DNA from: Roseateles sp.
GTDB lineage: Bacteria > Pseudomonadota > Gammaproteobacteria > Burkholderiales > Burkholderiaceae_C
Direction of reading: 5' to 3'
Length of the DNA stretch: 64,000 nt
NCBI GenBank assembly: GCA_016790285.1
Contig: JAEUPJ010000039.1
Span: forward strand, 1-64,000
Part shown: one piece after another, positions 1-64,000 of the stretch
Layout: each line of letters begins with the position of its first letter
Numbering within the stretch: the first letter of the stretch is position 1
Notes under the pieces: model-generated
The model's input: only the letters and a program-made list of their open reading frames with translations
What the model was told of the DNA's origin: nothing
Databases searched by the model: none
Position numbers and translations under genes: made by a program

Positions 1-161
1 CCGGGCGGGAAGATGCCGTCGGTCGCATCGCCCGAATTCGAGCTCACCGTGGCGCCGAACACGACCGTCACCGGCACTGCGTCTGCACTGCCGGGCCCCA
101 TGGTCAGGCCCAGGCCGGCCAGCAGCGCGATCGCCATCGCACTCCGAGTCTTGGCAGTCAT
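1..161 (-). CDS. Exported protein, N-terminal part only (possible PEP-CTERM protein)
   Basis: The reverse strand reads ATG at 161 and stays open to the window edge (53 residues, 3' end missing). A strong ribosome binding site (AAGGAGG) lies about 7 bases upstream of the ATG. The product starts with a short basic segment (MTAKTRS), a hydrophobic core of about 18 residues and an Ala-rich cleavage region (GSADA-VP), so it is a signal peptide followed by a beta-rich start (VPVTVVFGATVSS). PEP-CTERM proteins often begin like this after cleavage, and several others lie in this window, but the diagnostic C-terminus is outside. The gene diverges from parE. Function unknown. Confidence 0.7.
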   Translation of the reverse strand, partial: MTAKTRSAMAIALLAGLGLTMGPGSADAVPVTVVFGATVSSNSGDATDGIFPP

Positions 162-364
162 CGCCGTCCTCCTTGGCCGCATGGTGAAGCACGAGCGCGC
201 GATCGACCGCGGCCCATCGTCGCGCCCACCTACCGTAGTCCACGGCCGCGCGGCCGGCACCCCCTCAGCAGGGGGTGTGCAACCGCCTGCCGTGCTGCGC
301 TGGTTGCGTCCGGCGCGCGGCCTGCCGACGGGTCTGCCAGACCCGCCGCCTAGAATCCGCCGCC

Positions 365-2337
<1,973 letters not shown>

Positions 2338-2338
<1 letters not shown>

Positions 2339-3369
2339 TGCACACCATCTACAACGCCGAGCACGGCGCCCACGCGGCGACGCACGAGTTCTTCCGTGGG
2401 CGGCTGGTGCCAGCCTTCGAGGTGCCGGCGCGGGCGGACTACATCCTGCAGGCCCTGCAGGCAGCCCGGCTGGGCGACCTGCGGGCGCCGGTGGACCACG
2501 GCCGCGCGCCGCTGGAGCGGGTGCATGCCGCGCGCTACCTGCGCTTCATCGAGGGGGCGCATGCCGAGTGGCGGGCGCTGGGCGGGGAGGGCGACGCCTT
2601 CCCGGCCGTCTGGCCGGTGCGCAGCCTGCGCAGCGACGTCGAGCCTGCGAGCTTTGCCGCGCGCATGGGCCTGTATTCCATGGACAGCGGCACGCCGCTG
2701 ACCGCGGGCAGCTGGTCGGCGGCCTATGCCGGCGCGCAGGCGTCGCTGACGGCGCTGGACCTGGTGCTGGCCGGCCAGCGCGCCGCCTACTGCCTCACGC
2801 GCCCGCCGGGGCACCACGCGGGGGCCGACTTCTTTGGCGGCTACTGCTTCATCAACAACGCCGCCGTCGCCGCGCAGGCCGCGCGCGATGCGGGCCTGGC
2901 CCGCGTGGCCATCCTCGACGTGGACTACCACCACGGCAACGGCACCCAGGCCATCTTCTACGACCGAGCCGACGTCTTCTACGCCAGCGTCCACGGCGAC
3001 CCGCAGACCGAATTCCCGTTCTTCCTCGGCCATGCCGACGAGACCGGCGCCGGGGCGGGGCAGGGCTTCAATGCCAATTTCCCGCTGCCGGTGGGCGTGG
3101 CCAACGACGACTGGTTCGCCGCGCTGGAGCAGGCGCTGGCGCGGCTCACGGCGTTCCGGCCGGAGCTGCTCATCGTCTCGCTGGGCGTCGACACCTATGG
3201 CGGCGACCCGATCTCGCACTTCAAGCTCGACGAGCCCGAGTTCCGCCGCCTGGGCGCGCGCCTGGCCGCCTTCGGCGCGCCGACGCTCTTCCTGCAGGAA
3301 GGCGGTTATGCCACGGAGGCCATCGGCCGCAACGTGGTGGCCGTGCTGACCGGCTTCGAGGGCGCATGA
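2338..3369 (+). CDS. Histone deacetylase-family amidohydrolase (acetylpolyamine deacetylase-like)
   Basis: Zinc-dependent deacetylase of the arginase/HDAC fold, 343 residues. In bacteria such enzymes mostly deacetylate acetylpolyamines or acetyl-lysine. Visible signatures are the tandem active-site histidines in RPPGHHA (about 159-160), the metal-binding DVDYHHGNGTQ (about 194-204) and the terminal glycine loop QEGGYA. Start ATG is fused to the parE stop (TGATG) and the end overlaps the next gene by 4 bases, so translation is probably coupled. The exact substrate cannot be read from sequence. Lying beside a GNAT acetyltransferase, it could form an acetylation/deacetylation pair, which is inference only. 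Confidence 0.9.
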
Positions 3370-3890
3370 CGCTGCGCCTGCGCCCGACGATGCTGTCCGA
3401 CCTGGACTGGGTGGTCTCGGTCGAGCGCGACGGCGCGAACCTGCCCTTCATCACGCCCTGGGAGCGCCCCCAGCACGAAGGCGCCATCCGCTTCCCCGAC
3501 TCGCGCCACTTCATCGTGGAGGAGGGCGACCGGCTGGAGCGGGCGGGATTCGCCATCCTGCAGGGCTGCCGCAACCCGAACGGCTCGGTCGAGCTCAAGC
3601 GGCTCGTCCTGCAGTCCAAGGGCCGGGGGCTGGGCCGTGCTGCCGTGCGCCAGCTCAAGGCCCTGGCCTTCACCCAGATCAAGGCGCACCGTTTCTGGCT
3701 GGACGTGAAGGGCCTGAACACCCGGGCCTACAAGCTCTACGAGAGCGAAGGCTTTGTCGAGGAGGGGCGGCTGCGCGAGAGCGTGCGCGTGACCATCGAC
3801 GGCGCCGACGGCTACGACAGCCTCATCGTGATGTCGCTGCTGGACCGCGAATACCAGGCCCGCGTGGCGCTGGGGCAGGAGGCCGTGTGA
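3366..3890 (+). CDS. GNAT-family N-acetyltransferase
   Basis: A 174-residue single-domain acetyltransferase of the GNAT fold. It opens with the usual beta-alpha segment (LRLRPTMLSDLDWVVSVE), has the acetyl-CoA binding loop in the middle (SKGRGLGRAAVRQLKALAF, the QxxGxG/A-type loop) and the classic end NTRAYKLYESEGFVEEG. The start ATG overlaps the previous stop by 4 bases (ATGA) and its own stop overlaps the next GTG start. Substrate unknown: RimJ/RimL-like ribosomal N-terminal acetylation or small-molecule acetylation are both possible. Confidence 0.9.
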   Translation: MTLRLRPTMLSDLDWVVSVERDGANLPFITPWERPQHEGAIRFPDSRHFIVEEGDRLERAGFAILQGCRNPNGSVELKRLVLQSKGRGLGRAAVRQLKALAFTQIKAHRFWLDVKGLNTRAYKLYESEGFVEEGRLRESVRVTIDGADGYDSLIVMSLLDREYQARVALGQEAV

Positions 3891-4546
3891 AGCGCCTGCT
3901 GCTGCCGCTGCTGATCCTGCTGGTGCCCGCCGCGGCGCAGGCCGAGCTCTGGGGCTATGTGGACGCCGCCGGCATGGCGCACTTCGCGCCGCGCCGCATC
4001 GACGCCCGCTACGCCCCCGTGCTGGGCGGCGCCGGGGCCCTGCGGGTGCCCGGCAAGACGGATGGCGGCGCCAACCTGCTGGCCTGGCTGGAGATCGCCC
4101 CCGAGGTGAAGGCCGTGCAGCCCTTCGTGCGAGAGGCCGCTGCCGCGCACGGTGTGGACGCGGAGCTGCTCAAGGCCATCATCGCGGTCGAGTCCGGCTA
4201 CCAGGCCGGCGCCGTGTCCCCGCGCGGCGCTCTTGGCCTCATGCAGATCACCCCTGAAACCGCCAGCCGCTATGCGACTCCCGGCGACGCGGCGCGCCTG
4301 GCCGAGCCGCGCATCAACATCCACACCGGCGCGCGCATGCTGGCCGACCTGATGCGCCGCTTCGGGCGCATCGACGCCGCCCTGGCCGCCTGGAACGCGG
4401 GCGAGGGCGCCGTGCGCCGCGCCGGCAACCGTGTGCCCGACATCGACGAAACCCAGGCCCATGTGCATCTCGTGCTCGAGCTGTACTGGGCCCTGCTGCA
4501 GCAAAGCCAGCCGGCTCGCGCGCAGCGTTTGACCTTGCATCCATGA
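3887..4546 (+). CDS. Lytic transglycosylase (SLT domain) with N-terminal DUF4124-like segment
   Basis: Periplasmic murein hydrolase of the Slt/MltE type that cleaves peptidoglycan glycan strands. 219 residues. Signal peptide [19 protein letters not shown], then a DUF4124-like strand motif ([16 protein letters not shown]), then the SLT domain with the catalytic Glu in IIAVESGYQ, followed by [16 protein letters not shown] and [12 protein letters not shown]. Translation starts at GTG 3887, which overlaps the GNAT stop, and the stop overlaps the parC ATG (ATGA), so it is part of the parE-parC run. An SLT gene beside parC fits a housekeeping cell-wall role. Confidence 0.92.
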
Positions 4547-6870
4547 GCTCCCAGACCACCATCGATTTCAACGCCCCGACCGAGGGCGACGGCGGCAACG
4601 CGCTGACCCTGGCCGCCTATGCCCAGCAGGCCTATCTCGAATACGCGCTCAGCGTCGTGAAGGGCCGCGCGCTGCCGTCCTATGCCGACGGGCAAAAGCC
4701 CGTGCAGCGCCGCATCCTGTACGCGATGAAGCTGCTGGGCCTGGGCTGGAGCGGCAATTCCGGCGCCAAGCCCGTGAAGGGCGCCAAGGTCGTGGGCGAC
4801 GTGCTCGGTGACTTTCACCCCCACGGCGACCAGTCCGTCTACGACGCGCTGGTGCGCATGGCGCAGGATTTCTCCCTGCGCTACCCGCTGATCGACGGCC
4901 ACGGCAACTTCGGCAGCCGTGACGGCGACGGTGCCGCGGCGATGCGATACACCGAAGCGCGCCTGTCTCCGATCGCCCGGCTGCTGCTGGACGAGATCGA
5001 TGAAGACACGGTGGACTTCCGGGCCAACTACGACGGCCGCCTGCAGGAGCCGGTGGAGCTGCCCGCACGGCTGCCGTTCGCGCTGCTCAACGGCGCCAGC
5101 GGCATCGCCGTGGGCCTGGCCACCGAGATCCCGAGCCACAACCTGCGCGAGGTCGCTGCGGCCGCCGTGGCGCTGCTCAAGGACGACAAGCTCAGCGACG
5201 ACGCGCTGTTCGACCTGGTGCCCGGGCCGGACTTCCCCGGCGGCGGCCAGCTCATCAGCGCGCCGGAGGAGATCCGCGCGGCCTACGTGTCCGGTCGTGG
5301 CAGCCTCAAGCTGCGCGCCCGCTGGAAGATCGAGGACCTGGCGCGCGGCCAGTGGCAGCTCGTCGTCACCGAGCTGCCCCACGGCACCAGCGCGCAGAAG
5401 GTGCTGGAGGAGATCGAGGAGCTGTCCAACCCCAAGGTCAAGGCCGGCAAGAAGACGCTGAGCGCCGACCAGCTGCAGCTCAAGGCCAGCCTGCTGGCCG
5501 TGCTGGACGGCGTGCGCGACGAGTCCAGCAAGGACGCGGCCGTGCGCATCGTCTTCGAGCCCAAGAGCCGCACGGTGGAGCAGCAGGACCTCATCAACAC
5601 GCTGCTCGCCCACACCAGCCTGGAGAGCAGCGCCTCGGTCAACCTGACCATGATCGGCGCCGACGGCCGGCCCACGCAGAAGAGCCTGCGCGAGGTGCTG
5701 ACCGAGTGGGTGGGCTTCCGGCAGACGACGGTGCGCCGCCGCACCGAGCACCGCCTGGCGCACGTCAACGACCGCATCCACATCCTCGAAGGCCGGCAGC
5801 TCGTGCTGCTGAACATCGACGAGGTGATCCGCATCATCCGCGAGTCGGACGAGCCCAAGGCGGCGCTCATTGCCCGCTTCAACCTCAGCGACCGCCAAGC
5901 CGAGGACATCCTCGAGATCCGGCTGCGCCAGCTCGCGCGGCTGGAAGCCATCAAGATCGAGCAGGAGCTCAGCAAGCTGCGCGACGAGCGCGCCAAGCTG
6001 GAAGACATCCTCAGCTCGCCGGCCGCCCTGCGCCGCACCGTCATCAAGGAGATCGAGGCCGACGCCAAGCAGTACGGCGACGACCGCCGCACCCTCATCC
6101 AGGCCGAGAAGCGCGTCGTGGCCGAGGTCAAGATCGTCGACGAGCCCGTCACCGTCATCGTCAGCCAGAAGGGTTGGGTGCGCGCACTCAAGGGCCACGA
6201 GGTGGACGTGGCGGCCCAGACCTTCAAGGCGGGCGACGCGCTTTGGGGGCACTTCCGCTGCCGCAGCGTCGACCCGCTCATCGTCGTCGGGAGCAACGGC
6301 CGCGTGTACTCTGTGCCGGTGTCGGCCCTGCCGGGAGGCCGCGGTGACGGCCAGCCCATCACCACGCTCATCGAGCTGGAGAGCGGCTCGCAGATCGCCC
6401 ACTACGTGGCCGGCGCGCCCGCGCAGCGGCTCGTGTTCGCGGGGTCGACCGGCTATGGGTTCGTGGCCCAGATCGGCGACCTGGTCGGCCGCCAGAAGGC
6501 GGGCAAGACCTTCCTGGCCCTCGACGAGGGCGAGCAGCCCCTGCTGGCGGCGGTGCCGGCAGGCGACGTCGCGCTGCAGCTCGGCGTGCTCAGCGCGCAG
6601 GGGCGTCTGCTGACCTTCCCGCTGGACGAACTCAAGCACCAGCCCAAGGGCGGCAAGGGCCTCATGCTGATGGACCTGGAGGCCAAGGACACCGTGGCAT
6701 CGGTGGCCTGCTTCACCACGCAGCTCAAGGTGCAGGGCAGCGGCCGGGGCGGCAAGCCCAGGGAAGAGCTCTTGAGGAACCAGTCCCTGGCCGCACACGC
6801 CGGGAAGCGGGCGCGCAAGGGCAAGGCGGTCGAAGGCCTGCAGAAGGTGGCCAGCCTGGCCGTCGACTGA
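4543..6870 (+). CDS. parC: DNA topoisomerase IV subunit A (ParC)
   Basis: Breakage-reunion subunit of topoisomerase IV. 775 residues, typical for ParC. The winged-helix domain and catalytic Tyr lie in [16 protein letters not shown], and the quinolone-resistance region includes [20 protein letters not shown]. The tower and coiled coil are in the middle. The C-terminal part carries a degenerate set of beta-pinwheel blades (for example [12 protein letters not shown] and [19 protein letters not shown]). Start ATG overlaps the preceding lytic transglycosylase stop. Last gene of the run; the roughly 200 bases that follow show no convincing U-tract terminator. Confidence 0.97.
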
Positions 6871-7045
6871 CCGGAATGACGCTCGGCAGATGTGTCAGGT
6901 CTGCCCGACCTTGGCGCAGTTCTGACAATGTCGTCGGTTCACTTACATGCCGCTACACAATTGGTGGGAACCCTCCCTAATGCGAAGGGGGTCACAGGGG
7001 TTTGCGAGAGTTCGCTGCACCGCACAATGAAATTTGGCGGTTGTG

Positions 7046-7058
7046 CTTGACCGTCAAG
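7046..7058. promoter_or_regulatory. 13-base perfect dyad in the leader of the PEP-CTERM gene
   Basis: CTTGAC-C-GTCAAG is a perfect inverted repeat with one central base, ending 2 bases before the AGGAG ribosome binding site of the gene at 7074. It could be a regulator site or a short leader hairpin. It also contains TTGACC, but no -10 box fits downstream before the start codon, so it is probably not a -35 element. No bound factor can be named. Confidence 0.35.
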
Positions 7059-7073
7059 TCAGGAGCTACGCAA

Positions 7074-7568
7074 ATGAAGTTGAAATCCATCGCCGCCGCC
7101 TCCGTGGTGGCACTCACCGCGCTGAGCAGCCATGCTGCCAGCACGGATTGGGGGCAGCATGATCTGCTCGAAAGCGCTCTCGGCCTGTCGGCCGGCGGCG
7201 TGATCTTCGACACTTTCTCGTTCTCGTTGGGCGCACAGTCCAGCGTGGCGAGCAGTGTCAGTTCCCTCGGCGCCATCGGCGCAGGCACCTACAGCCTGTT
7301 CTCGGTGGGCGGCGACGGCCTTGTCGGCACCTCCGACGACCAGGGCTTCGGCGCCTGGACGTTCGCAGGCGCTCCAACGGTTCACACCGTCTCCCTGGCC
7401 GCCGGCAACTACTACTACTCGGTGTTCGGTGTCGCCAACGGCGCTGCCGCGTACTCGATCAACTCCGCCGCGTCCGCCGCGCCGGTGCCGGAACCCGAGA
7501 CCTACGCCCTGCTGGCCGCCGGCCTGGGCATGGTTGGTTTCATCGCTTCGCGTCGCCGCCGCGATTGA
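7074..7568 (+). CDS. PEP-CTERM sorting-domain protein
   Basis: Exported 164-residue protein. ATG at 7074 is chosen because AGGAG (7061-7065) precedes it by 8 bases and the product then begins with a clean signal peptide (MKLKSIAAASVVALTALSSHAA). The body is low-complexity, rich in Ser, Gly and Ala, with FDTFSFSLG near residue 45, resembling the FxDxF group of PEP-CTERM proteins. The end is a canonical sorting signal: APVPEPETYA, a hydrophobic helix, then SRRRRD. Exosortase would cut and attach or release it at the envelope; no exosortase is in this window. Monocistronic, with a strong terminator after it. Confidence 0.9.
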   Translation: MKLKSIAAASVVALTALSSHAASTDWGQHDLLESALGLSAGGVIFDTFSFSLGAQSSVASSVSSLGAIGAGTYSLFSVGGDGLVGTSDDQGFGAWTFAGAPTVHTVSLAAGNYYYSVFGVANGAAAYSINSAASAAPVPEPETYALLAAGLGMVGFIASRRRRD

Positions 7569-7608
7569 GCTGCACGGATCGGGGCGGCGGAGCCGTCCTG
7601 ATCTTGCA

Positions 7609-7640
7609 GGCCCCGGTGCCGAAAGGTGCCGGGGCCTTTT
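7609..7640 (+). terminator. Rho-independent terminator after the PEP-CTERM gene
   Basis: A 12-base-pair stem (two G-U pairs) starting GGCCCCGGTGCC, closed by a GAAA tetraloop and followed by TTTT. It lies between convergent genes and ends 5 bases before the stop codon of the leftward lipoprotein gene. The rightward strand has the U-tract, so it serves the PEP-CTERM gene. Confidence 0.9.
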
Positions 7641-7645
7641 GCATT

Positions 7646-8140
7646 TCAGTCGTCCATGCCAGGCAAAAGGCTGGGAAACACCATGCTCTGCGTTGTGCGC
7701 ACGACGACACCGTCCTTGAAGTGAACGTTGAAGCGCATGCCGTAGCCGGTCTGGTCGGGCTCGATGGTCCAGTCCCAGACGTCTTCGCCGCTGTTGCGGA
7801 AGAACACGCGGCTGCGCTCACGGCCCAGCAGGCGGCTGACCTGCTCGGGCGTCATGCCGGGCACCACGCGCGCCCGGCCGGCCGGCGAGAGGCCGTCGAC
7901 CACGGACACCAGCCGCCCGTCGGCCGATAGCCTCACCATCCAGGCGTGGCGCCCCATGGGCTGGGTCGTGTACTCCAGTGTGCGCCCGCCGTCGGCGTCG
8001 GGCCAGACGCGCCCCGGGGCGCCGTACAGGGCCACCACGTCCGCCTCGCGGCTGCTGCCGGGCTGCAGGCGTGCATCGCGGTCGGGCGTTGCGCAGCCGG
8101 CCAGCAGCGTGAAGCAAAGGGCGAGGGCGGTCAGGCGCAT
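7646..8140 (-). CDS. Lipoprotein with SmpA/BamE-like fold
   Basis: 164-residue predicted lipoprotein. The signal peptide ends in a lipobox (TLLAGC, Cys at about residue 15). The mature part has two weakly repeated halves, each with a short helix-turn resembling the SmpA/OmlA/BamE motif: PGSSREADVVALYGAPGRVW and PGMTPEQVSRLLGRERSRVF, followed by WDWTIEP and MRFNVHFKDGVV strands. A two-copy arrangement is unlike BamE itself, so it is more likely a BamE-fold paralogue than the assembly factor. Its start is 6 bases from the pyrD stop, so the two may be co-transcribed. Confidence 0.8.
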   Translation of the reverse strand: MRLTALALCFTLLAGCATPDRDARLQPGSSREADVVALYGAPGRVWPDADGGRTLEYTTQPMGRHAWMVRLSADGRLVSVVDGLSPAGRARVVPGMTPEQVSRLLGRERSRVFFRNSGEDVWDWTIEPDQTGYGMRFNVHFKDGVVVRTTQSMVFPSLLPGMDD

Positions 8141-8146
8141 GGGGTT

Positions 8147-9187
8147 TCAACGTCGGGCCAGGGCCCTCGCGCAGTCGCTCACGAGGGCCGGGCCCTGGTA
8201 GATGAGGCCGGTGTACACCTGCACAAGGTCGGCGCCGGCGTCGATCTTGGCGCGGGCGTCCGCGCCGCTCATCACGCCGCCCACGCCGATGATGGGGTAG
8301 CCCGCCGGCAGCGCGGCGCGCAGCAGCCGGATCACGCGGTTGCTCGCCTCGAACACAGGTGCGCCCGAGAGGCCGCCGGTCTCGTCGGCATGCGCCAGGC
8401 CCTGCACCTTGTCGCGGGCAATGGTGGTGTTGGTGGCGATGACGCCGTCGATGCCGTTGGCCGTCAGCGTGCGGGCGATGACGGCGACCTGGTCTTCTTC
8501 GAGGTCGGGGGCGATCTTCACGAACATCGGCACGCGGCGTCCGCCCTGCGCGTCCAGCTGCTGCTTGCGCGCCTGCAGCACGCCCAGCAGCGCGTCCAGG
8601 GCTTCGTCGCTTTGCAGGGCGCGCAGGTTCTTGGTGTTGGGGCTGGAGATGTTGACGGTGATGTAGTCGGCATGCGGGTGCACACCGGTCAGGCCCAGGA
8701 GGTAGTCGTCCGCGGCGTTCTCGATGGGCGTGGCGGCGTTCTTGCCGATGTTCAGGCCCAGGATGCCGCCGGCCTTGCGGAAGCTGTGGGCCCGCTGCAC
8801 GTTGGCCAGGAAGCTCTGCAGGCCTTCGTTGTTGAAGCCCAGCCGGTTGATGAGGGCCCGCGCCTCGGGCAGGCGGAACATGCGCGGCTTGTCGTTGCCC
8901 GGCTGGCCCTTGGGGGTCACGGTGCCCACCTCGATGAAGCCGAAGCCCATGGCGCCCAGGCCGTCGATGCAGCGGCCGTTCTTGTCCAGCCCTGCTGCCA
9001 GGCCCACGCGGTTGGGGAAGCGCAGGCCGGCCACCGTCACCGGGTCGCTCACGCGTTCACCGCACCAAAGCAGCTGGGCCGGGGTGTTCTGCAGCCTGGC
9101 GATGCTGCCCAGGGTCAGTTCGTGGGCCTGCTCGGGGTCCAGGCCGAAGAGGAAGGGGCGGGTGAGGGCGTAGGGGATCAGCGGCAT
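8147..9187 (-). CDS. pyrD: Dihydroorotate dehydrogenase (quinone), class 2
   Basis: Membrane-associated FMN enzyme oxidising dihydroorotate to orotate with quinone, fourth step of pyrimidine synthesis. 346 residues, normal for class 2. Signatures are the N-terminal membrane-binding helices ([19 protein letters not shown]), [26 protein letters not shown], the catalytic-Ser region [20 protein letters not shown] and [12 protein letters not shown]. First gene of a short leftward pair with the lipoprotein gene. Confidence 0.96.
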
Positions 9188-9241
9188 AGCCCGCGATTCT
9201 CTCAGGGCGCTTTGGGCCTCAGTTTGGCCCTGAGTTTGGTT

Positions 9242-10189
9242 CTAAGGCGCTGGGCGGTCCCAGGGCGGCACGTCGCCCATCTCCTCGAGCATGAAGTCGA
9301 TCAGTGCGCGCACCTTGGGGGTCGGGTGGCGGCTGGGCAGGTAGACGGCATAGAGCGTGTCGGCGTCCGCCAGGCCGCCCACCGGTTGCCAATCGGGCAG
9401 CAGCGCGCGCAGCCGGCCGGCGCGCAGGTCGGGCCCCACCGCGTAGGTGGGCAGCACCGCCAGCCCCATGCCGGCCAGGGCGGCCACGCGCAGGGACTCG
9501 CTGCTGTTGGCCGTCAGCCCGCTCTCGAAGCGCAGCGCGCCGCGGGTCTCCACCGCCGCCTCGCCCAGCTCGGGGTGCCGAAAGCGCCAGCGGTCGGGCG
9601 ACTGCAGGTAGCCAAACCGCAGGCACCGGTGCGTGGCGAGGTCGGCCACCGCCTGCGGCTCGCCGTGCGCGGCAAGGTAGGCGGGCGAGGCGCACAGCAC
9701 GAAGCGGATGCTCGCCAGCCGCCGTGCGACGAGCCCGTCCGAGGGCCGGGCGGTCAGGCGCAGCACCACGTCGAAGCCCTCCTCGGCCAGGTCCACGTAG
9801 CGGTCGTTGAGCCCCAGCACCACGTCCAGCTGCGGGTGGCGCGCGCAAAACGCCGCCAGCAGCGCCGTGAACTGCAGGTTGCCGAAGGCGGTGGAGACCG
9901 ACATGCGCAGCACGCCGCGGGGCTCGTCGCGGCGGCCGGCGAGCTCGGTCTCCAGCGCCGTGGATTCGTCCAGCAGGCGCAGCGCGTGCTCATACACCGT
10001 GCGGCCCTCGGCGGTGGGGCTGACGCTTCGGGTCGTGCGGTGCAGCAGCCGCGTGCCGAGCTGGTCTTCCAGGCGCACCACCTGTTTGCTGACGGCGGAC
10101 TTGGTGGTGCCCAGCAGCCGGGCGGCGCCCGAGAAGCCCCGGGCGTCGACGACGCGGGCGAAGGCGTGGAGGTCTTCAAGGCGGCCCAT
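9242..10189 (-). CDS. LysR-family transcriptional regulator
   Basis: 315-residue LTTR. ATG at 10189 is chosen because the winged HTH then starts normally (MGRLEDLHAFARVVDARGFSGAARLLGTTKSAVSKQV). The effector domain carries the CrgA-like hallmark LNDRYVDLAEEGFDVVLR. It is divergent from the EamA transporter at 10296 with about 106 bases between, the usual layout for an LTTR and its target, so control of that transporter is likely. Inducer unknown. Confidence 0.93.
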   Translation of the reverse strand: MGRLEDLHAFARVVDARGFSGAARLLGTTKSAVSKQVVRLEDQLGTRLLHRTTRSVSPTAEGRTVYEHALRLLDESTALETELAGRRDEPRGVLRMSVSTAFGNLQFTALLAAFCARHPQLDVVLGLNDRYVDLAEEGFDVVLRLTARPSDGLVARRLASIRFVLCASPAYLAAHGEPQAVADLATHRCLRFGYLQSPDRWRFRHPELGEAAVETRGALRFESGLTANSSESLRVAALAGMGLAVLPTYAVGPDLRAGRLRALLPDWQPVGGLADADTLYAVYLPSRHPTPKVRALIDFMLEEMGDVPPWDRPAP

Positions 10190-10295
10190 GGTGATCGTGC
10201 TCCGTTTGGAAACGCTGAATCGACTTTGTGGTGGATTGTGTCCTGTATGGGTCATTTCTAGAGTGGCTTCCTCGTTGCACCCCTCAGGAGCCGTC

Positions 10296-11222
10296 ATGTC
10301 CACCACCACCTTGCCAGCCTGCGCTGCGCAGTCCTTTCGCCCGGGCCTGGCCGTGCGATTGATGGCCGCCCTGGCGGCGTCCAGCCTGCCGCTGCTGTTC
10401 ATCGTGCTGTGGAGCAGCGGCTACGTGGCCGGCAAGCTCGCGCTGCCGCACACCGGGCCGCTCACGCTGCTGACGCTGCGCTTCGGGCTGGCGGCGGTGG
10501 CGCTCATCGCGGTGGCGTTGGCGACCGGCGCCCCTTGGCCGCACCGGGCGCGGGCCTGGGGGCATCTCGCCGTGGTGGGGCTGCTGATGCAGGTGCTGCA
10601 TTTCTCGTGCGTCTACTTCGCGCTGCAGTGGGGCCTGAGCGCGGGTGTGGCCGGGTTGATGATCGGCCTGATGCCGCTGGCCACGGCACTGGGTGCGCAC
10701 CTGTGGCTGGCCGAGCGCGTCGGCGTGGTGCAGATGCTTGGCCTGCTGGGCGGCCTGGCCGGGGTGGGCCTCGTGATGGCGGACAAGCCGCTCGCCGGTG
10801 CCTGGCCGGCCTATGCCGCTGCCGGCATGGGGCTGCTGGGCCTGGTGGCCGGCACGCTCTACCAGAAGCGCTTTTGCGCCCACATGGACCTGCGCAGTGG
10901 CGCCGGCGTGCAGATGGCGGTGTCGGCACTCGCGGTGGCGCTGCTCGCCGGCCCGCTGGAGGGCTTCGCGGTCGACTGGCAGCCGGAGTTCGTCGGCGCC
11001 TGGCTGTGGCTCGGGCTCGTGAACTCCATCGGCGCGTTCAGCCTGATGTTCATCATGATCCGGCGTGGCCAGGCGGGGCAGGTCGCGCGGCTGTTCTTCC
11101 TCATCCCGGGGGTGTCGGCGCTGATGGGTTTCGTGCTGCTGGGCGAGCGGCTGGAGCCGCTGGCGCTGGCCGGGTTCGGCCTTTCGGCACTCGCCGTGTG
11201 CCTGGCGGCCGGGAAGCGGTGA
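10296..11222 (+). CDS. EamA/DMT-family transporter
   Basis: 308-residue inner-membrane protein of the drug/metabolite transporter superfamily, with about ten hydrophobic segments in two EamA repeats (the first around LFIVLWSSGYVAGKLALPHTGPLTLLTLR, the second ending in LLGERLEPLALAGFGLSALAVCLA, described here as positions about 25-50 and 275-305). The ATG is preceded by AGGAG at 10286-10290. Divergent from the LysR gene, its probable regulator. Substrate cannot be predicted; relatives export amino acids or other small metabolites. Confidence 0.92.
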   Translation: MSTTTLPACAAQSFRPGLAVRLMAALAASSLPLLFIVLWSSGYVAGKLALPHTGPLTLLTLRFGLAAVALIAVALATGAPWPHRARAWGHLAVVGLLMQVLHFSCVYFALQWGLSAGVAGLMIGLMPLATALGAHLWLAERVGVVQMLGLLGGLAGVGLVMADKPLAGAWPAYAAAGMGLLGLVAGTLYQKRFCAHMDLRSGAGVQMAVSALAVALLAGPLEGFAVDWQPEFVGAWLWLGLVNSIGAFSLMFIMIRRGQAGQVARLFFLIPGVSALMGFVLLGERLEPLALAGFGLSALAVCLAAGKR

Positions 11223-11254
11223 AAATCGAGGGCTTCACCCGGGAGCCCGACCAC

Positions 11255-12376
11255 ATGAAACCCCTCGACGACCCCAGCCACGACCGTGAAGTCGGTTCCC
11301 GCGATACCACGCGCGACACCACGCGCACCGACGACACCCGCATCGGCGCCGTGCGTGCGCTGATCAGCCCGGCCCTGCTGCTCGAAGAGCTGCCCATCCC
11401 CGACGCCACGCTCGAACTTGTCGAGCGGGCGCGCCAGGAGATCAGCGACGTGCTGCACGGCCGCGATGACCGGCTGCTCGTCATCGTCGGCCCGTGCTCC
11501 ATCCACGACCACGACCAGGCGATGGACTACGCGCGTCTGCTCAAGACGGCGCGCGAGGAACTCAGCCGCGACCTGCTCATCGTCATGCGCGTGTACTTCG
11601 AGAAGCCGCGCACGACGGTCGGCTGGAAGGGCTACATCAACGACCCGCGCCTGGACGGCAGCTTCCACATGAACGAGGGCCTGCGCCTGGCCCGCCAGCT
11701 GCTGCTGGATGTCAACGCCCTGGGCTTGCCGGCCGGCACCGAGTTCCTGGACCTGCTGTCGCCACAGTACATCTCCGACCTCATCGCCTGGGGTGCCATC
11801 GGCGCACGCACGACGGAAAGCCAGAGCCACCGCCAGCTGGCGTCGGGCCTGAGCTGCCCGGTGGGCTTCAAGAACGGCACCGACGGCGGCATCAAGGTCG
11901 CGAGCGACGCCGTGCTCGCCGCCAGCAGCGCCCATGCCTTCATGGGCATGACGAAGATGGGCACTGCCGCCATCTTCGAGACGCGTGGCAACCAGGACTG
12001 CCACGTCATCCTGCGCGGCGGCAAAGCGCCGAACTACGACGCGGCCTCGGTGAACGCCGCCTGCGACGCGCTGCGCACCTCGGGCCTGCGCGAGCAGGTC
12101 ATGATCGACTTCTCGCACGCCAACTCCAGCAAGAAGTACGAGCGCCAGGTGGACGTCGGCCACGACGTGGCCGGGCAGATCGCCGGCGGTGACCAGCGCA
12201 TCACGGGCGTGATGATCGAGAGCCACCTGCAGCCCGGCCGCCAGGACCTGGCCGAGGGCCAGACCAAGGCGGACCTCAAGCCCGGCGTGTCCATCACCGA
12301 CGCCTGCCTGGGCTGGGCCCAGACCGAGCCGCTGCTGCGCGAGCTGGCAGCGGCGGTGCAAAAGCGCCGTGGCTGA
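11255..12376 (+). CDS. aroG: 3-deoxy-7-phosphoheptulonate (DAHP) synthase, class I
   Basis: First enzyme of the shikimate pathway, condensing PEP and erythrose-4-phosphate. 373 residues from ATG 11255 (GGGAG 11 bases upstream); a GTG at 11219, directly at the end of the EamA gene, is an alternative. Family signatures are clear: LLVIVGPCSIHD, RVYFEKPRTTVGWKG, SWGAIGARTTESQ-type GAIGARTTESQSHR, LSCPVGFKNGTDG, VMIDFSHANSSK and GVMIESHL. The first 40 residues before IGAVRALISP are charged and Thr/Asp-rich, longer than in E. coli AroG. Which aromatic amino acid inhibits it cannot be read. Confidence 0.95.
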   Translation: MKPLDDPSHDREVGSRDTTRDTTRTDDTRIGAVRALISPALLLEELPIPDATLELVERARQEISDVLHGRDDRLLVIVGPCSIHDHDQAMDYARLLKTAREELSRDLLIVMRVYFEKPRTTVGWKGYINDPRLDGSFHMNEGLRLARQLLLDVNALGLPAGTEFLDLLSPQYISDLIAWGAIGARTTESQSHRQLASGLSCPVGFKNGTDGGIKVASDAVLAASSAHAFMGMTKMGTAAIFETRGNQDCHVILRGGKAPNYDAASVNAACDALRTSGLREQVMIDFSHANSSKKYERQVDVGHDVAGQIAGGDQRITGVMIESHLQPGRQDLAEGQTKADLKPGVSITDACLGWAQTEPLLRELAAAVQKRRG

Positions 12377-12546
12377 CCGCCCCTCAACCCTGCGCTAACG
12401 CGTCACTGGCGCTTCGCTGAAGCCCTGCTGACGCCCGGCGGGCGCCGTTCGCGCCCGCCCGTCCCCGCTCGTCGCAGCGCGCTCGCGCGGCCGGCCGGCG
12501 GTTTCCATCATGCAGCCATCCCCACTGCTGAACCGATGGAGCCGCC

Positions 12547-12972
12547 ATGAAGCACCCCCTCGCCGCCACCCTCCTTGCGCTGCTGCCCCTGGCCAGCCAC
12601 GCGGCCGACCTGACCCTGGAAGTCCAGGGCCTGGACAAGACCCGACTGCAGGGCGCCGCCCTCATGGTGGCCGTGTTCACCGAGCCCGCCGGCTGGCTCA
12701 AGCAGCCGCAGACCGGCCGCCGCTTCACGCTGGACAGCGCCGCTGACGGCCGCATCACCGTGGTGCTGAAGGACCTGCCCGACGGGCCGCTGGCGCTGAG
12801 CCTCTTCCAGGACGCCAACAGCAACGGCCGGCTCGACATGAACGCCATGGGCATCCCGGTCGAGCCCTTCGGCTTCTCCAACGATGCGGTGGGGCAATTC
12901 GGCCCGCCGAAGTTCGAGCAGGCCGTCGTCACGCCCGTGGCCGGCCAGCCGCTCAAGATCCGCTTGAACTGA
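12547..12972 (+). CDS. Exported DUF2141-family protein
   Basis: 141 residues. Signal peptide MKHPLAATLLALLPLASHAA, then the DUF2141 beta-sandwich with its hallmarks: LPDGPLALSLFQDANSNGRLD (about residues 78-98) and GIPVEPFGFSNDA. Members are periplasmic or secreted and of unknown function. The stop lies 10 bases before the carotenoid oxygenase start, which has GGAGG in the gap, so the two are very likely one operon. Confidence 0.9.
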   Translation: MKHPLAATLLALLPLASHAADLTLEVQGLDKTRLQGAALMVAVFTEPAGWLKQPQTGRRFTLDSAADGRITVVLKDLPDGPLALSLFQDANSNGRLDMNAMGIPVEPFGFSNDAVGQFGPPKFEQAVVTPVAGQPLKIRLN

Positions 12973-12982
12973 GGAGGGCGCC

Positions 12983-14464
12983 ATGACCACGTCGCGCCGC
13001 TCCCTGCTCACCGCGCTGCTGGCCGGCGGCCTCAGCCCTGAACTGCTCGCCCTGGGCCTGCCCGCCAGTGGCTTTGCCGCGAGCGCACCGGAGCTGGCGC
13101 CCCTGCGCGGCCTGGCCGGCGGCGAGCTCGACACGCCGCGTGCTGCCGTGGAGGGGCGACTGCCCGCGGGCCTGCGCGGCCGGCTGTTCCGCAACGGCCC
13201 GGGCCTGATGTCCCGTGGCGGCGAGCGTTACCACCACTGGTTCGACGGCGACGGCTTCGTGCAGTCCTGGACGCTGGCCGACGGCCAGGTCCGCCACCGC
13301 GGCCGCTTCGTGCAGACCGAGAAGTTCCAGGCCGAGCAGGCCGCCGGCCGCTTCCTGCTGCCGGCCTTCGGGACGGCCATTCCCGCCCAGCGCCCGGTGC
13401 GCGGCCCCGACAGCGTCAACGTGGCGAACACGAGCGTACTGATGCAGGGCCAGAGCCTGTACGCGCTGTGGGAGGGCGGCAGCGCCTACACGCTGGACCC
13501 CGACACGCTGGCCACGCGCGGCGTGAAGACCTGGTCGCCCGAGCTGCGCGGCATGCCGTTCTCGGCCCACCCCAAGGTGGAGTCCGACGGCACGGTGTGG
13601 AACTTCGGCACCTACAACGGGCGCCTCGTCGTGTACGAGATCGATGCGGCCGGTGCGGTGCGCCGGCATGCGGTGCTGGACGTGAAGGCGCCGGCCATGC
13701 TGCACGATTTCGCGGTGTCGCAGCGCCACCTCGTCTTCCTGCTCGCACCCATCACGCTGGACATGGCCGCGGTGCGTGCTGGGCAGTCGATGATCGATGC
13801 GATGCACTGGGCCGGCGAGCGGCCCACGCGCGTGCTGGTGGTCGACAAGGCCGACTTCAGCCGCCAGCGCGTCTTCGAGATGCCCGCGGCCCATGTCTTT
13901 CACTTCGGCAATGCGTGGGACGACGGGCGCCTGCTGCGCCTGGACTACGTGCAGAGCACCCCGCTGCCGGAGTTCAACACCGCCGCGCGCCAGATCATGC
14001 GCGGCGAGCGCACCTCGCGTGACGTCTCCACGCCGCGCGTGCTGGAGATCGACCTTCAGACCGGGCGGCTGAGCCTGGCAGAGCGCAGCGAGGCGGTGGA
14101 GTTCCCCGTGGTGGACCCGCGCGTCGTGGCGCAGCGCCATCGTTTCGTCTGGTACCCGACGGCCATCGACACCGGCGACCGCTGGGGCTTCAACGGCCTG
14201 ATGCGGCTGGACATCGAGGGCGGCGCGCGGGAGCGGTTCAGCTTCGGGGCCGGCACCGTCGTCGAGGAGCATGTGATGGTGCCGCGGCCCGGCAGCACGG
14301 GCGAAGGGGAGGGCTGGCTCGTCGGCACCGGCTACGACATCGCCCGCCAGCGCAGCTTCCTGAGCGTGTTCGACGCGATGCGCCTGGCCAACGGGCCGGT
14401 GGCGCGCGCCTGGTTGCCGTACTGGGTGCCCTACGGCTTTCACGGGCGCTTCTACGCCGCCTGA
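12983..14464 (+). CDS. Carotenoid oxygenase-family protein, probably Tat-exported
   Basis: Non-haem iron dioxygenase of the carotenoid/stilbene cleavage family, 493 residues, seven-bladed propeller. Expected iron-binding histidines are His196 (SAHPK), His241 (MLHDF), His307 (VFHFGN) and His487 (GFHGRF). Other family marks are FRNGPGLMSRGG, HHWFDGDGFVQSW and EEHVMVPRP. The N-terminus MTTSRRSLLTALLAGG has a twin-arginine-like motif (SRRSLL) and a hydrophobic stretch, so export in folded form is likely. Substrate could be an apocarotenoid or a lignin-derived stilbene. Co-transcribed with an exported DUF2141 protein. Confidence 0.9.
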   Translation: MTTSRRSLLTALLAGGLSPELLALGLPASGFAASAPELAPLRGLAGGELDTPRAAVEGRLPAGLRGRLFRNGPGLMSRGGERYHHWFDGDGFVQSWTLADGQVRHRGRFVQTEKFQAEQAAGRFLLPAFGTAIPAQRPVRGPDSVNVANTSVLMQGQSLYALWEGGSAYTLDPDTLATRGVKTWSPELRGMPFSAHPKVESDGTVWNFGTYNGRLVVYEIDAAGAVRRHAVLDVKAPAMLHDFAVSQRHLVFLLAPITLDMAAVRAGQSMIDAMHWAGERPTRVLVVDKADFSRQRVFEMPAAHVFHFGNAWDDGRLLRLDYVQSTPLPEFNTAARQIMRGERTSRDVSTPRVLEIDLQTGRLSLAERSEAVEFPVVDPRVVAQRHRFVWYPTAIDTGDRWGFNGLMRLDIEGGARERFSFGAGTVVEEHVMVPRPGSTGEGEGWLVGTGYDIARQRSFLSVFDAMRLANGPVARAWLPYWVPYGFHGRFYAA

Positions 14465-14570
14465 GTGACGCGGCTGACACGCTCGCGCAGACCTCCGAGC
14501 CGCCCGGCGTCGCCGTAGCGGCTTTGTTTCTTGGGGGGCGGTCTAACCCTGGAAGCCAGGGCAGCCCACA

Positions 14571-14599
14571 TTGACAGCCCGGATCGACGGCCCTATGGT
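14571..14599 (+). promoter_or_regulatory. Sigma-70 promoter of the PEP-CTERM/GH16 operon
   Basis: A perfect -35 box TTGACA (14571-14576), a 17-base spacer and a -10 box TATGGT (14594-14599, 4 of 6 matches). The expected transcription start, near 14606, lies just before the palindromic operators, so a bound repressor would block initiation or early elongation. Confidence 0.75.
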
Positions 14600-14608
14600 C
14601 CGCCCCGA

Positions 14609-14637
14609 CTGAAAGCGCTTTCAGAAAGCGCTTTCAG
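14609..14637. promoter_or_regulatory. Two overlapping LacI-type operators
   Basis: CTGAAAGCGCTTTCAG (14609-14624) is a perfect 16-base palindrome. It runs directly into a second copy, GAAAGCGCTTTC (14624-14635), with centres 13 bases apart. The core TGAAAGCGCTTTCA is a typical LacI/GalR-family operator with the central CG step these regulators contact. The sites follow the predicted transcription start of an operon that ends in a GH16 glucanase, so sugar-responsive repression is likely. No LacI-family gene lies in the window. Confidence 0.8.
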
Positions 14638-14694
14638 TTGTTCAATCCAGGTTCCACCGGGCCGCCAGAGCCCAACCACCACCCAGGAGACAAG

Positions 14695-15363
14695 ATGCGC
14701 CACCTCAAGACCGCGGCCGTGCTGGCCGCCACCCTGCTCGCCGGCGCTGCCGGCGCGGCCACCACCAACGGTTTCGCCAACGGCGGCTTCGAAGCCCCCG
14801 GGGGTGGCGGGCAGATCGCTGCCGGCTGGCTGACCGCCGCGACCAGCAGCCCCGCCACGCTGTCCACCGACGCGCATTCCGGCAGCTTCGCGCTGCTGCT
14901 GAGCGCGCCCAATGGCTTCGACGCCTCCATCGCGCTGCAGGACTCGGTCGGCCATGGCGGCATGCCCGCGCTCACCGCGGCCAACGTGGGCGACACCCCG
15001 TGGCTCACCTTCTGGGCCAAGGGCGACGCCAGTACCACGGGCAATGCCTTCGTGAAGCTGCAGTACTTCACCAGCAGCGGCAACGTGCTCGCGCTGGACC
15101 GCCAGTTCCAGGGCCAGATCAACCCGAACGGCTGGACGCAGATCAGCTTCCAGGCCTCGGCCATCCCCGTCGGCACGACGACGCTGTTCCTGGAGATCGG
15201 CACGGCCGTGGGCCCCATCCTGGACGGCCGGCCCAACGCCGTGCTGGTGGATGACCTGCAGTTCAACCTGACCACCGCCGCCGTCCCCGAGCCCGCCAGC
15301 ATCGCGCTGCTGCTGGCGGGCCTCGCCACCGTGGGCGCCGCCGCCCGCCGCCGTCGCGCCTGA
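14695..15363 (+). CDS. PEP-CTERM sorting-domain protein, first gene of GH16 operon
   Basis: 222-residue exported protein. ATG 14695 follows AGGAGA by 4 bases. Signal peptide MRHLKTAAVLAATLLAGAAGA, then a beta-sandwich body that looks like a carbohydrate-binding-type jelly roll (NGGFEAPGGGGQIAAGW, PWLTFWAKGDAST, VLVDDLQFNLT), and a C-terminal sorting signal AVPEPASIALLLAGL with terminal RRRRA. The phrasing matches DUF642-like or CBM-like PEP-CTERM proteins. Position directly behind the LacI-type operators, with a glucanase two genes downstream, suggests a surface polysaccharide-binding role; that is inference. Confidence 0.88.
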   Translation: MRHLKTAAVLAATLLAGAAGAATTNGFANGGFEAPGGGGQIAAGWLTAATSSPATLSTDAHSGSFALLLSAPNGFDASIALQDSVGHGGMPALTAANVGDTPWLTFWAKGDASTTGNAFVKLQYFTSSGNVLALDRQFQGQINPNGWTQISFQASAIPVGTTTLFLEIGTAVGPILDGRPNAVLVDDLQFNLTTAAVPEPASIALLLAGLATVGAAARRRRA

Positions 15364-15383
15364 TCAACCCGCGGAGACACCCC

Positions 15384-16010
15384 ATGCAATTCCACACCCA
15401 CCCCCTGGCGCGCGCCGTCGCCGCGCTGCTCCTGGCCGGCCTCACGGCGCAGGCCGGCGCCACCGGCGTCGTCGTGCACGACAGCTACGGCCCCGACATC
15501 AACCAGCTCAACGGCTGGCCCACGCCGCTCTTCGAAGGGCAGGACATCGCCATCGCCTTCAGCCTGGCCAACGCCGGCACGCTCGAATCCATCCTGACCT
15601 CGGTCGACGGCGTGGGCAGCGTGACGCTCGGCATCCTGCCGCGCAGCGCGGCCCTGCCGGTGGCGGCGGGCTGGCTCTACAGCACCCAGCTCACCGACCC
15701 CTTCGCCAACACGCTGCTCACGCCCAACGGCTGGACGCTGGCCGCCGGCAACTACTGGCTCGTCGCCGTCGCCGGCACGGGCTTCAGCGGCCAGTGGCAA
15801 AGCGGCACCGACTCGCCCAACGGCGCCTGGGCCTACAGCGCCGGCAGCACCTGGACGGCCGTCGACTCGCCCTTCACCGGCATGCCTGCCGCCCGCATCA
15901 CGATGGCCGCCGCCGTGCCCGAGCCTGGCACCTGGGGCCTGATGCTGGCCGGTGGCCTGCTCGTCGCCGCGGCCGCGCGCCGTGCCCGTCAATCCAGCAC
16001 GCAAGGATGA
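15384..16010 (+). CDS. PEP-CTERM sorting-domain protein, second gene of GH16 operon
   Basis: 208-residue exported protein starting 20 bases after the previous stop. Signal peptide ends near AGLTAQAGA. The body (VVVHDSYGPDINQLNGWP, SLANAGTLESILTSVDGVG, NYWLVAVAGTGFSGQWQSG) is of the type seen in choice-of-anchor PEP-CTERM proteins. It ends in AVPEPGTWGLMLAGGLLVAAAARRARQ with a ten-residue tail. Different from the upstream PEP-CTERM protein, so not a simple duplication. Likely delivered to the cell envelope with the glucanase. Confidence 0.85.
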   Translation: MQFHTHPLARAVAALLLAGLTAQAGATGVVVHDSYGPDINQLNGWPTPLFEGQDIAIAFSLANAGTLESILTSVDGVGSVTLGILPRSAALPVAAGWLYSTQLTDPFANTLLTPNGWTLAAGNYWLVAVAGTGFSGQWQSGTDSPNGAWAYSAGSTWTAVDSPFTGMPAARITMAAAVPEPGTWGLMLAGGLLVAAAARRARQSSTQG

Positions 16011-16015
16011 AAGCC

Positions 16016-17770
16016 ATGACCCGTCACACCTTCATCGGCGGCCTGCTGCTGGCCGCCAGCGCGGCAGCCTCCGCCAGCGTCACCAGCCCCGTCATCGGCA
16101 AGCTGCTCTGGTCTGAGGAGTTCAACGGCGCGAGCCTGAACACCAGCGTCTGGTCGGCCTCCAACGGCAACGGCTGCCAGATCAACCTCTGCGGCTACGG
16201 CAACCAGGAGCTGCAGTTCTACAGCCCGGGCAACCTGAGCATCGCCGACGTGCCGTTCGAGCCCGGCACGCGGGCCCTGGCCATCACGGCGCGACGCGAA
16301 GTCAACGGTGCCAACCAGTTCACCTCCGGCAAGGTCGATTCCTCCGGCAAGGTGCAGGTCAAGTACGGCCTCGTGGAAGTGCGCATGGCCACGCCCAAGG
16401 TCGGCGTGGGGTTGTGGCCCGCGGCCTGGATGCTGGGCGTGAGCCCGCAGGTCTGGCCGCGCAACGGCGAGATCGACATCATGGAAATGGGCGGTCGCCA
16501 GCCCGCCGGCCTGCCGCCCATCTCGCCGGACCAGTTCGTCGGCTCCAACGTCATCACGTTCCAGCAGGCCGCCTGCGTGCCGGGCAACGAAAGCTGCGCC
16601 GCCTCCACCGCCTGGCAGAACAAGAACTGGTACACGCCGAGCCGCTCGCTCGCCAACCGTTTCGTGACCTACCGCCTTTACTGGACGGACACGCAGATGC
16701 GCTTCACGGTGCTGGACAACGGCCGCGAGTACGACATGTACAAGGCGCCCATCACCGTCAACTCCACGGCGCTCAACCAGCCCTTCTACCTGCTGCTGAA
16801 CATGGCGGTCGGCGGCAACTTCACGCCGGCGGCCACGCCCGCGCAGGTGACGGCGCCGCTGCCGGCCACGACCTATGTCGACTACGTGCGCGTGTACGAA
16901 CTCGACGGCCTGGGCGAGGTCAAGCTCGGCGTGGGCACGCAGCCCGAGGTCGGCAAGTTCGGTGTCTTCACCGACAACACGCCGGTGGACAACAAGCAGG
17001 TGCCGGGCGTGTCTGCCGACGTGTTCATCTGGAACCAGGGCTCCATGACCGCTGGGGACCTGCCGCCCTACGAGGGCACGGGCGTGCTGGCGTTCAAGTA
17101 TTTCGCGCCGGGGCAGTGGTTCGGCGGCAGCATCCAGTCGCGCCAGGTGCACGACATGAGCGGCTTTCGCAACGGTCACATCAAGCTGAAGATCAAGGCG
17201 CCCGCCAACGTGGCCTTCCGCATCGGCATCTACGACACCTACACCAACCAGAGCTCCGTCACCTTCCCGGCCAACACCACCGCCTATGGTCTCGTGCGCG
17301 ACGGCGAGTGGGGCACGGCGACCATCCCGGTCGCCGAGATCGCGGGCCCCAAGGTCGCGCTGCAGTCGATGCTGGACCTGTTCCAGTTCTTCAGCGTGGA
17401 CGGCGCGCTGCCCGGGCAGCAGTTTCAGATCGCCTTCGACGACATCGTCTGGGACTCCGGCTCGGCCAGCGTGCCGCGCGTGGCCGTGGCGCCTGCCATC
17501 GCCAAGACGGCCGCCATCTCGGGCAGCACGACGCAGACCGGCGCCACCACGCTGGAGTTCGCCGCGCCCGCCTCGGGCTGGGTGGACGTGCACTACACCG
17601 TCAATGGCGGTGAAGCGCAGACCGTGCGCATGCGCCAGGAGGGCGGCACCGGCCGCTACACGGCGGGTGGGCTGAAGAAGGGCGACGTCGTCGAGTACCG
17701 CTTCACCGCGTGGGACGCCGCGCGGCAGCTCGCCGTCGATTCGGCACCGCGCACGGCCGTCATCCGGTAG
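16016..17770 (+). CDS. Secreted GH16 beta-glucanase (laminarinase-like) with C-terminal glucan-binding module
   Basis: Glycoside hydrolase family 16, 584 residues. ATG 16016 is preferred over ATG 16007 because AAGGA (16003-16007) sits 8 bases upstream. Signal peptide ends near residue 20. The GH16 domain spans about 28-300 with the catalytic motif GEIDIMEMGG: nucleophile Glu152, Asp154, acid/base Glu157. A second beta-sandwich (about 305-490: GKFGVFTDNTPVDN to FDDIVWDSG) resembles the galactose-binding-like domains of exo-glucanases. The last 75 residues (VDVHYTVNGGEAQTVRMRQ, GLKKGDVVEYRFTAW) look like CBM56, which binds beta-1,3-glucan. Laminarin is therefore the best guess for substrate. 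Confidence 0.92.
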   Translation: MTRHTFIGGLLLAASAAASASVTSPVIGKLLWSEEFNGASLNTSVWSASNGNGCQINLCGYGNQELQFYSPGNLSIADVPFEPGTRALAITARREVNGANQFTSGKVDSSGKVQVKYGLVEVRMATPKVGVGLWPAAWMLGVSPQVWPRNGEIDIMEMGGRQPAGLPPISPDQFVGSNVITFQQAACVPGNESCAASTAWQNKNWYTPSRSLANRFVTYRLYWTDTQMRFTVLDNGREYDMYKAPITVNSTALNQPFYLLLNMAVGGNFTPAATPAQVTAPLPATTYVDYVRVYELDGLGEVKLGVGTQPEVGKFGVFTDNTPVDNKQVPGVSADVFIWNQGSMTAGDLPPYEGTGVLAFKYFAPGQWFGGSIQSRQVHDMSGFRNGHIKLKIKAPANVAFRIGIYDTYTNQSSVTFPANTTAYGLVRDGEWGTATIPVAEIAGPKVALQSMLDLFQFFSVDGALPGQQFQIAFDDIVWDSGSASVPRVAVAPAIAKTAAISGSTTQTGATTLEFAAPASGWVDVHYTVNGGEAQTVRMRQEGGTGRYTAGGLKKGDVVEYRFTAWDAARQLAVDSAPRTAVIR

Positions 17771-17824
17771 CCGTTGCGGGGCGTGGGCGCCGGGTGGCCG
17801 GCGCCCATCCCGCAAAATGGCGGG

Positions 17825-18496
17825 ATGAACCAAGACCAGCTCAAGCAACTCGTCGGTCGTGCGGCCGTGGCCTACGTGCCCGCCGGCCAGGTCCTCGGCG
17901 TCGGCACCGGCTCGACGGTGGACTGTTTCATCGATGCGCTCGCCGCCGAGATCGCCGCCGGCCGCCTGGCCATCCCCGGCGCCGTGTCCAGCTCCGAGCG
18001 CTCCACGCAGCGCCTGCGCAAGGCCGGCATCCCTGTGCTGGAGGCCAGCGAGGTCGAGCGTCTGGCCGTCTACATCGACGGCGCCGACGAGATCGACCAC
18101 CAGGGCTTCATGGTGAAGGGCGGCGGTGCCGCCCTCACGCGCGAGAAGATCGTGGCCGACCTGGCCGACCAGTTCGTCTGCATCGCCGACGCCTCCAAGC
18201 TCGTGCAGACCCTCGGCAAGTTCCCGCTGCCCGTCGAGATCATCCCGATGGCCGCGGCCCAGCTCGCACGCCGTTTCGCGGCGCTGGGCGGCACCGCCAA
18301 GGTCCGTGCCGGCGTCGTGACCGACAACGGCGGCCACATCCTGGACGTGACGGGCCTGGCCATCACCGACCCCTTGGCCTTCGAGGCCGAGGTCAGCCAG
18401 TGGCCCGGCGTGGTGACCGTGGGTGTGTTCGCCCGCCACAAGGCGCGGGTGTGCCTGCTGGGCGGGGCCGATGGGGTGAAGACGCTGACCTTCTGA
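17825..18496 (+). CDS. rpiA: Ribose-5-phosphate isomerase A
   Basis: Interconverts ribose-5-phosphate and ribulose-5-phosphate in the pentose phosphate pathway. 223 residues from ATG 17825, normal for RpiA. Signatures are [30 protein letters not shown], the catalytic [21 protein letters not shown] and a C-terminal [14 protein letters not shown]. It starts 54 bases after the GH16 gene and may have its own promoter there. Confidence 0.96.
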
Positions 18497-18507
18497 CCCG
18501 AGCGCCC

Positions 18508-19098
18508 ATGTCGCGAAGCCCCTTCGGCTTCAATGCCGACGACCACGAGCGCCATCACTGGTGGCGCAGCGTGCTGTTCAAGCTGCTGCTGTGCAGCGCC
18601 TCGGTGGCGCTGACGTGGTGGGCTGTCGGCGGGGCGCTGGGCGTGGCGGTGGGGCTGCTGCTCGTCATGCGCTTTCTCGGGCAGGCGCTGGCGCCCGACC
18701 TCGTCGCCCTGGCGGGCACGGCATGGCGCGCGATGCGGTCCTTGGCGTTCCGCCAGGTGCAGGGGCACTTCTACCAGTTCAAGGGGCATCGCATCCGGGT
18801 CGAGGACGACGAGCTGCTGCGCCAGCGCTGGATCGCGCTTGACGACCTGGCCACGGCGCTCGGCTCGCCCATGCCGGCCGTGGCGCTGCGCCGCCGCTGG
18901 CCCGACGGTGTGCGTGAGCAGCGCGACGGCGTCTATGTGGTCGACGACGTGGCACTGGCGTGGCTCGGCGAGCAACGCAACGACCGGGCCGGCCGCCTGC
19001 ACCTGTGGGTCGAGCGCGACGTCTGGTACCCGGCGCGCGGCCGCAAGGCCAGCTATCAACAAAAAGGGACGCCTCCCGGCGTCCCTCCGCAAGGCTGA
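18508..19098 (+). CDS. Uncharacterised membrane protein
   Basis: 196 residues, not recognised as a named family. It starts 11 bases after rpiA. A short basic/His-rich N-terminus (DDHERHHWWRS) precedes two hydrophobic helices (about residues 22-45 and 45-65). The rest is soluble, with repeated Trp and Arg residues (RQVQGHFYQFKGHRIRVEDD, LRQRWIALDDLATALG, WLGEQRND). The segment LDDLATALGSPMPAVALRRRWP resembles a small DNA-binding-like or Bro/KilA-type helix pair, but weakly. Its last 14 codons run through the terminator hairpin of the convergent protease gene. Confidence 0.75.
   Translation: MSRSPFGFNADDHERHHWWRSVLFKLLLCSASVALTWWAVGGALGVAVGLLLVMRFLGQALAPDLVALAGTAWRAMRSLAFRQVQGHFYQFKGHRIRVEDDELLRQRWIALDDLATALGSPMPAVALRRRWPDGVREQRDGVYVVDDVALAWLGEQRNDRAGRLHLWVERDVWYPARGRKASYQQKGTPPGVPPQG
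19061..19085 (-). terminator. Rho-independent terminator of the M4 peptidase gene
   Basis: Perfect 8-base-pair stem GGGACGCC/GGCGTCCC with a 4-base loop (19066-19085). On the minus strand it is followed by TTTTT (19061-19065). It lies 24 bases beyond the peptidase stop codon, inside the 3' end of the convergent membrane-protein gene. Confidence 0.85.
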
Positions 19099-19108
19099 AG
19101 CCAGCCGG

Positions 19109-20686
19109 TCAGTTGCGGCCGACCGCGCTCCAGGCGGCGGCGACCTTGGCCGAGTAGTCAGTGCCCAGCGTGGCAGCCAGTTCCTTGGCTGCGGCGATCG
19201 TGCCGGCGCGGGCCTGGGCGTAGGTGGTGCTGGTCGTGAACTTGGTGGTCAGCGCGCGGTACCAGATCTTGGCAGCGGCGGTGCGGCCGATGCCCGTCAG
19301 CGAGCCGGTGCCCGTGGCCACGCGGGTGTTGCCGGACACGCAGGTCGGGCTCGTGCCGTAGCTGCTGTTGGTGCCTTCGGCCAGCAGGAAGAAGAAGTGG
19401 TTGGCCACGCCGGAGCTGTAGTGCACGTCGATGTTGCCCACGCCGGAGTACCAGCAGTCGGCCGATGAGCCGTCGGCGCTGGGCTTCATCATGTTGCGCA
19501 GCGAGCCGCCGCCGACGCGGATCTTCTCGCCGATGAGGTAGTCGCCCGCGTCATTGGCGTTGGCCGCGTAGAACTCGACCATCGTGCCCATGATGTCGGA
19601 CGTGGCTTCGTTCAGGCCGCCGGACTCGCCCGAGTAGATGAGGCCTGCGGTGCGGCTGGTGACGCCGTGCGTCATCTCGTGGCCGGCCACGTCCAGCGAC
19701 ACGAGCGGGCGGAACAGCGAGCCGTCGCCGTCGCCGTAGGTCATGCAGAAGCACGAGTCCGACCAGTAGGCGTTGTTGTAGCGGCTGCTGTAATGCACGC
19801 GGTTGTAGGCGCCGGTGCCGTTGTTGGCGATGCCGGAGCGGCCGTGCACGTTCTTGTAGTAGTCCCAGGTCACGGCGGTGCCGTACTGGGCGTCGGCCGC
19901 GGCGGTGGCCGTGTCGCTGGTGGCGTTGTTGCCCCAGATGTTGTCGGTGTCCTTGACGATGGTGCCGCCGCTCGTGCGGTTGGCCATGTTGATCGTGTAG
20001 GTGTTGCCGCGGCTCGGGTCGCGCAGCTCGTAGCCACCGGTCACGCTGTTGGTGGTCAGCGTGACGTTGCCGCTGTACAGCGTCTTGCCGGTACCGTTGG
20101 CCGCGGCGGTGTGGATGTCGTCCCAGGCGTCGAGCTGCTGGCCGTTCGTGGCGTCGACGATGACGTGCTTCTCGTAGGGCGTGCCGTCGGCGGACTCGCC
20201 CGAGACGAGCACCTCCCAAGCCAGGCGCGGCTGGTCTTCGCGGGCCCAGATGACCTGCTCGGGCGTCTTGTTGACGGTGCCGCCCGGGTGGGCATCGCCG
20301 ACCGCGCGCCAGGCGCGGGTGGCCGTGAAGGTGGCCTTGGCGGGCAGGGCGGCGGTGGACAGCATGCCGACGCTGCGGTGCATGGTGGCCAGGTTGCCGA
20401 AGCGGTCGGTCTGCACGATCAGGTCGGCGCCGATGGCGCGCAGGCCATTGATGCGGCGGTCCAGGTGCACGTGGCTTGCGCCGTCGTCATCGACGACGAC
20501 GTTGCGCAGTTCGTAGGTGTGGTCCTTGGCGTCGAGGCTCAGGCCCGGGAACTGGCGGGCGAAGCCCTCGGCGCTGGCGCGCAGCTGGGCGACGCGGGAG
20601 GCTTCCTCGGGCACGGATTGCGCCTGGGCAACGCAGGACAGGGCGGCCAGGACGAGGGCGGACAGCTTGTGGCTGGTTCTGAACAT
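19109..20686 (-). CDS. Secreted M4 (thermolysin-type) metallopeptidase
   Basis: 525-residue zinc protease precursor. Signal peptide MFRTSHKLSALVLAALSCVAQA, then FTP and PepSY-like propeptide (about 25-190, including RRINGLRAIGADLIVQ and EVLVSGESADGTPYEKHVIVDA), then the M4 catalytic domain. Zinc ligands and catalytic residues: His336 and His340 with Glu337 in VAGHEMTHGV, and Glu360 in GGLNEATSD. The substrate-binding histidine is in the NIDVHYSSGVAN segment. No C-terminal sorting or binding domain is visible; it ends at SAVGRN. GGAG lies 7 bases before the ATG. Extracellular nutrient protease is the likely role. Confidence 0.95.
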   Translation of the reverse strand: MFRTSHKLSALVLAALSCVAQAQSVPEEASRVAQLRASAEGFARQFPGLSLDAKDHTYELRNVVVDDDGASHVHLDRRINGLRAIGADLIVQTDRFGNLATMHRSVGMLSTAALPAKATFTATRAWRAVGDAHPGGTVNKTPEQVIWAREDQPRLAWEVLVSGESADGTPYEKHVIVDATNGQQLDAWDDIHTAAANGTGKTLYSGNVTLTTNSVTGGYELRDPSRGNTYTINMANRTSGGTIVKDTDNIWGNNATSDTATAAADAQYGTAVTWDYYKNVHGRSGIANNGTGAYNRVHYSSRYNNAYWSDSCFCMTYGDGDGSLFRPLVSLDVAGHEMTHGVTSRTAGLIYSGESGGLNEATSDIMGTMVEFYAANANDAGDYLIGEKIRVGGGSLRNMMKPSADGSSADCWYSGVGNIDVHYSSGVANHFFFLLAEGTNSSYGTSPTCVSGNTRVATGTGSLTGIGRTAAAKIWYRALTTKFTTSTTYAQARAGTIAAAKELAATLGTDYSAKVAAAWSAVGRN

Positions 20687-20862
20687 GGTGGGACTCCGGT
20701 GTGTTGTGTGGCTGCTGGAGCACGTCTGCAGCGGCCCGCCACGCCGGGTGGGCGGGCAGTGCCGGGGGCGACTATGCGCGGCACCCCGTCACGGTTGTCA
20801 GAGGAGCGCCCTGTCACCAGGTGCAGTGACAGGCAGCACCGGATTCACTTCCCGGCAGGCAC

Positions 20863-20890
20863 AAAAAAAGAGCCGGGCAGTGCCCGGCTC
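20863..20890 (-). terminator. Rho-independent terminator of the DWETF chemoreceptor gene
   Basis: 9-base-pair stem GAGCCGGGC/GCCCGGCTC with a 3-base loop (20870-20890), followed on the minus strand by seven Ts (20863-20869). It starts 28 bases after the chemoreceptor stop and lies upstream of the M4 peptidase promoter, separating the two genes. Confidence 0.9.
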
Positions 20891-20918
20891 AAGGTGTGCT
20901 GCGGCCGAGGCCGCGGGG

Positions 20919-22256
20919 TCAGAAAGTTTCCCAGTCGCCGTCATCGGCCGGGGCGGGCGCAGGCGCCTTGGGGGCCGGCGCTGCAGCTTTCGCCGCCGGG
21001 GCCGGACTGGCCTTGGGCGCGGCGGCCGGCGCGCTGGCCGGCTTGGCCGCTGCAGGCTTGGGTGTGGCCGGCTTGGGCGCGGCGGGCTTGTTGGGTGTGG
21101 GGCTGGCCTTCGGGGCAGCCGGCGCCTTGGCCGTGAAGCTGCGTTGTGCGGCACCACCGCCGAGCTTGAACACGCTGATGGCTTCGGCCATGCGGGCCGA
21201 CTGCTCGCGCAGGCTCTCGGCCGCTGCGGCGGACTCTTCCACGAGGGCCGCGTTCTGCTGGGTCATCTGGTCGAGCTGCACGACGGAGCCGTTGACGACG
21301 GCGATGCCCTCGCTCTGCTCGCGCGCCGCGGCGCTGATCTCGCCAATGATGTCGGTCACGCGCTGCACGCTGGCGACGATCTCGGTCATGGTGCTGCCGG
21401 CGGCCTGGACCTGCTGGGTGCCGGAGTCCACGCGCTCCACGCTGGCGCTGATCAGCGTCTTGATTTCCTTGGCCGCGCCGGCCGAACGCTGGGCCAGCGA
21501 GCGCACTTCGGCGGCCACCACCGCGAAGCCGCGGCCCTGCTCGCCCGCGCGGGCCGCTTCCACGGCGGCGTTCAGCGCCAGGATGTTGGTCTGGAAGGCG
21601 ATGCCGTCGATGACGCCGATGATGTCGTTGATCTTGCGCGAGCTCTGGCTGATCTCGTCCATCGTCGAGACGACCTGCGACACGACCTCGCCGCCGCGCT
21701 GGGCCACCGAGGCGGCGGAGCTGGCGAGCTGGTTGGCGGTCATGGCGGCATCGGCCGTCTGCTTGACGGTGCCGGTCAGCTCGCTCATCGAACTTGCGGC
21801 GTTCTGCAGGTTGCTGGCGGTCTGCTCGGTGCGCTGGCTCAGGTCCAGGTTGCCGGTGGCGATCTCGGCGCTGGCCGTGCCGATGCTGTCGGCGGCGCTG
21901 CGCATGTCGCCGATGATCTTCTGCAGCGAGCGCTGCGTGGCTTCCAGGGCCGTCATCAGGCGGCCGATGTCGTCGGAGCCACCACTCGGAATGGCGTGGG
22001 TGAGGTCAAAGCGGGCGAGGGCTTCGGCGGCCTCGGTGGCGGCATGCAGGCTGCCACCCGAGCTGCCCCCGCCCAGCACCAGGCCGGCGACACCGGCGAC
22101 CCAGGTGAGCACGAGCGCCGCGATGAGCCAGGTCTTGGCGGAGCCGGCGTTCTCGCCCAGCCCCGACAAGGCCAGGCCGACGCACACCGTCACGACGCCG
22201 ATGATGGCCATGAGGGCCATCTTCATCTTCTGCGAACCGCTGCCAGAACCGAACAT
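20919..22256 (-). CDS. Methyl-accepting chemotaxis protein with minimal periplasmic part and DWETF tail
   Basis: 445-residue chemoreceptor. ATG 22256 is chosen for GGGAG 8 bases upstream; ATG 22271 is possible. Two membrane helices (about 11-33 and 41-61) are joined by only a few residues, so there is no periplasmic sensor domain. A short HAMP-like linker leads to the signalling domain with the hairpin tip [20 protein letters not shown]. After it comes a Pro/Ala/Lys-rich flexible tail of about 75 residues ending in DWETF, close to the NWETF peptide that tethers CheR and CheB on E. coli receptors. Stands alone, far from the che operon at 38-50 kb. Confidence 0.93.
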
Positions 22257-22270
22257 GCTGTCGTCTCCCA

Positions 22271-22300
22271 TCACAAAGCAAAACGCCGGTCCGGGCCGGC
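22271..22300 (-). terminator. Possible terminator after the mnmC operon
   Basis: On the minus strand GCCGG/CCGGC forms a 5-base-pair stem with a 6-base loop followed by GTTTTGCTTT. It lies 85 bases past the mnmC stop but only 15 bases before a possible start codon of the chemoreceptor gene, so it may instead act in that gene's leader. Short stem, hence low confidence. Confidence 0.35.
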
Positions 22301-22384
22301 AACAACACGCAGTGTGCAGCCCGCCTCCCAGGCGCGACGTGCTGATCAGCGGGGCAAACCGGCAATAGTTGCCGAAGCGGCGCC

Positions 22385-24247
22385 TCAGCGCGGGGGCCTG
22401 CGCTGCCGCCGCAACGCGAAGCGCAGCGGATCGACGGCGTCCAGCAGGTCGGCCGCCAGCGGCCGCGGGCCGCCGAGCGCCATCGCCGCCACCAGCTGGC
22501 CGGCCAGCGCCGCCCAGCCGATGCCGCGCGAGCCGAAGGCGGTGCACACGACCAGGCCCGGGCGCCGGGGTTGCAGGCGCAGCTGCTCGGCCAGCGGGCC
22601 GTGTGCGGCCAGGCCACCGATGAGGGGCAGCCGGTCGGGTGTGGTCAGCCGCCAGCCCACCCGCCCGGCCAATGGCGCGGTGGGCGGCGCGGCCAGGCCG
22701 GCCAGGCGGGCATAGCGCGCGAGGTTCTCGGCGTGGTCGGCGTCGCGCAGGTCGGGGTCGGCGTCGTCGTCCTGGGCCGTGGCCCCGCACCACACGCCCC
22801 CGAGGCCATCGGCGATGGCGTAGCCGTCTCCCGCGATGGGCACGGCGGGGCACCAGGGCGCCTGGGGCACATGGCTGAGCTGGCCGCGCTGCGTGACCAG
22901 GTCGGCCGCCAGCTCACCCAGCAAGGGCCGCTGGGCGTGGCCGCCGGCCAGCACGAGCAGCGGCGCGTGCGCGATGACGCCACCCGCGGCATCGAGCAGC
23001 GACCAGCCGCCGTCGTCCTCTCGCAGCCTGGCGACGGCCGTGCCCAGCCGCACGGTGGCGCCGCTGGCCGCCAGCAGTGCCTGCACGTAGGCAGGCGGCG
23101 GCAACGCACCGCCGCCCGGGTAGAACCAGCAGGGCTGGCCCAGCGCGCGGCCGGCCAGGGCCGAGGCATCCGCTGCCGTGAGCGGCTGCACATAGCCCGC
23201 CGCGCCGTGCATGTCGCCATGGGCCAGGCGCGTCTCCAGGCGCAGCAGCCCCGGCTGGTGGGCCAGCCCGAGTTCCGCCACCGCGCGCTGGGTGGCGAGG
23301 GCGGCGGCGCGGTTGAAGCGCGCGTGCGGGCCGTCGTCGGGGTTGACGGTGCCGTGGAAGAGGCCGGCCGGGTTGCCCGAGCTGGCCTGGGCGGGGGCCG
23401 CGAGCGCGTCGACGACCGTGCAGGCCACGCCCTCGCGCGCCAGCGCCCAGGCGCAGGCGGCGCCGGCCAGGCCTGCGCCGAGGATGACCGCCTCGCGAGC
23501 CTGGGGCGCCAGCGGCTCACGGCCCGCGGGCCGCTGCGGCGTGTGCCGTGGCGCGAACTGCGCGACCGTCATCTCCGGCTTGTCGGCAAAGCCCGGCGCC
23601 AGGCCGACCTCGAAGCCGGCTGCCGTCAGCGCACGCCGCATCGGGCGGGAGATGCTCCAGGTCGCCGCCGTCGCGCCTGGCGCGGCGTGGCGTGCCAGGC
23701 CCTTGAGCAGGTAGTCGTCCCAGAGCTCGGGGTTGCGCGAAGGCGCGAAGCCGTCCAGGTAGAAGGCGTCGGCCTGCAGCACCAGCTCACGCAGCAGCTC
23801 GCGCGCGTCACCGAGCCCGAGCAGGAGCTCGACGCGACCGCCTTCGAACGCCAGCGAATGCAGCCCCGACGTCAGCGGCGGCCAGCGTTCCAGCAACTGG
23901 GCGGCCAGCTCGGACAGCGGCTGCGCGGCGTGGGCGCGCGCGAGGTCTTCGCGGCGCAGCGGGTGCTTCTCGAGGCTGACGAAGACGAGGCGTCGGCAGC
24001 GCGCCGGGTCCTGCCGCCAGGCGTCCCACGTGGCCAGGAAGTTGTTGCCCAGCCCGAAGCCGGTTTCCAGCACCACGAAACGGTCGCGCCCGTGCCAGCG
24101 CCCGGGCAGGCCGCTGCCGCCGAGGAAGACGTGCCGGGACTGCGCCAGGGCGCCGGCGCGGGCGTGGTAGACGTCGCCATAGATGGGCGAGGCGGGCGCG
24201 CCGGGGTCGGAGAAGTCGACCTCGGCCGGCGGGATGGCCAGCGTCAT
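22385..24247 (-). CDS. mnmC: Bifunctional tRNA mnm5s2U34 methyltransferase/oxidoreductase MnmC
   Basis: 620-residue enzyme that finishes 5-methylaminomethyl-2-thiouridine at the tRNA wobble position. The N-terminal methyltransferase domain has the SAM loop [19 protein letters not shown] and the [14 protein letters not shown] motif. The C-terminal FAD-dependent domain starts at about residue 250 with [21 protein letters not shown] and ends with [16 protein letters not shown]. Both halves are intact. Start ATG overlaps the stop of the upstream DUF4010 gene by 4 bases, so it is the last gene of a four-gene leftward operon. Confidence 0.96.
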
Positions 24248-25536
24248 GCGGGCCACCCGTGCAGCAGCGTCGTGAGCGCGGCACCCAGCAGCAGCGGGAT
24301 GGCCAGGGCCGCGATGATGGCGCGCGCAAACCGCCAGCCGCCCGCGGCGACGGCGGTGATGCTGCGCGTGATGCCGTTGCACAGGAAGGCCAGCAGCAGC
24401 CCCTGCAGCGCCTGCGCAGCACTGATGCTGCCGGCCGCCTGCAGGCCGGCCAGCGACACGATGGGGGCATGCACGTCGGCAATGGCTGCGACTGCGACCG
24501 CGCCGAAGAGGCCGGTGTCCCCGAAGTGCGCGCGCGCCCAGCTCACCGCCACCGCCACTGCGCTCAGGATGAAGGCCAGCAGCAGCGCCTCGCGCAGGCG
24601 CAGCGGGCCGCGGCGGTCGGCGGCATTGGCGGGTGGGTGCCCGTCCGTCAGCGCGGCACGTGAGCGGCGCGCGAGTGCCCAGCCCATGGCGCCGCACACC
24701 ACGGCGCCCAGCAGACACACGGGCAGGGCCGCCAGCGCGGCCTGCGGCGCCATCGCAAACAGCATGGCCTGCGCCTGCAGCCAGGTGGCGCAGGTGGAGA
24801 GCACCGCCCCGGCCAGGCAGGCGGGCGCCAGCGCCGGCTCGGCCCGCGCCCGTGCGCCCATGGCCGCAATGGTCGCCGTGCTCGACACCAGGCCCGACAG
24901 CAGCCCCGACAGCGCCAGCCCCGTCTGCGGCCCGGCGAGCCGCAGCGCCACATGGCCGGCCGCCTGCAGCGCCAGCAGCAACAGCATCAGGCCCAGCAGC
25001 GAATTCATCTTCATGCCCGCCAGCCAGGGCAGGGGCTGCTCGGGCATCAGCGGCAGCACCACGAGCGCCAGCGCGCCCAGCAGCAGGCCGTCGTGCAGCT
25101 CCTCCTCGCGCAGCACCTGCGTGGCGAAGCGGTGCAGCTTGGTGCGGGCGGCCAGCAGGCCGGTCAGCACGACCGCCGCGGGCGAGCCCAGCAGCGGCGC
25201 GGTCACGCAAAGGGCGCCGATGAGGTAGGTCACGAGCAGGGCGATCTCGGTGGTGAGGCCTGGGTCGCGCCCGCGCTGGCGCAGCAGCGCCACGGCCGCC
25301 AGGCCCGTGATCGCGATGGTGCCGACGGCCACCAGGCCTGGCAGCTGCAGGGCCTGCGCCAGCGCGCCCCCCATGGCCGCCAGCGTGAAGGTGCGCAGGC
25401 CCGCAGGCTCGCGGTGCGGCCCGCGACGCTTGTGGCGCTCGCGCTCCAGCCCGATCAGCAGCCCGCTGCCGAGCGCCGCGGCGAGCCCGACGATGAGGTC
25501 GTCCGAGACGCCGAAGGCCTGACCCAGCCCGGCCAT
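24244..25536 (-). CDS. MgtC/DUF4010-family inner-membrane protein
   Basis: 430-residue multi-pass membrane protein. The N-terminal MgtC/SapB-type domain shows GLAAALGSGLLIGLERERHKR and AGLRTFTLAAMGGALAQ, and the C-terminal DUF4010 part includes GLLSGLVSSTATIAAMGARAR and FGAVAVAAIADVHAPIVSLAGL. About twelve hydrophobic segments. Members may be involved in Mg homeostasis or transport, but the function of the fused form is not established. Start overlaps the previous stop by one base (TGATG) and its end overlaps mnmC. Confidence 0.9.
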   Translation of the reverse strand: MAGLGQAFGVSDDLIVGLAAALGSGLLIGLERERHKRRGPHREPAGLRTFTLAAMGGALAQALQLPGLVAVGTIAITGLAAVALLRQRGRDPGLTTEIALLVTYLIGALCVTAPLLGSPAAVVLTGLLAARTKLHRFATQVLREEELHDGLLLGALALVVLPLMPEQPLPWLAGMKMNSLLGLMLLLLALQAAGHVALRLAGPQTGLALSGLLSGLVSSTATIAAMGARARAEPALAPACLAGAVLSTCATWLQAQAMLFAMAPQAALAALPVCLLGAVVCGAMGWALARRSRAALTDGHPPANAADRRGPLRLREALLLAFILSAVAVAVSWARAHFGDTGLFGAVAVAAIADVHAPIVSLAGLQAAGSISAAQALQGLLLAFLCNGITRSITAVAAGGWRFARAIIAALAIPLLLGAALTTLLHGWPA

Positions 25537-26918
25537 CACCAGCTGACGGTCTCGCCGTGCTGGGGCACGCGCACCGGCCAGCCGAGTTCGTCCTGGATGC
25601 GGCTGCGCAATGCATCGGCGGCCGCGGGCTCGCCGTGCACGACATAGACCTGCTCTGGCGGCCGCGCGGCATTGGCGTAGATGGCGCGCAGCCACTGCAG
25701 CAGGCCGTCCGCGTCGGCGTGGCCCGACAGGCCTTCGAGCTGGCTCACCTCGGCATTGACCGGCACCCACTGCCCGCGCACCTTGATCTCCCGCTCGCCG
25801 CCCACCATGCGCGCGCCTCGCGTGCCGCCGGCCTGGAAGCCGGGGAAGGCGATGTGGTGGCGCGCCTGGGGCGCCATCGTTTCGATGTAGTTCAGCACGC
25901 GCCCGCCCGTGGCCATGCCACTGGCTGAGATGACGACGGCCGGCTTGGCCCGCGGCTGTGCCAGGCTGGCGGCCAGCTTGAGGCTCTGCGCCTGCTTGGT
26001 GACGTAGTGCACGCGGTCGGTGAGGCTGCGCGCCTCGCTGGCCGAGATGCGCAGCAGCCGCGCATGCTTGAGCGTGATCTCGGTGGCCAGCTCCGCCATC
26101 GGGCTGTCCAGCCAGATGGGCACGTCCAGCGGCAGCTCGCCGGCATTGCGCAGGCGCTGCAGCAACAGCAGCAGGGCCTGGGCGCGACCGACCGCGAAGC
26201 TCGGCAGCAGCACCGAGCCACCGCGCTTGAAGGTGTTGCGCAGGATCTGGCCGAGGTGAGCCTGGGCGTCCTCGGCGGGGTGCAGCCGGTTGCCGTAGGT
26301 CGACTCGATCAGCACCACGTCCGCCGCCGCGGGCACCTGCGGCACGGGCATGAGCAGGTCGCCCACACGGCCGATGTCGCCCGAGAACAGCAGCGAGCGG
26401 CCCGCGTGGCTCACGTGGATGCTGCTGGCCCCGAGCAGGTGGCCGGCGGGCGTGAAGCGCACGTCGGTCGCGCCCAGGCGGAGCTTGCCGTCCCGCGGCA
26501 GTGGCGCGAACTGCTTGAGCGTCGCCTCGGCCTCTCGCACGCTGTACAGCGGCAGGGCCTTCTCGTGGCGGCTGCTGCCCTCCTTGTTGGCGCGGCGGGC
26601 GTCTTCTTCCTGCAGGTGGGCGCTGTCGCGCAGCAGCACGTCGCAGAGGTCACGCGTGGCGGGGGTTGCGTAGATCGGGCCCTTGAAGCCCTGGCGGCGC
26701 AGTGCGGGCAGGTAGCCGCAATGGTCGAGGTGGGCGTGGGACAGCAGGACCGCGTCGAGCTGCGTGGCGGGCGCGCCGAGTGCCATCCAGTTGCGCTCGC
26801 GAAGGGTTTTGAAGCCTTGGAAGAGGCCGGCGTCCAGCAGCAGCCGCTGCTCGCCCAGCGTGAGCAGGTGGCGCGAACCCGTGACGGTGTCGGCAGCGCC
26901 GAGGAAAGTGAGCTTCAT
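25536..26918 (-). CDS. MBL-fold beta-CASP RNA-processing hydrolase
   Basis: 460-residue metallo-beta-lactamase-fold enzyme with an inserted beta-CASP domain and RMMBL end, related to CPSF73/Ysh1 and archaeal/bacterial RNases. Metal motif SHAHLDHCGYLPALRR (about residues 57-72), then HLLGASSIHVSHAG and IESTYGNRLHP. The beta-CASP part has ISASGMATGGRVLNYIE and the end shows GLSGHADADGLLQWL and VYVVHGEP. Probably a 3' processing endonuclease or 5' exonuclease on RNA. Second gene of the overlapping leftward operon. Confidence 0.93.
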   Translation of the reverse strand: MKLTFLGAADTVTGSRHLLTLGEQRLLLDAGLFQGFKTLRERNWMALGAPATQLDAVLLSHAHLDHCGYLPALRRQGFKGPIYATPATRDLCDVLLRDSAHLQEEDARRANKEGSSRHEKALPLYSVREAEATLKQFAPLPRDGKLRLGATDVRFTPAGHLLGASSIHVSHAGRSLLFSGDIGRVGDLLMPVPQVPAAADVVLIESTYGNRLHPAEDAQAHLGQILRNTFKRGGSVLLPSFAVGRAQALLLLLQRLRNAGELPLDVPIWLDSPMAELATEITLKHARLLRISASEARSLTDRVHYVTKQAQSLKLAASLAQPRAKPAVVISASGMATGGRVLNYIETMAPQARHHIAFPGFQAGGTRGARMVGGEREIKVRGQWVPVNAEVSQLEGLSGHADADGLLQWLRAIYANAARPPEQVYVVHGEPAAADALRSRIQDELGWPVRVPQHGETVSW

Positions 26919-27574
26919 GGGGCACCCAGCGATTGCATGTCACCCGATTCGAGCACCTGCACGGCCGGGCCGGGCTGATCCAGCGCAAGCCGCAGCGCGC
27001 GGGCAACCCGGTCAGCGCGGATGGGGCGCCAGGCCTTGGGGATGAGGGGCGTCAGGGGGCGCGCCAGGCGCAGGCTCCAGGCCTCGCCGGCGCGGTGCGG
27101 CTGGCCCAGGGCCTGGCGTTCGCCGTCCAGCAGCGAGGGGCGGGCGATGACGAGACGCTCGAAGCCCAGGCCGGCCAGCGCCGCCTCGGCTTCGCCCTTG
27201 ACGCGGTTGTAGAACACGCCCGAGCGGGCATCCGCCCCGAGCGCGGAGACGACGCCGCAGTGCGTGGCCCCCCGTTCGCGTGCGGCGCGGGCGACGGCCA
27301 GCACCGCGTCGAAGTCCACCGCGCGGAACGCCGCCTGCGAGCCGGCCTGGGCCATGGTCGTGCCGAGCGCGATGAACACGCGTTGCGGCGCGGGCAGGTT
27401 CGCGGGCAGTTGGTGCAGCTCGACGATGGCCTGCTGCCGATGGGGGCTGTCCGGCAGCCCGTTGAGCGGCCGGCGCAGCAGGGCCAGCACGGGGGTGTCG
27501 GCCAGTTGCTGGAGCAGCTCGCGGCCGATCAGGCCGCTGCCGCCGGCAACCCAGGTGAGGGCGGGGGAGGTCAT
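26915..27574 (-). CDS. NAD(P)-binding Rossmann-fold protein (HTATIP2/YbjT-like)
   Basis: 219-residue atypical short-chain dehydrogenase-type protein. Rossmann motif VAGGSGLIGRELLQQL at residues 8-23, IALGTTMAQAGSQAAFRAVD as a second cofactor segment, then HCGVVSALGADARSGVFYNRVKGEAEAAL, which holds the YxxxK pair (YNRVK), and ARPSLLDGER. Matches the bacterial NAD(P)H-binding/oxidoreductase HTATIP2 group. First gene of the operon with the beta-CASP hydrolase, DUF4010 protein and mnmC. Substrate unknown. Confidence 0.88.
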   Translation of the reverse strand: MTSPALTWVAGGSGLIGRELLQQLADTPVLALLRRPLNGLPDSPHRQQAIVELHQLPANLPAPQRVFIALGTTMAQAGSQAAFRAVDFDAVLAVARAARERGATHCGVVSALGADARSGVFYNRVKGEAEAALAGLGFERLVIARPSLLDGERQALGQPHRAGEAWSLRLARPLTPLIPKAWRPIRADRVARALRLALDQPGPAVQVLESGDMQSLGAP

Positions 27575-27735
27575 CCCGCCATCTTAGGCAGCGCCGCGGC
27601 TCACTCCAGGGCGATCTGCAAGGCCTGCCGTGCCTCGGCGCCCGAGCGCCAGTGGGGGACGGCGCGGCCGGCCACTCCGGCGCGCGGCCACCGGCAGGCC
27701 ATCGACGGCGATCGGCCGGGCCCGCGCTGCCAGCG

Positions 27736-29256
27736 TCAGCGCTTGGGTTGCGTCAGGCGCGGGCCGTTGTTGTGGCGCGGGGCGCCGCCGTCGCGGCCGG
27801 GCGTGCTGCCACCGCTGCGCGGGCCTTGCTGGCCCTGCGGGCGTGCAGCCGGCTGGCCTTGCGGGCGCGGGGCCGGCTTGGCGCCGCCGTGGCCGGCGTG
27901 GGCCTGGGGCTTGCCGGAGGGGCGACCGCCGTCGCGCGAGCCGCCACGGTTGTCGCCACCACGGCCACCACCACCACCACCGCTGCCCGGGCGGCCACCA
28001 CGGCCGGCGTGCTGCGGCGGGTTGGGGTTGCGGCCCCGGCTGCCGTTGGGGTTGAGCACGGTGCGGCCCAGCACGATGGGCTCGGCCCGCTCGTTGGGGT
28101 CCGGCGCGAAGCCGGGCACGATCTCCTTGGGGATCTCGCGCTTGATGAGCTTCTCGATGTCGCGCAGGAAGCCGTTCTCGTCCACGCAGACCAGGCTCAC
28201 GGCCTCGCCCTGGGCGCCGGCGCGGCCGGTGCGGCCGATGCGGTGGACATAGTCCTCCGGCACGTTGGGCAGCTCGAAGTTGACGACGTGGGGCAACTGG
28301 TCGATGTCGATGCCGCGGGCCGCGATGTCGGTGGCCACCAGGCAGGTCAGGTCGCCGGACTTGAAGTCGGCCAGCGCCTTGGTGCGGGCGCCCTGGCTCT
28401 TGTTGCCGTGGATGGCCATGGCGCTGATGCCCTGGTCATTGAGGTAGTCGGTCAGGCGGTTGGCGCCGTGCTTCATGCGCGTGAAGATCAGCACCTGGTG
28501 CCACGGCTGGCCGTCCTGGCCACCCTTGATCAGGTGCACCAGCAGTTCCTTCTTGCGCTCGCGGCCCACGGGGTGGACCTTCTGCGCGATCTGGTCGTTG
28601 GTCTGGTTGCGGCGGGCCACCTCGATGAGGGCAGGCTGGTTGAGCAGCCGGTCGGCCAGGGCCTTGATGTCGTCGCTGAAGGTAGCGCTGAACAGCAGGC
28701 TCTGCTTTTGCGCAGGCAGCAGGGCCAGCACCTTCTTGATGTCGTGGATGAAGCCCATGTCGAGCATGCGGTCGGCTTCGTCCAGCACCAGGATCTCGAC
28801 CTTGGACAGGTCCAGGTTGCCCAGGCCGACGTGGTCGAGCAGGCGGCCCGGGGTGGCCACGAGGATGTCCACGCCGTCACGGAGCTTGTTGATCTGGGGC
28901 TGCATGCCCACGCCGCCGAACATGACCATGCTCTTGAGCTGGGGCAGGTACTTGCCGTAGGTCTGCACGCTTTCTTCCACCTGGGCCGCGAGTTCGCGGG
29001 TGGGCGTCAGCACGAGGGCGCGGATGGCCGGGCGGCCGCGCTTGTCGAGGGTGCGCTGGCCGGCCTGGAGCCGGTGCAGCATGGGCAGGGTGAAGCCGGC
29101 AGTCTTGCCGGTGCCGGTCTGGGCACCGGCCATCAGGTCGCCGCCCTTGAGTACGGCGGGGATGGCCTGGGCCTGGATGGGGGTGGGCGTGGTGTAGCCG
29201 GCGTCGGCGATGGCTTGGAGCAGGGGCTGCGCCAGGCCGAGGGTGTCGAAACTCAT
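27736..29256 (-). CDS. rhlE: DEAD-box RNA helicase, RhlE type
   Basis: 506-residue ATP-dependent RNA helicase. Motifs in order: Q motif ([14 protein letters not shown]), motif I AQTGTGKT, Ia PTRELAAQV, motif [15 protein letters not shown], motif III SATF, and the second RecA lobe with [17 protein letters not shown] and [10 protein letters not shown]. The last roughly 120 residues are a disordered Gly/Arg/Pro-rich tail that may bind RNA. Such helicases act in rRNA maturation, RNA decay and cold adaptation. The 160 bases between its stop and the next operon show nothing I can name. Confidence 0.93.
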
Positions 29257-29360
29257 CGAATCCTAGGAAGGGGAGGGCACGCCAACAATCACCGGGGCTC
29301 GCCGTGCCGCCGGGGAGGCGACACCAGTCTTCGGGCAAGCCAGGCCGCGTGCGGGGGCTC

Positions 29361-29400
29361 TGAAAAGAAGAACGCCGCGCAAGACTGAGAGCGCGGCGTT
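29361..29400 (-). terminator. Terminator of the ABC substrate-binding protein gene
   Basis: A perfect 10-base-pair stem AACGCCGCGC/GCGCGGCGTT (29371-29400) with a 10-base loop, followed on the minus strand by CTTCTTTTC. It starts 33 bases after the stop codon of the leftward binding-protein gene and precedes the rhlE start. Confidence 0.7.
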
Positions 29401-29432
29401 GAGGGCATTCTAACCCTTGCGGTGTGCAGACC

Positions 29433-31004
29433 CTAGCGAGAGACCGTGACCCAATCCATGTTGGCCCAGTTGTTGGGCGAGTGCGGCATGCTGACCTCAC
29501 GCTTCATCGCCCAGGGGATGACCTGGCGGTGCAGCGGGATCAGGTTGACCTGTTCACGGAAGGACTGCAGCGCGGCCTTGACCAGGCCCTCGCGCTTCTT
29601 GGGGTCGGTCTCGATGGTCGAGGCCGCCGCCAGCGCATCGGCCTCGTTGTTGATGGAGCCGCCGTAGTTGGACACGCCCACGCCTTGCTCGCCCCGGTTG
29701 CGCAGCACGGGCGTGAGCATGACGTCGGCGTCGGTGGAGCCGCCGCCCCAGCCGGCCAGGTACAGGCTGGTGTCGAACTTCTCCATCTTCGGGAAGAAGA
29801 GCGTGCGCGGCATGGCGTTGACCTTGACCTTCACCTTGACCTGCGCCCACATGCTGGCCAGCGCGATGCACAGGCGCTCGTCGTTGATGTAGCGGTTGTT
29901 GGGGCAGTCCATCGTGACCTCGAAGCCGTCGGGGTAGCCAGCCTCGGCCAGCAGCTTGCGCGACTGGGCGAGGTCAAAGGGCAGCCGGGTCTCCAGCTTG
30001 GGGTCGTTGTAGGCGCCGCGCGGCGAGGGCGTGAGCCCGCCCGTGGGCACCGAGTACCCGCTCATGAGCTTGGTCTTGATGGCCTCGATGTCGATGGCGT
30101 GATACAGCGCCCGGCGAACGCGCACGTCCTTGAAGGGGTTCTTGTCGCCAGGGGCACTGCCGTAGAGCAGCTTGTCGCGGGTCTGGTCCATGCCGACGTA
30201 GACGAGGCGGTTTTCTTCCCCGTCCAGCACCTTGAGGTTGGGCATCGTGCGCAGGCGCGCCACGTCGCGCGGTGGCGGGTCGATGACGAAATCCACCTCG
30301 CCGGAGATCAGGGCCGCCGTGCGTGTGGCGTCGTTGGAGATCGGCATGAAGACGAACTCCTGGAGGTTGCCCTCGAACTTGCCCCACCAGGCCGGGTTGC
30401 GCTTGAACACCGTCTTCACGCCCGGCTGGCGGCTCACGAGGATGAAGGCGCCCGTGCCGTTGGCGTTCTGGCTCGCGTACGACTCCTCCTGCTTCTTGAA
30501 GTCCAGCGGCCGCGTCACGCGGTTGGTCTCGCACCAGCGCCGGCTCATGATGAAGAGGTTGCCCATCAACTCCGGCACGATGGGGTTGGGCTTGTCCAGA
30601 GTGAAGATGACGGTCAACGGGTCGACTGCCTTGGGGATGCCGACGGCGTTGGCATAGACGCGCTGCGGCGCGTTGGGGTCGCGCAGGCGCTGCATCGAGA
30701 AGACCACGTCGTCCGCCGTGAAGGGCGTGCCGTCGTGGAACTTGACGCCCGGGCGCAGCTTGAAGCGCCAGATGAGCGGCGTGACCTGGGTCCACTCGGT
30801 GGCGAGCGACGGCCCCATGCTCATGTCCTTCTGCCGCCGCGTGAGCGCCTCGTAGACCTGGCTGTTGAGGCTGTTGGTCATGACCTCGTTCTGTGAATGC
30901 GGGTCGGTGGTCTGCATGTCGCCCTGGCTGGCCCAGCGCAGGGTCTGGGCGGGGGCGAGCGTGGCGCTCAGGAGCAGGAGGGCGGCGAGGAGGCGACGGC
31001 GCAT
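29433..31004 (-). CDS. Periplasmic ABC substrate-binding protein, family 5 (peptide type)
   Basis: 523 residues from ATG 31004; a TTG seven codons upstream is an alternative. Signal peptide MRRRLLAALLLLSATLAPAQ, then the SBP_bac_5 fold with its usual phrases LRWASQGDMQTTDPHSQNE, LRPGVKFHDGTPFTADDVVFS, NGTGAFILVSRQPG and GYPDGFEVTMDCP. Binds oligopeptides or similar ligands for an ABC importer. No permease or ATPase genes are next to it, so it is an orphan component in this window. A GGACA/TGTCC dyad lies directly upstream. Confidence 0.93.
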   Translation of the reverse strand: MRRRLLAALLLLSATLAPAQTLRWASQGDMQTTDPHSQNEVMTNSLNSQVYEALTRRQKDMSMGPSLATEWTQVTPLIWRFKLRPGVKFHDGTPFTADDVVFSMQRLRDPNAPQRVYANAVGIPKAVDPLTVIFTLDKPNPIVPELMGNLFIMSRRWCETNRVTRPLDFKKQEESYASQNANGTGAFILVSRQPGVKTVFKRNPAWWGKFEGNLQEFVFMPISNDATRTAALISGEVDFVIDPPPRDVARLRTMPNLKVLDGEENRLVYVGMDQTRDKLLYGSAPGDKNPFKDVRVRRALYHAIDIEAIKTKLMSGYSVPTGGLTPSPRGAYNDPKLETRLPFDLAQSRKLLAEAGYPDGFEVTMDCPNNRYINDERLCIALASMWAQVKVKVKVNAMPRTLFFPKMEKFDTSLYLAGWGGGSTDADVMLTPVLRNRGEQGVGVSNYGGSINNEADALAAASTIETDPKKREGLVKAALQSFREQVNLIPLHRQVIPWAMKREVSMPHSPNNWANMDWVTVSR

Positions 31005-31019
31005 ACGACTCGATTGCGT

Positions 31020-31032
31020 GGACAAGTTGTCC
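31020..31032. promoter_or_regulatory. Perfect 13-base dyad upstream of the ABC binding protein
   Basis: GGACAA-G-TTGTCC is a perfect odd palindrome 16 bases before the binding-protein ATG. Read on the minus strand it continues GACAACTTGTCCAC, sharing the GAC-N5-GTCCAC layout of the four-copy element at 52.7-58.0 kb, although its 5' flank departs from that consensus. Possibly a fifth, divergent site of the same regulator, possibly coincidence. Confidence 0.4.
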
Positions 31033-31223
31033 TCAGTCTGCCTGCTCCGGTGCCGAGCTCTTCAGCGGGCAAACCCGAGGAGGAGGGGGCTCATGGCTGC
31101 TCGCGGGACCGTCCCCCGGGTGAGGGACAGCCGGGGCGGCGGCCTCGTGGTTGCGGCAGCCAGAATCCGGGCTTTGTCCCGGGCCGGCGTCGCACGGCCC
31201 GTCCACGGATTCAGGGAGATTCC

Positions 31224-32213
31224 ATGCAATTCATCCGCCACGGCCTGACGGCCGCCTTGGTCAGCGCCTGCCTGTCGGCCAAGGCCGCCGGCTACACCGC
31301 CACCCAGATCACCCCCGCGGGCGCGACGTCGTCCGACGCCTGGGACGTCAACAACGCCGGTCAGGTGGTGGGGTCGTACAGCTCCGCGGCGTTCACCTAC
31401 TACCGCGGTTACGTCTGGAGCGGCGGTACCTTCACCACGCTGACCGGCCCGGCCGGCGCGCTGAGCACCAGCGCGCTGGGGGTGTCGGACACCGGCACCG
31501 TGGTCGGTGCCTACTACGACACCCAGGTCGTCGACGACACGGGCGCCCTGGTGCTGGGCAATTCCCACGGCTTCATCTACGAGGGTGGCACCTACACCGC
31601 CCTCAACGTGGCTGGCGCTCAGGCCACGGAGCTGCGCGGCGTGTCGCCCGATGGGCGCTTCATCACGGGTTACGCGACCCTTGACGACAGCACCTGGCGC
31701 GGCTTCGTGCTGGACCGCAGCACGAGCGGTGTCACGTGGCTGGGCAGCACCGTGCCCGGCGCGTTCACCATCGTCCAGGGGGTGAACAACCTCGGCCAGG
31801 TGGTGGGTGACGAACGGGTGCCCGCCGGCACCGGGCCGGTGACGCGCACGTCGTTCATCTACGACATCGGCTCGGGCGTTCGCACCGACCAGAACCTGCC
31901 GGGCGCCACCCGCACGGCCTACCGCGACATCAACGACGCCGGGCAGATCGCCGGCTTCCTGGTCGCGGGTGGGGCCAGCCAGGGCTTCGTGGGCACGCCG
32001 GCTTCCTTCCAGTCCTTCGCCTACGGCGCGCAGAACGACACCATCCTGGAAGGCATCAACAACGCGGGTTGGCTGGTCGGCCGCTACGTGGTGGACGCGG
32101 ATGGCAACACCCAGGCCCTGCTGCTGACCCCGGTGCCCGAGCCGTCGGTCTGGCTGCTGTCGCTGGCCGGTTTCGGGGTGGTGGGCTGGCAGGTGCGCCG
32201 CCGCCGCGCTTGA
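31224..32213 (+). CDS. PEP-CTERM protein with HAF-type repeats
   Basis: 329-residue exported protein. ATG 31224 follows AGGGAGA. Signal peptide MQFIRHGLTAALVSACLSAKA. The body is built of repeats of the HAF/extracellular-repeat kind, each with an NNAGQVVG-type turn: DVNNAGQVVGSYSS, VSDTGTVVGAYYD, VNNLGQVVGDERV, INDAGQIAGFLV and INNAGWLVGRYVV. The end is TPVPEPSVWLLSLAGFGVVGWQVRRRRA, a full sorting signal. Likely a surface or matrix beta-propeller-like protein. A strong terminator follows. Confidence 0.9.
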   Translation: MQFIRHGLTAALVSACLSAKAAGYTATQITPAGATSSDAWDVNNAGQVVGSYSSAAFTYYRGYVWSGGTFTTLTGPAGALSTSALGVSDTGTVVGAYYDTQVVDDTGALVLGNSHGFIYEGGTYTALNVAGAQATELRGVSPDGRFITGYATLDDSTWRGFVLDRSTSGVTWLGSTVPGAFTIVQGVNNLGQVVGDERVPAGTGPVTRTSFIYDIGSGVRTDQNLPGATRTAYRDINDAGQIAGFLVAGGASQGFVGTPASFQSFAYGAQNDTILEGINNAGWLVGRYVVDADGNTQALLLTPVPEPSVWLLSLAGFGVVGWQVRRRRA

Positions 32214-32256
32214 GCGCCGGCCGGCATCGGCGACAATCCCCCCAAACCCATTGATG

Positions 32257-32293
32257 CGCAGGCCCCGATCCCGTCGGGGCCTGCGTTGTTTTT
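32257..32293 (+). terminator. Rho-independent terminator after the HAF-repeat PEP-CTERM gene
   Basis: 12-base-pair perfect stem CGCAGGCCCCGA with a 5-base loop (32257-32285), followed by TTGTTTTTG. It ends only about 16 bases before the ettA start codon, so ettA either has a promoter within this short stretch or is partly fed by read-through. Confidence 0.88.
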
Positions 32294-32309
32294 GTCTCGG
32301 AGCAGCGCC

Positions 32310-33974
32310 ATGGCCCAGTATGTTTTCTCGATGAACCGTGTCAACAAGACGGTTCCCCCCAAGCGCCACATCCTCAAGGACATCTCGCTGTCCTTCTTTC
32401 CCGGCGCCAAGATCGGCGTGCTGGGCCTGAACGGCTCGGGCAAGTCCACGCTGCTGAAGATCATGGCCGGCGTCGACAAGGAGATCGAGGGTGAAGCCAT
32501 CCCGATGCCCGGCATCAAGATCGGCTACCTCGAGCAGGAACCCAAGCTCAATGCCGAGCAGACGGTGCGTGAGGCGGTGGAAGAGGGCATCGGCGGCGTG
32601 CTGGCCGCCAAGAAGCGCCTGGACGAGGTCTATGCCGCCTACGCCGAGCCCGACGCCGACTTCGACGCGCTGGCCGCCGAGCAGGGCGAGCTCGAATCCA
32701 TCATCGCCGCCGCCGGCTCCGAGAACACCGACCTGCAGCTCGAACTCGCCGCCGACGCGCTGAACCTGCCGCCCTGGGACGCCGTCATCGGCGTGCTCTC
32801 CGGCGGTGAAAAGCGCCGTGTCGCGCTGTGCCGCCTGCTGCTGTCCAAGCCCGACATGCTGCTGCTGGACGAACCTACCAACCACCTGGACGCCGAGTCG
32901 GTCGAGTGGCTGGAGCAGTTCCTGCAGCGCTTCCCCGGCACCGTGGTGGCCATCACCCACGATCGCTACTTCCTGGACAACGCCGCCGAGTGGATCCTCG
33001 AACTCGACCGCGGCCACGGCATTCCCTGGAAGGGCAACTACTCCGACTGGCTGGACCAGAAGGAACGCCGCCTGGAGCAGGAGCAAAAGAGCGAAGACGC
33101 CCGCGCCAAGGCGATGAAGGAAGAACTCAAGTGGGTTCGCTCCAACGCCAAGGGCCGCCAGGCCAAGAGCAAGGCGCGCCTGGCCCGCTTCGAGGAACTG
33201 AGCGACGTCGAATACCAGAAGCGCAACGAGACCAACGAGATCTTCATCCCCGTGGCCGAGCGCCTGGGCAATGAAGTCATCGAGTTCGAGAACGTCTCCA
33301 AGAGCTTCGGCGACCGCGTGCTGATCGACAACCTCAGCTTCAAGGTGCCCGCCGGCGCCATCGTCGGCATCATCGGCCCCAACGGTGCCGGCAAGTCGAC
33401 GCTGTTCCGCATGATCCAGGGCGTGGAGCAGCCCGATTCCGGCACGGTCAAGATCGGCAAGACGGCCAAGCTGGCCTTCGTGGACCAGAGCCGCGCGAGC
33501 CTGGCCGCCGACAAGACCGTCTGGGAAGACGTCTCCGGCGGCCTGGACAACATCGTGGTGGGCAAGTTCGTCATGCCCAGCCGCGCCTACCTCGGCCGCT
33601 TCAACTTCAAGGGCAACGACCAGCAAAAGCTCGTCGGCGCGCTCTCCGGCGGTGAGCGCGGCCGCCTGCACCTGGCCAAGACCCTGGCGCAGGGCGGCAA
33701 CGTGCTGATGCTGGACGAACCGTCCAACGACCTGGACGTCGAAACCCTGCGCGCGCTTGAAGAAGCGCTGCTGGAGTTTGCCGGCTCGGCCATGGTCATC
33801 AGCCACGACCGCTGGTTCCTGGACCGCATCTGCACGCACATCCTGGCCTGCGAAGGCGACTCGCAGTGGTTCTTCTTCGACGGCAACTTCCACGAGTACG
33901 AGGCCGACAAGAAGAAGCGCCTGGGCGAAGAAGGCGCGCGCCCCAAGCGCATGCGCTTCAAGCCCATCAAGTAA
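32310..33974 (+). CDS. ettA: Energy-dependent translational throttle ABC-F protein EttA
   Basis: 554 residues, the same size as E. coli EttA (555). ATG at 32310 with GGAG 7 bases upstream. Two ABC ATPase domains: first Walker A GLNGSGKST (39-47), signature LSGGEKRRVALC and Walker B LLLDEPTNHLDAESVEWLE; second Walker A GPNGAGKST, signature LSGGERGRLHLA and MLDEPSNDLDVETL. The arm insertion is in domain 1 and the P-site tRNA-interaction linker (WKGNYSDWLDQKERRLEQEQ) lies between. No membrane segments. It gates 70S entry into elongation in response to ATP/ADP ratio. Confidence 0.97.
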   Translation: MAQYVFSMNRVNKTVPPKRHILKDISLSFFPGAKIGVLGLNGSGKSTLLKIMAGVDKEIEGEAIPMPGIKIGYLEQEPKLNAEQTVREAVEEGIGGVLAAKKRLDEVYAAYAEPDADFDALAAEQGELESIIAAAGSENTDLQLELAADALNLPPWDAVIGVLSGGEKRRVALCRLLLSKPDMLLLDEPTNHLDAESVEWLEQFLQRFPGTVVAITHDRYFLDNAAEWILELDRGHGIPWKGNYSDWLDQKERRLEQEQKSEDARAKAMKEELKWVRSNAKGRQAKSKARLARFEELSDVEYQKRNETNEIFIPVAERLGNEVIEFENVSKSFGDRVLIDNLSFKVPAGAIVGIIGPNGAGKSTLFRMIQGVEQPDSGTVKIGKTAKLAFVDQSRASLAADKTVWEDVSGGLDNIVVGKFVMPSRAYLGRFNFKGNDQQKLVGALSGGERGRLHLAKTLAQGGNVLMLDEPSNDLDVETLRALEEALLEFAGSAMVISHDRWFLDRICTHILACEGDSQWFFFDGNFHEYEADKKKRLGEEGARPKRMRFKPIK

Positions 33975-34111
33975 GGCCCGCGCCGGCGGGGCGCGGTTCA
34001 CGGAATGTGAAACGCGCCTCGATCACCGACACAGTTCTTTACCGGGTGCCCAAAGATCCCACACAGGGCCCTCAGAAGATGACTGCACCCCAGTCCTTCA
34101 GGAGCCCGGTG

Positions 34112-34606
34112 ATGACAACGTCCCGCACCCACAGTTTCTTCCGTATTGCCCTCGTGACCGCAGCGGTCGCCTTCGGCGGCGTTGCGGCCCACGCCCAGCC
34201 CGGCCCGGGTCATCGCGGCGGCCCTGGCGGCCCCGGCATGATGGCGGCCGGCGGCCTCTTCGGCGGTCACCTGGAGCACATGCTCGACGTCGTCAACGCG
34301 ACGGACGCGCAGCGCACCCAGATCGAGAACATCTTCAAGGCCGCCCGCCAGGACCTCTCCGGCCAGCGCGACGCCGGCCGCAAGCTCCACGAGCAGCTCG
34401 CCACGCTCTACACGGCCACCAACATCGACGCCGCCGCCATCGAGGCCGTGCGCGTGCAGATGAGCGCCCAGCACGAAGCTGCCTCCAAGCGCATGAGCCA
34501 GGCCAGCATCGACGCCGCCCGTGTGCTGACGCCCGAGCAGCGCGCCAAGATCGCCGAGATCATGAAGAAGCGCCAGGCCCGCATGGCGGCCCGCCAGCCC
34601 GGTTGA
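34112..34606 (+). CDS. Periplasmic Spy/CpxP-family (LTXXQ-like) protein
   Basis: 164 residues from ATG 34112 (AGGAG 8 bases upstream). Signal peptide ends near AAHAQ. A Gly/Pro/His-rich segment (PGPGHRGGPGGPGMM) precedes a helical hairpin with the family's features: VVNATDAQRTQIENIFKAARQDL and the LTPEQRAKIAEIMKKRQARM end, which is the LTxxQ-type repeat. Members are small periplasmic chaperones or metal-responsive accessory proteins that feed into CpxAR-like systems. Directly upstream of a response regulator and histidine kinase, so it is probably their target or sensor partner. Confidence 0.87.
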   Translation: MTTSRTHSFFRIALVTAAVAFGGVAAHAQPGPGHRGGPGGPGMMAAGGLFGGHLEHMLDVVNATDAQRTQIENIFKAARQDLSGQRDAGRKLHEQLATLYTATNIDAAAIEAVRVQMSAQHEAASKRMSQASIDAARVLTPEQRAKIAEIMKKRQARMAARQPG

Positions 34607-34650
34607 TTCGCCCTCGCACAGGAGTTCTGCGATGCTTGAGCCCCGTTCCA

Positions 34651-34684
34651 CCGGCGCCGAGGCGCGCCGGATTCCTTTTTCTTC
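34651..34684 (+). terminator. Terminator-like hairpin between the Spy-like gene and the response regulator
   Basis: CCGGCGC, a 6-base loop, then GCGCCGG (perfect 7-base-pair stem, 34651-34670), followed by a T-rich run ATTCCTTTTTCTTC. It would end or attenuate transcription from the Spy-like gene. It lies inside the possible N-terminal extension of the response regulator if that gene starts at 34632, which argues for the 34698 start. Confidence 0.55.
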
Positions 34685-34697
34685 ACTCGCCCCGGTG

Positions 34698-35417
34698 ATG
34701 AGTAGCGCAAGACTGCTGTTGATTGACGACGATGCCCGCCTGACCGGCATGGTGGGCGACTACCTGCGAGCCGCCGGCTTCGAGGTGAGCACGGCCGGCA
34801 CGCTGGCCGCAGCGCGCGAGGCCCTGGCCCATGGCCGCTTCGAGCTGCTGGTGTTGGACCTGATGCTGCCCGACGGCGACGGCCTGGACTTCTGCCGCTG
34901 GCTGCGGGGCGACCCGCGCTGGCGCCACCAGCCGGTGCTGATGCTCTCCGCCCGCGGTGAGCCCATGGACCGCATCCTGGGCCTGGAGCTGGGGGCCGAC
35001 GACTACCTCGCCAAGCCCTTCGAGCCACGCGAGCTGCAGGCCCGCATCAAGGCGCTGCTGCGGCGCCTGGAGCCCAAGCTCGACGGTGACGAGGTGTTGC
35101 GCTTCGGGCGCCTGGAGATCGACCTGGCGGCCCGCGTGGCGCGGCTGGACGGCAAGATCTGCGACCTGACCAGCCACCAGTTCGACCTGCTCGTCGTGCT
35201 GGCGCAGAGCCCGGGCCGCGTGCTCAGCCGCGACCAGATCATGGACGCGCTCAAGGGCCACCCCCTGGAAGCCTTTGACCGCTCCATCGACGTGCACATC
35301 TCCCGCATCCGCGCCGTGATCGAGGACGACCCCAAGAACCCCCGCCGCGTGCTGACCGTGCGCGGCGCCGGCTACGTGTTCGCACGCAAGCAGGACGCCG
35401 ACGCGGACGCGGCCTGA
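34698..35417 (+). CDS. OmpR/PhoB-type response regulator
   Basis: 239 residues from ATG 34698. Receiver domain at 1-120 with phospho-acceptor Asp54 (LVLDLMLPDGDGLD) and Lys in LAKPFEP; C-terminal winged helix about 135-232 (CDLTSHQFDLLVVLAQ, SRDQIMDALKG, VDVHISRIRAVIEDDP, GAGYVFA). An in-frame ATG at 34632 has a better ribosome binding site (AGGAG, 7-base spacing) but adds 22 residues rich in codons rare in this genome and runs through a hairpin. Adjacent to its kinase with one base between. Confidence 0.93.
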   Translation: MSSARLLLIDDDARLTGMVGDYLRAAGFEVSTAGTLAAAREALAHGRFELLVLDLMLPDGDGLDFCRWLRGDPRWRHQPVLMLSARGEPMDRILGLELGADDYLAKPFEPRELQARIKALLRRLEPKLDGDEVLRFGRLEIDLAARVARLDGKICDLTSHQFDLLVVLAQSPGRVLSRDQIMDALKGHPLEAFDRSIDVHISRIRAVIEDDPKNPRRVLTVRGAGYVFARKQDADADAA

Positions 35418-35418
35418 C

Positions 35419-36825
35419 TTGAAATCCCTCTACGTCCGGATCTACCTGACGCTGGTGGCGTTGCTGCTGGCGTTCGCCTTCGGCTCGGCGTGGCTGTTCC
35501 AGCGCCACATCGAGCAGGAGCGCGGCAACGTCGAGACGGCGGCTGGCGAGCGGCTCAATGCCATGGCCGGGCTGCTCAAGCTTGCGCTGCCGCCGGCGAG
35601 CGCACCGCGCGAGGAACAGGCGGCCGTGTTTGCCGATTGGGGCCAGCGCCTGCGCATGCCGCTCGCGCTGGAAGACGCCAACGGCAAGCGCATCGCCACG
35701 ACCCAGATGTTCGTGCGCCGGGCTGACGACCCCGGCGCCATCATCGTCAGCGCCAACCTCGGCGACGGGCGCAGCCTGGAGATGGTGCGCACCATTCGCC
35801 CGCCGGGCCCGCCCTTGGGTGCATCCGGGGCCCAGGCGTCAGCGGGTGCGGGTGGGCCTGCCGGCCCCGGCAACCCGTCGGCCCGCCCGCGTGTCGACGA
35901 AGGCCCCTGGGCCGGCCCCTGGCTGCACCGCCCGGTCTCGCCGGGCGCGCCAGCCGTCTCGACGCTCGCGGTGGTGCTCGTGGTGCTGTTCGTGGGCGTG
36001 GCGGCCGGGGCCTACCCGGTCGTGCGCCGGCTCACGCGCCGGCTGGAGGCGCTCAAGCGCGGCGTGGAGCAGTTCGGTGCCGGCCACCTGGGCCACCGCG
36101 TGGACGACGGCGGGCGGGATGAAGTCGCCGCGCTGGCCACCAGCTTCAACCAGGCCGCTGACCGCATCGAAACATTGCTGCGCTCCCACCAGACCCTGCT
36201 GGCCAATGCCAGCCACGAACTGCGCTCGCCGCTGGCGCGCCTGAAGATGGCCTTCGCCATGCTGGACGACGCCGCCCCCGCCCAGCGCCAGCGCCTGGCC
36301 CACGAGATCGACGTCAACATCGCCGAGCTCGACGCCCTCGTCGAGGAAGTGCTGCTGGCCAGCCGCCTGGAGGCGGGCAGCGCGGTGGGCGAGAAACACG
36401 CCGTCGAGCTGTTGGCTCTCGGTGCCGAGGAGGCCGCCCGCGCCGAGACGGCCTTCGAGCCCGAGACCGACAGCGCGCGGGTCGAAGGTGAAGAGCGGCT
36501 GCTGCGCCGCGCGCTGCGCAACCTGCTGGACAACGCCCGCCGCTACGGTGGGCCGGACGTCGAACTGGCCCTGCGGCCCGTGGCCGGCGGCTACGAGTTC
36601 GTCGTGGCCGACCGGGGCCCCGGCGTGCCGGCCGACCTGCGCGAGCGCATCTTCGAGCCCTTCTACCGCTTGCCCGGTCACGCCGAGATGGCCGGCGGCG
36701 TGGGCCTGGGCCTGAGCCTCGTGAAGCAGATCGCCGAGCGCCATGGCGGCCGCGTGAGCTGCCAGGCGCGCGAGGGCGGTGGCAGCCGCTTCGTGCTGTT
36801 CCTGCCCGCCACGGCCAAGGCCTGA
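35419..36825 (+). CDS. Sensor histidine kinase, EnvZ/CpxA-like
   Basis: 468-residue kinase beginning at TTG 35419, one base after the response-regulator stop, so coupled translation is likely. Membrane helix about 8-28, periplasmic sensor region to about 170 with a Pro/Gly/Ala-rich stretch, second helix about 175-197, HAMP (RRLTRRLEALKRGVEQFGAG), then HisKA with His266 in NASHELRSPLARLK, and HATPase_c with NLLDNARRYGG, DRGPGVP and GGVGLGLSLVKQIAERHGG. Signal unknown; with the Spy-like protein next door, envelope or metal stress is plausible. Confidence 0.93.
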   Translation: MKSLYVRIYLTLVALLLAFAFGSAWLFQRHIEQERGNVETAAGERLNAMAGLLKLALPPASAPREEQAAVFADWGQRLRMPLALEDANGKRIATTQMFVRRADDPGAIIVSANLGDGRSLEMVRTIRPPGPPLGASGAQASAGAGGPAGPGNPSARPRVDEGPWAGPWLHRPVSPGAPAVSTLAVVLVVLFVGVAAGAYPVVRRLTRRLEALKRGVEQFGAGHLGHRVDDGGRDEVAALATSFNQAADRIETLLRSHQTLLANASHELRSPLARLKMAFAMLDDAAPAQRQRLAHEIDVNIAELDALVEEVLLASRLEAGSAVGEKHAVELLALGAEEAARAETAFEPETDSARVEGEERLLRRALRNLLDNARRYGGPDVELALRPVAGGYEFVVADRGPGVPADLRERIFEPFYRLPGHAEMAGGVGLGLSLVKQIAERHGGRVSCQAREGGGSRFVLFLPATAKA

Positions 36826-36861
36826 CGGCGACGGCCCGCCCCCCCGGCTGAAGGGGCAGAG

Positions 36862-36889
36862 CGTATACGTTTCGTATATGAATCGTATA
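36862..36889. promoter_or_regulatory. Three phased CGTATA repeats, probable operator of the ParD-like/map pair
   Basis: CGTATA occurs at 36862, 36873 and 36884, exactly 11 bases apart. Copies 1 and 3 continue as the palindrome GTATAC. The last copy ends 10 bases before the ATG of the ParD-like gene. The element is AT-rich in a GC-rich genome and contains a TATAT stretch that could be the -10 box. Direct repeats one helical turn apart just before a ribbon-helix-helix antitoxin gene are typical of autoregulatory operators. Confidence 0.65.
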
Positions 36890-36899
36890 CAGTTGCGGC

Positions 36900-37145
36900 A
36901 TGGGAATCGTCAAAATCTCCGACCCGATGCACGAGAGCCTGCGCATTGCAAGCCAGGCCTTGTCGCGCTCCATCAACGCCCAGGCCGAGCACTGGATGCG
37001 CATCGGCATGCTGGCCGAGCTGCACCCGCAGCTGAGCCACAGCGAGATCTGCCAGCTGCTGATCCGTGCCGAACAGGAGGGCGGCCTGGACCTCGCCGCG
37101 CTGACCGGCCGCGCCACGCCCGCGCAAGCCAAGGTGCGCGCATGA
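36900..37145 (+). CDS. ParD-like antitoxin-family protein
   Basis: 81 residues. The sequence (MGIVKISDPMHESLRIASQ, LSRSINAQAEHWMRIGMLAE) is that of the ParD-like family with a ribbon-helix-helix start. No Shine-Dalgarno sequence is visible before the ATG, so initiation may be leaderless or weak. The stop overlaps the map ATG by 4 bases. No ParE or RelE-type toxin is next to it; instead its partner is methionine aminopeptidase. Probably a DNA-binding autoregulator, possibly binding the CGTATA repeats upstream. Its real role beside map is not established. Confidence 0.88.
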   Translation: MGIVKISDPMHESLRIASQALSRSINAQAEHWMRIGMLAELHPQLSHSEICQLLIRAEQEGGLDLAALTGRATPAQAKVRA

Positions 37146-37936
37146 GCCGCAGCATCAAGATCCGCACGCCGGACGAGATCGCGCGTGCGCGCGAGGCCGG
37201 GCACCTGATCGCCGAGGTGCTGGCCATGCTCAAGCCCCACGTGGTGCCGGGCGTCAGCACGGCCGAGCTGGACGACCTGTGCCACGACTACATCGTGGGC
37301 ACGCTCAAGTGCATCCCGTCCAACGTGGGCTACCACGGCTACCCGCGCACCGCCTGCATCTCGCCCAACCATGTCGTCTGCCACGGCATCCCGTCCAAGG
37401 ACAAGCGCCTCAAGAAGGGTGACATCGTCAACGTGGACGTGACGCTCACCAAGGATGGCTGGTTCGGCGACAGCAGCCGCATGTTCATCGTCGGCGAGGC
37501 CAACGTGCTGGCGCGCCGCCTGGTGACGACGACCTACGAGGCCCTGCGCGCCGGCATCCGCCAGGTGCGCCCGGGCGCGACGCTGGGCGACGTGGGGCAT
37601 GCCATCCAGCAGGTGGCGCACGCGGCCGGCTTCAGCGTCGTGCGCGAGTACGGCGGCCACGGCATCGGCGACGTCTACCACGACGAGCCGCACGTGAACC
37701 ACTTCGGCCGCCCGGGCGAAGGCCTGCGGCTGCAGGAGGGGATGATCTTCACGATCGAGCCCATGATCAACGCCGGCGGCGCCGGCGTGCGCGAGCTGGC
37801 CGACGGCTGGACGGTGGTCACGCGCGACCATTCCCTGTCGGCGCAGTGGGAGCACATGGTGGCCGTGACGGCCGACGGCTTCGAGATCCTGACGCCCTGG
37901 CCCGACGGACTGGGCGACTACCCCGCCATCGACTGA
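37142..37936 (+). CDS. map: Methionine aminopeptidase type I
   Basis: 264 residues. Removes the initiator Met from nascent proteins. Metal ligands of the pita-bread fold are visible: NVDVTLTKDGWFGDSSRMF (two Asp), EYGGHGIGDVYHDEPHV (His), FTIEPMIN (Glu) and AQWEHMVAVT (Glu). Substrate histidine in NHVVCHGIP. It starts inside the stop of the ParD-like gene (ATGA), so its translation is probably coupled to that gene. This coupling, with a phased operator upstream, suggests unusual control for an essential enzyme; a second map copy elsewhere would explain it. Confidence 0.95.
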   Translation: MSRSIKIRTPDEIARAREAGHLIAEVLAMLKPHVVPGVSTAELDDLCHDYIVGTLKCIPSNVGYHGYPRTACISPNHVVCHGIPSKDKRLKKGDIVNVDVTLTKDGWFGDSSRMFIVGEANVLARRLVTTTYEALRAGIRQVRPGATLGDVGHAIQQVAHAAGFSVVREYGGHGIGDVYHDEPHVNHFGRPGEGLRLQEGMIFTIEPMINAGGAGVRELADGWTVVTRDHSLSAQWEHMVAVTADGFEILTPWPDGLGDYPAID

Positions 37937-37992
37937 GCGGCTTCAGCGGCTTCCGCGGCGACCGCAGGCCCTGCCGCCGACCCGGGCGCGTG

Positions 37993-38412
37993 TCAGGCCA
38001 GTGCCGTCATGCGTTCCACGAGCACGCAGTGCACCCAGCGCCGCGCGGCCACGTGCGCGGTCTGCACCAGCAGAAACTGCTCGGCGTCGGAGCTGTTGCT
38101 CTCGAACTCGAAGCCGCCGAGCTGCGCGCTGCAGTTCAGCGGCCGGCTCCAGACGCGCCGGACATCGGCGCAGAACAGCGGCACGCCTTCGTCTTCGCCC
38201 AGCAGCAGCCGCAACTCGTAGTGGTGGGCCTGCAGGGGCTCCTGCGCGCTGACGGCGATCTGCAGGCCGCCGCCGCTGAGGTTGACGACGACGCCGGCCC
38301 GGCCGACGGTCTCGCTCTCCGGCTTGATGACCCAGACGGGCAGTTGCTCGTTCGCATCGGGCACGAGGAAAAACTCGACCCGGGGAAAGCGGCGCTGGTC
38401 GGGCGTGGTCAT
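37993..38412 (-). CDS. PilZ-domain protein
   Basis: 139 residues from ATG 38412, with GGAGGG upstream. It carries the c-di-GMP binding signatures of PilZ: RRFPR near residue 7 and NLSGGG (about 57-62), followed by a beta-barrel. Last gene downstream of the chemotaxis operon with about 100 bases between it and cheB. A c-di-GMP receptor next to che genes suggests a link between second messenger and motility or adhesion. Confidence 0.85.
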   Translation of the reverse strand: MTTPDQRRFPRVEFFLVPDANEQLPVWVIKPESETVGRAGVVVNLSGGGLQIAVSAQEPLQAHHYELRLLLGEDEGVPLFCADVRRVWSRPLNCSAQLGGFEFESNSSDAEQFLLVQTAHVAARRWVHCVLVERMTALA

Positions 38413-38515
38413 GGCGGTTCCCTCCGGACAAGGGGTCAATGGCACATGACCGCAGAAGACCAGCGTCACGTGACGCCATGGTGAAGGCCAGCCTTCAGCG
38501 GCCTGGGCGGGCGTG

Positions 38516-39574
38516 TCAGCCCCGTGCGTCGAACTGCGTCACCGCCTCGGCCATGCTCTCCAGCGGCAGCACCTCGTCCACCGCGCCGAGCTTGATGGCT
38601 TCCATGGGCATGCCGAAGACCACGCAGCTGGCTTCGTCCTGCGCCAGCGTGCGCACGCCCAGGTCGTGCAGATGCTTCATGGCGCGCGCGCCGTCGTCGC
38701 CCATGCCGGTGAGCATGATGGCCAGCGCGTCGCCGTTCGTGTGCTCGCCCAGGCTGCGAAAGAGCACGTCCACCGACGGCTTGTGGCGGTTGACGGGCGG
38801 GCCGTCCAGCACCACGGCGAAGTACTGACCGCCGGCCTTGCGCAGCTTCATGTGCTTGCCGCCCGGGGCGATGAGCACCACGCCGCGTTCCAGCCGGTCG
38901 CCGTCGCGCGCCTCCTTGACCTGCATGGCGCACACGCCGTCCAGGCGCTGGGCGTACATGGCCGTGAACCGTTCGGGCATGTGCTGCACGATGGCGATGC
39001 CGGGCGCATCGGCCGGCAGCGAGCGCAGGATCTGCTCGATGGCCTGCGTGCCGCCCGTGGAGCTGCCGATGACGATGGGCTTGTTGACGGACAGCGCATG
39101 CAGGCCTGTCCCGGTACCGGTGCGTGCGACCGCGGCACCCGCAGGCGCCGCGGGGGCAGCTACCCTGGCCAGGCGCGGGCGCGAGGCGGCTGCGGCCTTC
39201 AGCGTGGAGAGCAGTTCGCGGCGCGAGTCTTCCAGGAACTGGCGCAGGCCCAGGCGTGGCTTGGCCACGACCGCCACGGCGCCGGCCACCAGGGCGTCCA
39301 GCGCGATGCGGCTGCCTTCGGTGCTCAGCGAGGAGCAGATGACCGTCGGGATGGGCGCCTCGGCCATCTGCTGGCGCAGGAAGGTCAGGCCGTCCATGCC
39401 CGGCATCTCGATGTCCAGCAGCAGCACGTCGGGCCGGCGCTTGCGGATCAGCGGCGCCGCGAGGATGGGGTTGGGCGCGCTGCCCGCCAGTTCGATGCCC
39501 GGGTCGCCCTGCAGCAGGGCCTGCATGGTCTGGCGGACGACGGCGGAGTCGTCGATGACGAAGACGCGGATCAT
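38516..39574 (-). CDS. cheB: CheB: chemoreceptor methylesterase/deamidase response regulator
   Basis: 352 residues. Receiver domain with Asp54 (LLLDIEMPGMDG), a linker rich in Ala/Pro (about 130-155), then the methylesterase domain with catalytic Ser in IGSSTGGTQA, His in IVQHMPERFTAMYA and Asp in MLTGMGDDGARAM. Removes methyl groups from chemoreceptors when phosphorylated by CheA. The start ATG overlaps the cheD stop by 4 bases. Confidence 0.96.
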   Translation of the reverse strand: MIRVFVIDDSAVVRQTMQALLQGDPGIELAGSAPNPILAAPLIRKRRPDVLLLDIEMPGMDGLTFLRQQMAEAPIPTVICSSLSTEGSRIALDALVAGAVAVVAKPRLGLRQFLEDSRRELLSTLKAAAASRPRLARVAAPAAPAGAAVARTGTGTGLHALSVNKPIVIGSSTGGTQAIEQILRSLPADAPGIAIVQHMPERFTAMYAQRLDGVCAMQVKEARDGDRLERGVVLIAPGGKHMKLRKAGGQYFAVVLDGPPVNRHKPSVDVLFRSLGEHTNGDALAIMLTGMGDDGARAMKHLHDLGVRTLAQDEASCVVFGMPMEAIKLGAVDEVLPLESMAEAVTQFDARG

Positions 39575-40116
39575 GCAAGGCTCCGTTCGTTCAGCGGCAG
39601 GGGCGGGGCGTCGGGCCGGGGCGGCCGCGCCATGGAGACCGTCTCCACTTCGGGGTCGTCCGTGCCGACGGTCCAGCGCAGCTTGCGGTAGGCGTGCCCA
39701 CCCAGGGCCACGCCGAGCACGCGGATGCCCTGCGCGTGCAGCGCGCCGAGCGCCCACTCGAAGTTCGCGGCGCCCACGTTGCCGTCGGACGGCGCATCGC
39801 CGATGCGGGTGGGGAACATGTTGCCGCCGCCGTAGACCCAGGCCAGGCACTGCTGCGGGTCGATGCCACGGGTGCGCAGAAGCCGGCCCATTTCCGCCAG
39901 GGCCGCATCGCCATAGGCCGTCTGGCGCGTGGGTGCGCTGCCGGGCCCGCCCGCATGCACGACGTGGCACATGGCGCCGACCGTGCGGCGCGGGTCGGTC
40001 AGCAGGATGGCGACACACGAGCCCAGCAGCGTCTCCAGGCTTTCGCCGCGGTCCACGCAGGCGACGTCACCTGGGTGCAGCGTCAGCCGGCCGAGCTTGA
40101 GCGGTTGGAGTCTCAT
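39571..40116 (-). CDS. cheD: CheD: chemoreceptor glutamine deamidase
   Basis: 181 residues. Deamidates receptor glutamines to make methylation sites. Catalytic Cys is in LLGSCVAILLTD and His in CHVVHAGG; VYGGGNMF and NVGAANFEWALG are further family marks. Overlaps cheB and cheR by 4 bases each. No cheC partner is visible nearby. Confidence 0.95.
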   Translation of the reverse strand: MRLQPLKLGRLTLHPGDVACVDRGESLETLLGSCVAILLTDPRRTVGAMCHVVHAGGPGSAPTRQTAYGDAALAEMGRLLRTRGIDPQQCLAWVYGGGNMFPTRIGDAPSDGNVGAANFEWALGALHAQGIRVLGVALGGHAYRKLRWTVGTDDPEVETVSMARPPRPDAPPLPLNERSLA

Positions 40117-40934
40117 TGGGCACGACCTTTGCGGTAGGCGCCGGGTGCGAGCACGGTCAGGGGCGTGTTGCAGGGCACGCGGCCCTCCGCCGTGCCCAGG
40201 AAGAACAGGCCGCCCGGGCGCAGCCGCGACAGCACGCGGTCGACGACGGCACTCTTGGTCGGCGGGTCGAAATAGATCAGCACGTTGCGCAGGAAGATCA
40301 CATCGAACGGCCCGACCTCGTCCACCGGCGCGCACAGGTTGAGCTGGCCAAAGCGCACCTGGCGGCGCAGCGACTCGCACACCTGCACGAGACCTTCGCT
40401 CTCGCCTTCGCCCCGCAGGCAATAGCGCTTGAGGCGCCGGGCGTCCACTTCGCGCAGCCGCTCGGCCGGGTAGATGGCTTGCGTGGCGCTTTGCAGCACG
40501 CGTTCGCTGATGTCGGTGCCGAGCACGGACCAGTCCGCGCCAATGGTGCCCTGGGCCTGCAGGTCGGCCAGCAGCATGGCGGTGCTGTAGGCCTCGTCAC
40601 CGAAGGACGAGGCCGCGCTCCAGACCTTGAGCTGCTGGGGCCGGGTGCGCTGCAGCTCGGCTTGCAGCAGGGCGAAGTGGGCGGGCTCGCGGAAGAAGTA
40701 GGTCTCGTTGGTCGTGAGCAGGTCCACGGCCATCTGGAACTCACCGCCGTCGTCCGGGCTCTCCAGCAGGGCCGCGTAATCGTCGAAGCCCTGCAGGCCC
40801 AGGTGCTGAACGCGGCTGGCGAGGCGCGAGCTCATCAGCGGCTTCTTGTTCGGCGTGAAGGACAGGCCGACGGCGGCGTGCATGAGCCCGGCGATGCGGC
40901 CGAAGCTGCGGTCAGAAAGTGGCGGCGTGGTCAC
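40113..40934 (-). CDS. cheR: CheR: chemoreceptor methyltransferase
   Basis: 273 residues. SAM-dependent methylation of receptor glutamates. N-terminal helical domain (MSSRLASRVQHLGLQGFDDY), then the SAM domain: TTNETYFFREPAHF, VWSAASSFGDEAYSTAML, DISERVLQSA, FDVIFLRNVLIYFD. The Ser in AASSFGDEAY replaces the Cys/Gly common elsewhere. The beta-subdomain that in E. coli binds the receptor pentapeptide is present. Overlaps cheD by 4 bases. Confidence 0.95.
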   Translation of the reverse strand: MTTPPLSDRSFGRIAGLMHAAVGLSFTPNKKPLMSSRLASRVQHLGLQGFDDYAALLESPDDGGEFQMAVDLLTTNETYFFREPAHFALLQAELQRTRPQQLKVWSAASSFGDEAYSTAMLLADLQAQGTIGADWSVLGTDISERVLQSATQAIYPAERLREVDARRLKRYCLRGEGESEGLVQVCESLRRQVRFGQLNLCAPVDEVGPFDVIFLRNVLIYFDPPTKSAVVDRVLSRLRPGGLFFLGTAEGRVPCNTPLTVLAPGAYRKGRAQ

Positions 40935-40943
40935 GAGAGCTCC

Positions 40944-41453
40944 TCAGGCGGCCATGGAGAGCTGGCTGGCTTCGCACAGCGCGGCCATCTCGCCGATGTC
41001 GAACGCGCGCTCGGGGTCGAGCAGAACGACAAAGCGTTCGCCACGCTTGCCCATGCCGGCGATGAAGTCGCGCCGTGTGGCGCCACCGAACTGCGGCGCG
41101 GGCTCGATGTGCGCGGGGTCCAGCGAGATCACCTCGCTGACCGCGTCCACCATCAGCCCGAGCTCGATGCGCTCGCCGTCGCGGGTGGCATCGACGATGA
41201 CGATGCACGTCTTCTTGCTGGGGCTGGCCGGGCCGCGGCCGAACCGCGCCTGCAGGTCGATCACCGGCACGACGGCGCCGCGCAGGTTGATGACGCCGCG
41301 CACGAAGTCGGGCATCAGGGGCACCGGCGTCATCGAGCCGTGCTGGATGATCTCGCGCACGGTCACGATGTCGATGGCATAGGGCTCGTTGCCCAGGGTG
41401 AAGCTCAGGAACTGGCGCGTTGCGCCAGCCGTTTCGGCGGTGGGAGTGCTCAT
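40944..41453 (-). CDS. cheW: CheW: receptor-kinase coupling protein
   Basis: 169 residues. SH3-like coupling domain with FLSFTLGNEPYAIDIVTVREII, VRGVINLRGAVVPVIDLQARFG and VDAVSEVISLD. Links CheA to the chemoreceptors. Lies 14 bases after the chemoreceptor gene and 9 bases before cheR, well inside the operon. Confidence 0.96.
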   Translation of the reverse strand: MSTPTAETAGATRQFLSFTLGNEPYAIDIVTVREIIQHGSMTPVPLMPDFVRGVINLRGAVVPVIDLQARFGRGPASPSKKTCIVIVDATRDGERIELGLMVDAVSEVISLDPAHIEPAPQFGGATRRDFIAGMGKRGERFVVLLDPERAFDIGEMAALCEASQLSMAA

Positions 41454-41467
41454 GCCGGGCTCCGGGG

Positions 41468-43690
41468 TCAGAAGGGGCGGAAGTTGCCGTGCGTGCCGGT
41501 GGCCTGCGGGCGCAGCGCGCTGGCGCTGCTGCGCACGCCGGCGTTGCCGCGCATGGGCGAGTTGGGCGCGCGGCGCTCGACGAAGGGCTGGCCATCGTGG
41601 CGGGTGACCGTGGCGCCGCCACTGTCCCCGCGGGTGTTGAAGAAGGCGACGGACTGCTGCAGCTGCTCGGCCTGGCCGGAGAGTTCTTCCGACGTCGCGG
41701 CCAGTTCCTCGGAGGCGCTGGCGTTTTGCTGGGTGGCCTTGCTGAGCTGGCCCATGGCGCCGCCGATCTGGGTGACCGACTGGCTCTGCTCCTGCGAGGC
41801 TGCGGCAATCTCCTGCACCAGCTCGCTGGTCTTCTGGATGCTGGGCACGATCTCGTCGAGCAGCTTGCCGGCACGCTCGGCGGTGCTGACGCTGTTGCCG
41901 GCGAGGTCGCCGATCTCCTTGGCGGCCTCCTGGCTGCGCTCGGCGAGCTTGCGCACCTCGGCGGCCACGACGGCGAAGCCCTTGCCGTGCTCGCCGGCAC
42001 GCGCGGCCTCGATGGCGGCGTTGAGTGCCAGCAGGTTGGTCTGGTAGGCGATGTCGTCGACGATGCTGATCTTCTGGGCGATCTGCTTCATGGCGGCCAC
42101 GGTCTGCGTGACGGCGGCGCCGCCGTCGCTGGCCTCCTTGCTGGCCTTGGTGGCCATGCCGTCGGTGACGCGGGCGTTGTCGCTGTTCTGGCTGATGCTG
42201 GCCGAGATCAGGTCGATGGAGGCGGTGGTCTGCTCGACCGACGAGGCCTGCTCGCTGGCGGCCTGCGACAGGCTCTGGGCGGTGGCGCTGACCTGGCTGG
42301 CCGCACCGGTGAGCGCATCAGCGGCGCCGCGCACTTCTTCGATGATGCTGCTGAGCTTCTCGCAGGTGCTGTTGGCGTCGCTCTTGACCTGCGCAAACAC
42401 GCCCTGCACGTCAGCCGTCATGCGCTGCGTGAGGTCGCCCGTGGCCAGTCCGCCGAACACGCGGACGACGTCTTCAACGATGGCGGCCAGCTTCTGCGAC
42501 GTGAGGTTGGCATCGTCCTTGAGCTGGCCGAAAGTGCCGGCGTAGTCGCGTTCGATGCGCTGGGACAGATCGCCTTCGGCGAGTGCGCTGAACACCCGGC
42601 CGAGGTCGTTCAGGATGACGGCCGTGTTCTCCATCAGGGCGTTCACGCCTTCGCACAGCACCGCCACCGGGCCGGTCTTGCCTTCCAGCGCGATGCGCTG
42701 GGACAGATCACCGTTGCGCGCCGCGCCCGTGACCTGGCGGGCCTGCTCGACGGCATCGTCCAGCATGCGGGCCGCCTGGACCTGGGCGGTCACGTCGGTC
42801 GCGATCTTCACGACCTTGACGACGCGTCCCATCTCGTCCTTGACGGGGGCATACACGGCCTGGATCCAGACATCCAGGCCCGCCTTGCTGATGCGGCGAT
42901 AGACGTCGCTCTGCGGCTTGCCCGTGTTCAGGTCGCGCCAGAACTGCGCGTAGGCCGGGCTCGACGCGAGGGCCGCGTCGCAGAACATGCGGTGGTGGCG
43001 CCCGGTGACTTCGTCCAGGTCGTAGCCCACCACGCGCAGGAAGTTCTCATTGGCGGTGAGTACCTGGCCTTCCAGGTCGAATTCGATGTAGGCATAGCTG
43101 CGGTCGATCGCCGCCAGGATGCCGCGCGCGTTCTGCCGCTCGATCTCCTGCTCGGTGATGTCGTAGCGCACGCCCAGGTATTTCATGGGCTTGCCGTTGT
43201 CGCCGAGGATGGGAGCGATGACGGCGTCGACGTAGTAAGGCGTGCCGTCCTTGGCGCGGTTCTTCACGACGCCGCGGAAGATCTCGCCGCGGCCGATGGT
43301 GGCCCACATCTGCTTGAACACCTCCTTGGGCATGTCGGGGTGGCGCGTGGTGTTGTGGCCATGGCCGATCAGCTCGTTGCGGTGGTACTTGGACACCTCC
43401 AGGAACTTCTCGTTGATGGACAGGATGTCGCCCTTCTTGTCGGCCTCCGAGACGATGCTGGTCACGTTCATGATGTCCGTGCGCACCTTGAGTTCGGCCT
43501 CGGCCGCTTTCAGCCGGGCCTGCAGCGCCTGCTGTTCGGCGTGCAGGCTGTCGCGGGCTTGCTCGGCGGCCAGGCGCGCCTGCTCGGCAGCGTGGCGGGC
43601 CTCTTCGGCAGCGTGGCGGGCCTCTTCGGCGGCGTCGATGCGGGTACCGGCCAGCAGTCGGACGAACCAGGGGGTGGCGGTGGAAGTCAT
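41468..43690 (-). CDS. Soluble chemoreceptor with PAS sensors (copy 1)
   Basis: 740-residue cytoplasmic chemoreceptor without membrane segments. An N-terminal coiled coil of four heptads (EEARHAA type) leads into two PAS domains, about 70-185 ([43 protein letters not shown]) and 190-310, resembling the redox/FAD Aer-type. Then come two HAMP-like linkers ([29 protein letters not shown]) and the signalling domain with [23 protein letters not shown]. It ends in GTHGNFRPF, identical to its neighbour and possibly a CheR/CheB docking tail. It carries one more HAMP-like block (TGDLTQRM) than its neighbour. Confidence 0.93.
41701..42336. repeat. Near-identical signalling-domain segment, copy A
   Basis: This stretch of copy 1's signalling domain matches 43923-44558 of copy 2 at a constant offset of 2222 bases with only scattered substitutions. 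In protein about 210 residues differ at just four positions (Gln/Glu, Leu/Ser, Ser/Thr, Ala/Thr), whereas the PAS regions of the two proteins are clearly diverged. Confidence 0.85.
43563..43632. repeat. 21-base tandem repeats encoding a coiled coil
   Basis: Units of 21 bases containing TCGGCAGCGTGGCGGGCCTC repeat about three times (the key TCGGC step recurs at 43563, 43584, 43605 and 43626). Each unit encodes one heptad, EEARHAA or a variant, in the N-terminal coiled coil of copy 1. Such repeats can change length by slippage. Confidence 0.75.
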
Positions 43691-43719
43691 GGGGTGTGCC
43701 TTGTTGTATTTGTGTGGGT

Positions 43720-45687
43720 TCAGAAGGGGCGGAAGTTGCCGTGCGTGCCGGTGGCGAGCGTGCGTGCGGCCGTGGACATGGGCTGTGACGCGGGCCGGAT
43801 GCCACGCGCGGGCGAGTTCGCCGCGCGCCTCTCGACGACGCTGCCTTCGGCGATCTCGCTGAAGAACGACATCGACTGCTGCAGCTGGCTGGCCTGGCTG
43901 CTCAGCTCTTCGGCCGTGGCGGCCAGTTCCTCGGAGGCGCTGGCGTTCTGCTGGGTGGCCTTGCTGAGCTGGCCCATGGCGCCGCCGATCTGCGTGACCG
44001 ACTGGCTCTGCTCCTGCGAGGCTGCGGCAATCTCCTGCACCAGCTCGCTGGTCTTCTGGATGCTGGGAACGATCTCGTCGAGCAGCTTGCCCGCACGCTC
44101 GGCGGTGCTGACGCTGTTGCCGGCGAGGTCGCCGATCTCCTTGGCGGCCTCCTGGCTGCGCTCGGCGAGCTTGCGCACCTCGGCGGCCACGACGGCGAAG
44201 CCCTTGCCGTGCTCGCCGGCGCGCGCGGCCTCGATGGCGGCGTTGAGTGCCAGCAGGTTGGTCTGGTAGGCGATGTCGTCGACGATGCTGATCTTCTGGG
44301 CGATCTGCTTCATGGCAGCCACGGTTTGTGTGACGGCGGTGCCGCCGTCGGTGGCTTCCTTGCTGGCCTTGGTGGCCATGCCGTCGGTCACTCGCGCGTT
44401 GTCGCTGTTCTGGCTGATGCTGGCCGAGATGGAGTCGATGGAGGCGGTGGTCTCCTCCACCGACGAGGCCTGCTCGCTGGCGGCCTGCGACAGGCTCTGG
44501 GCGGTGGCGCTGACCTGGCTGGCTGCGCCGGTGAGGGCGTCTGCGGCGCCGCGCACCTCGTTGATCACGGCGGCGAGCTTCTCGCTCGTCTGGTTGGCGT
44601 CGTCACGCAGCTGGCCGAAGACGCCGGCATAGTCGCGGACGATGCGCTGGGACAGGTCGCCCGAGGACAGCGCAGAGAACACGCGGCCGACGTCGTCGAA
44701 GATGACGGCCGTGGTTTCCATCATGGCGTTGACGCCCTCGCACAGTTGCGCAACGGGGCCCGTCTTGCCCTCCAGGGAGATGCGCTGCGTCAGGTCGCCG
44801 TCACGGGCTGCGCCGGTCACGCGCTGGGCCTCGTTCACGGCGTCCTCGAGCATGCGGGCGGCGCGCACCTGGGCGCTGACGTCCGTGGCGATCTTCACCA
44901 CCTTCACCACGCGGCCCAGTTCGTCCTTCACCGGGGCGTACACGGCCTGGATCCAGACGTCCTGGCCTGACTTCGAGACCCGGCGGAAGAGGTCGTTTTG
45001 CGGCTGGCCGGCGTTGAGGTCGCGCCAGAAGTCGGCATAGGCCGGGCTGGCCGTCAGCGCGGGGTCGCAGAACATTCGGTGGTGGCGGCCCTTGACCTCA
45101 TCGAGCGAGTAGCCGAGCGTGCGCAGGAAGTTGCCGTTGGCGTGCAGCACGTGGCCGCTCAGGTCGAACTCGATGTAGGCGTAGCTGGCATCGACCGCGG
45201 CGAGGATGCCCATCGCGTTCTGGCGCTCCAGCTCCTGGCGGGTGATGTCATAGCGCACGCTGATGTGCTTAACCGGCTTGCCATCCTCGCCGCGGACGGG
45301 GGCGATGACGGCATCGACGTAGTACGCCGAGCCGTCCTTGGCGCGGTGCTTGACCATGCCGCGATAGATGTCGCCGCGGCCGACCGTGGACGCCATCTGC
45401 TCGGTGACTTCGCGCGGCGTGTCCGGGTGGCGGGTCGTGGCCTCACCGTGGCCGACGAGCTCGTGGCGGCCGTACTTGGACACCTCGATGAACTTCTCGT
45501 TGACCTCCAGCAGGTTCCCGTGCAGGTCGGCCTCCGAGACGATGCTGGTGAGGTTCATGATGTCGTTGCGGGCCTTCAGCTCGGCCTGCGCCTGTTGCAG
45601 GCGAGCCTCGGCGAGGGCTTGGGCGGCTTGTGCTTCACGCAGTGCCTTGCCGGCCAGCAGGCGGGCGATCCAGGAGGGGGTGGTCAT
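43720..45687 (-). CDS. Soluble chemoreceptor with PAS sensors (copy 2)
   Basis: 655 residues from ATG 45687 (GGAAGGA upstream). Same plan as copy 1 but with a shorter coiled coil ([21 protein letters not shown]): two PAS domains ([40 protein letters not shown]), two HAMP-like blocks ([29 protein letters not shown]), signalling domain with [17 protein letters not shown], and the identical tail [11 protein letters not shown]. No membrane segments. Lies between cheA and copy 1, so both receptors are probably made with the kinase. Confidence 0.93.
43923..44558. repeat. Near-identical signalling-domain segment, copy B
   Basis: Partner of 41701-42336 (offset 2222 bases). Together the segments form a direct repeat of about 640 bases within adjacent genes, which could support recombination that deletes or fuses the two receptors. 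Confidence 0.85.
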
Positions 45688-45725
45688 GGCAATGTCCTTC
45701 CGTGCGGGGGATTTCGGGTGGGGGC

Positions 45726-47927
45726 TCAGGCGGTGATGCGCTCGGCGGTGGAGTCGGCGTTCGGGCGGCGCTCGGGCACTTCGGCAGCGAGCTGCCCGAG
45801 GGCCTGGACATCGAAGATCAACGCCACTTCGCCATTGCCGAGAATGGAAGAGCCGGCCATGCCGCGCAGGCTGCGCAGCAGGCGACCCAGGGGCTTGATG
45901 ACGGTCTGGTGCTGGCCGAGCAGGGCGTCCACGAGCACGCCGAAGCGGCTGTGGCCGGCCTTGAGAACGACGATGCTGCCGCGGGCAACCGCTGGGCCGT
46001 CGATGCCGTAGAGGTTGCGCAGGCTGACGACCGGGAGCACCTGGCCGCGCAGTTCCACGACACCGCGACCGCGCTCGTCCAGCGTCGCTTCGCTGGCCCG
46101 GCCTTCGATGACTTCGACGACCGCGTCCAGCGGGAAGATGAAGCGCGAGGCACCGACGCCGACGAGGAAGCCGTCGATGATGGCCAGCGTGAGCGGCAGG
46201 CGGATCTCGATGCACGAGCCCTGGCCCTCGACGCTGTCCAGCAGCACGCTGCCGCGCAGGGCCTCGATGTTGCTGCGCACGACATCCATGCCCACGCCGC
46301 GGCCGCTGAGGTTGGTGACGGTCGCTGCAGTGGAGAAGCCGGGCTCGAAGATGAGCCGCAGGATGGCGGCGTCGTCCGGCACCGTGCCGGGCTCGACGAG
46401 TCCGCGGTCCCAGGCACGGGCGAGCACCTTGCTGCGCTGGATGCCGCGCCCGTCGTCGGTGATGCGGATGACGATGCTGCCGGCCTCGTGGTGGGCCGAG
46501 AGCGTGAGCCGGCCTTGCGCGGGCTTGCCGGCGGCTTCGCGCTCGGCGGGCGTCTCCAGCCCGTGGTCCAGGCCGTTGCGCACCAGGTGCATGAGCGGGT
46601 CGGCGATGCGCTCGACGACGCTCTTGTCGAGCTCGGTGTCGCCGCCCACGATGTCCAGCTGCACGCTCTTGCCCAGTTCGGCGGCGGTGTCGCGCACCAC
46701 GCGGCGAAAGCGCGAGAAGGTTTCGCCGATGGGCACCATGCGCAGCTGCAGCGTGCCGTTGCGGATCTCCTCGATCAGGCGGCTGATCTGGCCGTTGGCC
46801 TCGATCAACGGCCGCTGCTGGGTCTGGCGTGCCAGCAGCTCGGCACCGGCGCCCGCGATGACGAGCTCGCCGAGCAGGTTGATGACGGCGTCCAGGCGAT
46901 GGGCCTGCACGCGGATGAAGCGCTGGTCGTCGCCCGCCGATGCGCCGGGCTCCGTGCGGCGCTGCTCGCGCTGCTTGCGCAACGCGGCGTCCACGACCTG
47001 CGGCGCCAGGCCCGTCTGCTCGGTCAGCAGCTCGCCCAGCAGGGCGGCCTCACCCACGGCCGCGGCGGCCAGTTGGCTGCGCAGGCCCTGCTGCAGCTGC
47101 GCGGGGCTGATGGCGCCGGCGGCGACGAGGATCTCGCCCAGCCGCGGGTTGCCGGGCATGGCGTCGATCAGGTCGGCGAACTGCGCGGCGGTGGCGCCAG
47201 GGTTGAGCACGTGCAGCTGGCAGTCCTCGCGCACGAAGCTGAAGGCGTCCTCGATCTGCGCGCGGCTCGCCTCGGTCTGGAGGCTGAAGATGAAGCCGAG
47301 GTGGCAGCTCTCGGGGTCGAGCTCGTCCAGGGGCGGCACGCCGCCGACGTCGCACACCAGGTGCGGCATGTCGCCCAGGCCGCGCACATAGTTGAGCACC
47401 GCCAGGGGGTCCATGCCGTTGCGGAACACGTCCGCGCCGAACGCCACCGACACATGCCAGGGGCGCTGGGACGTCTGCGGCACCGGCTTGGCGCCGGCGG
47501 TATCCACGGCGGGCGCGGTGGGCGCCACGCCGGCGGCGGCCTGCAGTTCCAGCACGAGGGCGCCGCGCTGGGCGGCGGCAGCCTCGTCGACCGGCTGGCC
47601 GCCGGCCTCGGCGACGAGGGCGCGGATCTGGTCGTTGCAGCGCAGCAGCAGGGTGCTGAGCGCCGGCGTCAGGGCCACCTGGCCCTCGCGAAGCCGCTGC
47701 AGCAGGGTCTCGACGTGGTGGGTGAAGTCCACCACCGCATCCAGCCCGAAGAGGCCGGCGGAGCCCTTGACGGTATGCGCGCAGCGGAAGAGGGCGTTGA
47801 GCAGTTCGGCGTCGCCCGGCTGGCCTTCGAGCTGCAGCAGCAGCGCTTCCAGGCCTTCGATCTGTTCCTCGGCCTCGCTCAGGAAGGCGGGCAGGGCTTC
47901 GGCGATGAAGTCGATGTCGTTCGTCAT
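45726..47927 (-). CDS. cheA: CheA: chemotaxis histidine kinase
   Basis: 733 residues. HPt domain with the phosphorylated His in [15 protein letters not shown] (about residue 51). A long middle region (about 160-340) includes [25 protein letters not shown] and a segment [20 protein letters not shown] that resembles the N-terminal motif of GspE-type ATPases. Dimerisation helices, HATPase ([31 protein letters not shown]) and a C-terminal CheW-like domain follow. GGAGG lies before the ATG. Overlaps the STAS gene by 4 bases. The middle region is unlike E. coli P2. Confidence 0.95.
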
Positions 47928-48232
47928 GCGGCCTCCGGCGTCGCACCGTGTTGCAGTTCGGCCAGCCAGCCGGCCAGTCCCAGGGCAGTGCACGCCTCGC
48001 GCAGCGGGCGGCTCGGGGCGTGCAGGTGCAGGGTGCAGCCGCGCGCGGCCAGGCAGCGCTGCAGGGCGATGAGCAGCTGCACGCCGGCACCGTCGACCTG
48101 GTCGACCGCGGTGCCGTCGGCCCGGGCGTCCTGGTGCTCGACGCCATCGCGACGCGCCCAGGCCAGCCACTGCGGGTGCAGCTCGGCGGCGGTGTAGATG
48201 CTCAGTTCAGCGGGGAGGTGCAGGGTGTCCAT
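47924..48232 (-). CDS. STAS-domain protein
   Basis: 102 residues. Single STAS domain: MDTLHLPAELSIYTAAELHP start, VDQVDGAGVQLLIAL at the site where anti-sigma antagonists carry the phosphorylatable Ser (here the position reads DGAG, so no obvious Ser/Thr), and SRPLREACTALGLAGWL. Sits between cheY and cheA and overlaps cheA. Similar STAS proteins accompany che operons in which the kinase acts on something other than, or in addition to, flagella; the role here is unknown. Confidence 0.85.
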   Translation of the reverse strand: MDTLHLPAELSIYTAAELHPQWLAWARRDGVEHQDARADGTAVDQVDGAGVQLLIALQRCLAARGCTLHLHAPSRPLREACTALGLAGWLAELQHGATPEAA

Positions 48233-48249
48233 CGGAGGCTCCCTCGGGC

Positions 48250-48621
48250 TCAGGCCAGCACCAGCTTGGACACGGCGTCCAGCAGCTGCGGCGGGTTGAA
48301 GGGCTTGACGATCCAGGCCTTGGCGCCCGCCTGGCGGCCGCGGTTCTTGGCGTCTTCCTCGCCTTCCGTCGTGAGCATCACGACGGGGATGAAGCGGTGC
48401 CGCGGGTGCTGCTTGATCTGCGTGACGAACGTGATGCCGTCCATGTTGGGCATGTTCACGTCGCAGACGATGAGGTGCACCTTGGGCGCCTTGCCCAGGG
48501 CATCCAGGGCCGCCAGGCCGTCCCCGGCTTCCAGCACGTCATAGCCCGCACGGGTCAGGGCCAGCCGCACGACGGTGCGCAGGGAGGTGGAGTCGTCGAC
48601 GATCAGGATGGTCTTGGCCAT
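48250..48621 (-). CDS. cheY: CheY-like single-domain response regulator
   Basis: 123 residues, receiver only. Acidic pocket VDDST (9-13), phospho-acceptor Asp54 in IVCDVNMPNMDG, Thr in MLTTEGEEDAK and Lys in WIVKPFNPPQLL. Probably the output of the CheA in this operon. Lies 8 bases after the chemoreceptor gene. Whether it talks to the flagellar switch or to another system cannot be read. Confidence 0.93.
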   Translation of the reverse strand: MAKTILIVDDSTSLRTVVRLALTRAGYDVLEAGDGLAALDALGKAPKVHLIVCDVNMPNMDGITFVTQIKQHPRHRFIPVVMLTTEGEEDAKNRGRQAGAKAWIVKPFNPPQLLDAVSKLVLA

Positions 48622-48629
48622 GGGCGTCC

Positions 48630-49817
48630 TCAGAAGAAGGTGGTCTCGATGTGCGTGGCCGCAGCGGATGTGGCGGCGGGGTTGGGCTGGCCGTGGGTGA
48701 CGGCGCGTTGCTCTGCGGTCGTGTAGCCGGCGGCAAGCAGGGCCTGCCAGGCGTGGGTGTCGGGCGCTTCGCCGGTGCTTGCGGCGTCTTGCAGCGCGGC
48801 GCTGGCATCGGCCATGGAGGTGCGCAGCTGGTCCAGGATCTGGTGCACGCGGTCCTGGAACTGGAAGGCCATCAGCAATTGCTCCACCTGCGCCTTGACG
48901 ATCTCGCCCTGGGCGCTCTGGTCGGCGCTGCGCTGCTGCAGCTCGGCGACGGCCGCATTGACCTGGCCGACCACCTGGCTCACCGTCTGCTCCGACGACT
49001 GGATGGCTTCGGTGTCGCGTTCGGCGGTGCGGGTGGCATGCTGCAGGGCCTTTTGCATCTGCTCGTTGAACTCGGTCACCTGGCTGCCGATGCGCCGGCC
49101 GGTTTCGCCCGACTCGGCGGACAGCCGGCGCACCTCGCTCGCGACCACCGCGAAGCCCCGGCCGGCCGGGCCCGCGCGTGCTGCCTCGATGGCGGCGTTG
49201 ATGGAGAGCAGGTTGGTGTGGCGCGCAAGGCTGGAGACGTCTTCGGCCATGCCATGCAGGCGACCGGACGCCTCGCCGAGGGTGCGCACCGTGCCCAGCA
49301 CCTCGTTGCGCGACTGCACGAAGCCGTTGAACTGGTCGAGCAGGCCGCGCAGCTGTTCGTCGCACTGGGCGAGCATGGCCAGCCGGGCCGTCTGCTCGCC
49401 GTCCTGGCCGTCTTGGCCGACCTGGCCGGTGGGACCGATGAGGCCGTCGAGCTGCTGCAGGATGTCGCCGAAGGAGCCCAGCATCTGCTCCACGGCATCG
49501 CGCAGCTGGGTTTGTGCGGTGGTGAGGTGGGTCGCCCAGGTGCGGGCGGCCTCGTCCAGCCGGCCAGCGAGGGCTTGATTCAGCGCGTCGGTGCCGGGCT
49601 TGGGGGCGCCACCCGGTGAGGTACGCAGCTGCCACACCGCCAGCACCGCGGCCAGCGCCCAAAGCACCCAGGCCGCGACCATGCCGCCCGCCAGCAGCGC
49701 GGCACCGGCCAGCGCCCAGGCGGCGCCTGCCGTGGCCCGCGGCCAGCGGCGGGTGACGGGCACCGGGCGCGTCGCCTGGGAGGCAGCGTGTGTTGACGAA
49801 AATGCTGGTTTGATCAT
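48630..49817 (-). CDS. Methyl-accepting chemotaxis-type protein, first gene of the che operon
   Basis: 395 residues from ATG 49817. A Pro/Ala/Arg-rich cytoplasmic start precedes one or two tightly spaced hydrophobic segments (about 32-65), with no periplasmic domain. The signalling hairpin is of a shorter class: [37 protein letters not shown]. Further on, a helix [13 protein letters not shown] resembles the FQD-type end seen in receptors linked to CheD/STAS systems. It ends in HIETTFF. The start is uncertain: no clear ribosome binding site precedes ATG 49817 and the frame stays open upstream. Confidence 0.85.
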
Positions 49818-50157
49818 TTGTGAAGCCGGCTTCAGGTGCTTGCTGCGGGTTTTTGCGGGCTGACTCGGTGAATCTGCTTCCGTTTGAATCGTTGATATCA
49901 ATTTTGCCAAATCGAGCGATGAGGTAAAGGCTTTTGGGCCGGGCGGGCGAGCGGCGGCTCGGTTTGTGCGCACTAGTTCGCACTCGTTGGGCGTCGGAGC
50001 ACGCTCGCCGCGCGCTGCGGGCAGGGCTGCGGTGCCTGACGCAAGTCATGGGGTTGCGCGGCATCCGGCACGGACGGCTTCGGCCGACACCGGCACGGCG
50101 GGGCGCCCCTCGCTACGATCCCCGCCACAAGAAACAAAGCAAAAAGATTGCGCTTTC
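49818..50157. other. Divergent intergenic region of the che operon and the GGDEF-EAL gene
   Basis: 340 bases without a convincing gene. The part nearest the che operon is AT-rich and holds the palindrome TTGATATCAA (49892-49901) with TTTTGCC beside it. Leftward promoter boxes here are weak matches only, and I see no clear sigma-28 element. The middle part repeats GTGCG and GCGCAC-type words around 49966-49990. The last 30 bases before ATG 50158 are A-rich (GAAACAAAGCAAAAAG) with no Shine-Dalgarno sequence. Confidence 0.5.
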
Positions 50158-52545
50158 ATGACGCGGGCCGACAGCTTCTGGGATCGATTGCGACGGACCT
50201 TCGAGCTGTACGCCGAGGGTGACGTCGAGTCCGCCCGCATCCGCGCCGAGCACCTGGCACAGCTGTCTCGGCTGACGCCGCTGCTGATGGCGGCCAACCT
50301 GATCTCGGCGAGCCTGGTGTGCCTGGCGGTGGGCACCGCGGGCGGCGCCTGGCTGGTGGGTTGGGTCGCCGGGCTGGGCCTGGTGGCGGCCGGCGGCCTG
50401 TGGAGTTGGTGGAAGGGCCGTGGGCGGCGCCCCGGCAAGGTGTCGGTCAAGGGCTACCGCAACGGCACCTGGCATGCCGCCGTGCTGGGCGCGTGCTGGG
50501 GTCTGGCGGCGGCGTTGTGGTTTGCACCGGCTGCGGCTGCGGAACGTGTGCTGATCGCCACGCTCGTCACCGGCATGCTGGGCGCCGGTGCCTTCGCCCT
50601 GGCCATGCTGCCCTGGGCGAGCCTGGTCTACATCTGGCTCATCGTGGCCGGTGCCCTCGTGGCGCTGTGGCAAGCCGGCGGGACCATCTACCTGGCCGTG
50701 GCCGTCCTGCTGCTGAGTTATGCCGCGGTCGTGTCGTTCGCGGCGCTGGCGCTGGCCCGGCAGTCGACGGCGCTGCTGCGCGCCCGCTACCAGCACGCTC
50801 GCCAGCAACAGGTCGTGTCACTGCTGCTGCGCGACTTTGAGGAGAACGCCAGCGACGCGCTCTGGGAAACCGACGCCAAGGGCCACCTCGTGCACCGGTC
50901 CGCCCGGCTGGCCAGCCTGATGGGCGTGCCGACCGAGCGCCTCGGGGAGGTGAGGCTGCCGCAGTGGTTTGCCAGCCGCTCGCACGAGGCCGGGCCTGTG
51001 CTGGCGGCGTGGGCGCTGGGGCGGCCCTTTCGCGACTTGAAACTGCAGATCGGCCGTGGCGAGCAGGCGCGCTGGTGGGCCATCAGCGCCAAGCCGATCG
51101 CCATTGGCGAGAGTTCCACGGGCGGCGCCTGGCGTGGGGTCATCGCCGACATCACCGAGGCCCAGCGCTTCGAGAACCAGCTGCGCATGCAGGCCGAGCA
51201 GGATGCACTGACTGGCCTGGCCAACCGCCGCGCGCTGATGAACGCTGCCCAGGCCGCCATGGCGCTGGGGCGCCCGGGCTGGCTGCTGTCCATCGACCTG
51301 GATCACTTCAAGGTGGTCAATGACAGCTCGGGCCACTCCGCGGGTGACGAGGTGCTGCGCGTCGTCGCCGGTCGCCTCATGGCCCTGGCGGAAGAGGGCG
51401 ACTTGATCGGGCGCCTGGGCGGCGACGAGTTCGCGATGCTGCGACTGGGCGAAACGCCCCGGCGCGCGCCGCAGGCCATGGCCGCCCTCATCATCGACAA
51501 GCTCAGCGAACCCATCGAGGTGGGCCCGAAGCGGCTGCACGTGGGCGCCAGCGTGGGCCTGGCGAGGCTGGATGCGGGCATAGCCAACGTCGAAGACCTG
51601 ATGGTCAATGCCGACCTGGCCCTGTACGACGCCAAACGCTCCGGCCGCGGCCGCAGCGTGGTCTATGCCAGCTCGCTCGGCGCCGCCAGCCGGCGCATGC
51701 ACACCGTGGAGCAGGCCCTGCGCGAGGGCCTGGCGCAGGGGCAGTTCGAGCTGCACTTCCAGCCCAAGGTCGACGCCCGCACCCTGCAGGCCCTCGGCGT
51801 GGAGGCGCTGATGCGCTGGGAGCACCCGACGCTGGGCTCCATCTCCCCGGGCGAGTTCATCCCGGCAGCCGAGCGCTGCGGGCTCATCCACGAGCTCGGC
51901 GTGCTGGCGCTGCAGCAGGCCTGCCTGGCCGCGCGCGAGCTGTCCTCGCTGAACGTGGCAGTGAACGTGTCACCGCTGCAGCTGATGGAGCCGGCCTTCG
52001 TGGACAGCGTGGAGCAGATCCTGCGCCGCGGCGGCATCGCGCCACAGTTGCTGCACCTGGAAGTGACCGAGTCGCTGATGCTCGAGGACGCGCCGGCCGC
52101 GCTCAAGCGCCTGCACGCGCTGCGCGACCTTGGCGTGCAGGTGGCGCTGGATGACTTTGGGACGGGCTTCTCCTCGCTGGCCTACCTGCGCGCCTTCCCC
52201 TTCCACACGCTGAAGATCGACCGCTCTTTCGTGCGTTCGCTCACCGAGCACGCAGATGCGCGCGCCATCGTGCACACCATCGTGCAGATGGCGGGCGTGC
52301 TGGGCATGCGCACGGTGGCCGAGGGCGTGGAGACCGACCGCGAGCTGGCCGTCATCCGCGCCATCCGCTGCGACGAGGTGCAGGGTTACCTGGTGGCTCG
52401 CCCCATGCCCCTGCCCAAGTTGCGCGACTGGCTGGCCGGCCGGCCCGTGACGGGCCCGGTCGATGAGGTGGACTCGCGCATCTTGCCGTGGCGCACCACC
52501 CACCTCTCGGCCCCGCCGACGACGATGTTCGGCGGCGACGTCTGA
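50158..52545 (+). CDS. Membrane GGDEF-EAL protein (c-di-GMP cyclase/phosphodiesterase)
   Basis: 795 residues. About six membrane helices (residues 40-205), a PAS-like domain (about 235-340: DALWETDAKGHLVHRSARLASLMG), a GGDEF domain with an intact motif at 421-425 (LGGDEFAML) and an EAL domain with E549-A550-L551 (VEALMRWEH), EFIPAAERCGLI, DDFGTGFSSLAYLRAFPF, DRSFV and GVET. Both active sites look complete, so it may make and degrade c-di-GMP. It diverges from the che operon, which ends in a PilZ protein. The A-rich leader has no clear ribosome binding site. Confidence 0.93.
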   Translation: MTRADSFWDRLRRTFELYAEGDVESARIRAEHLAQLSRLTPLLMAANLISASLVCLAVGTAGGAWLVGWVAGLGLVAAGGLWSWWKGRGRRPGKVSVKGYRNGTWHAAVLGACWGLAAALWFAPAAAAERVLIATLVTGMLGAGAFALAMLPWASLVYIWLIVAGALVALWQAGGTIYLAVAVLLLSYAAVVSFAALALARQSTALLRARYQHARQQQVVSLLLRDFEENASDALWETDAKGHLVHRSARLASLMGVPTERLGEVRLPQWFASRSHEAGPVLAAWALGRPFRDLKLQIGRGEQARWWAISAKPIAIGESSTGGAWRGVIADITEAQRFENQLRMQAEQDALTGLANRRALMNAAQAAMALGRPGWLLSIDLDHFKVVNDSSGHSAGDEVLRVVAGRLMALAEEGDLIGRLGGDEFAMLRLGETPRRAPQAMAALIIDKLSEPIEVGPKRLHVGASVGLARLDAGIANVEDLMVNADLALYDAKRSGRGRSVVYASSLGAASRRMHTVEQALREGLAQGQFELHFQPKVDARTLQALGVEALMRWEHPTLGSISPGEFIPAAERCGLIHELGVLALQQACLAARELSSLNVAVNVSPLQLMEPAFVDSVEQILRRGGIAPQLLHLEVTESLMLEDAPAALKRLHALRDLGVQVALDDFGTGFSSLAYLRAFPFHTLKIDRSFVRSLTEHADARAIVHTIVQMAGVLGMRTVAEGVETDRELAVIRAIRCDEVQGYLVARPMPLPKLRDWLAGRPVTGPVDEVDSRILPWRTTHLSAPPTTMFGGDV

Positions 52546-52668
52546 CGGGCGCAGCCGCGCGCTTCCATTCCCCGTTTCACACGGCCTGTCGCTCTGCCTC
52601 AGGCCGATTTGCTTTGCGCGAACACTCGGTTTGCGCGCCGGGAAGGCATCGCTTCACTTCGTAAAAAG

Positions 52669-52684
52669 GATACAAAGTGTCCAC
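52669..52684. promoter_or_regulatory. 16-base dyad element, copy 1 (hydrolase promoter)
   Basis: GATACAAAGTGTCCAC, 48 bases before the start of the secreted hydrolase. It matches three other copies near the TonB receptor. It overlaps CCACAATGTGG (52681-52691), a perfect odd palindrome. The core ACA-N3-TGT gives it dyad symmetry, as for TetR-type operators. The nearby AT-rich stretch GTAAAAAGGATACAAAG could contain the promoter -10 region, so a bound protein would interfere with RNA polymerase. Confidence 0.65.
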
Positions 52685-52732
52685 AATGTGGTTCAGAATG
52701 ACCAGACTGACCCACTTTGGAGGAATCAAGTC

Positions 52733-53974
52733 ATGCGTTGGATGAATCGAACCGGTTCACCGGGCAACAGGTTGAATCTGCTGATATCACCGCTGCTGGC
52801 CCTGGCGCTGGGCGCGGGCGCGGCGAATGCGCAGTTGAACAACGTCGAGCCAGCCTTGGGCGAATCTGTGGTCTTTATTGCTCCAAAAGCTGCCGGGCAG
52901 CCGCAACTCGAGGTGTCGCTGTTCAGCAGCCCCAACCCTGAACTCGCCCGGCCGCTGGTGGTGCTCAACCACGGCATGGCCCCGGGTGGCCCGCGCTGGA
53001 ACCCGCGCTACCGGCCGGACACCTTGATCCGCTACTTCACGTCGCGCGGCTACGTGGTGGCTGCGCCCATGCGCGCCGGCTACGCCGATTCCAGCGGTGT
53101 GCCGAACGACCCGTACTGCGCCGCGACCTACGACTTCGCACAGAGGGAAGCCGAGAGCGTCCGCCAGGCCGTGGACTACCTGGTCGCGCAACCGGGCTTG
53201 CGCGTTGACCCAAAGCGTGTGGTCGTGGTTGGGCATTCGGCGGGCGGGCTCGCCTCGTTGGCCTACGCCGCACGGCCGGCAGCCGGCGTGCGAGGCGTCA
53301 TCAACCTGGCCGGCGGCTGGCGCGCCTCCGCCAATGTGGGCTGGTGTGACTGGAGTGCACGCGCCGCGAGCGCTTGGCAGCGCCTGGGCCTGCAGGTGCG
53401 GGTGCCGAGCCTGTGGCAGTACGCGAGCAACGACACCGACTTCTTCCCGAGCAACCTCGCGCGCAATTGGGTCCAGGCCTATGCCAGTGGCGGCGCGCCC
53501 GTCACCTTCGTCTCTCTGGACAACGTGGACACCCGCCGCGTGGCGGCCCACGTGCTCTGGGAGGACCAGCCGAACATGGATCGCGCGGCGCCCGACCTGG
53601 ACCGGTTCCTCGTCTCGCTGGGGCTGCCTGCCGCTCCGCTGTGGGCCTCGCCCCAGGGCGGCAATGACCCCTGGCCGGCGGGCAGCTCGCCCTCGCAGCT
53701 GTCCGACCTGACGGCCGCCTCGACGCTGCCGATGCCGGCCTCCACCAGCGCGCAGCAAGGGTTCGAGGACTTCAAGCGCCTGCCACAGCGGCCCCGGGCC
53801 TTCGTGATGTCGCTGGACGGCAACTGGTTCTTCTATCGCTCCGGGAGTTTTCGCCCGGCCAACGAGATGCTGCGCACCTGCCGGCAGGCCGCCAACATGC
53901 CCTGCCGCGTGATCGCCCAGGGAGAGAAGATGGCCTACCCGCTCAACTTGACGGAGCCCAACGACACGCCCTGA
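52733..53974 (+). CDS. Secreted alpha/beta hydrolase
   Basis: 413 residues from ATG 52733 (GGAGGAA 7-8 bases upstream). Signal peptide ends near GAANAQ (about residue 34). Alpha/beta-hydrolase fold with PLVVLNHGMAPGG (oxyanion region), RGYVVAAPMRAGYADS, nucleophile Ser169 in VVVGHSAGGLASLAYAA, and an acidic residue near DNVDTRR. Matches the dienelactone-hydrolase/acetyl-xylan-esterase side of the family. The last roughly 60 residues (FEDFKRLPQRPRAFVMSL to LNLTEPNDTP) form a separate small unit. Substrate unknown; sharing a promoter element with a TonB receptor suggests it prepares a ligand for uptake. Confidence 0.88.
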   Translation: MRWMNRTGSPGNRLNLLISPLLALALGAGAANAQLNNVEPALGESVVFIAPKAAGQPQLEVSLFSSPNPELARPLVVLNHGMAPGGPRWNPRYRPDTLIRYFTSRGYVVAAPMRAGYADSSGVPNDPYCAATYDFAQREAESVRQAVDYLVAQPGLRVDPKRVVVVGHSAGGLASLAYAARPAAGVRGVINLAGGWRASANVGWCDWSARAASAWQRLGLQVRVPSLWQYASNDTDFFPSNLARNWVQAYASGGAPVTFVSLDNVDTRRVAAHVLWEDQPNMDRAAPDLDRFLVSLGLPAAPLWASPQGGNDPWPAGSSPSQLSDLTAASTLPMPASTSAQQGFEDFKRLPQRPRAFVMSLDGNWFFYRSGSFRPANEMLRTCRQAANMPCRVIAQGEKMAYPLNLTEPNDTP

Positions 53975-53980
53975 CCAGGG

Positions 53981-54853
53981 TCAGGCCGCTCCCGGCGCCG
54001 GTGCTTCGCCGGTGCCGGCGGCGGCGCCCGGGCCCATCAGGCCCGGGTCCTGGTGGCCGTCGGCCTGGTAGGTGCCGAAGCCCACCATGATGCGTCGCGA
54101 CGCACCCTCGCGATGGCCGTCCAGCGCCTCGCGCTCCACCACCAGCCGGTTCAGCCGGTTCATCAGCTGAACGCCTTCGCGCTGTGCGGTCGAGCAGATC
54201 AGGTGGGCCGATTCCTCGGTCAGCCGATGCCCATAGACCACGTTGAAGCCGAAGCCCGGGATGGGCTGTTCGTGCAGGTAGACCTGGTCGAAACCGTTGA
54301 GCAGGTCGGCCACCATCTCGCTGAGCAGCAGTCCGGTGCCCGCGGCACCTTCGACGACGCCGGTGGAGCGCCGCTGCACCAGCACCACGCGGTCATGCTC
54401 GTCCAGCGCGACGAAGCCCTTGCGCAGCCATTCATCGAGCAGCGCGCGGGCACGGATGTCCTTGTTGACGCGCTCCACCAGCGCCTCGAACGAGCGGGCG
54501 CCGCCCTGGCGCTGGGTGCGGGGCAGGGGAAGCATGTCGCCGTTGGCGTCCATGAAGTCCAGCGACGAGGTCCAGGCGTCCAGCACCAGGCGCTCGATGC
54601 TCGGGCGCGGGGCGGGCGGGGCGTCGGCACTCTCGCGCAGGGCGCGCACCTCACGGCGCGGCAGGCCGGTGAGCAGGCTCACGCGGCTGTCGGAGTTGGG
54701 CTTGCCCTTGACGGGCTCGAACTCCGTGGCGACCTCGAAGTAGACCGATCGCAGCAGCTTGCAGAAGGCCTGGTAGGTGATGCCGCTGGAGATGGCGATG
54801 CGCACCAGTCGGCGGAGCAGGTAGCGCAGCAGGGGCGAGAAATCGAAGTGCAT
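53981..54853 (-). CDS. DUF6502-family protein
   Basis: 290 residues. The start matches the DUF6502 pattern: LLRRLVRIAISSGITYQAFCKLLRSVYFEVA, then SDSRVSLLTGLPRREVRAL, which looks like a helix-turn-helix. It has SSLDFMDANGDMLPLP and a long helical C-terminal part ending in a Gly/Pro/Ala tail. No signal peptide or membrane segment. A DNA-binding role is suggested by the HTH-like start but is not shown. Convergent with the hydrolase (6 bases between stops) and downstream of the TonB receptor. Confidence 0.85.
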   Translation of the reverse strand: MHFDFSPLLRYLLRRLVRIAISSGITYQAFCKLLRSVYFEVATEFEPVKGKPNSDSRVSLLTGLPRREVRALRESADAPPAPRPSIERLVLDAWTSSLDFMDANGDMLPLPRTQRQGGARSFEALVERVNKDIRARALLDEWLRKGFVALDEHDRVVLVQRRSTGVVEGAAGTGLLLSEMVADLLNGFDQVYLHEQPIPGFGFNVVYGHRLTEESAHLICSTAQREGVQLMNRLNRLVVEREALDGHREGASRRIMVGFGTYQADGHQDPGLMGPGAAAGTGEAPAPGAA

Positions 54854-54881
54854 GCAAGGGCCGCCGAGCGGGGCGGGCAGG

Positions 54882-54916
54882 GGTGGCGGGGCCAGCCCCC
54901 ATTCTGGCCCGCCACC
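54882..54916. other. Long hairpin between the TonB receptor and the DUF6502 gene
   Basis: GGTGGCGGGGCCAG pairs with CTGGCCCGCCACC (13 pairs with one bulged G) around an 8-base loop. No T-tract follows on either strand, so it is not a standard terminator. On the minus strand it lies 30 bases after the receptor stop and before the DUF6502 start. It might protect the receptor mRNA 3' end or reduce read-through. Confidence 0.5.
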
Positions 54917-54946
54917 ACGGCGGCGGGTCAGGTGGTCGCCCCAGGG

Positions 54947-57709
54947 TCAGAACGTGTGCCGTGCCGACACCGCCAGCTGCCGGCCCGCGGGCGAGTACCA
55001 GTAGGTGTTGCCCGTCGGCGCGGTCGGGGTGAACGGCATGCGGGCGTTGGTGACGTTGAGCAGGTTCACGCGCACCGTCCAGTCCTTGCCGGCGCTGTAG
55101 GCCGCCGCCAGGTCCAGCGTCGTGTAAGGCGCAACGTTGCAACTGCCCAGGTAGCGCGTGCCGGTGCAGGTCTGGCCCGCCTGCGTCGACGCGAAACCCG
55201 ACAGATGGTTGATCGCGGCGTTGAGGTCCCACGGGCCGGGCGACCAGCCGAAGTTGACGCTGCCGCGCAGGCGCGGGTTGCCGAGTGTTCCGGTGCGGAC
55301 CTCCCATGCGGCGTCCAGCGTGCTCTGCACGCGGAAGCGGTCCACGTAGGTCATGTCCACCCGGACCCGCAGCGGCGCCGTGCCCGGCAGCGGCAGGCGG
55401 GAGTCGAGCGTCACGTCGACGCCGCGCACTTGCGTGCGGCCCTGGTTCAGGTAGAGCTGGTCCACCGTCGAGATGCGGCCTGCAATGGACTGGCCGGGCA
55501 CGCTCTCGGTGTCCAGCGGCAGGCGGTGCACGCGGCCGGCGTACAGCGGGTTGCTGCTGCCCTCGTTGTCGATCAGCAGCTGCTGGTCGACGAAGGTGAT
55601 CTCGTTCTTGCGACGGAACTCCCAGTAGTCGACCGTGAGCGTCATGTCGCGCAGCGGCTCGGCCACGAGGCCCAGCGCATAGGCGGTGGAGCGCTCGGGC
55701 TTGAGGTCCTTGTTGGCCTTCACGACGCCGCTGTTGTTGTAGCCGTCGCAGTCCACGTTGAACTGGCCGCAGCGCAGCGGGTCGAAGTCCACGGACGAGA
55801 ACAGCGGCGTGTCGGAGCTGGCGGATTCGTTGAGGGACGGCGCCCGAAAGCCGCGCGACACGCTGCCGCGCAGCTTGAGCTGCCGCACGGGCGTCCACGC
55901 GACTGCCAGCTTGGGTGTGACGGAGGAGCCGTAGTCGGAGTAGTGGTCCGCGCGCAGCGCGAGCTGCGACTGCAGCGTCTTGGTGAAGGGCAGGCTCAGT
56001 TCGGTGAAGGCGGACATCACGTTGCGGCTGCCCTCGGTGCGGCCGGCCACCTGCAGGTACACACCGCCCGAGTAGATGCGGTCGTCCGGGTGGTAGTTGC
56101 GCTCTTCATGGCGCGCCTCGGCACCCGCGGCCACCGCGATCGGGCCACCGGGCAGCCGGCCGATCTCGCCGCTGACCTTGGCATCCACCATGGTGAACGA
56201 AGCGCGGCCGTGGTCGATCGGGTTGATGCGCAATTGCGCCGCCGTGACCTTGCCCTGGCTCGGGTGCTCGAAGTCGTAGGTGCCGTTGAGCACCGCATCG
56301 CGCAGCACGGGCAGGCTGATTCGATTCAGGTAGGACACCTCGGCCGTGTCCTGCGCATGCATGAGGGCGGTCTCCCACTCCCAGCCGCTTGTTGCGCCGC
56401 GCACGCCCACGAGCAGGCGACCCGACTGGTTGGTGACGTCGATGCCCTGCTTGCCCACGTCGGCAAACGAGTAGGTGATGCCGGCGGGTTGGCCGGGGAA
56501 GGGGTTGTTCGGGTGGCCCGCCGGCAGGTACTGCGGCACGAAGGCGACGCCGCCATCGCGGCCGTTGGGCGTGGCGCCAAGGCCTGCGCCGAAAGGCACC
56601 GCCCAGTCGCGCTGGTGGTTGGTGAGCCGGTTCAGCGACAGCTCGCCGAACAACGACGTGCCGCCCCCCAGCGCCAGCTCTGCACGGCTGAAGACGGCTG
56701 TGCGCTGCTGCGGCGAGACGTACTGCGCCGCGTCCGTCCAGTAGCTGTAGCCGCACAGGTTCAGGGCCGGGGTGAAGGTGCTGTTGAACGCCCAGCGCTG
56801 GTCGGCGGGGCAGTTGGGCGACGAGCGGCCACTGCGAGTGTTCACGAAGGAGGCGCCCGACTGGTCATCGAACGACACGCCGCCGTAGTAGTTCGGTGTC
56901 GGTGAGAAGCGGCTCGTGCCGGGCCGGCCCGTGTAGTAGAACGAGGTGTCGCGGTGGCGGGGGTCGATCACGCGGTCTGCGACGTCGCGCAGCATCACCT
57001 CGTCGCGGTGAAACAGGTCCAGCGTGGCCATCCAGTTCCAGCCATCACGCATCAGGTCGCCGCGGCCCACGGTCACCGCGGCAGATTGCGTGCCGAAGCC
57101 GCCATCGACGCTTGTGCGCATCTGCGCACCGGCCTCGGCGCCTTGGAAGTCGCTGCGCAGGATCAGGTTGACGACGCCCGCCATCGCGTCCGAGCCATAG
57201 ATGGCCGATGCGCCGTCCTTCAGCACCTCGATGCGCTGGATGGCTGCACTCGGAATGGCGTCGATGTTGACGAAGTTGGTCCGCCCGTTGTTGATATCGG
57301 GCACGCTGTAGGGCACCACGCGCCGGCCGTTGACCAGCACGAGCGTGGCCGTAGGCCCAAGGCTGCGCAGCGAGATGCCGGCCGCGCCGTAGGCGAAGCT
57401 GTTGAAGGAGTTGGCGTCGGTCAAGCCGTTGGCGCCATTGGCCGAGAGGGTCTGCAGCACCTCCGTCACCGAGGCTTTCCCGCTGCGCCGGATGTCCTCG
57501 GCGGTGATGACCTGCACCGGCAGGGCGGTTTCCGCGTCCACGCGGCGGATGTTGGAGCCCGTCACCAGGATGCGTTCCAGCTTGGCGGGCTCGGCGGCTT
57601 CGGTGCCTGGACTCGGGGCCTGAGCCTGGGCTTGAGCCAGGTGGCAGCACAGCGCTGCGGCCAGCGCCAAGCCGTGTCGAGGAATTCGGCACCCGTGATT
57701 GCGATTCAT
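54947..57709 (-). CDS. TonB-dependent outer-membrane receptor
   Basis: 920 residues from ATG 57709 (GGAGGG upstream). Signal peptide ends near AQAQA (about residue 35). Plug domain from [36 protein letters not shown] (positions about 47-85) through [17 protein letters not shown] and [28 protein letters not shown]-type motifs, then a 22-strand barrel with [13 protein letters not shown] and [14 protein letters not shown], ending in the OmpA-like final aromatic VSARHTF. This Ser/Asn-rich, [14 protein letters not shown] type resembles receptors for carbohydrates or other organics rather than siderophores. Two dyad elements lie in its promoter region. Confidence 0.93.
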   Translation of the reverse strand: [920 protein letters not shown]

Positions 57710-57773
57710 GACTTGCCCTCCGCGCCCCTGGGCGCTCCACCGTGGCAGCACGACCCCCACCCCAGGGGTCAAT

Positions 57774-57820
57774 GAGACAAACTGTCCACGCTTTTGGGAA
57801 GTGTGAGACGAAATGTCCAC
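57774..57820. promoter_or_regulatory. 16-base dyad element, copies 2 and 3 (TonB receptor promoter)
   Basis: GAGACAAACTGTCCAC at 57774-57789 and GAGACGAAATGTCCAC at 57805-57820. They are direct repeats with starts 31 bases apart, close to three helical turns, so bound dimers would face the same side. Copy 2 has a perfect GACA-N3-TGTC dyad; copy 3 is GAC-N5-GTC. They are 65-111 bases upstream of the receptor start codon. Together with copies 1 and 4 they define GA[TG]AC[AG]AAN[TC]GTCCAC. Confidence 0.7.
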
Positions 57821-57920
57821 TCCGCGTGGCGGGAGGAACCCTAGGGGCCGGGAGGCTTCGTCAAAAGGAGGAGGTGCGGCGAATCGACCCGGGCGAGGGC
57901 GACAACAATGGTGCGTGCTG

Positions 57921-57950
57921 AAAAGAAAACCGCCCCGGGGTGGGGCGGTT
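57921..57950 (-). terminator. Rho-independent terminator of the FKBP gene
   Basis: Perfect 9-base-pair stem AACCGCCCC/GGGGCGGTT with a 5-base loop (57928-57950), followed on the minus strand by TTCTTTTC. It lies about 100 bases after the FKBP stop and upstream of the TonB receptor promoter region. Confidence 0.75.
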
Positions 57951-58013
57951 GTCTCGTGCGGGTATCAGGGGTGGTGCGAACGGGCGCATCAGGCACCCCT
58001 CAGCGATTCGTGT

Positions 58014-58029
58014 GATACGAATCGTCCAC
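58014..58029. promoter_or_regulatory. 16-base dyad element, copy 4
   Basis: GATACGAATCGTCCAC, with a perfect ACG-N3-CGT core, 24 bases past the FKBP stop and about 305 bases upstream of the TonB receptor start. Closest to copy 1 at its 5' end (GATAC). It may be a distal site looping to copies 2 and 3. Confidence 0.6.
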
Positions 58030-58053
58030 GTTGCGGGGCTGCAACGTTGTCGA

Positions 58054-58776
58054 TCAAACGGCCAGCAGGTCCACTTCGAACAGCAGCGTGGCGTTCGGCG
58101 GAATGACGCCGCCGGCCCCGTGGGCGCCATAGCCCAGCTCCGGCGGCAGCACGAGCATGCGCGTGCCACCCACCTTCATGCCTTGCACGCCTTCGTCCCA
58201 GCCCTGGATGACCTCGCCGCCGCCCAGGCGGAACTTGAACGGCTGGCCGCGGTCCTTGCTGGAATCGAACTTCTTGCCGCGCAGGCCGTCCTTGTAGAGC
58301 CAGCCCGTGTAGTGCACCGACACGCGTTGGCCCTTGGCCGCTTCGGCGCCGTCGCCGACGACGCGGTCCTCGTACTGCAGGCCGCTGGAGGTGGTGTGCA
58401 GGTTGAGCTCGACGGGCTCGGGGCCGCCGGCCAGGCCGAGCAGCTCGACCTCGAAGCACAGCGTGGCGTTGGGCGGGATGACGCCACCCGCACCGCGCGC
58501 GCCGTAGCCCAGGGCGGCGGGGATGATCAGCGTGCGCTTGCCGCCGATCTTCATGCCCTGCACGCCTTCGTCCCAGCCGCGGATGACCATGCCGGCGCCG
58601 AGCTCGAACTCGAACGGGTCACGGCGGTCCAGGCTGGAGTCGAACTTGGCAGCCTTGGCGCCGTCCACCCACAGCCAGCCGGTGTAGTGCACGGTCACGT
58701 CATGGCCGGCCGCCGCCTGCTTGCCGTCGCCTTCGACGGTGTCTTCGTACTGCAGGCCGCTGGGCGTCGTGTTCAT
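58054..58776 (-). CDS. Tandem-domain FKBP-type peptidyl-prolyl isomerase
   Basis: 240 residues from ATG 58776 (AAGGA upstream). Two complete FKBP domains in one chain, residues about 1-118 and 124-240. Each has SGLQYED, VTVHYTGWL or VSVHYTGWL, FDSS, VIRGWDEGVQGMK or VIQGWDEGVQGMK, and GYGA..GAGGVIPPNATL. No signal peptide, so cytoplasmic. Most bacterial FKBPs carry one domain; the two here are about half identical and arose by internal duplication. Catalyses proline isomerisation in folding; the doubled form may bind two client sites. Confidence 0.92.
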   Translation of the reverse strand: MNTTPSGLQYEDTVEGDGKQAAAGHDVTVHYTGWLWVDGAKAAKFDSSLDRRDPFEFELGAGMVIRGWDEGVQGMKIGGKRTLIIPAALGYGARGAGGVIPPNATLCFEVELLGLAGGPEPVELNLHTTSSGLQYEDRVVGDGAEAAKGQRVSVHYTGWLYKDGLRGKKFDSSKDRGQPFKFRLGGGEVIQGWDEGVQGMKVGGTRMLVLPPELGYGAHGAGGVIPPNATLLFEVDLLAV

Positions 58777-58877
58777 GGGAGATTCCTTCAGTGAAATGGA
58801 TGCGGCATTGTCGCCGTTGGGCGCAGGACGCCCGGTGCCGGGGCTATCGCCCAACAAGAGGACACGCCATGCCTTCT

Positions 58878-58895
58878 CCCACCAGATCTGGTGGG
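58878..58895. promoter_or_regulatory. 18-base perfect palindrome in a divergent promoter region
   Basis: CCCACCAGATCTGGTGGG reads the same on both strands. It lies in the 191-base gap between the leftward FKBP gene and the rightward PEP-CTERM gene. No U-tract follows on either strand, and an even-centred palindrome without a loop fits a protein-binding site better than a terminator. No bound factor can be named. Confidence 0.55.
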
Positions 58896-58967
58896 GGTTT
58901 GTGAGGCCAGAGGCTGTCTCCTAGCCTGCGCCCGCCAGGTGTCTGGTGTCGCATCGAGGAATTCAGC

Positions 58968-59630
58968 ATGGTCACGGCAGGGTGTTGGTTGCGAGCGGGG
59001 CATCGGGTCGCCCGGAATGTGGCGGGCGGTGTGGTTGCAGCCGCGCTGGCGGCGTCGGCAGCGGCGCAGGGCCTCACCACGGTCAGCTTCGACTCCCTGC
59101 GCGCAGGCCCTTTCTCGAGCTACATCGAGGACGGCTTTGTCGTCACAGCCCTGACCAGCAACTGGAAGCGCGACCGGAACCAGGTCCGAAACGGCACAGC
59201 CGACTATTGGCTGGCGGTCAACAACAGAGGTGTTGCCGAGCTGTCTGTCACTCACGGCGGCGATCTCTTCCAGTTCACCAGCGTCGGGCTCTATTCCCTC
59301 CTGACGACCATCCCCTACGAAATCCGCGGCTATCGGGCCGGGCAACTTGTCTTCGAGCGTGCCGCGGCAGAGCCCCGTGGCCAGAGCTCCTTCGTGCAGG
59401 TCGCCTCGTCGTCCTCAGCCTTCATCGACCAGTTGACCGTGAGACTGACCAACACGGTGGCCTTCAACGACATGGCTCTGGACAACCTGTCGTTCAACGT
59501 CGTCTCCGTCGTGCCCGAGCCGCCGGTGTGGCTTCTGGGGGTGGCCGGCGTCGCGGTCCTTGTGGGCCGGCGCTCAGCGCGAAACCGCCGGGCGGGTGCT
59601 CAGCCCGGTGCGCGCGTCCGTCAACCCTGA
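58968..59630 (+). CDS. PEP-CTERM sorting-domain protein
   Basis: 220 residues; GAGGA 7 bases before the ATG. Signal sequence MVTAGCWLRAGHRVARNVAGGVVAAALAASAAAQ (positions 1-34). The body (TTVSFDSLRAGPFSSYIEDGFVVTA, FTSVGLYSLL, YEIRGYRAGQLVFERA, DNLSFNVV) is a jelly-roll of the NPCBM/DUF-like kind often found in PEP-CTERM proteins. Sorting signal SVVPEPPVWLLGVAGVAVLVGRRSARNRR is followed by about 14 more residues, a longer basic tail than usual. Confidence 0.85.
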   Translation: MVTAGCWLRAGHRVARNVAGGVVAAALAASAAAQGLTTVSFDSLRAGPFSSYIEDGFVVTALTSNWKRDRNQVRNGTADYWLAVNNRGVAELSVTHGGDLFQFTSVGLYSLLTTIPYEIRGYRAGQLVFERAAAEPRGQSSFVQVASSSSAFIDQLTVRLTNTVAFNDMALDNLSFNVVSVVPEPPVWLLGVAGVAVLVGRRSARNRRAGAQPGARVRQP

Positions 59631-59648
59631 GCCCGGCGGCGCTGCCGC

Positions 59649-60416
59649 TCACATGGGCTTGAAGCGCGATTGGTAGTTCTGGCTCACCGGCAGGCGCACG
59701 TCGCTGCCCTTGAGGTGAACCTCCATGCCGGTCAGGCGCCGCTCCAGGCGGGCCACGTGGGCGAGGTTGATGATGACGGCGCGATGGATCTGCCAGAACT
59801 GCTCGGGGTCGAGCTGGGTCAGCAGCTCACGCAGCGAAAGCCGCAGCAGGAATTCGCCTTCTGCCGTGACGGCGCAGGTGTATTTGTTGTCGCTGCGGAA
59901 GTGGGTCACGTCGGCCGTCATCACGAGGTGCAGCCGCTCACCTTGCGAGGCCTGCAGCCAGCGCAGCGGCGCGCTGGCCGGCGCAGGGCGGGCAGGTGCC
60001 AGCGCGGGCGGCGCCCACTGCTGAAGCCATTGCGCGAGCTGGGCCGGCGGCCATTGCAGGCGTTGCTGAAGGCGCTGTACGGTGTCGCGCAGTCGTGCTT
60101 CGGCAAGCGGCTTGAGCAGGTAGTCGATGGCACCGTGCTCAAAGGCCTGGACCGCGTGGGCGTCATATGCCGTCACGAACACGATGTGGGCCAAGCCCTT
60201 GAGGCGCCGCGCCAGCGAAAGGCCATCGAGCCCCGGCAGGCGGATGTCGACGAAGACGATGTCCGGCCGCAGGTCGAGGGCCAGAGCCAGGCCCTGGTCG
60301 CCATCCTCGGCCTCGGCCAGCAATTGCAGACTGGGCCACAGGCTGGCCAGGCCCTCCCGCAACCGCTGGCGGGGCAGGGCCTCGTCTTCAACGATGAGGG
60401 CAGTGACAGGCTTCAT
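59649..60416 (-). CDS. LytTR-family response regulator
   Basis: 255 residues. Receiver domain 1-120 with acidic pocket VEDEA and Asp57 (IVFVDIRLPGLDG), and Lys in LLKPLAE. C-terminal LytTR DNA-binding domain (about 155-255: GERLHLVMTADVTHFRSDNKYTC, EFWQIHRAVIINLAHV-like segment, MEVHLKGSDVRLPVSQNYQSRF). AlgR/LytR type. Overlaps the sensor kinase by 4 bases. Convergent with the PEP-CTERM gene at 58968. Confidence 0.94.
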   Translation of the reverse strand: MKPVTALIVEDEALPRQRLREGLASLWPSLQLLAEAEDGDQGLALALDLRPDIVFVDIRLPGLDGLSLARRLKGLAHIVFVTAYDAHAVQAFEHGAIDYLLKPLAEARLRDTVQRLQQRLQWPPAQLAQWLQQWAPPALAPARPAPASAPLRWLQASQGERLHLVMTADVTHFRSDNKYTCAVTAEGEFLLRLSLRELLTQLDPEQFWQIHRAVIINLAHVARLERRLTGMEVHLKGSDVRLPVSQNYQSRFKPM

Positions 60417-61435
60417 GCGGGCATGTTCCAGGGCAGGTTGATGCTGGCCAGCACGCCGCCGCCGTCGGCCTGCCGGATGCGCAGCTGGGCGGTGGAGCCG
60501 TACAGGCTGGCCAGGCGGTCGCGGACATTGGCCAGCCCGAGACCTTGCGACGCGCCTGGCTCGGGCGGGGCCTCGGACAGGCCGGCGCCGGTGTCGGCCA
60601 CCTCGACGACCAACCGGTCTCCCTCGCGGCGCGCGCCGATGCGCACTTGGCCGCCTTGCGCCAGCGGCTCGATGCCGTGCCGCACCGCGTTCTCAACGAG
60701 GGTCAGCAGCATCAGCGGCGGAAGCGCGTGGGTGCGGCAGTCAGGGGCCGCCTGCACGTCGAAGCGCAGCCGACTGCCCAGGCGGGTGGCCATCACCGTC
60801 AGGTAGGCGCGCGTGAGATCGAACTCGCGGCCCACGGTGGACAGGGGTTCGCGCAAGGAGGGCAGGGCCAGGCGCAGGTAGTCGTGCGGCTCGCCGAGGA
60901 AGCGCTCGGCCGTGGCGGGTTGCTGGCGGATGAGCTGCTGCAGGCTGGCCAGTGCGTTGAAGAGGAAGTGCGGCTCCACCTGGGCCTGCAGCGTCTTCAG
61001 CTCGGCCACGCTGACCTGGCGGGCGAGGTCGGCCATGGCGGTCTGCTGCTCAGCCCGGGCCAGGCGCAGCTGCAGCGCCTGCTCCTCTCGCCAGCGCCAC
61101 CAGCGCAGCGGCAGGTGCACGAGCAGGGCGAAGCCCCAGGCCGGTAGCGCCAAGCGGGCCACCTCCCAGGACTGGCCCCAGGGCACGGCGCGCGGCCCAG
61201 GAGCCAGGGCCAGGCCCAGCAGCGCGCCCGCCAGCGTGGCCGCGGGTACGGCCAGCGGCCACCAGCGCCCACGCAGCACGAGGGCGCCCGCGCTGTAGGC
61301 CAGCCAGAGCTGGGCGGAGAGCGCCAGCCAGCGGGCGCCTGGCCACTGGAGCGAGGCAAGCCCCCAGCCGGCCCAGAAGATCAGGCTGGGCAGCAGGGCC
61401 GCACCGATCCGCGGGGGTGGAGGCAGCGCGGGCAT
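60413..61435 (-). CDS. LytS/YpdA-type sensor histidine kinase
   Basis: 340 residues from ATG 61435 (4 bases after the previous stop); ATG 61456 is possible. Four hydrophobic helices (about 12-110) form the sensor. The His_kinase motif is LKTLQAQVEPHFLFNALASLQQLIR with the His in EPHFLFN, then YLRLALPSLREPLSTVGREFDLTRAYL and an HATPase with LLTLVENAVRHGIEPL and GLGLANVRDRLASLYG. Partner of the LytTR regulator next to it. The two upstream paralogues in the same operon may supply or sense the signal. Confidence 0.93.
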   Translation of the reverse strand: MPALPPPPRIGAALLPSLIFWAGWGLASLQWPGARWLALSAQLWLAYSAGALVLRGRWWPLAVPAATLAGALLGLALAPGPRAVPWGQSWEVARLALPAWGFALLVHLPLRWWRWREEQALQLRLARAEQQTAMADLARQVSVAELKTLQAQVEPHFLFNALASLQQLIRQQPATAERFLGEPHDYLRLALPSLREPLSTVGREFDLTRAYLTVMATRLGSRLRFDVQAAPDCRTHALPPLMLLTLVENAVRHGIEPLAQGGQVRIGARREGDRLVVEVADTGAGLSEAPPEPGASQGLGLANVRDRLASLYGSTAQLRIRQADGGGVLASINLPWNMPA

Positions 61436-61439
61436 GGGC

Positions 61440-62120
61440 TCAGTCGAGGCGGGCATTGGCCAGTGCTTGCGGCGGCAGCTTGGCCAGGGTGCGCTGGCTC
61501 ACGGCCAGGGTCTGGCGGGCCTGAGCCCAGTCGATGGCGATGGTCGAACGCGTGACCGGCACCTCCGGCCCGACGACCTCGAAGTGCAGGCGGCGCACCC
61601 ACAGCTGCCCTTCACCCACCAAGGCCATGCCGACGCTGAGCATCGGGGCGTCGGCTGGGGCGTCCATCACGACGCTGACGGCCTGCCACTGGTCGTCGGC
61701 CGTCACTGGGGCACCCGGCGGCAGCCGATCTTCAATGCCGGGTGCGCCCATGGCTGCGCGGCCCAGGACGTTGCCGTTGCCGGGGGTCATGTACAGACCC
61801 GCCCAGGCCTTGGCACCTAGGGCGCGCATCTCCGCGCTGAAGCGCACGCGTTGGCTGGCATACCCGTAGGCGTGTTGCGTCAGCGCGCCCAGTTGAGGCA
61901 TGTCCATGCGCAATGGGCGCGTGGAGCGGATGGTGAGCGTGGGCGTTGCGCCAGCGTCGCTGGCCGGCAGCAGGCTGATGTCGAAGGCGCTGTCGGCGCC
62001 GGGCGTCTCCCCGCTGGAGACGCTGTTGACAAGCCAGCCCTCAGGCAGGCGGGGTGAGGCGGCGCTGACGCTCAAGACAAGGGCGGCGATCGGGATGAGG
62101 GCGAGGGCGCGATAGTCCAT
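61440..62120 (-). CDS. Exported protein, paralogue A of a tandem pair
   Basis: 226 residues from ATG 62120; it has AGGAC 8-11 bases upstream, the same spacing as paralogue B. A start at 62138 is possible. Signal peptide MDYRALALIPIAALVLSVSA. The body follows the pattern QRVRFSAEMRALGAKAWAGL, then WQAVSVVMDAPADAPMLSVGMALVGEGQLWVRRLHFEVVG and PEVPVTR, which is the jelly-roll-like sequence also seen as an add-on to various bacterial regulators. Function unknown. It lies directly upstream of the LytS-type kinase. Confidence 0.85.
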   Translation of the reverse strand: MDYRALALIPIAALVLSVSAASPRLPEGWLVNSVSSGETPGADSAFDISLLPASDAGATPTLTIRSTRPLRMDMPQLGALTQHAYGYASQRVRFSAEMRALGAKAWAGLYMTPGNGNVLGRAAMGAPGIEDRLPPGAPVTADDQWQAVSVVMDAPADAPMLSVGMALVGEGQLWVRRLHFEVVGPEVPVTRSTIAIDWAQARQTLAVSQRTLAKLPPQALANARLD

Positions 62121-62134
62121 CGCGAAGTCCTGCT

Positions 62135-62797
62135 TCATTGCAAGCCGAGGTTCTGCGGCGGCGTGGCGCGCACGGCCCGGGCCTGCAGGGACTGCCTGAG
62201 CTGGGCGCGCAGCGCTTCGGTCTGCGCGGCGGCGAACCCGTGCTGGGTGAGCGGCACGTCGATGCCGACCACCTCCACCTTGAAGTCACGGGCCCAGACC
62301 TGGCCATTGCCGAGCAATGCCAGGCCGACGGTGGCGCTGCCCTGGCTGCCGGCGGGGATGTCGGCCACCACGCTGACCCTGCACCAGTCGGGGCAGGCGG
62401 CCGTGCCGACTTCCGTGCTGGGGGCTGCTTCGTCAGGGTCCACGGCGAGGAGGAAGAGGGGCAGATAGCCCTCCCGCACGACCAGCCCAGCCCACGTGTC
62501 CACCCCCGTCGCCTTGACCTGCGCACTGAATCGAACGCGCTGGCCTGCGTAGCCCATGAGCGTCTGTGAGATGGCGCCGAGATCGGACGCTTGCCGCTTG
62601 CCGATTGCCTGGACGGTGAGGGCGCGCTGTGGCTGTTGCTCCGACTCGGGGGCCACGCCATAGGCGTAGAGCCGGTTGGCCGGCCATCCGAAGCTGTGGC
62701 CGCCCAGCCAGCCCGAAGGCATGCGCAGCGCTTCGGCGCTGCTGGCACTCAGGGCCAGCGTGGCCAGCGGGATGGCAAGGAGACTGCGGTAGTCCAT
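62135..62797 (-). CDS. Exported protein, paralogue B of a tandem pair
   Basis: 220 residues from ATG 62797 with AGGAC upstream. Starts MDYRSLLAIPLATLALSASSAEA, clearly related to paralogue A. Shared pattern: MPSGWLGG, GYAGQRVRFSAQVKATGVDTWAGL, CRVSVVADIPAGSQGSATVGLALLGNGQVWARDFKVEVVGIDVPLTQ, and an Ala/Gln-rich helical end. First gene of a four-gene leftward operon (paralogue B, paralogue A, LytS-type kinase, LytTR regulator). The gene between the signal peptide and the conserved core (VAPESEQQPQRALTVQAIGK) is where the two differ most. Confidence 0.85.
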   Translation of the reverse strand: MDYRSLLAIPLATLALSASSAEALRMPSGWLGGHSFGWPANRLYAYGVAPESEQQPQRALTVQAIGKRQASDLGAISQTLMGYAGQRVRFSAQVKATGVDTWAGLVVREGYLPLFLLAVDPDEAAPSTEVGTAACPDWCRVSVVADIPAGSQGSATVGLALLGNGQVWARDFKVEVVGIDVPLTQHGFAAAQTEALRAQLRQSLQARAVRATPPQNLGLQ

Positions 62798-62931
62798 GAA
62801 GACGTCCTGTGAAGTTGAGGCCTGGCCAGTGTCTGGATCAACGGCGGGGCCAGCCAGCGCGCTGCGACGAGGCCCGCGCTGGCGCGATGAGGGCGAACCG
62901 GTTGCGATGAGCGCCTGGCATCGAGCGGGCG

Positions 62932-63825
62932 TCAACCCGAGTCCGGCAGGCGGTGACGCCAGGCCTGCAGCGCAGCGGCCAGTGTGTCGGCCGCGGATGC
63001 CTTCGTCGGCAATGGCGGCAGGCCAAGCCTTGTCGCTGCCTCGCGCAGGCGTTCCGACGGGTGGGTCAGGTCGATGGCAGCGGCACCGTTCTGCTTGGAC
63101 AGCTTGTGCCCATCGGCGGCCAGCACCAGGGGCGTGTGCAGATAGCGCGGCGTGGGCAGGCCCAGCGCGCGCTGCAGGGCGATCTGGCGAGGTGTGTTGT
63201 CGGCCAGGTCCTCGCCGCGCACGACGTCCGTGATGCCCTGCTCGGCATCGTCCACCACCACCGCCAACTGGTAGGCCCACAGGCCGTCGGCGCGCTTCAG
63301 CACGAAGTCGCCCACCTCGGTGGCGAGGTCCTGCGTTTGCACCCCGAGCCGCCGGTCCTGCCATTCGATGTGCCCTTGCACCCGAAAGCGCCAGGCGCGT
63401 GCGGGCCGGCCCTGGGTGCCGTGGCGGCAGGTGCCGGGGTAGACCAGTTCGCCGTGCTTGGGCCGAGGGCCGAGGGTGCGCTCGTAGGCGGCGGCAATCT
63501 CGGCGCGGGTGCAGGCGCAGCCGTAGGCATGGCCTGTTGCGATCAGGCGGTCCAGCGCGGCCTGGTAGAGCTCGCCGCGGCGGGACTGCCACACGGGCGG
63601 CTCGTCCGGCACCAGCCCCAGTGCCGCCAGCTGGCCCAGGATCAGCTCGCTCGTGCCCGGCGGGCAGCGCGGGCCGTCGACGTCTTCGATGCGCACCAGC
63701 CAGGCGCCGCCGTGCGCACGGGCGTCCAGCCAGCTGGCCAGGGCGGCCACGAGCGAGCCCTCGTGCAGCGGGCCGGTGGGCGAGGGGGCGAAGCGGCCGC
63801 GGTAGGCCGTCAGCGGTGTGTCCAT
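62932..63825 (-). CDS. gluQ: Glutamyl-Q tRNA(Asp) synthetase (GluQRS)
   Basis: 297 residues, a truncated class I glutamyl-tRNA synthetase without the anticodon-binding domain. It attaches glutamate to the queuosine at position 34 of tRNA(Asp). HIGH-like motif in [21 protein letters not shown]-like motif in [11 protein letters not shown], and Cys residues for zinc (GCACTR and GTCRHG). [21 protein letters not shown] and [23 protein letters not shown] are further family marks. Lies 7 bases after the stop of the truncated gene at the right edge. Confidence 0.95.
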
Positions 63826-63832
63826 GGCCTCT

Positions 63833-64000
63833 TCAGAGCAGCAGGCCCTCGTGCTGCTCCAGCAGGGCGCGGCGCGTGGTGTCGCTGCGCAGGCGGTCCA
63901 GCCACCAGGCCAGGGCCTTGCCCGGTGTCTGGCCGGTGTCGCGCCAGGCGTAGTGCATGACGCCCGCCCGGCGGCCTTCGTAGGTGGTCTTGCGCACGAG
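63833..64000 (-). CDS. C-terminal part of an unidentified protein
   Basis: The reverse strand is open from the window edge to TGA at 63833-63835 (55 residues plus stop). It begins [20 protein letters not shown] and ends [10 protein letters not shown]. It is basic and Trp-rich ([11 protein letters not shown]). The layout vaguely recalls the last helix of LysR-type effector domains, but I cannot assign a family. The stop is 7 bases before the gluQ start, so the two are probably co-transcribed. Confidence 0.6.

Follow-up and report, generated by a model that had tools for sequence, protein, structure and literature searches.

Autoregulated one-component repressors, such as TetR, MarR and the like, bind dyad operators and have their own operon and neighbouring genes as targets. 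The DUF6502 protein encoded in the window (the whole 64-kb stretch of DNA analysed) resembles these systems, in that dyad operators are present and its own operon and neighbours are the proposed targets. However, in contrast to TetR/MarR-type repressors, it has no model similarity above noise and, at 290 aa, possesses a long C-terminal half, and tandem 17-18-bp operators also set DUF6502 systems apart. Pfam gives the family (PF20112) no function, and the window protein is a member over nearly its full length (E 8.9e-22, 77.6 bits with a cut-off of 27, residues 9-265). In the literature searched, neither DUF6502 nor PF20112 is named in any paper, and none contains one of the four operator strings described here. 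The usual partner in the family is a DUF5666-like gene, whereas in the window the DUF6502 gene follows that of a TonB-dependent receptor.

In this study, we consider it likely, judging from sequence comparisons, that the DUF6502 protein uses four dyads of its own locus as operators and that they control the receptor-DUF6502 operon and a secreted hydrolase. A previous sequence-only reading stated that no candidate regulator was in the window, although it had noticed the HTH-like start of the DUF6502 protein, which is now the best candidate. The locus contains the following features:

52667..52684, minus strand: putative operator H1, GTGGACACTTTGTATCCT, in the hydrolase promoter, with the ATG at 52733 about 50 bp downstream
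52733..53974, plus strand: secreted alpha/beta hydrolase, 413 aa, convergent proposed target (PF00561, E 6.1e-08; PF00326, E 8.4e-07)
53981..54853, minus strand: DUF6502 protein (PF20112) of 290 aa, the proposed regulator, encoded by the second operon gene
54947..57709, minus strand: TonB-dependent receptor, 920 aa, first operon gene, proposed target (PF00593, E 2e-40; PF07715, E 3.1e-20)
57772..57789, minus strand: putative operator R1, GTGGACAGTTTGTCTCAT, in the receptor promoter, 31 bp from R2
57803..57820, minus strand: putative operator R2, GTGGACATTTCGTCTCAC, in the receptor promoter
57928..57950, minus strand: terminator-like hairpin located between R3 and R2, beyond the end of the FKBP gene (one found, mean of 0.5 in shuffles)
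58012..58029, minus strand: putative distal operator R3, GTGGACGATTCGTATCAC, 209 bp upstream of R2

The 16-mer GAKACRAANYGTCCAC, proposed in the sequence-only reading, was found by pattern search of the window as exact matches at the four positions given there (52669, 57774, 57805 and 58014, all on the plus strand), with a mean of 0.00 matches over 100 window shuffles. In the window, the sites lie only ahead of the TonB receptor operon and of the convergent hydrolase gene. Their assignment to the hydrolase and receptor promoters holds for H1, R1 and R2, but not for the third receptor-side site at 58014 (R3), which is located 3' of the FKBP gene, after its stop codon and ahead of the terminator-like hairpin. 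A scan of the assembly (5.88 Mb, 107 contigs, 95% complete), which had been suggested to find the extent of a hidden genome-wide regulon, gave five matches to the looser pattern GANACRNNNYGTCCAC: the four window sites and one on contig 17, which is without the AA core and lies inside a 556-codon open frame (stop to stop). No fitting copies were detected in the remainder of the assembly. The consensus does not occur at chance frequency, and the fitting copies are confined to this locus; the 16-mer appears to be a private operator of one locus and not the mark of a genome-wide regulon. With the longer pattern GTGGACNNNTYGTNTCAC and up to two mismatches, the assembly gave 24 matches versus 30 for the reversed-pattern control. 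At zero to one mismatch, this pattern recovered the three receptor-side sites and one match elsewhere, the latter within a 527-codon open frame; the hydrolase site has two mismatches and by this pattern alone is indistinct from 20 other two-mismatch or background matches. A cross-species matrix, trained only on the receptor promoters of two other species and run on both strands of the window, ranked the four sites 1-4, with the hydrolase site in rank 4 at 19.2 bits and the best non-site at 11.5 bits. The common unit is 18 bp, GTGGACANTTYGTMTCAC on the minus strand, rather than the 16 bases first described.

Close relatives retain this arrangement. Three other genomes have conserved sites at the receptor, one of them with weaker conservation, so that sites at the receptor-DUF6502 gene pair are present in four genomes of the window's clade, with a conserved layout. 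The distance of 31 bases between two copies, already noticed from the sequence, is exact in the window, Roseateles puraquae and Pelomonas sp. Root1444, as seen at loci L051 and L042. A counterpart of R3 is located further upstream, at 200 bp in L051, 236 bp in L042 and 210 bp in L049. The neighbours vary: of nine window genes tested, only three have a counterpart in the 15.8 kb of L049, namely the DUF6502 gene, the receptor gene and, as a distant homologue, the hydrolase gene. Among receptor paralogues (38-43% identity), none of four had a site of either type with at least 12 bits in the stretches examined (best 11.1 and 11.4). The nearest relative of the clade, L168 (53% identical), has no site of either type near its DUF6502 gene; L050 and L120, the nearest relatives beside it in the tree, carry sites of the same 18-bp type as the window.

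The spacing of 31 bp corresponds to about three helical turns and would thus place the tandem copies on one face of the DNA. We infer that the DUF6502 protein itself, most likely as a dimeric one-component regulator, would bind the R1-R2 tandem and the distal copy about 200 bp away and so control the promoter of a shared receptor-DUF6502 transcript, with R3 potentially assisting by looping. Since the sites lie at the promoter of the receptor-DUF6502 operon, the protein would regulate its own gene together with the receptor, and the single copy H1 would place the convergent hydrolase under the same control. Most likely, DUF6502 would act as an autorepressor, with an imported nutrient (in all probability a peptide or peptide-like ester) relieving the repression. 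A scan of both promoters for sigma-70 promoters found nothing, and the geometry therefore gives no choice between activator and repressor. Within the window, no RNA families reached the gathering threshold.

Outside the window's clade, which was left out of the training, the palindrome ACGTGGGAAAWTTTCCCACGT was found upstream of DUF6502 genes with a log-likelihood of 314.5, versus 40.9-49.6 in six shuffled sets of equal width and number of starts. With a threshold of 12 bits and a search region of 400 bp upstream of the gene, 54 of 73 DUF6502 loci outside the clade carry a site and 19 remain below the threshold; for comparison, 13/562 upstream regions of the remaining open frames in these loci reached the same threshold, as did 8/1460 shuffles of the true upstream regions. 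For loci outside the training, the best match of the whole locus falls in the 400 bp in 23/28 cases, that is 15/20 in a phylum-wide draw and 8/8 in a family draw, where about 3% are expected each, although several of these loci are close relatives of the same genus and not independent. Two of the 15 best-in-locus matches of the phylum-wide draw are under 12 bits (5.4 in L166 and 11.5 in L169). The exact form TGGGAANNNTTCCCA occurs at 14 sites in 40 genomes, ten of which precede a DUF6502 gene by no more than 335 bp. In 27/48 cases, the spacing between neighbouring family operators is 28-35 bp, to be compared with 31 bp for the window pair. The 16-bp even form TGGGAANNNNTTCCCA has a rarer spacing (three sites in 20 genomes), and the odd form fits better. 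The putative operator thus tracks DUF6502 genes across many genera of at least two classes. The relaxed 16-mer was also counted across the family and behaved as background, with at least one match in 177/299 genomes and, among the counts listed, reversed-pattern controls that were mostly as high or higher.

On the window sites, the unmodified 17-bp family matrix gave ranks of 7-299, and no site lies upstream of the DUF6502 gene itself. When one neutral column was added, the window sites ranked 1, 2, 4 and 5 of about 128,000 positions (k=8 or 13), in a comparison devised after the sites were seen and in which an insertion anywhere in matrix columns 4-17 works. By this post hoc comparison of sequences, the window motif would be a form of the family operator whose spacing is one base pair longer. 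In parallel with the site type, the presumed recognition helix differs, from GVHRKDV to GLPRREV or GLSRRDV. DUF6502 appears to be a family, so far undescribed, of DNA-binding proteins that regulate their own genes. Probably, its members are Pseudomonadota-wide self-contained regulators with private tandem GTGGGAAAWTTTCCCAC operators at each locus, whose specificity would drift with the recognition helix (in the window's clade, spacing by one base pair) and would have allowed a TonB receptor, and after it a hydrolase, to be captured by one clade to form a scavenging module.

In 26/50 DUF6502 loci, the next same-strand gene belongs to one family, DUF5666-like; in the literature searched, four papers mention DUF5666. 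The operator is present at DUF5666 genes in 11/17 loci with DUF6502 in the stretch and in 0/9 in genomes without DUF6502. Four DUF5666 loci from DUF6502-bearing genomes, with no DUF6502 gene in the 3-kb stretch, had no site; these were not counted as controls because L205 has a DUF6502 gene just outside its stretch. Altogether, the operator occurs with three partner kinds, a DUF5666 protein, a subtilase and the receptor. DUF6502, a family of unknown function, gains a candidate role and, across many species, a precisely defined putative DNA target, and the DUF5666 proteins, whose function is also unknown, gain a candidate regulator.

The window protein has a presumed helix-turn-helix at about residues 55-75, in which GLPRREVR would be the recognition helix; a part that resembles a winged helix follows at about residues 85-160. 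Helices 55-62 and 66-75 are present in two low-confidence AlphaFold models, made from six sequences for the whole protein and for the N-terminal 165 residues (mean pLDDT 49.7 and 51.3, a hint only); as these models are poor, the helix-turn-helix rests on the sequence pattern together with these helices. R66 is kept in 77/78 sequences, and in 50/50 of a smaller alignment. All 50 aligned relatives match PF20112, and in neither Pfam nor NCBIfam did any of them match a known family of DNA-binding proteins beyond the noise level. The earlier assignment to a TetR-like repressor was not supported, as no TetR DNA-binding model was among the best 25 of 28 families listed for these 50 proteins in Pfam up to E 1; EthR_C matched one member at the noise level (E 0.15). 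In NCBIfam, 12 families, including a sigma factor and a transcriptional-regulator model, matched one member each at noise level (E 0.003-0.09). A search of solved structures with the 50-row alignment (50 of the 78 sequences) was uninformative: up to E 10 it gave six distinct sequences, and the top four of these were designed repeat-like proteins whose matches are confined to the first 45 positions (best E 7e-06). Homology to HetR, the cyanobacterial differentiation regulator, was suggested by VIA-align, but profile comparison did not support it (hhalign probability 0.1).

Potentially, the sites could be bound by a conventional regulator, for example of the TetR or LysR type, whose gene lies elsewhere, with DUF6502 merely a co-regulated neighbour. 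The lack of a match to known DNA-binding families would fit this, as would L047, a metagenome contig on which the receptor and operators are lost and the DUF6502 gene (90% identical) is kept. However, such an explanation is unlikely, since the operator tracks DUF6502 over many genera with three partner-gene kinds, and its exact core is rare outside DUF6502 loci in the same genomes. There is a slight chance that DUF6502 instead acts with, or antagonizes, a DNA-binding partner common to these bacteria. DUF6502 has no solved structure and its N-terminal helix-turn-helix model is of low confidence, yet this partner must occur in all these lineages and have sites almost only beside DUF6502.

Binding of the sites as direct repeats by the LytTR response regulator encoded at 59649-60416, next to a kinase gene, appears very improbable. 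A distance of 1.9 kb separates this gene from the receptor start, all sites have one orientation, and one half of the site resembles LytTR/AlgR boxes. However, the 16-kb stretches of L051, L042 and L049 keep the sites and gave no match to the regulator or the kinase, and the family operators are palindromes. An origin of the four copies by coincidence or as a dispersed repeat is next to impossible and is already refuted by the counts: none are expected in shuffles, the four fitting copies in 5.88 Mb are all ahead of two genes, and the sites are conserved in other species. Among these readings, regulation by the DUF6502 protein of the same locus is preferred.

The receptor, the secreted hydrolase and the proposed regulator would define a small nutrient-uptake module, whose substrate could be sought via whatever relieves the regulator. 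The hydrolase has a signal peptide and a GHSAG motif, as recognized by eye. Its site is seen in one genome only, and no hydrolase is encoded in the examined stretches of L051 and L042. The proposal that a shared operator joins hydrolase and receptor is supported by the receptor sites in three other genomes and by a Methylibium MAG, where a single operon contains both kinds of gene and thus provides a second case of their linkage. The sites there are weaker (9.7, 14.7 and -4.1 bits), and the pair is 33 bp apart. The same operon encodes a tricorn-type protease, a family-5 binding protein and an OppC permease, which points to peptides rather than to the ester-type substrate proposed before. The hydrolases of the window and of the Methylibium operon share 35% identity over 373 alignment columns.

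The 16-base dyad occurs in the window in four exact copies, which is unexpected by chance, and the full unit of all four sites is 18 bp when read on the minus strand. One site lies about 50 bp 5' of the hydrolase ATG. The receptor and DUF6502 (PF20112) genes follow each other on the same strand, and therefore the hydrolase and DUF6502 genes converge.

52667-52684, minus strand: hydrolase-side site, GTGGACACTTTGTATCCT
52733-53974: secreted alpha/beta hydrolase gene, convergent with the DUF6502 gene
53981-54853, minus strand: DUF6502 gene, downstream of the TonB receptor gene
54947-57709, minus strand: TonB receptor gene, with three sites upstream
57772-57789, minus strand: receptor-side site R1, GTGGACAGTTTGTCTCAT
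57803-57820, minus strand: receptor-side site R2, GTGGACATTTCGTCTCAC
58012-58029, minus strand: distal receptor-side site R3, GTGGACGATTCGTATCAC

The sequence-only reading proposed a hidden regulon. This was not borne out genome-wide, since an assembly-wide scan with the consensus gave no fitting copy beyond these four; the relaxed 16-mer adds a single further match and the longer form a single one at one mismatch, each inside a long open frame. On these scans, the four sites are the predicted private operator set of one locus. That hydrolase and receptor share sites holds, but the statement that the window contains no candidate regulator does not, as the DUF6502 gene is such a candidate.

Scanning named genomes with the window DUF6502 protein yielded five loci, in Roseateles puraquae (L051), Pelomonas sp. 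Root1444 (L048, on the same contig as L042), a Methylibium MAG (L049), a Methylotenera-labelled MAG (L047) and Parachitinimonas caeni (L050, DUF6502 39% identical to the window protein). The receptor promoters of L051 and L042 carry the same three boxes as the window, with a pair spacing of exactly 31 bp and the distal box 200 bp and 236 bp upstream, respectively (209 bp in the window). L049 carries weaker boxes, with a pair spacing of 33 bp and the distal box at 210 bp. L047 has kept DUF6502 and lacks receptor and sites. Neither the hydrolase nor the LytTR regulator/kinase pair had a match in the approximately 16 kb examined of L051 and of L042. A matrix built only on the six L051 and L042 sites ranked the window's four sites first to fourth in 64 kb, with 19.2 bits for the hydrolase site versus 11.5 for the next non-site. 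No other single result supports the putative hydrolase operator, present in one genome only, as strongly as this cross-species rank.

In total, 78 DUF6502 loci were collected, including 40 of 44 order-wide matches outside the window and 20 of 23 phylum-wide matches (omitting the window, one locus already in the set and one close relative). Five window-clade loci were left out of the upstream analysis, leaving 73. A de novo search of 44 upstream regions gave an even-form palindrome, TGGGAAAATTTTCCCA, scoring 209.9 versus 42 to 48 in six shuffled sets run with fewer starts. The odd form AcGTGGGAAAwTTTCCCACgT fits better, at 314.5 versus 40.9 to 49.6 in six shuffled sets of equal width and number of starts. 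Sites of at least 12 bits within 400 bp upstream of the DUF6502 gene were found in 54/73 loci (discovery set 32/45, phylum set 14/20, further family loci 8/8), and 19/73 stayed below this threshold; near the DUF6502 gene of L168 no site was found. At the same threshold, the controls gave 6/1310 for random windows taken elsewhere across the 78 loci, 13/562 for stretches preceding other open frames of the 73 loci and 8/1460 for shuffled true upstream regions. In the phylum and family sets, which were kept out of matrix training, the top-scoring position in the locus as a whole lay inside the 400 bp upstream in 15/20 (two of them weak, 5.4 and 11.5 bits) and 8/8 loci. The phylum loci are not fully independent, as some share a genus; the window's family contributes six of the 20 (in three genomes), its class a further three and the rest of the phylum eleven. 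In 35/73 loci there are at least two sites of at least 8 bits, and 27/48 neighbouring-site spacings are 28-35 bp, an architecture shared with the pair 31 bp apart in the window.

Unmodified, the 17-bp family matrix fails to pick out the window sites, which rank 7 to 299. With one neutral column (column 8 or 13), a comparison made after the window sites had been seen, they rank 4, 1, 2 and 5; the sites of L051 rank 7, 1 and 3, those of L042 5, 2 and 3 and those of L049 1 and 3, and rank 1 is reached in L120 and in L050. Because a neutral column anywhere from column 4 to 17 works (median ranks 2.5 to 5.5), the difference is an extra base pair of spacing with no special position. The site form of L049 is intermediate. 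L050 and L120 are, beside L168, the closest relatives of the clade, and in both an 18-bp-form site precedes a secreted subtilase-like protein encoded after DUF6502 (L050:9180-11090; L120:3125-5158). The presumed recognition helix changes alongside the operator type: most of the family has a GVHRKDV-like helix, L050 and L120 have GLSRRDV, and the window clade and L168 have GLPRREV or GLPRRDV. R66 of this helix is conserved in 77/78 sequences.

Alternatively, the palindrome could follow a partner gene. The gene that most often comes next after DUF6502 is DUF5666-like: a single cluster linked by BLAST supplies the same-strand next gene in 26/50 loci, and Pfam assigns DUF5666 in representatives of three further loci. 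In draws of 250 genomes, DUF6502 occurred in 38, DUF5666 in 33 and both in 23. Among 30 DUF5666 loci (2-3-kb stretches), the operator was found in 11/17 with DUF6502 in the stretch, in 0/9 from genomes without DUF6502 (best 8.3 bits) and in 0/4 others from DUF6502-bearing genomes, one of which has DUF6502 just beyond the stretch. Exact TGGGAANNNTTCCCA was counted in 40 genomes, 30 of them carrying DUF6502 and 10 in which no DUF6502 was matched; of its 14 occurrences, 10 precede a DUF6502 gene by at most 335 bp. At L154:3429-7489, DUF6502 is flanked by two look-alike DUF5666-like genes (Pfam was run on the upstream one).

The likeliest reading is that the DUF6502 protein would be an autoregulating one-component regulator. 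It would bind as a dimer, cooperatively at the 31-bp pair, with the distal site within reach of a loop (about 20 helical turns), and would also cover the hydrolase promoter; an effector is probably bound by its C-terminal half. Repression is estimated to be somewhat more probable than activation; no sigma-70 promoter that could decide between them was recognised at the receptor and hydrolase promoters. The earlier assignment to a TetR-like repressor found no backing, as Pfam, NCBIfam and solved structures tie DUF6502 to no known regulator above noise. For DUF6502, PF20112 and the operator strings, no paper was found in the library of openly licensed papers searched; papers outside it could exist. 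The structure models of DUF6502 are poor, and together with L047, L168 and the 19 sub-threshold loci this lowers certainty for single loci and leaves the family-wide association unaffected.

Receptors of at least 70% identity were found in 3/299 genomes of a family draw, all three with a close DUF6502; receptor and close DUF6502 thus occur together. Four distant receptor copies (38-43% identity) had no 12-bit site in the stretches examined. L049:7862-15598 is likely a peptide-uptake operon, with the order receptor, DUF6502, tricorn-type protease (PF03572, PF14684, PF14685), hydrolase (35% identity with that of the window) and family-5 solute-binding protein, and an OppC-type permease further on. 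Because this order differs from that of the window, the hydrolase type is joined to receptor and DUF6502 in two arrangements. Of the proposed scavenging of an ester-type substrate, the receptor-hydrolase pairing is supported, but the gene company at L049 suggests peptides more than simple esters.

At L047:7834-8001, a Roseateles-like locus, DUF6502 directly follows FKBP, with receptor and operators missing; the Methylotenera label or binning of this contig looks doubtful. The tandem two-domain FKBP-like protein of the window (58054-58776, by eye) is 93-97% identical in L051, L047 and L042. In Pelomonas sp. Root1444, what is left of a second TonB receptor copy lies at L042:3212-3556, flanked by the FKBP gene and the distal operator. 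Positions 58968-59630 of the window encode a small exported protein that carries a VPEP motif at its C-terminus (PEP-CTERM-like, by eye) and adjoins the LytTR regulator and kinase pair, likewise assigned by eye.
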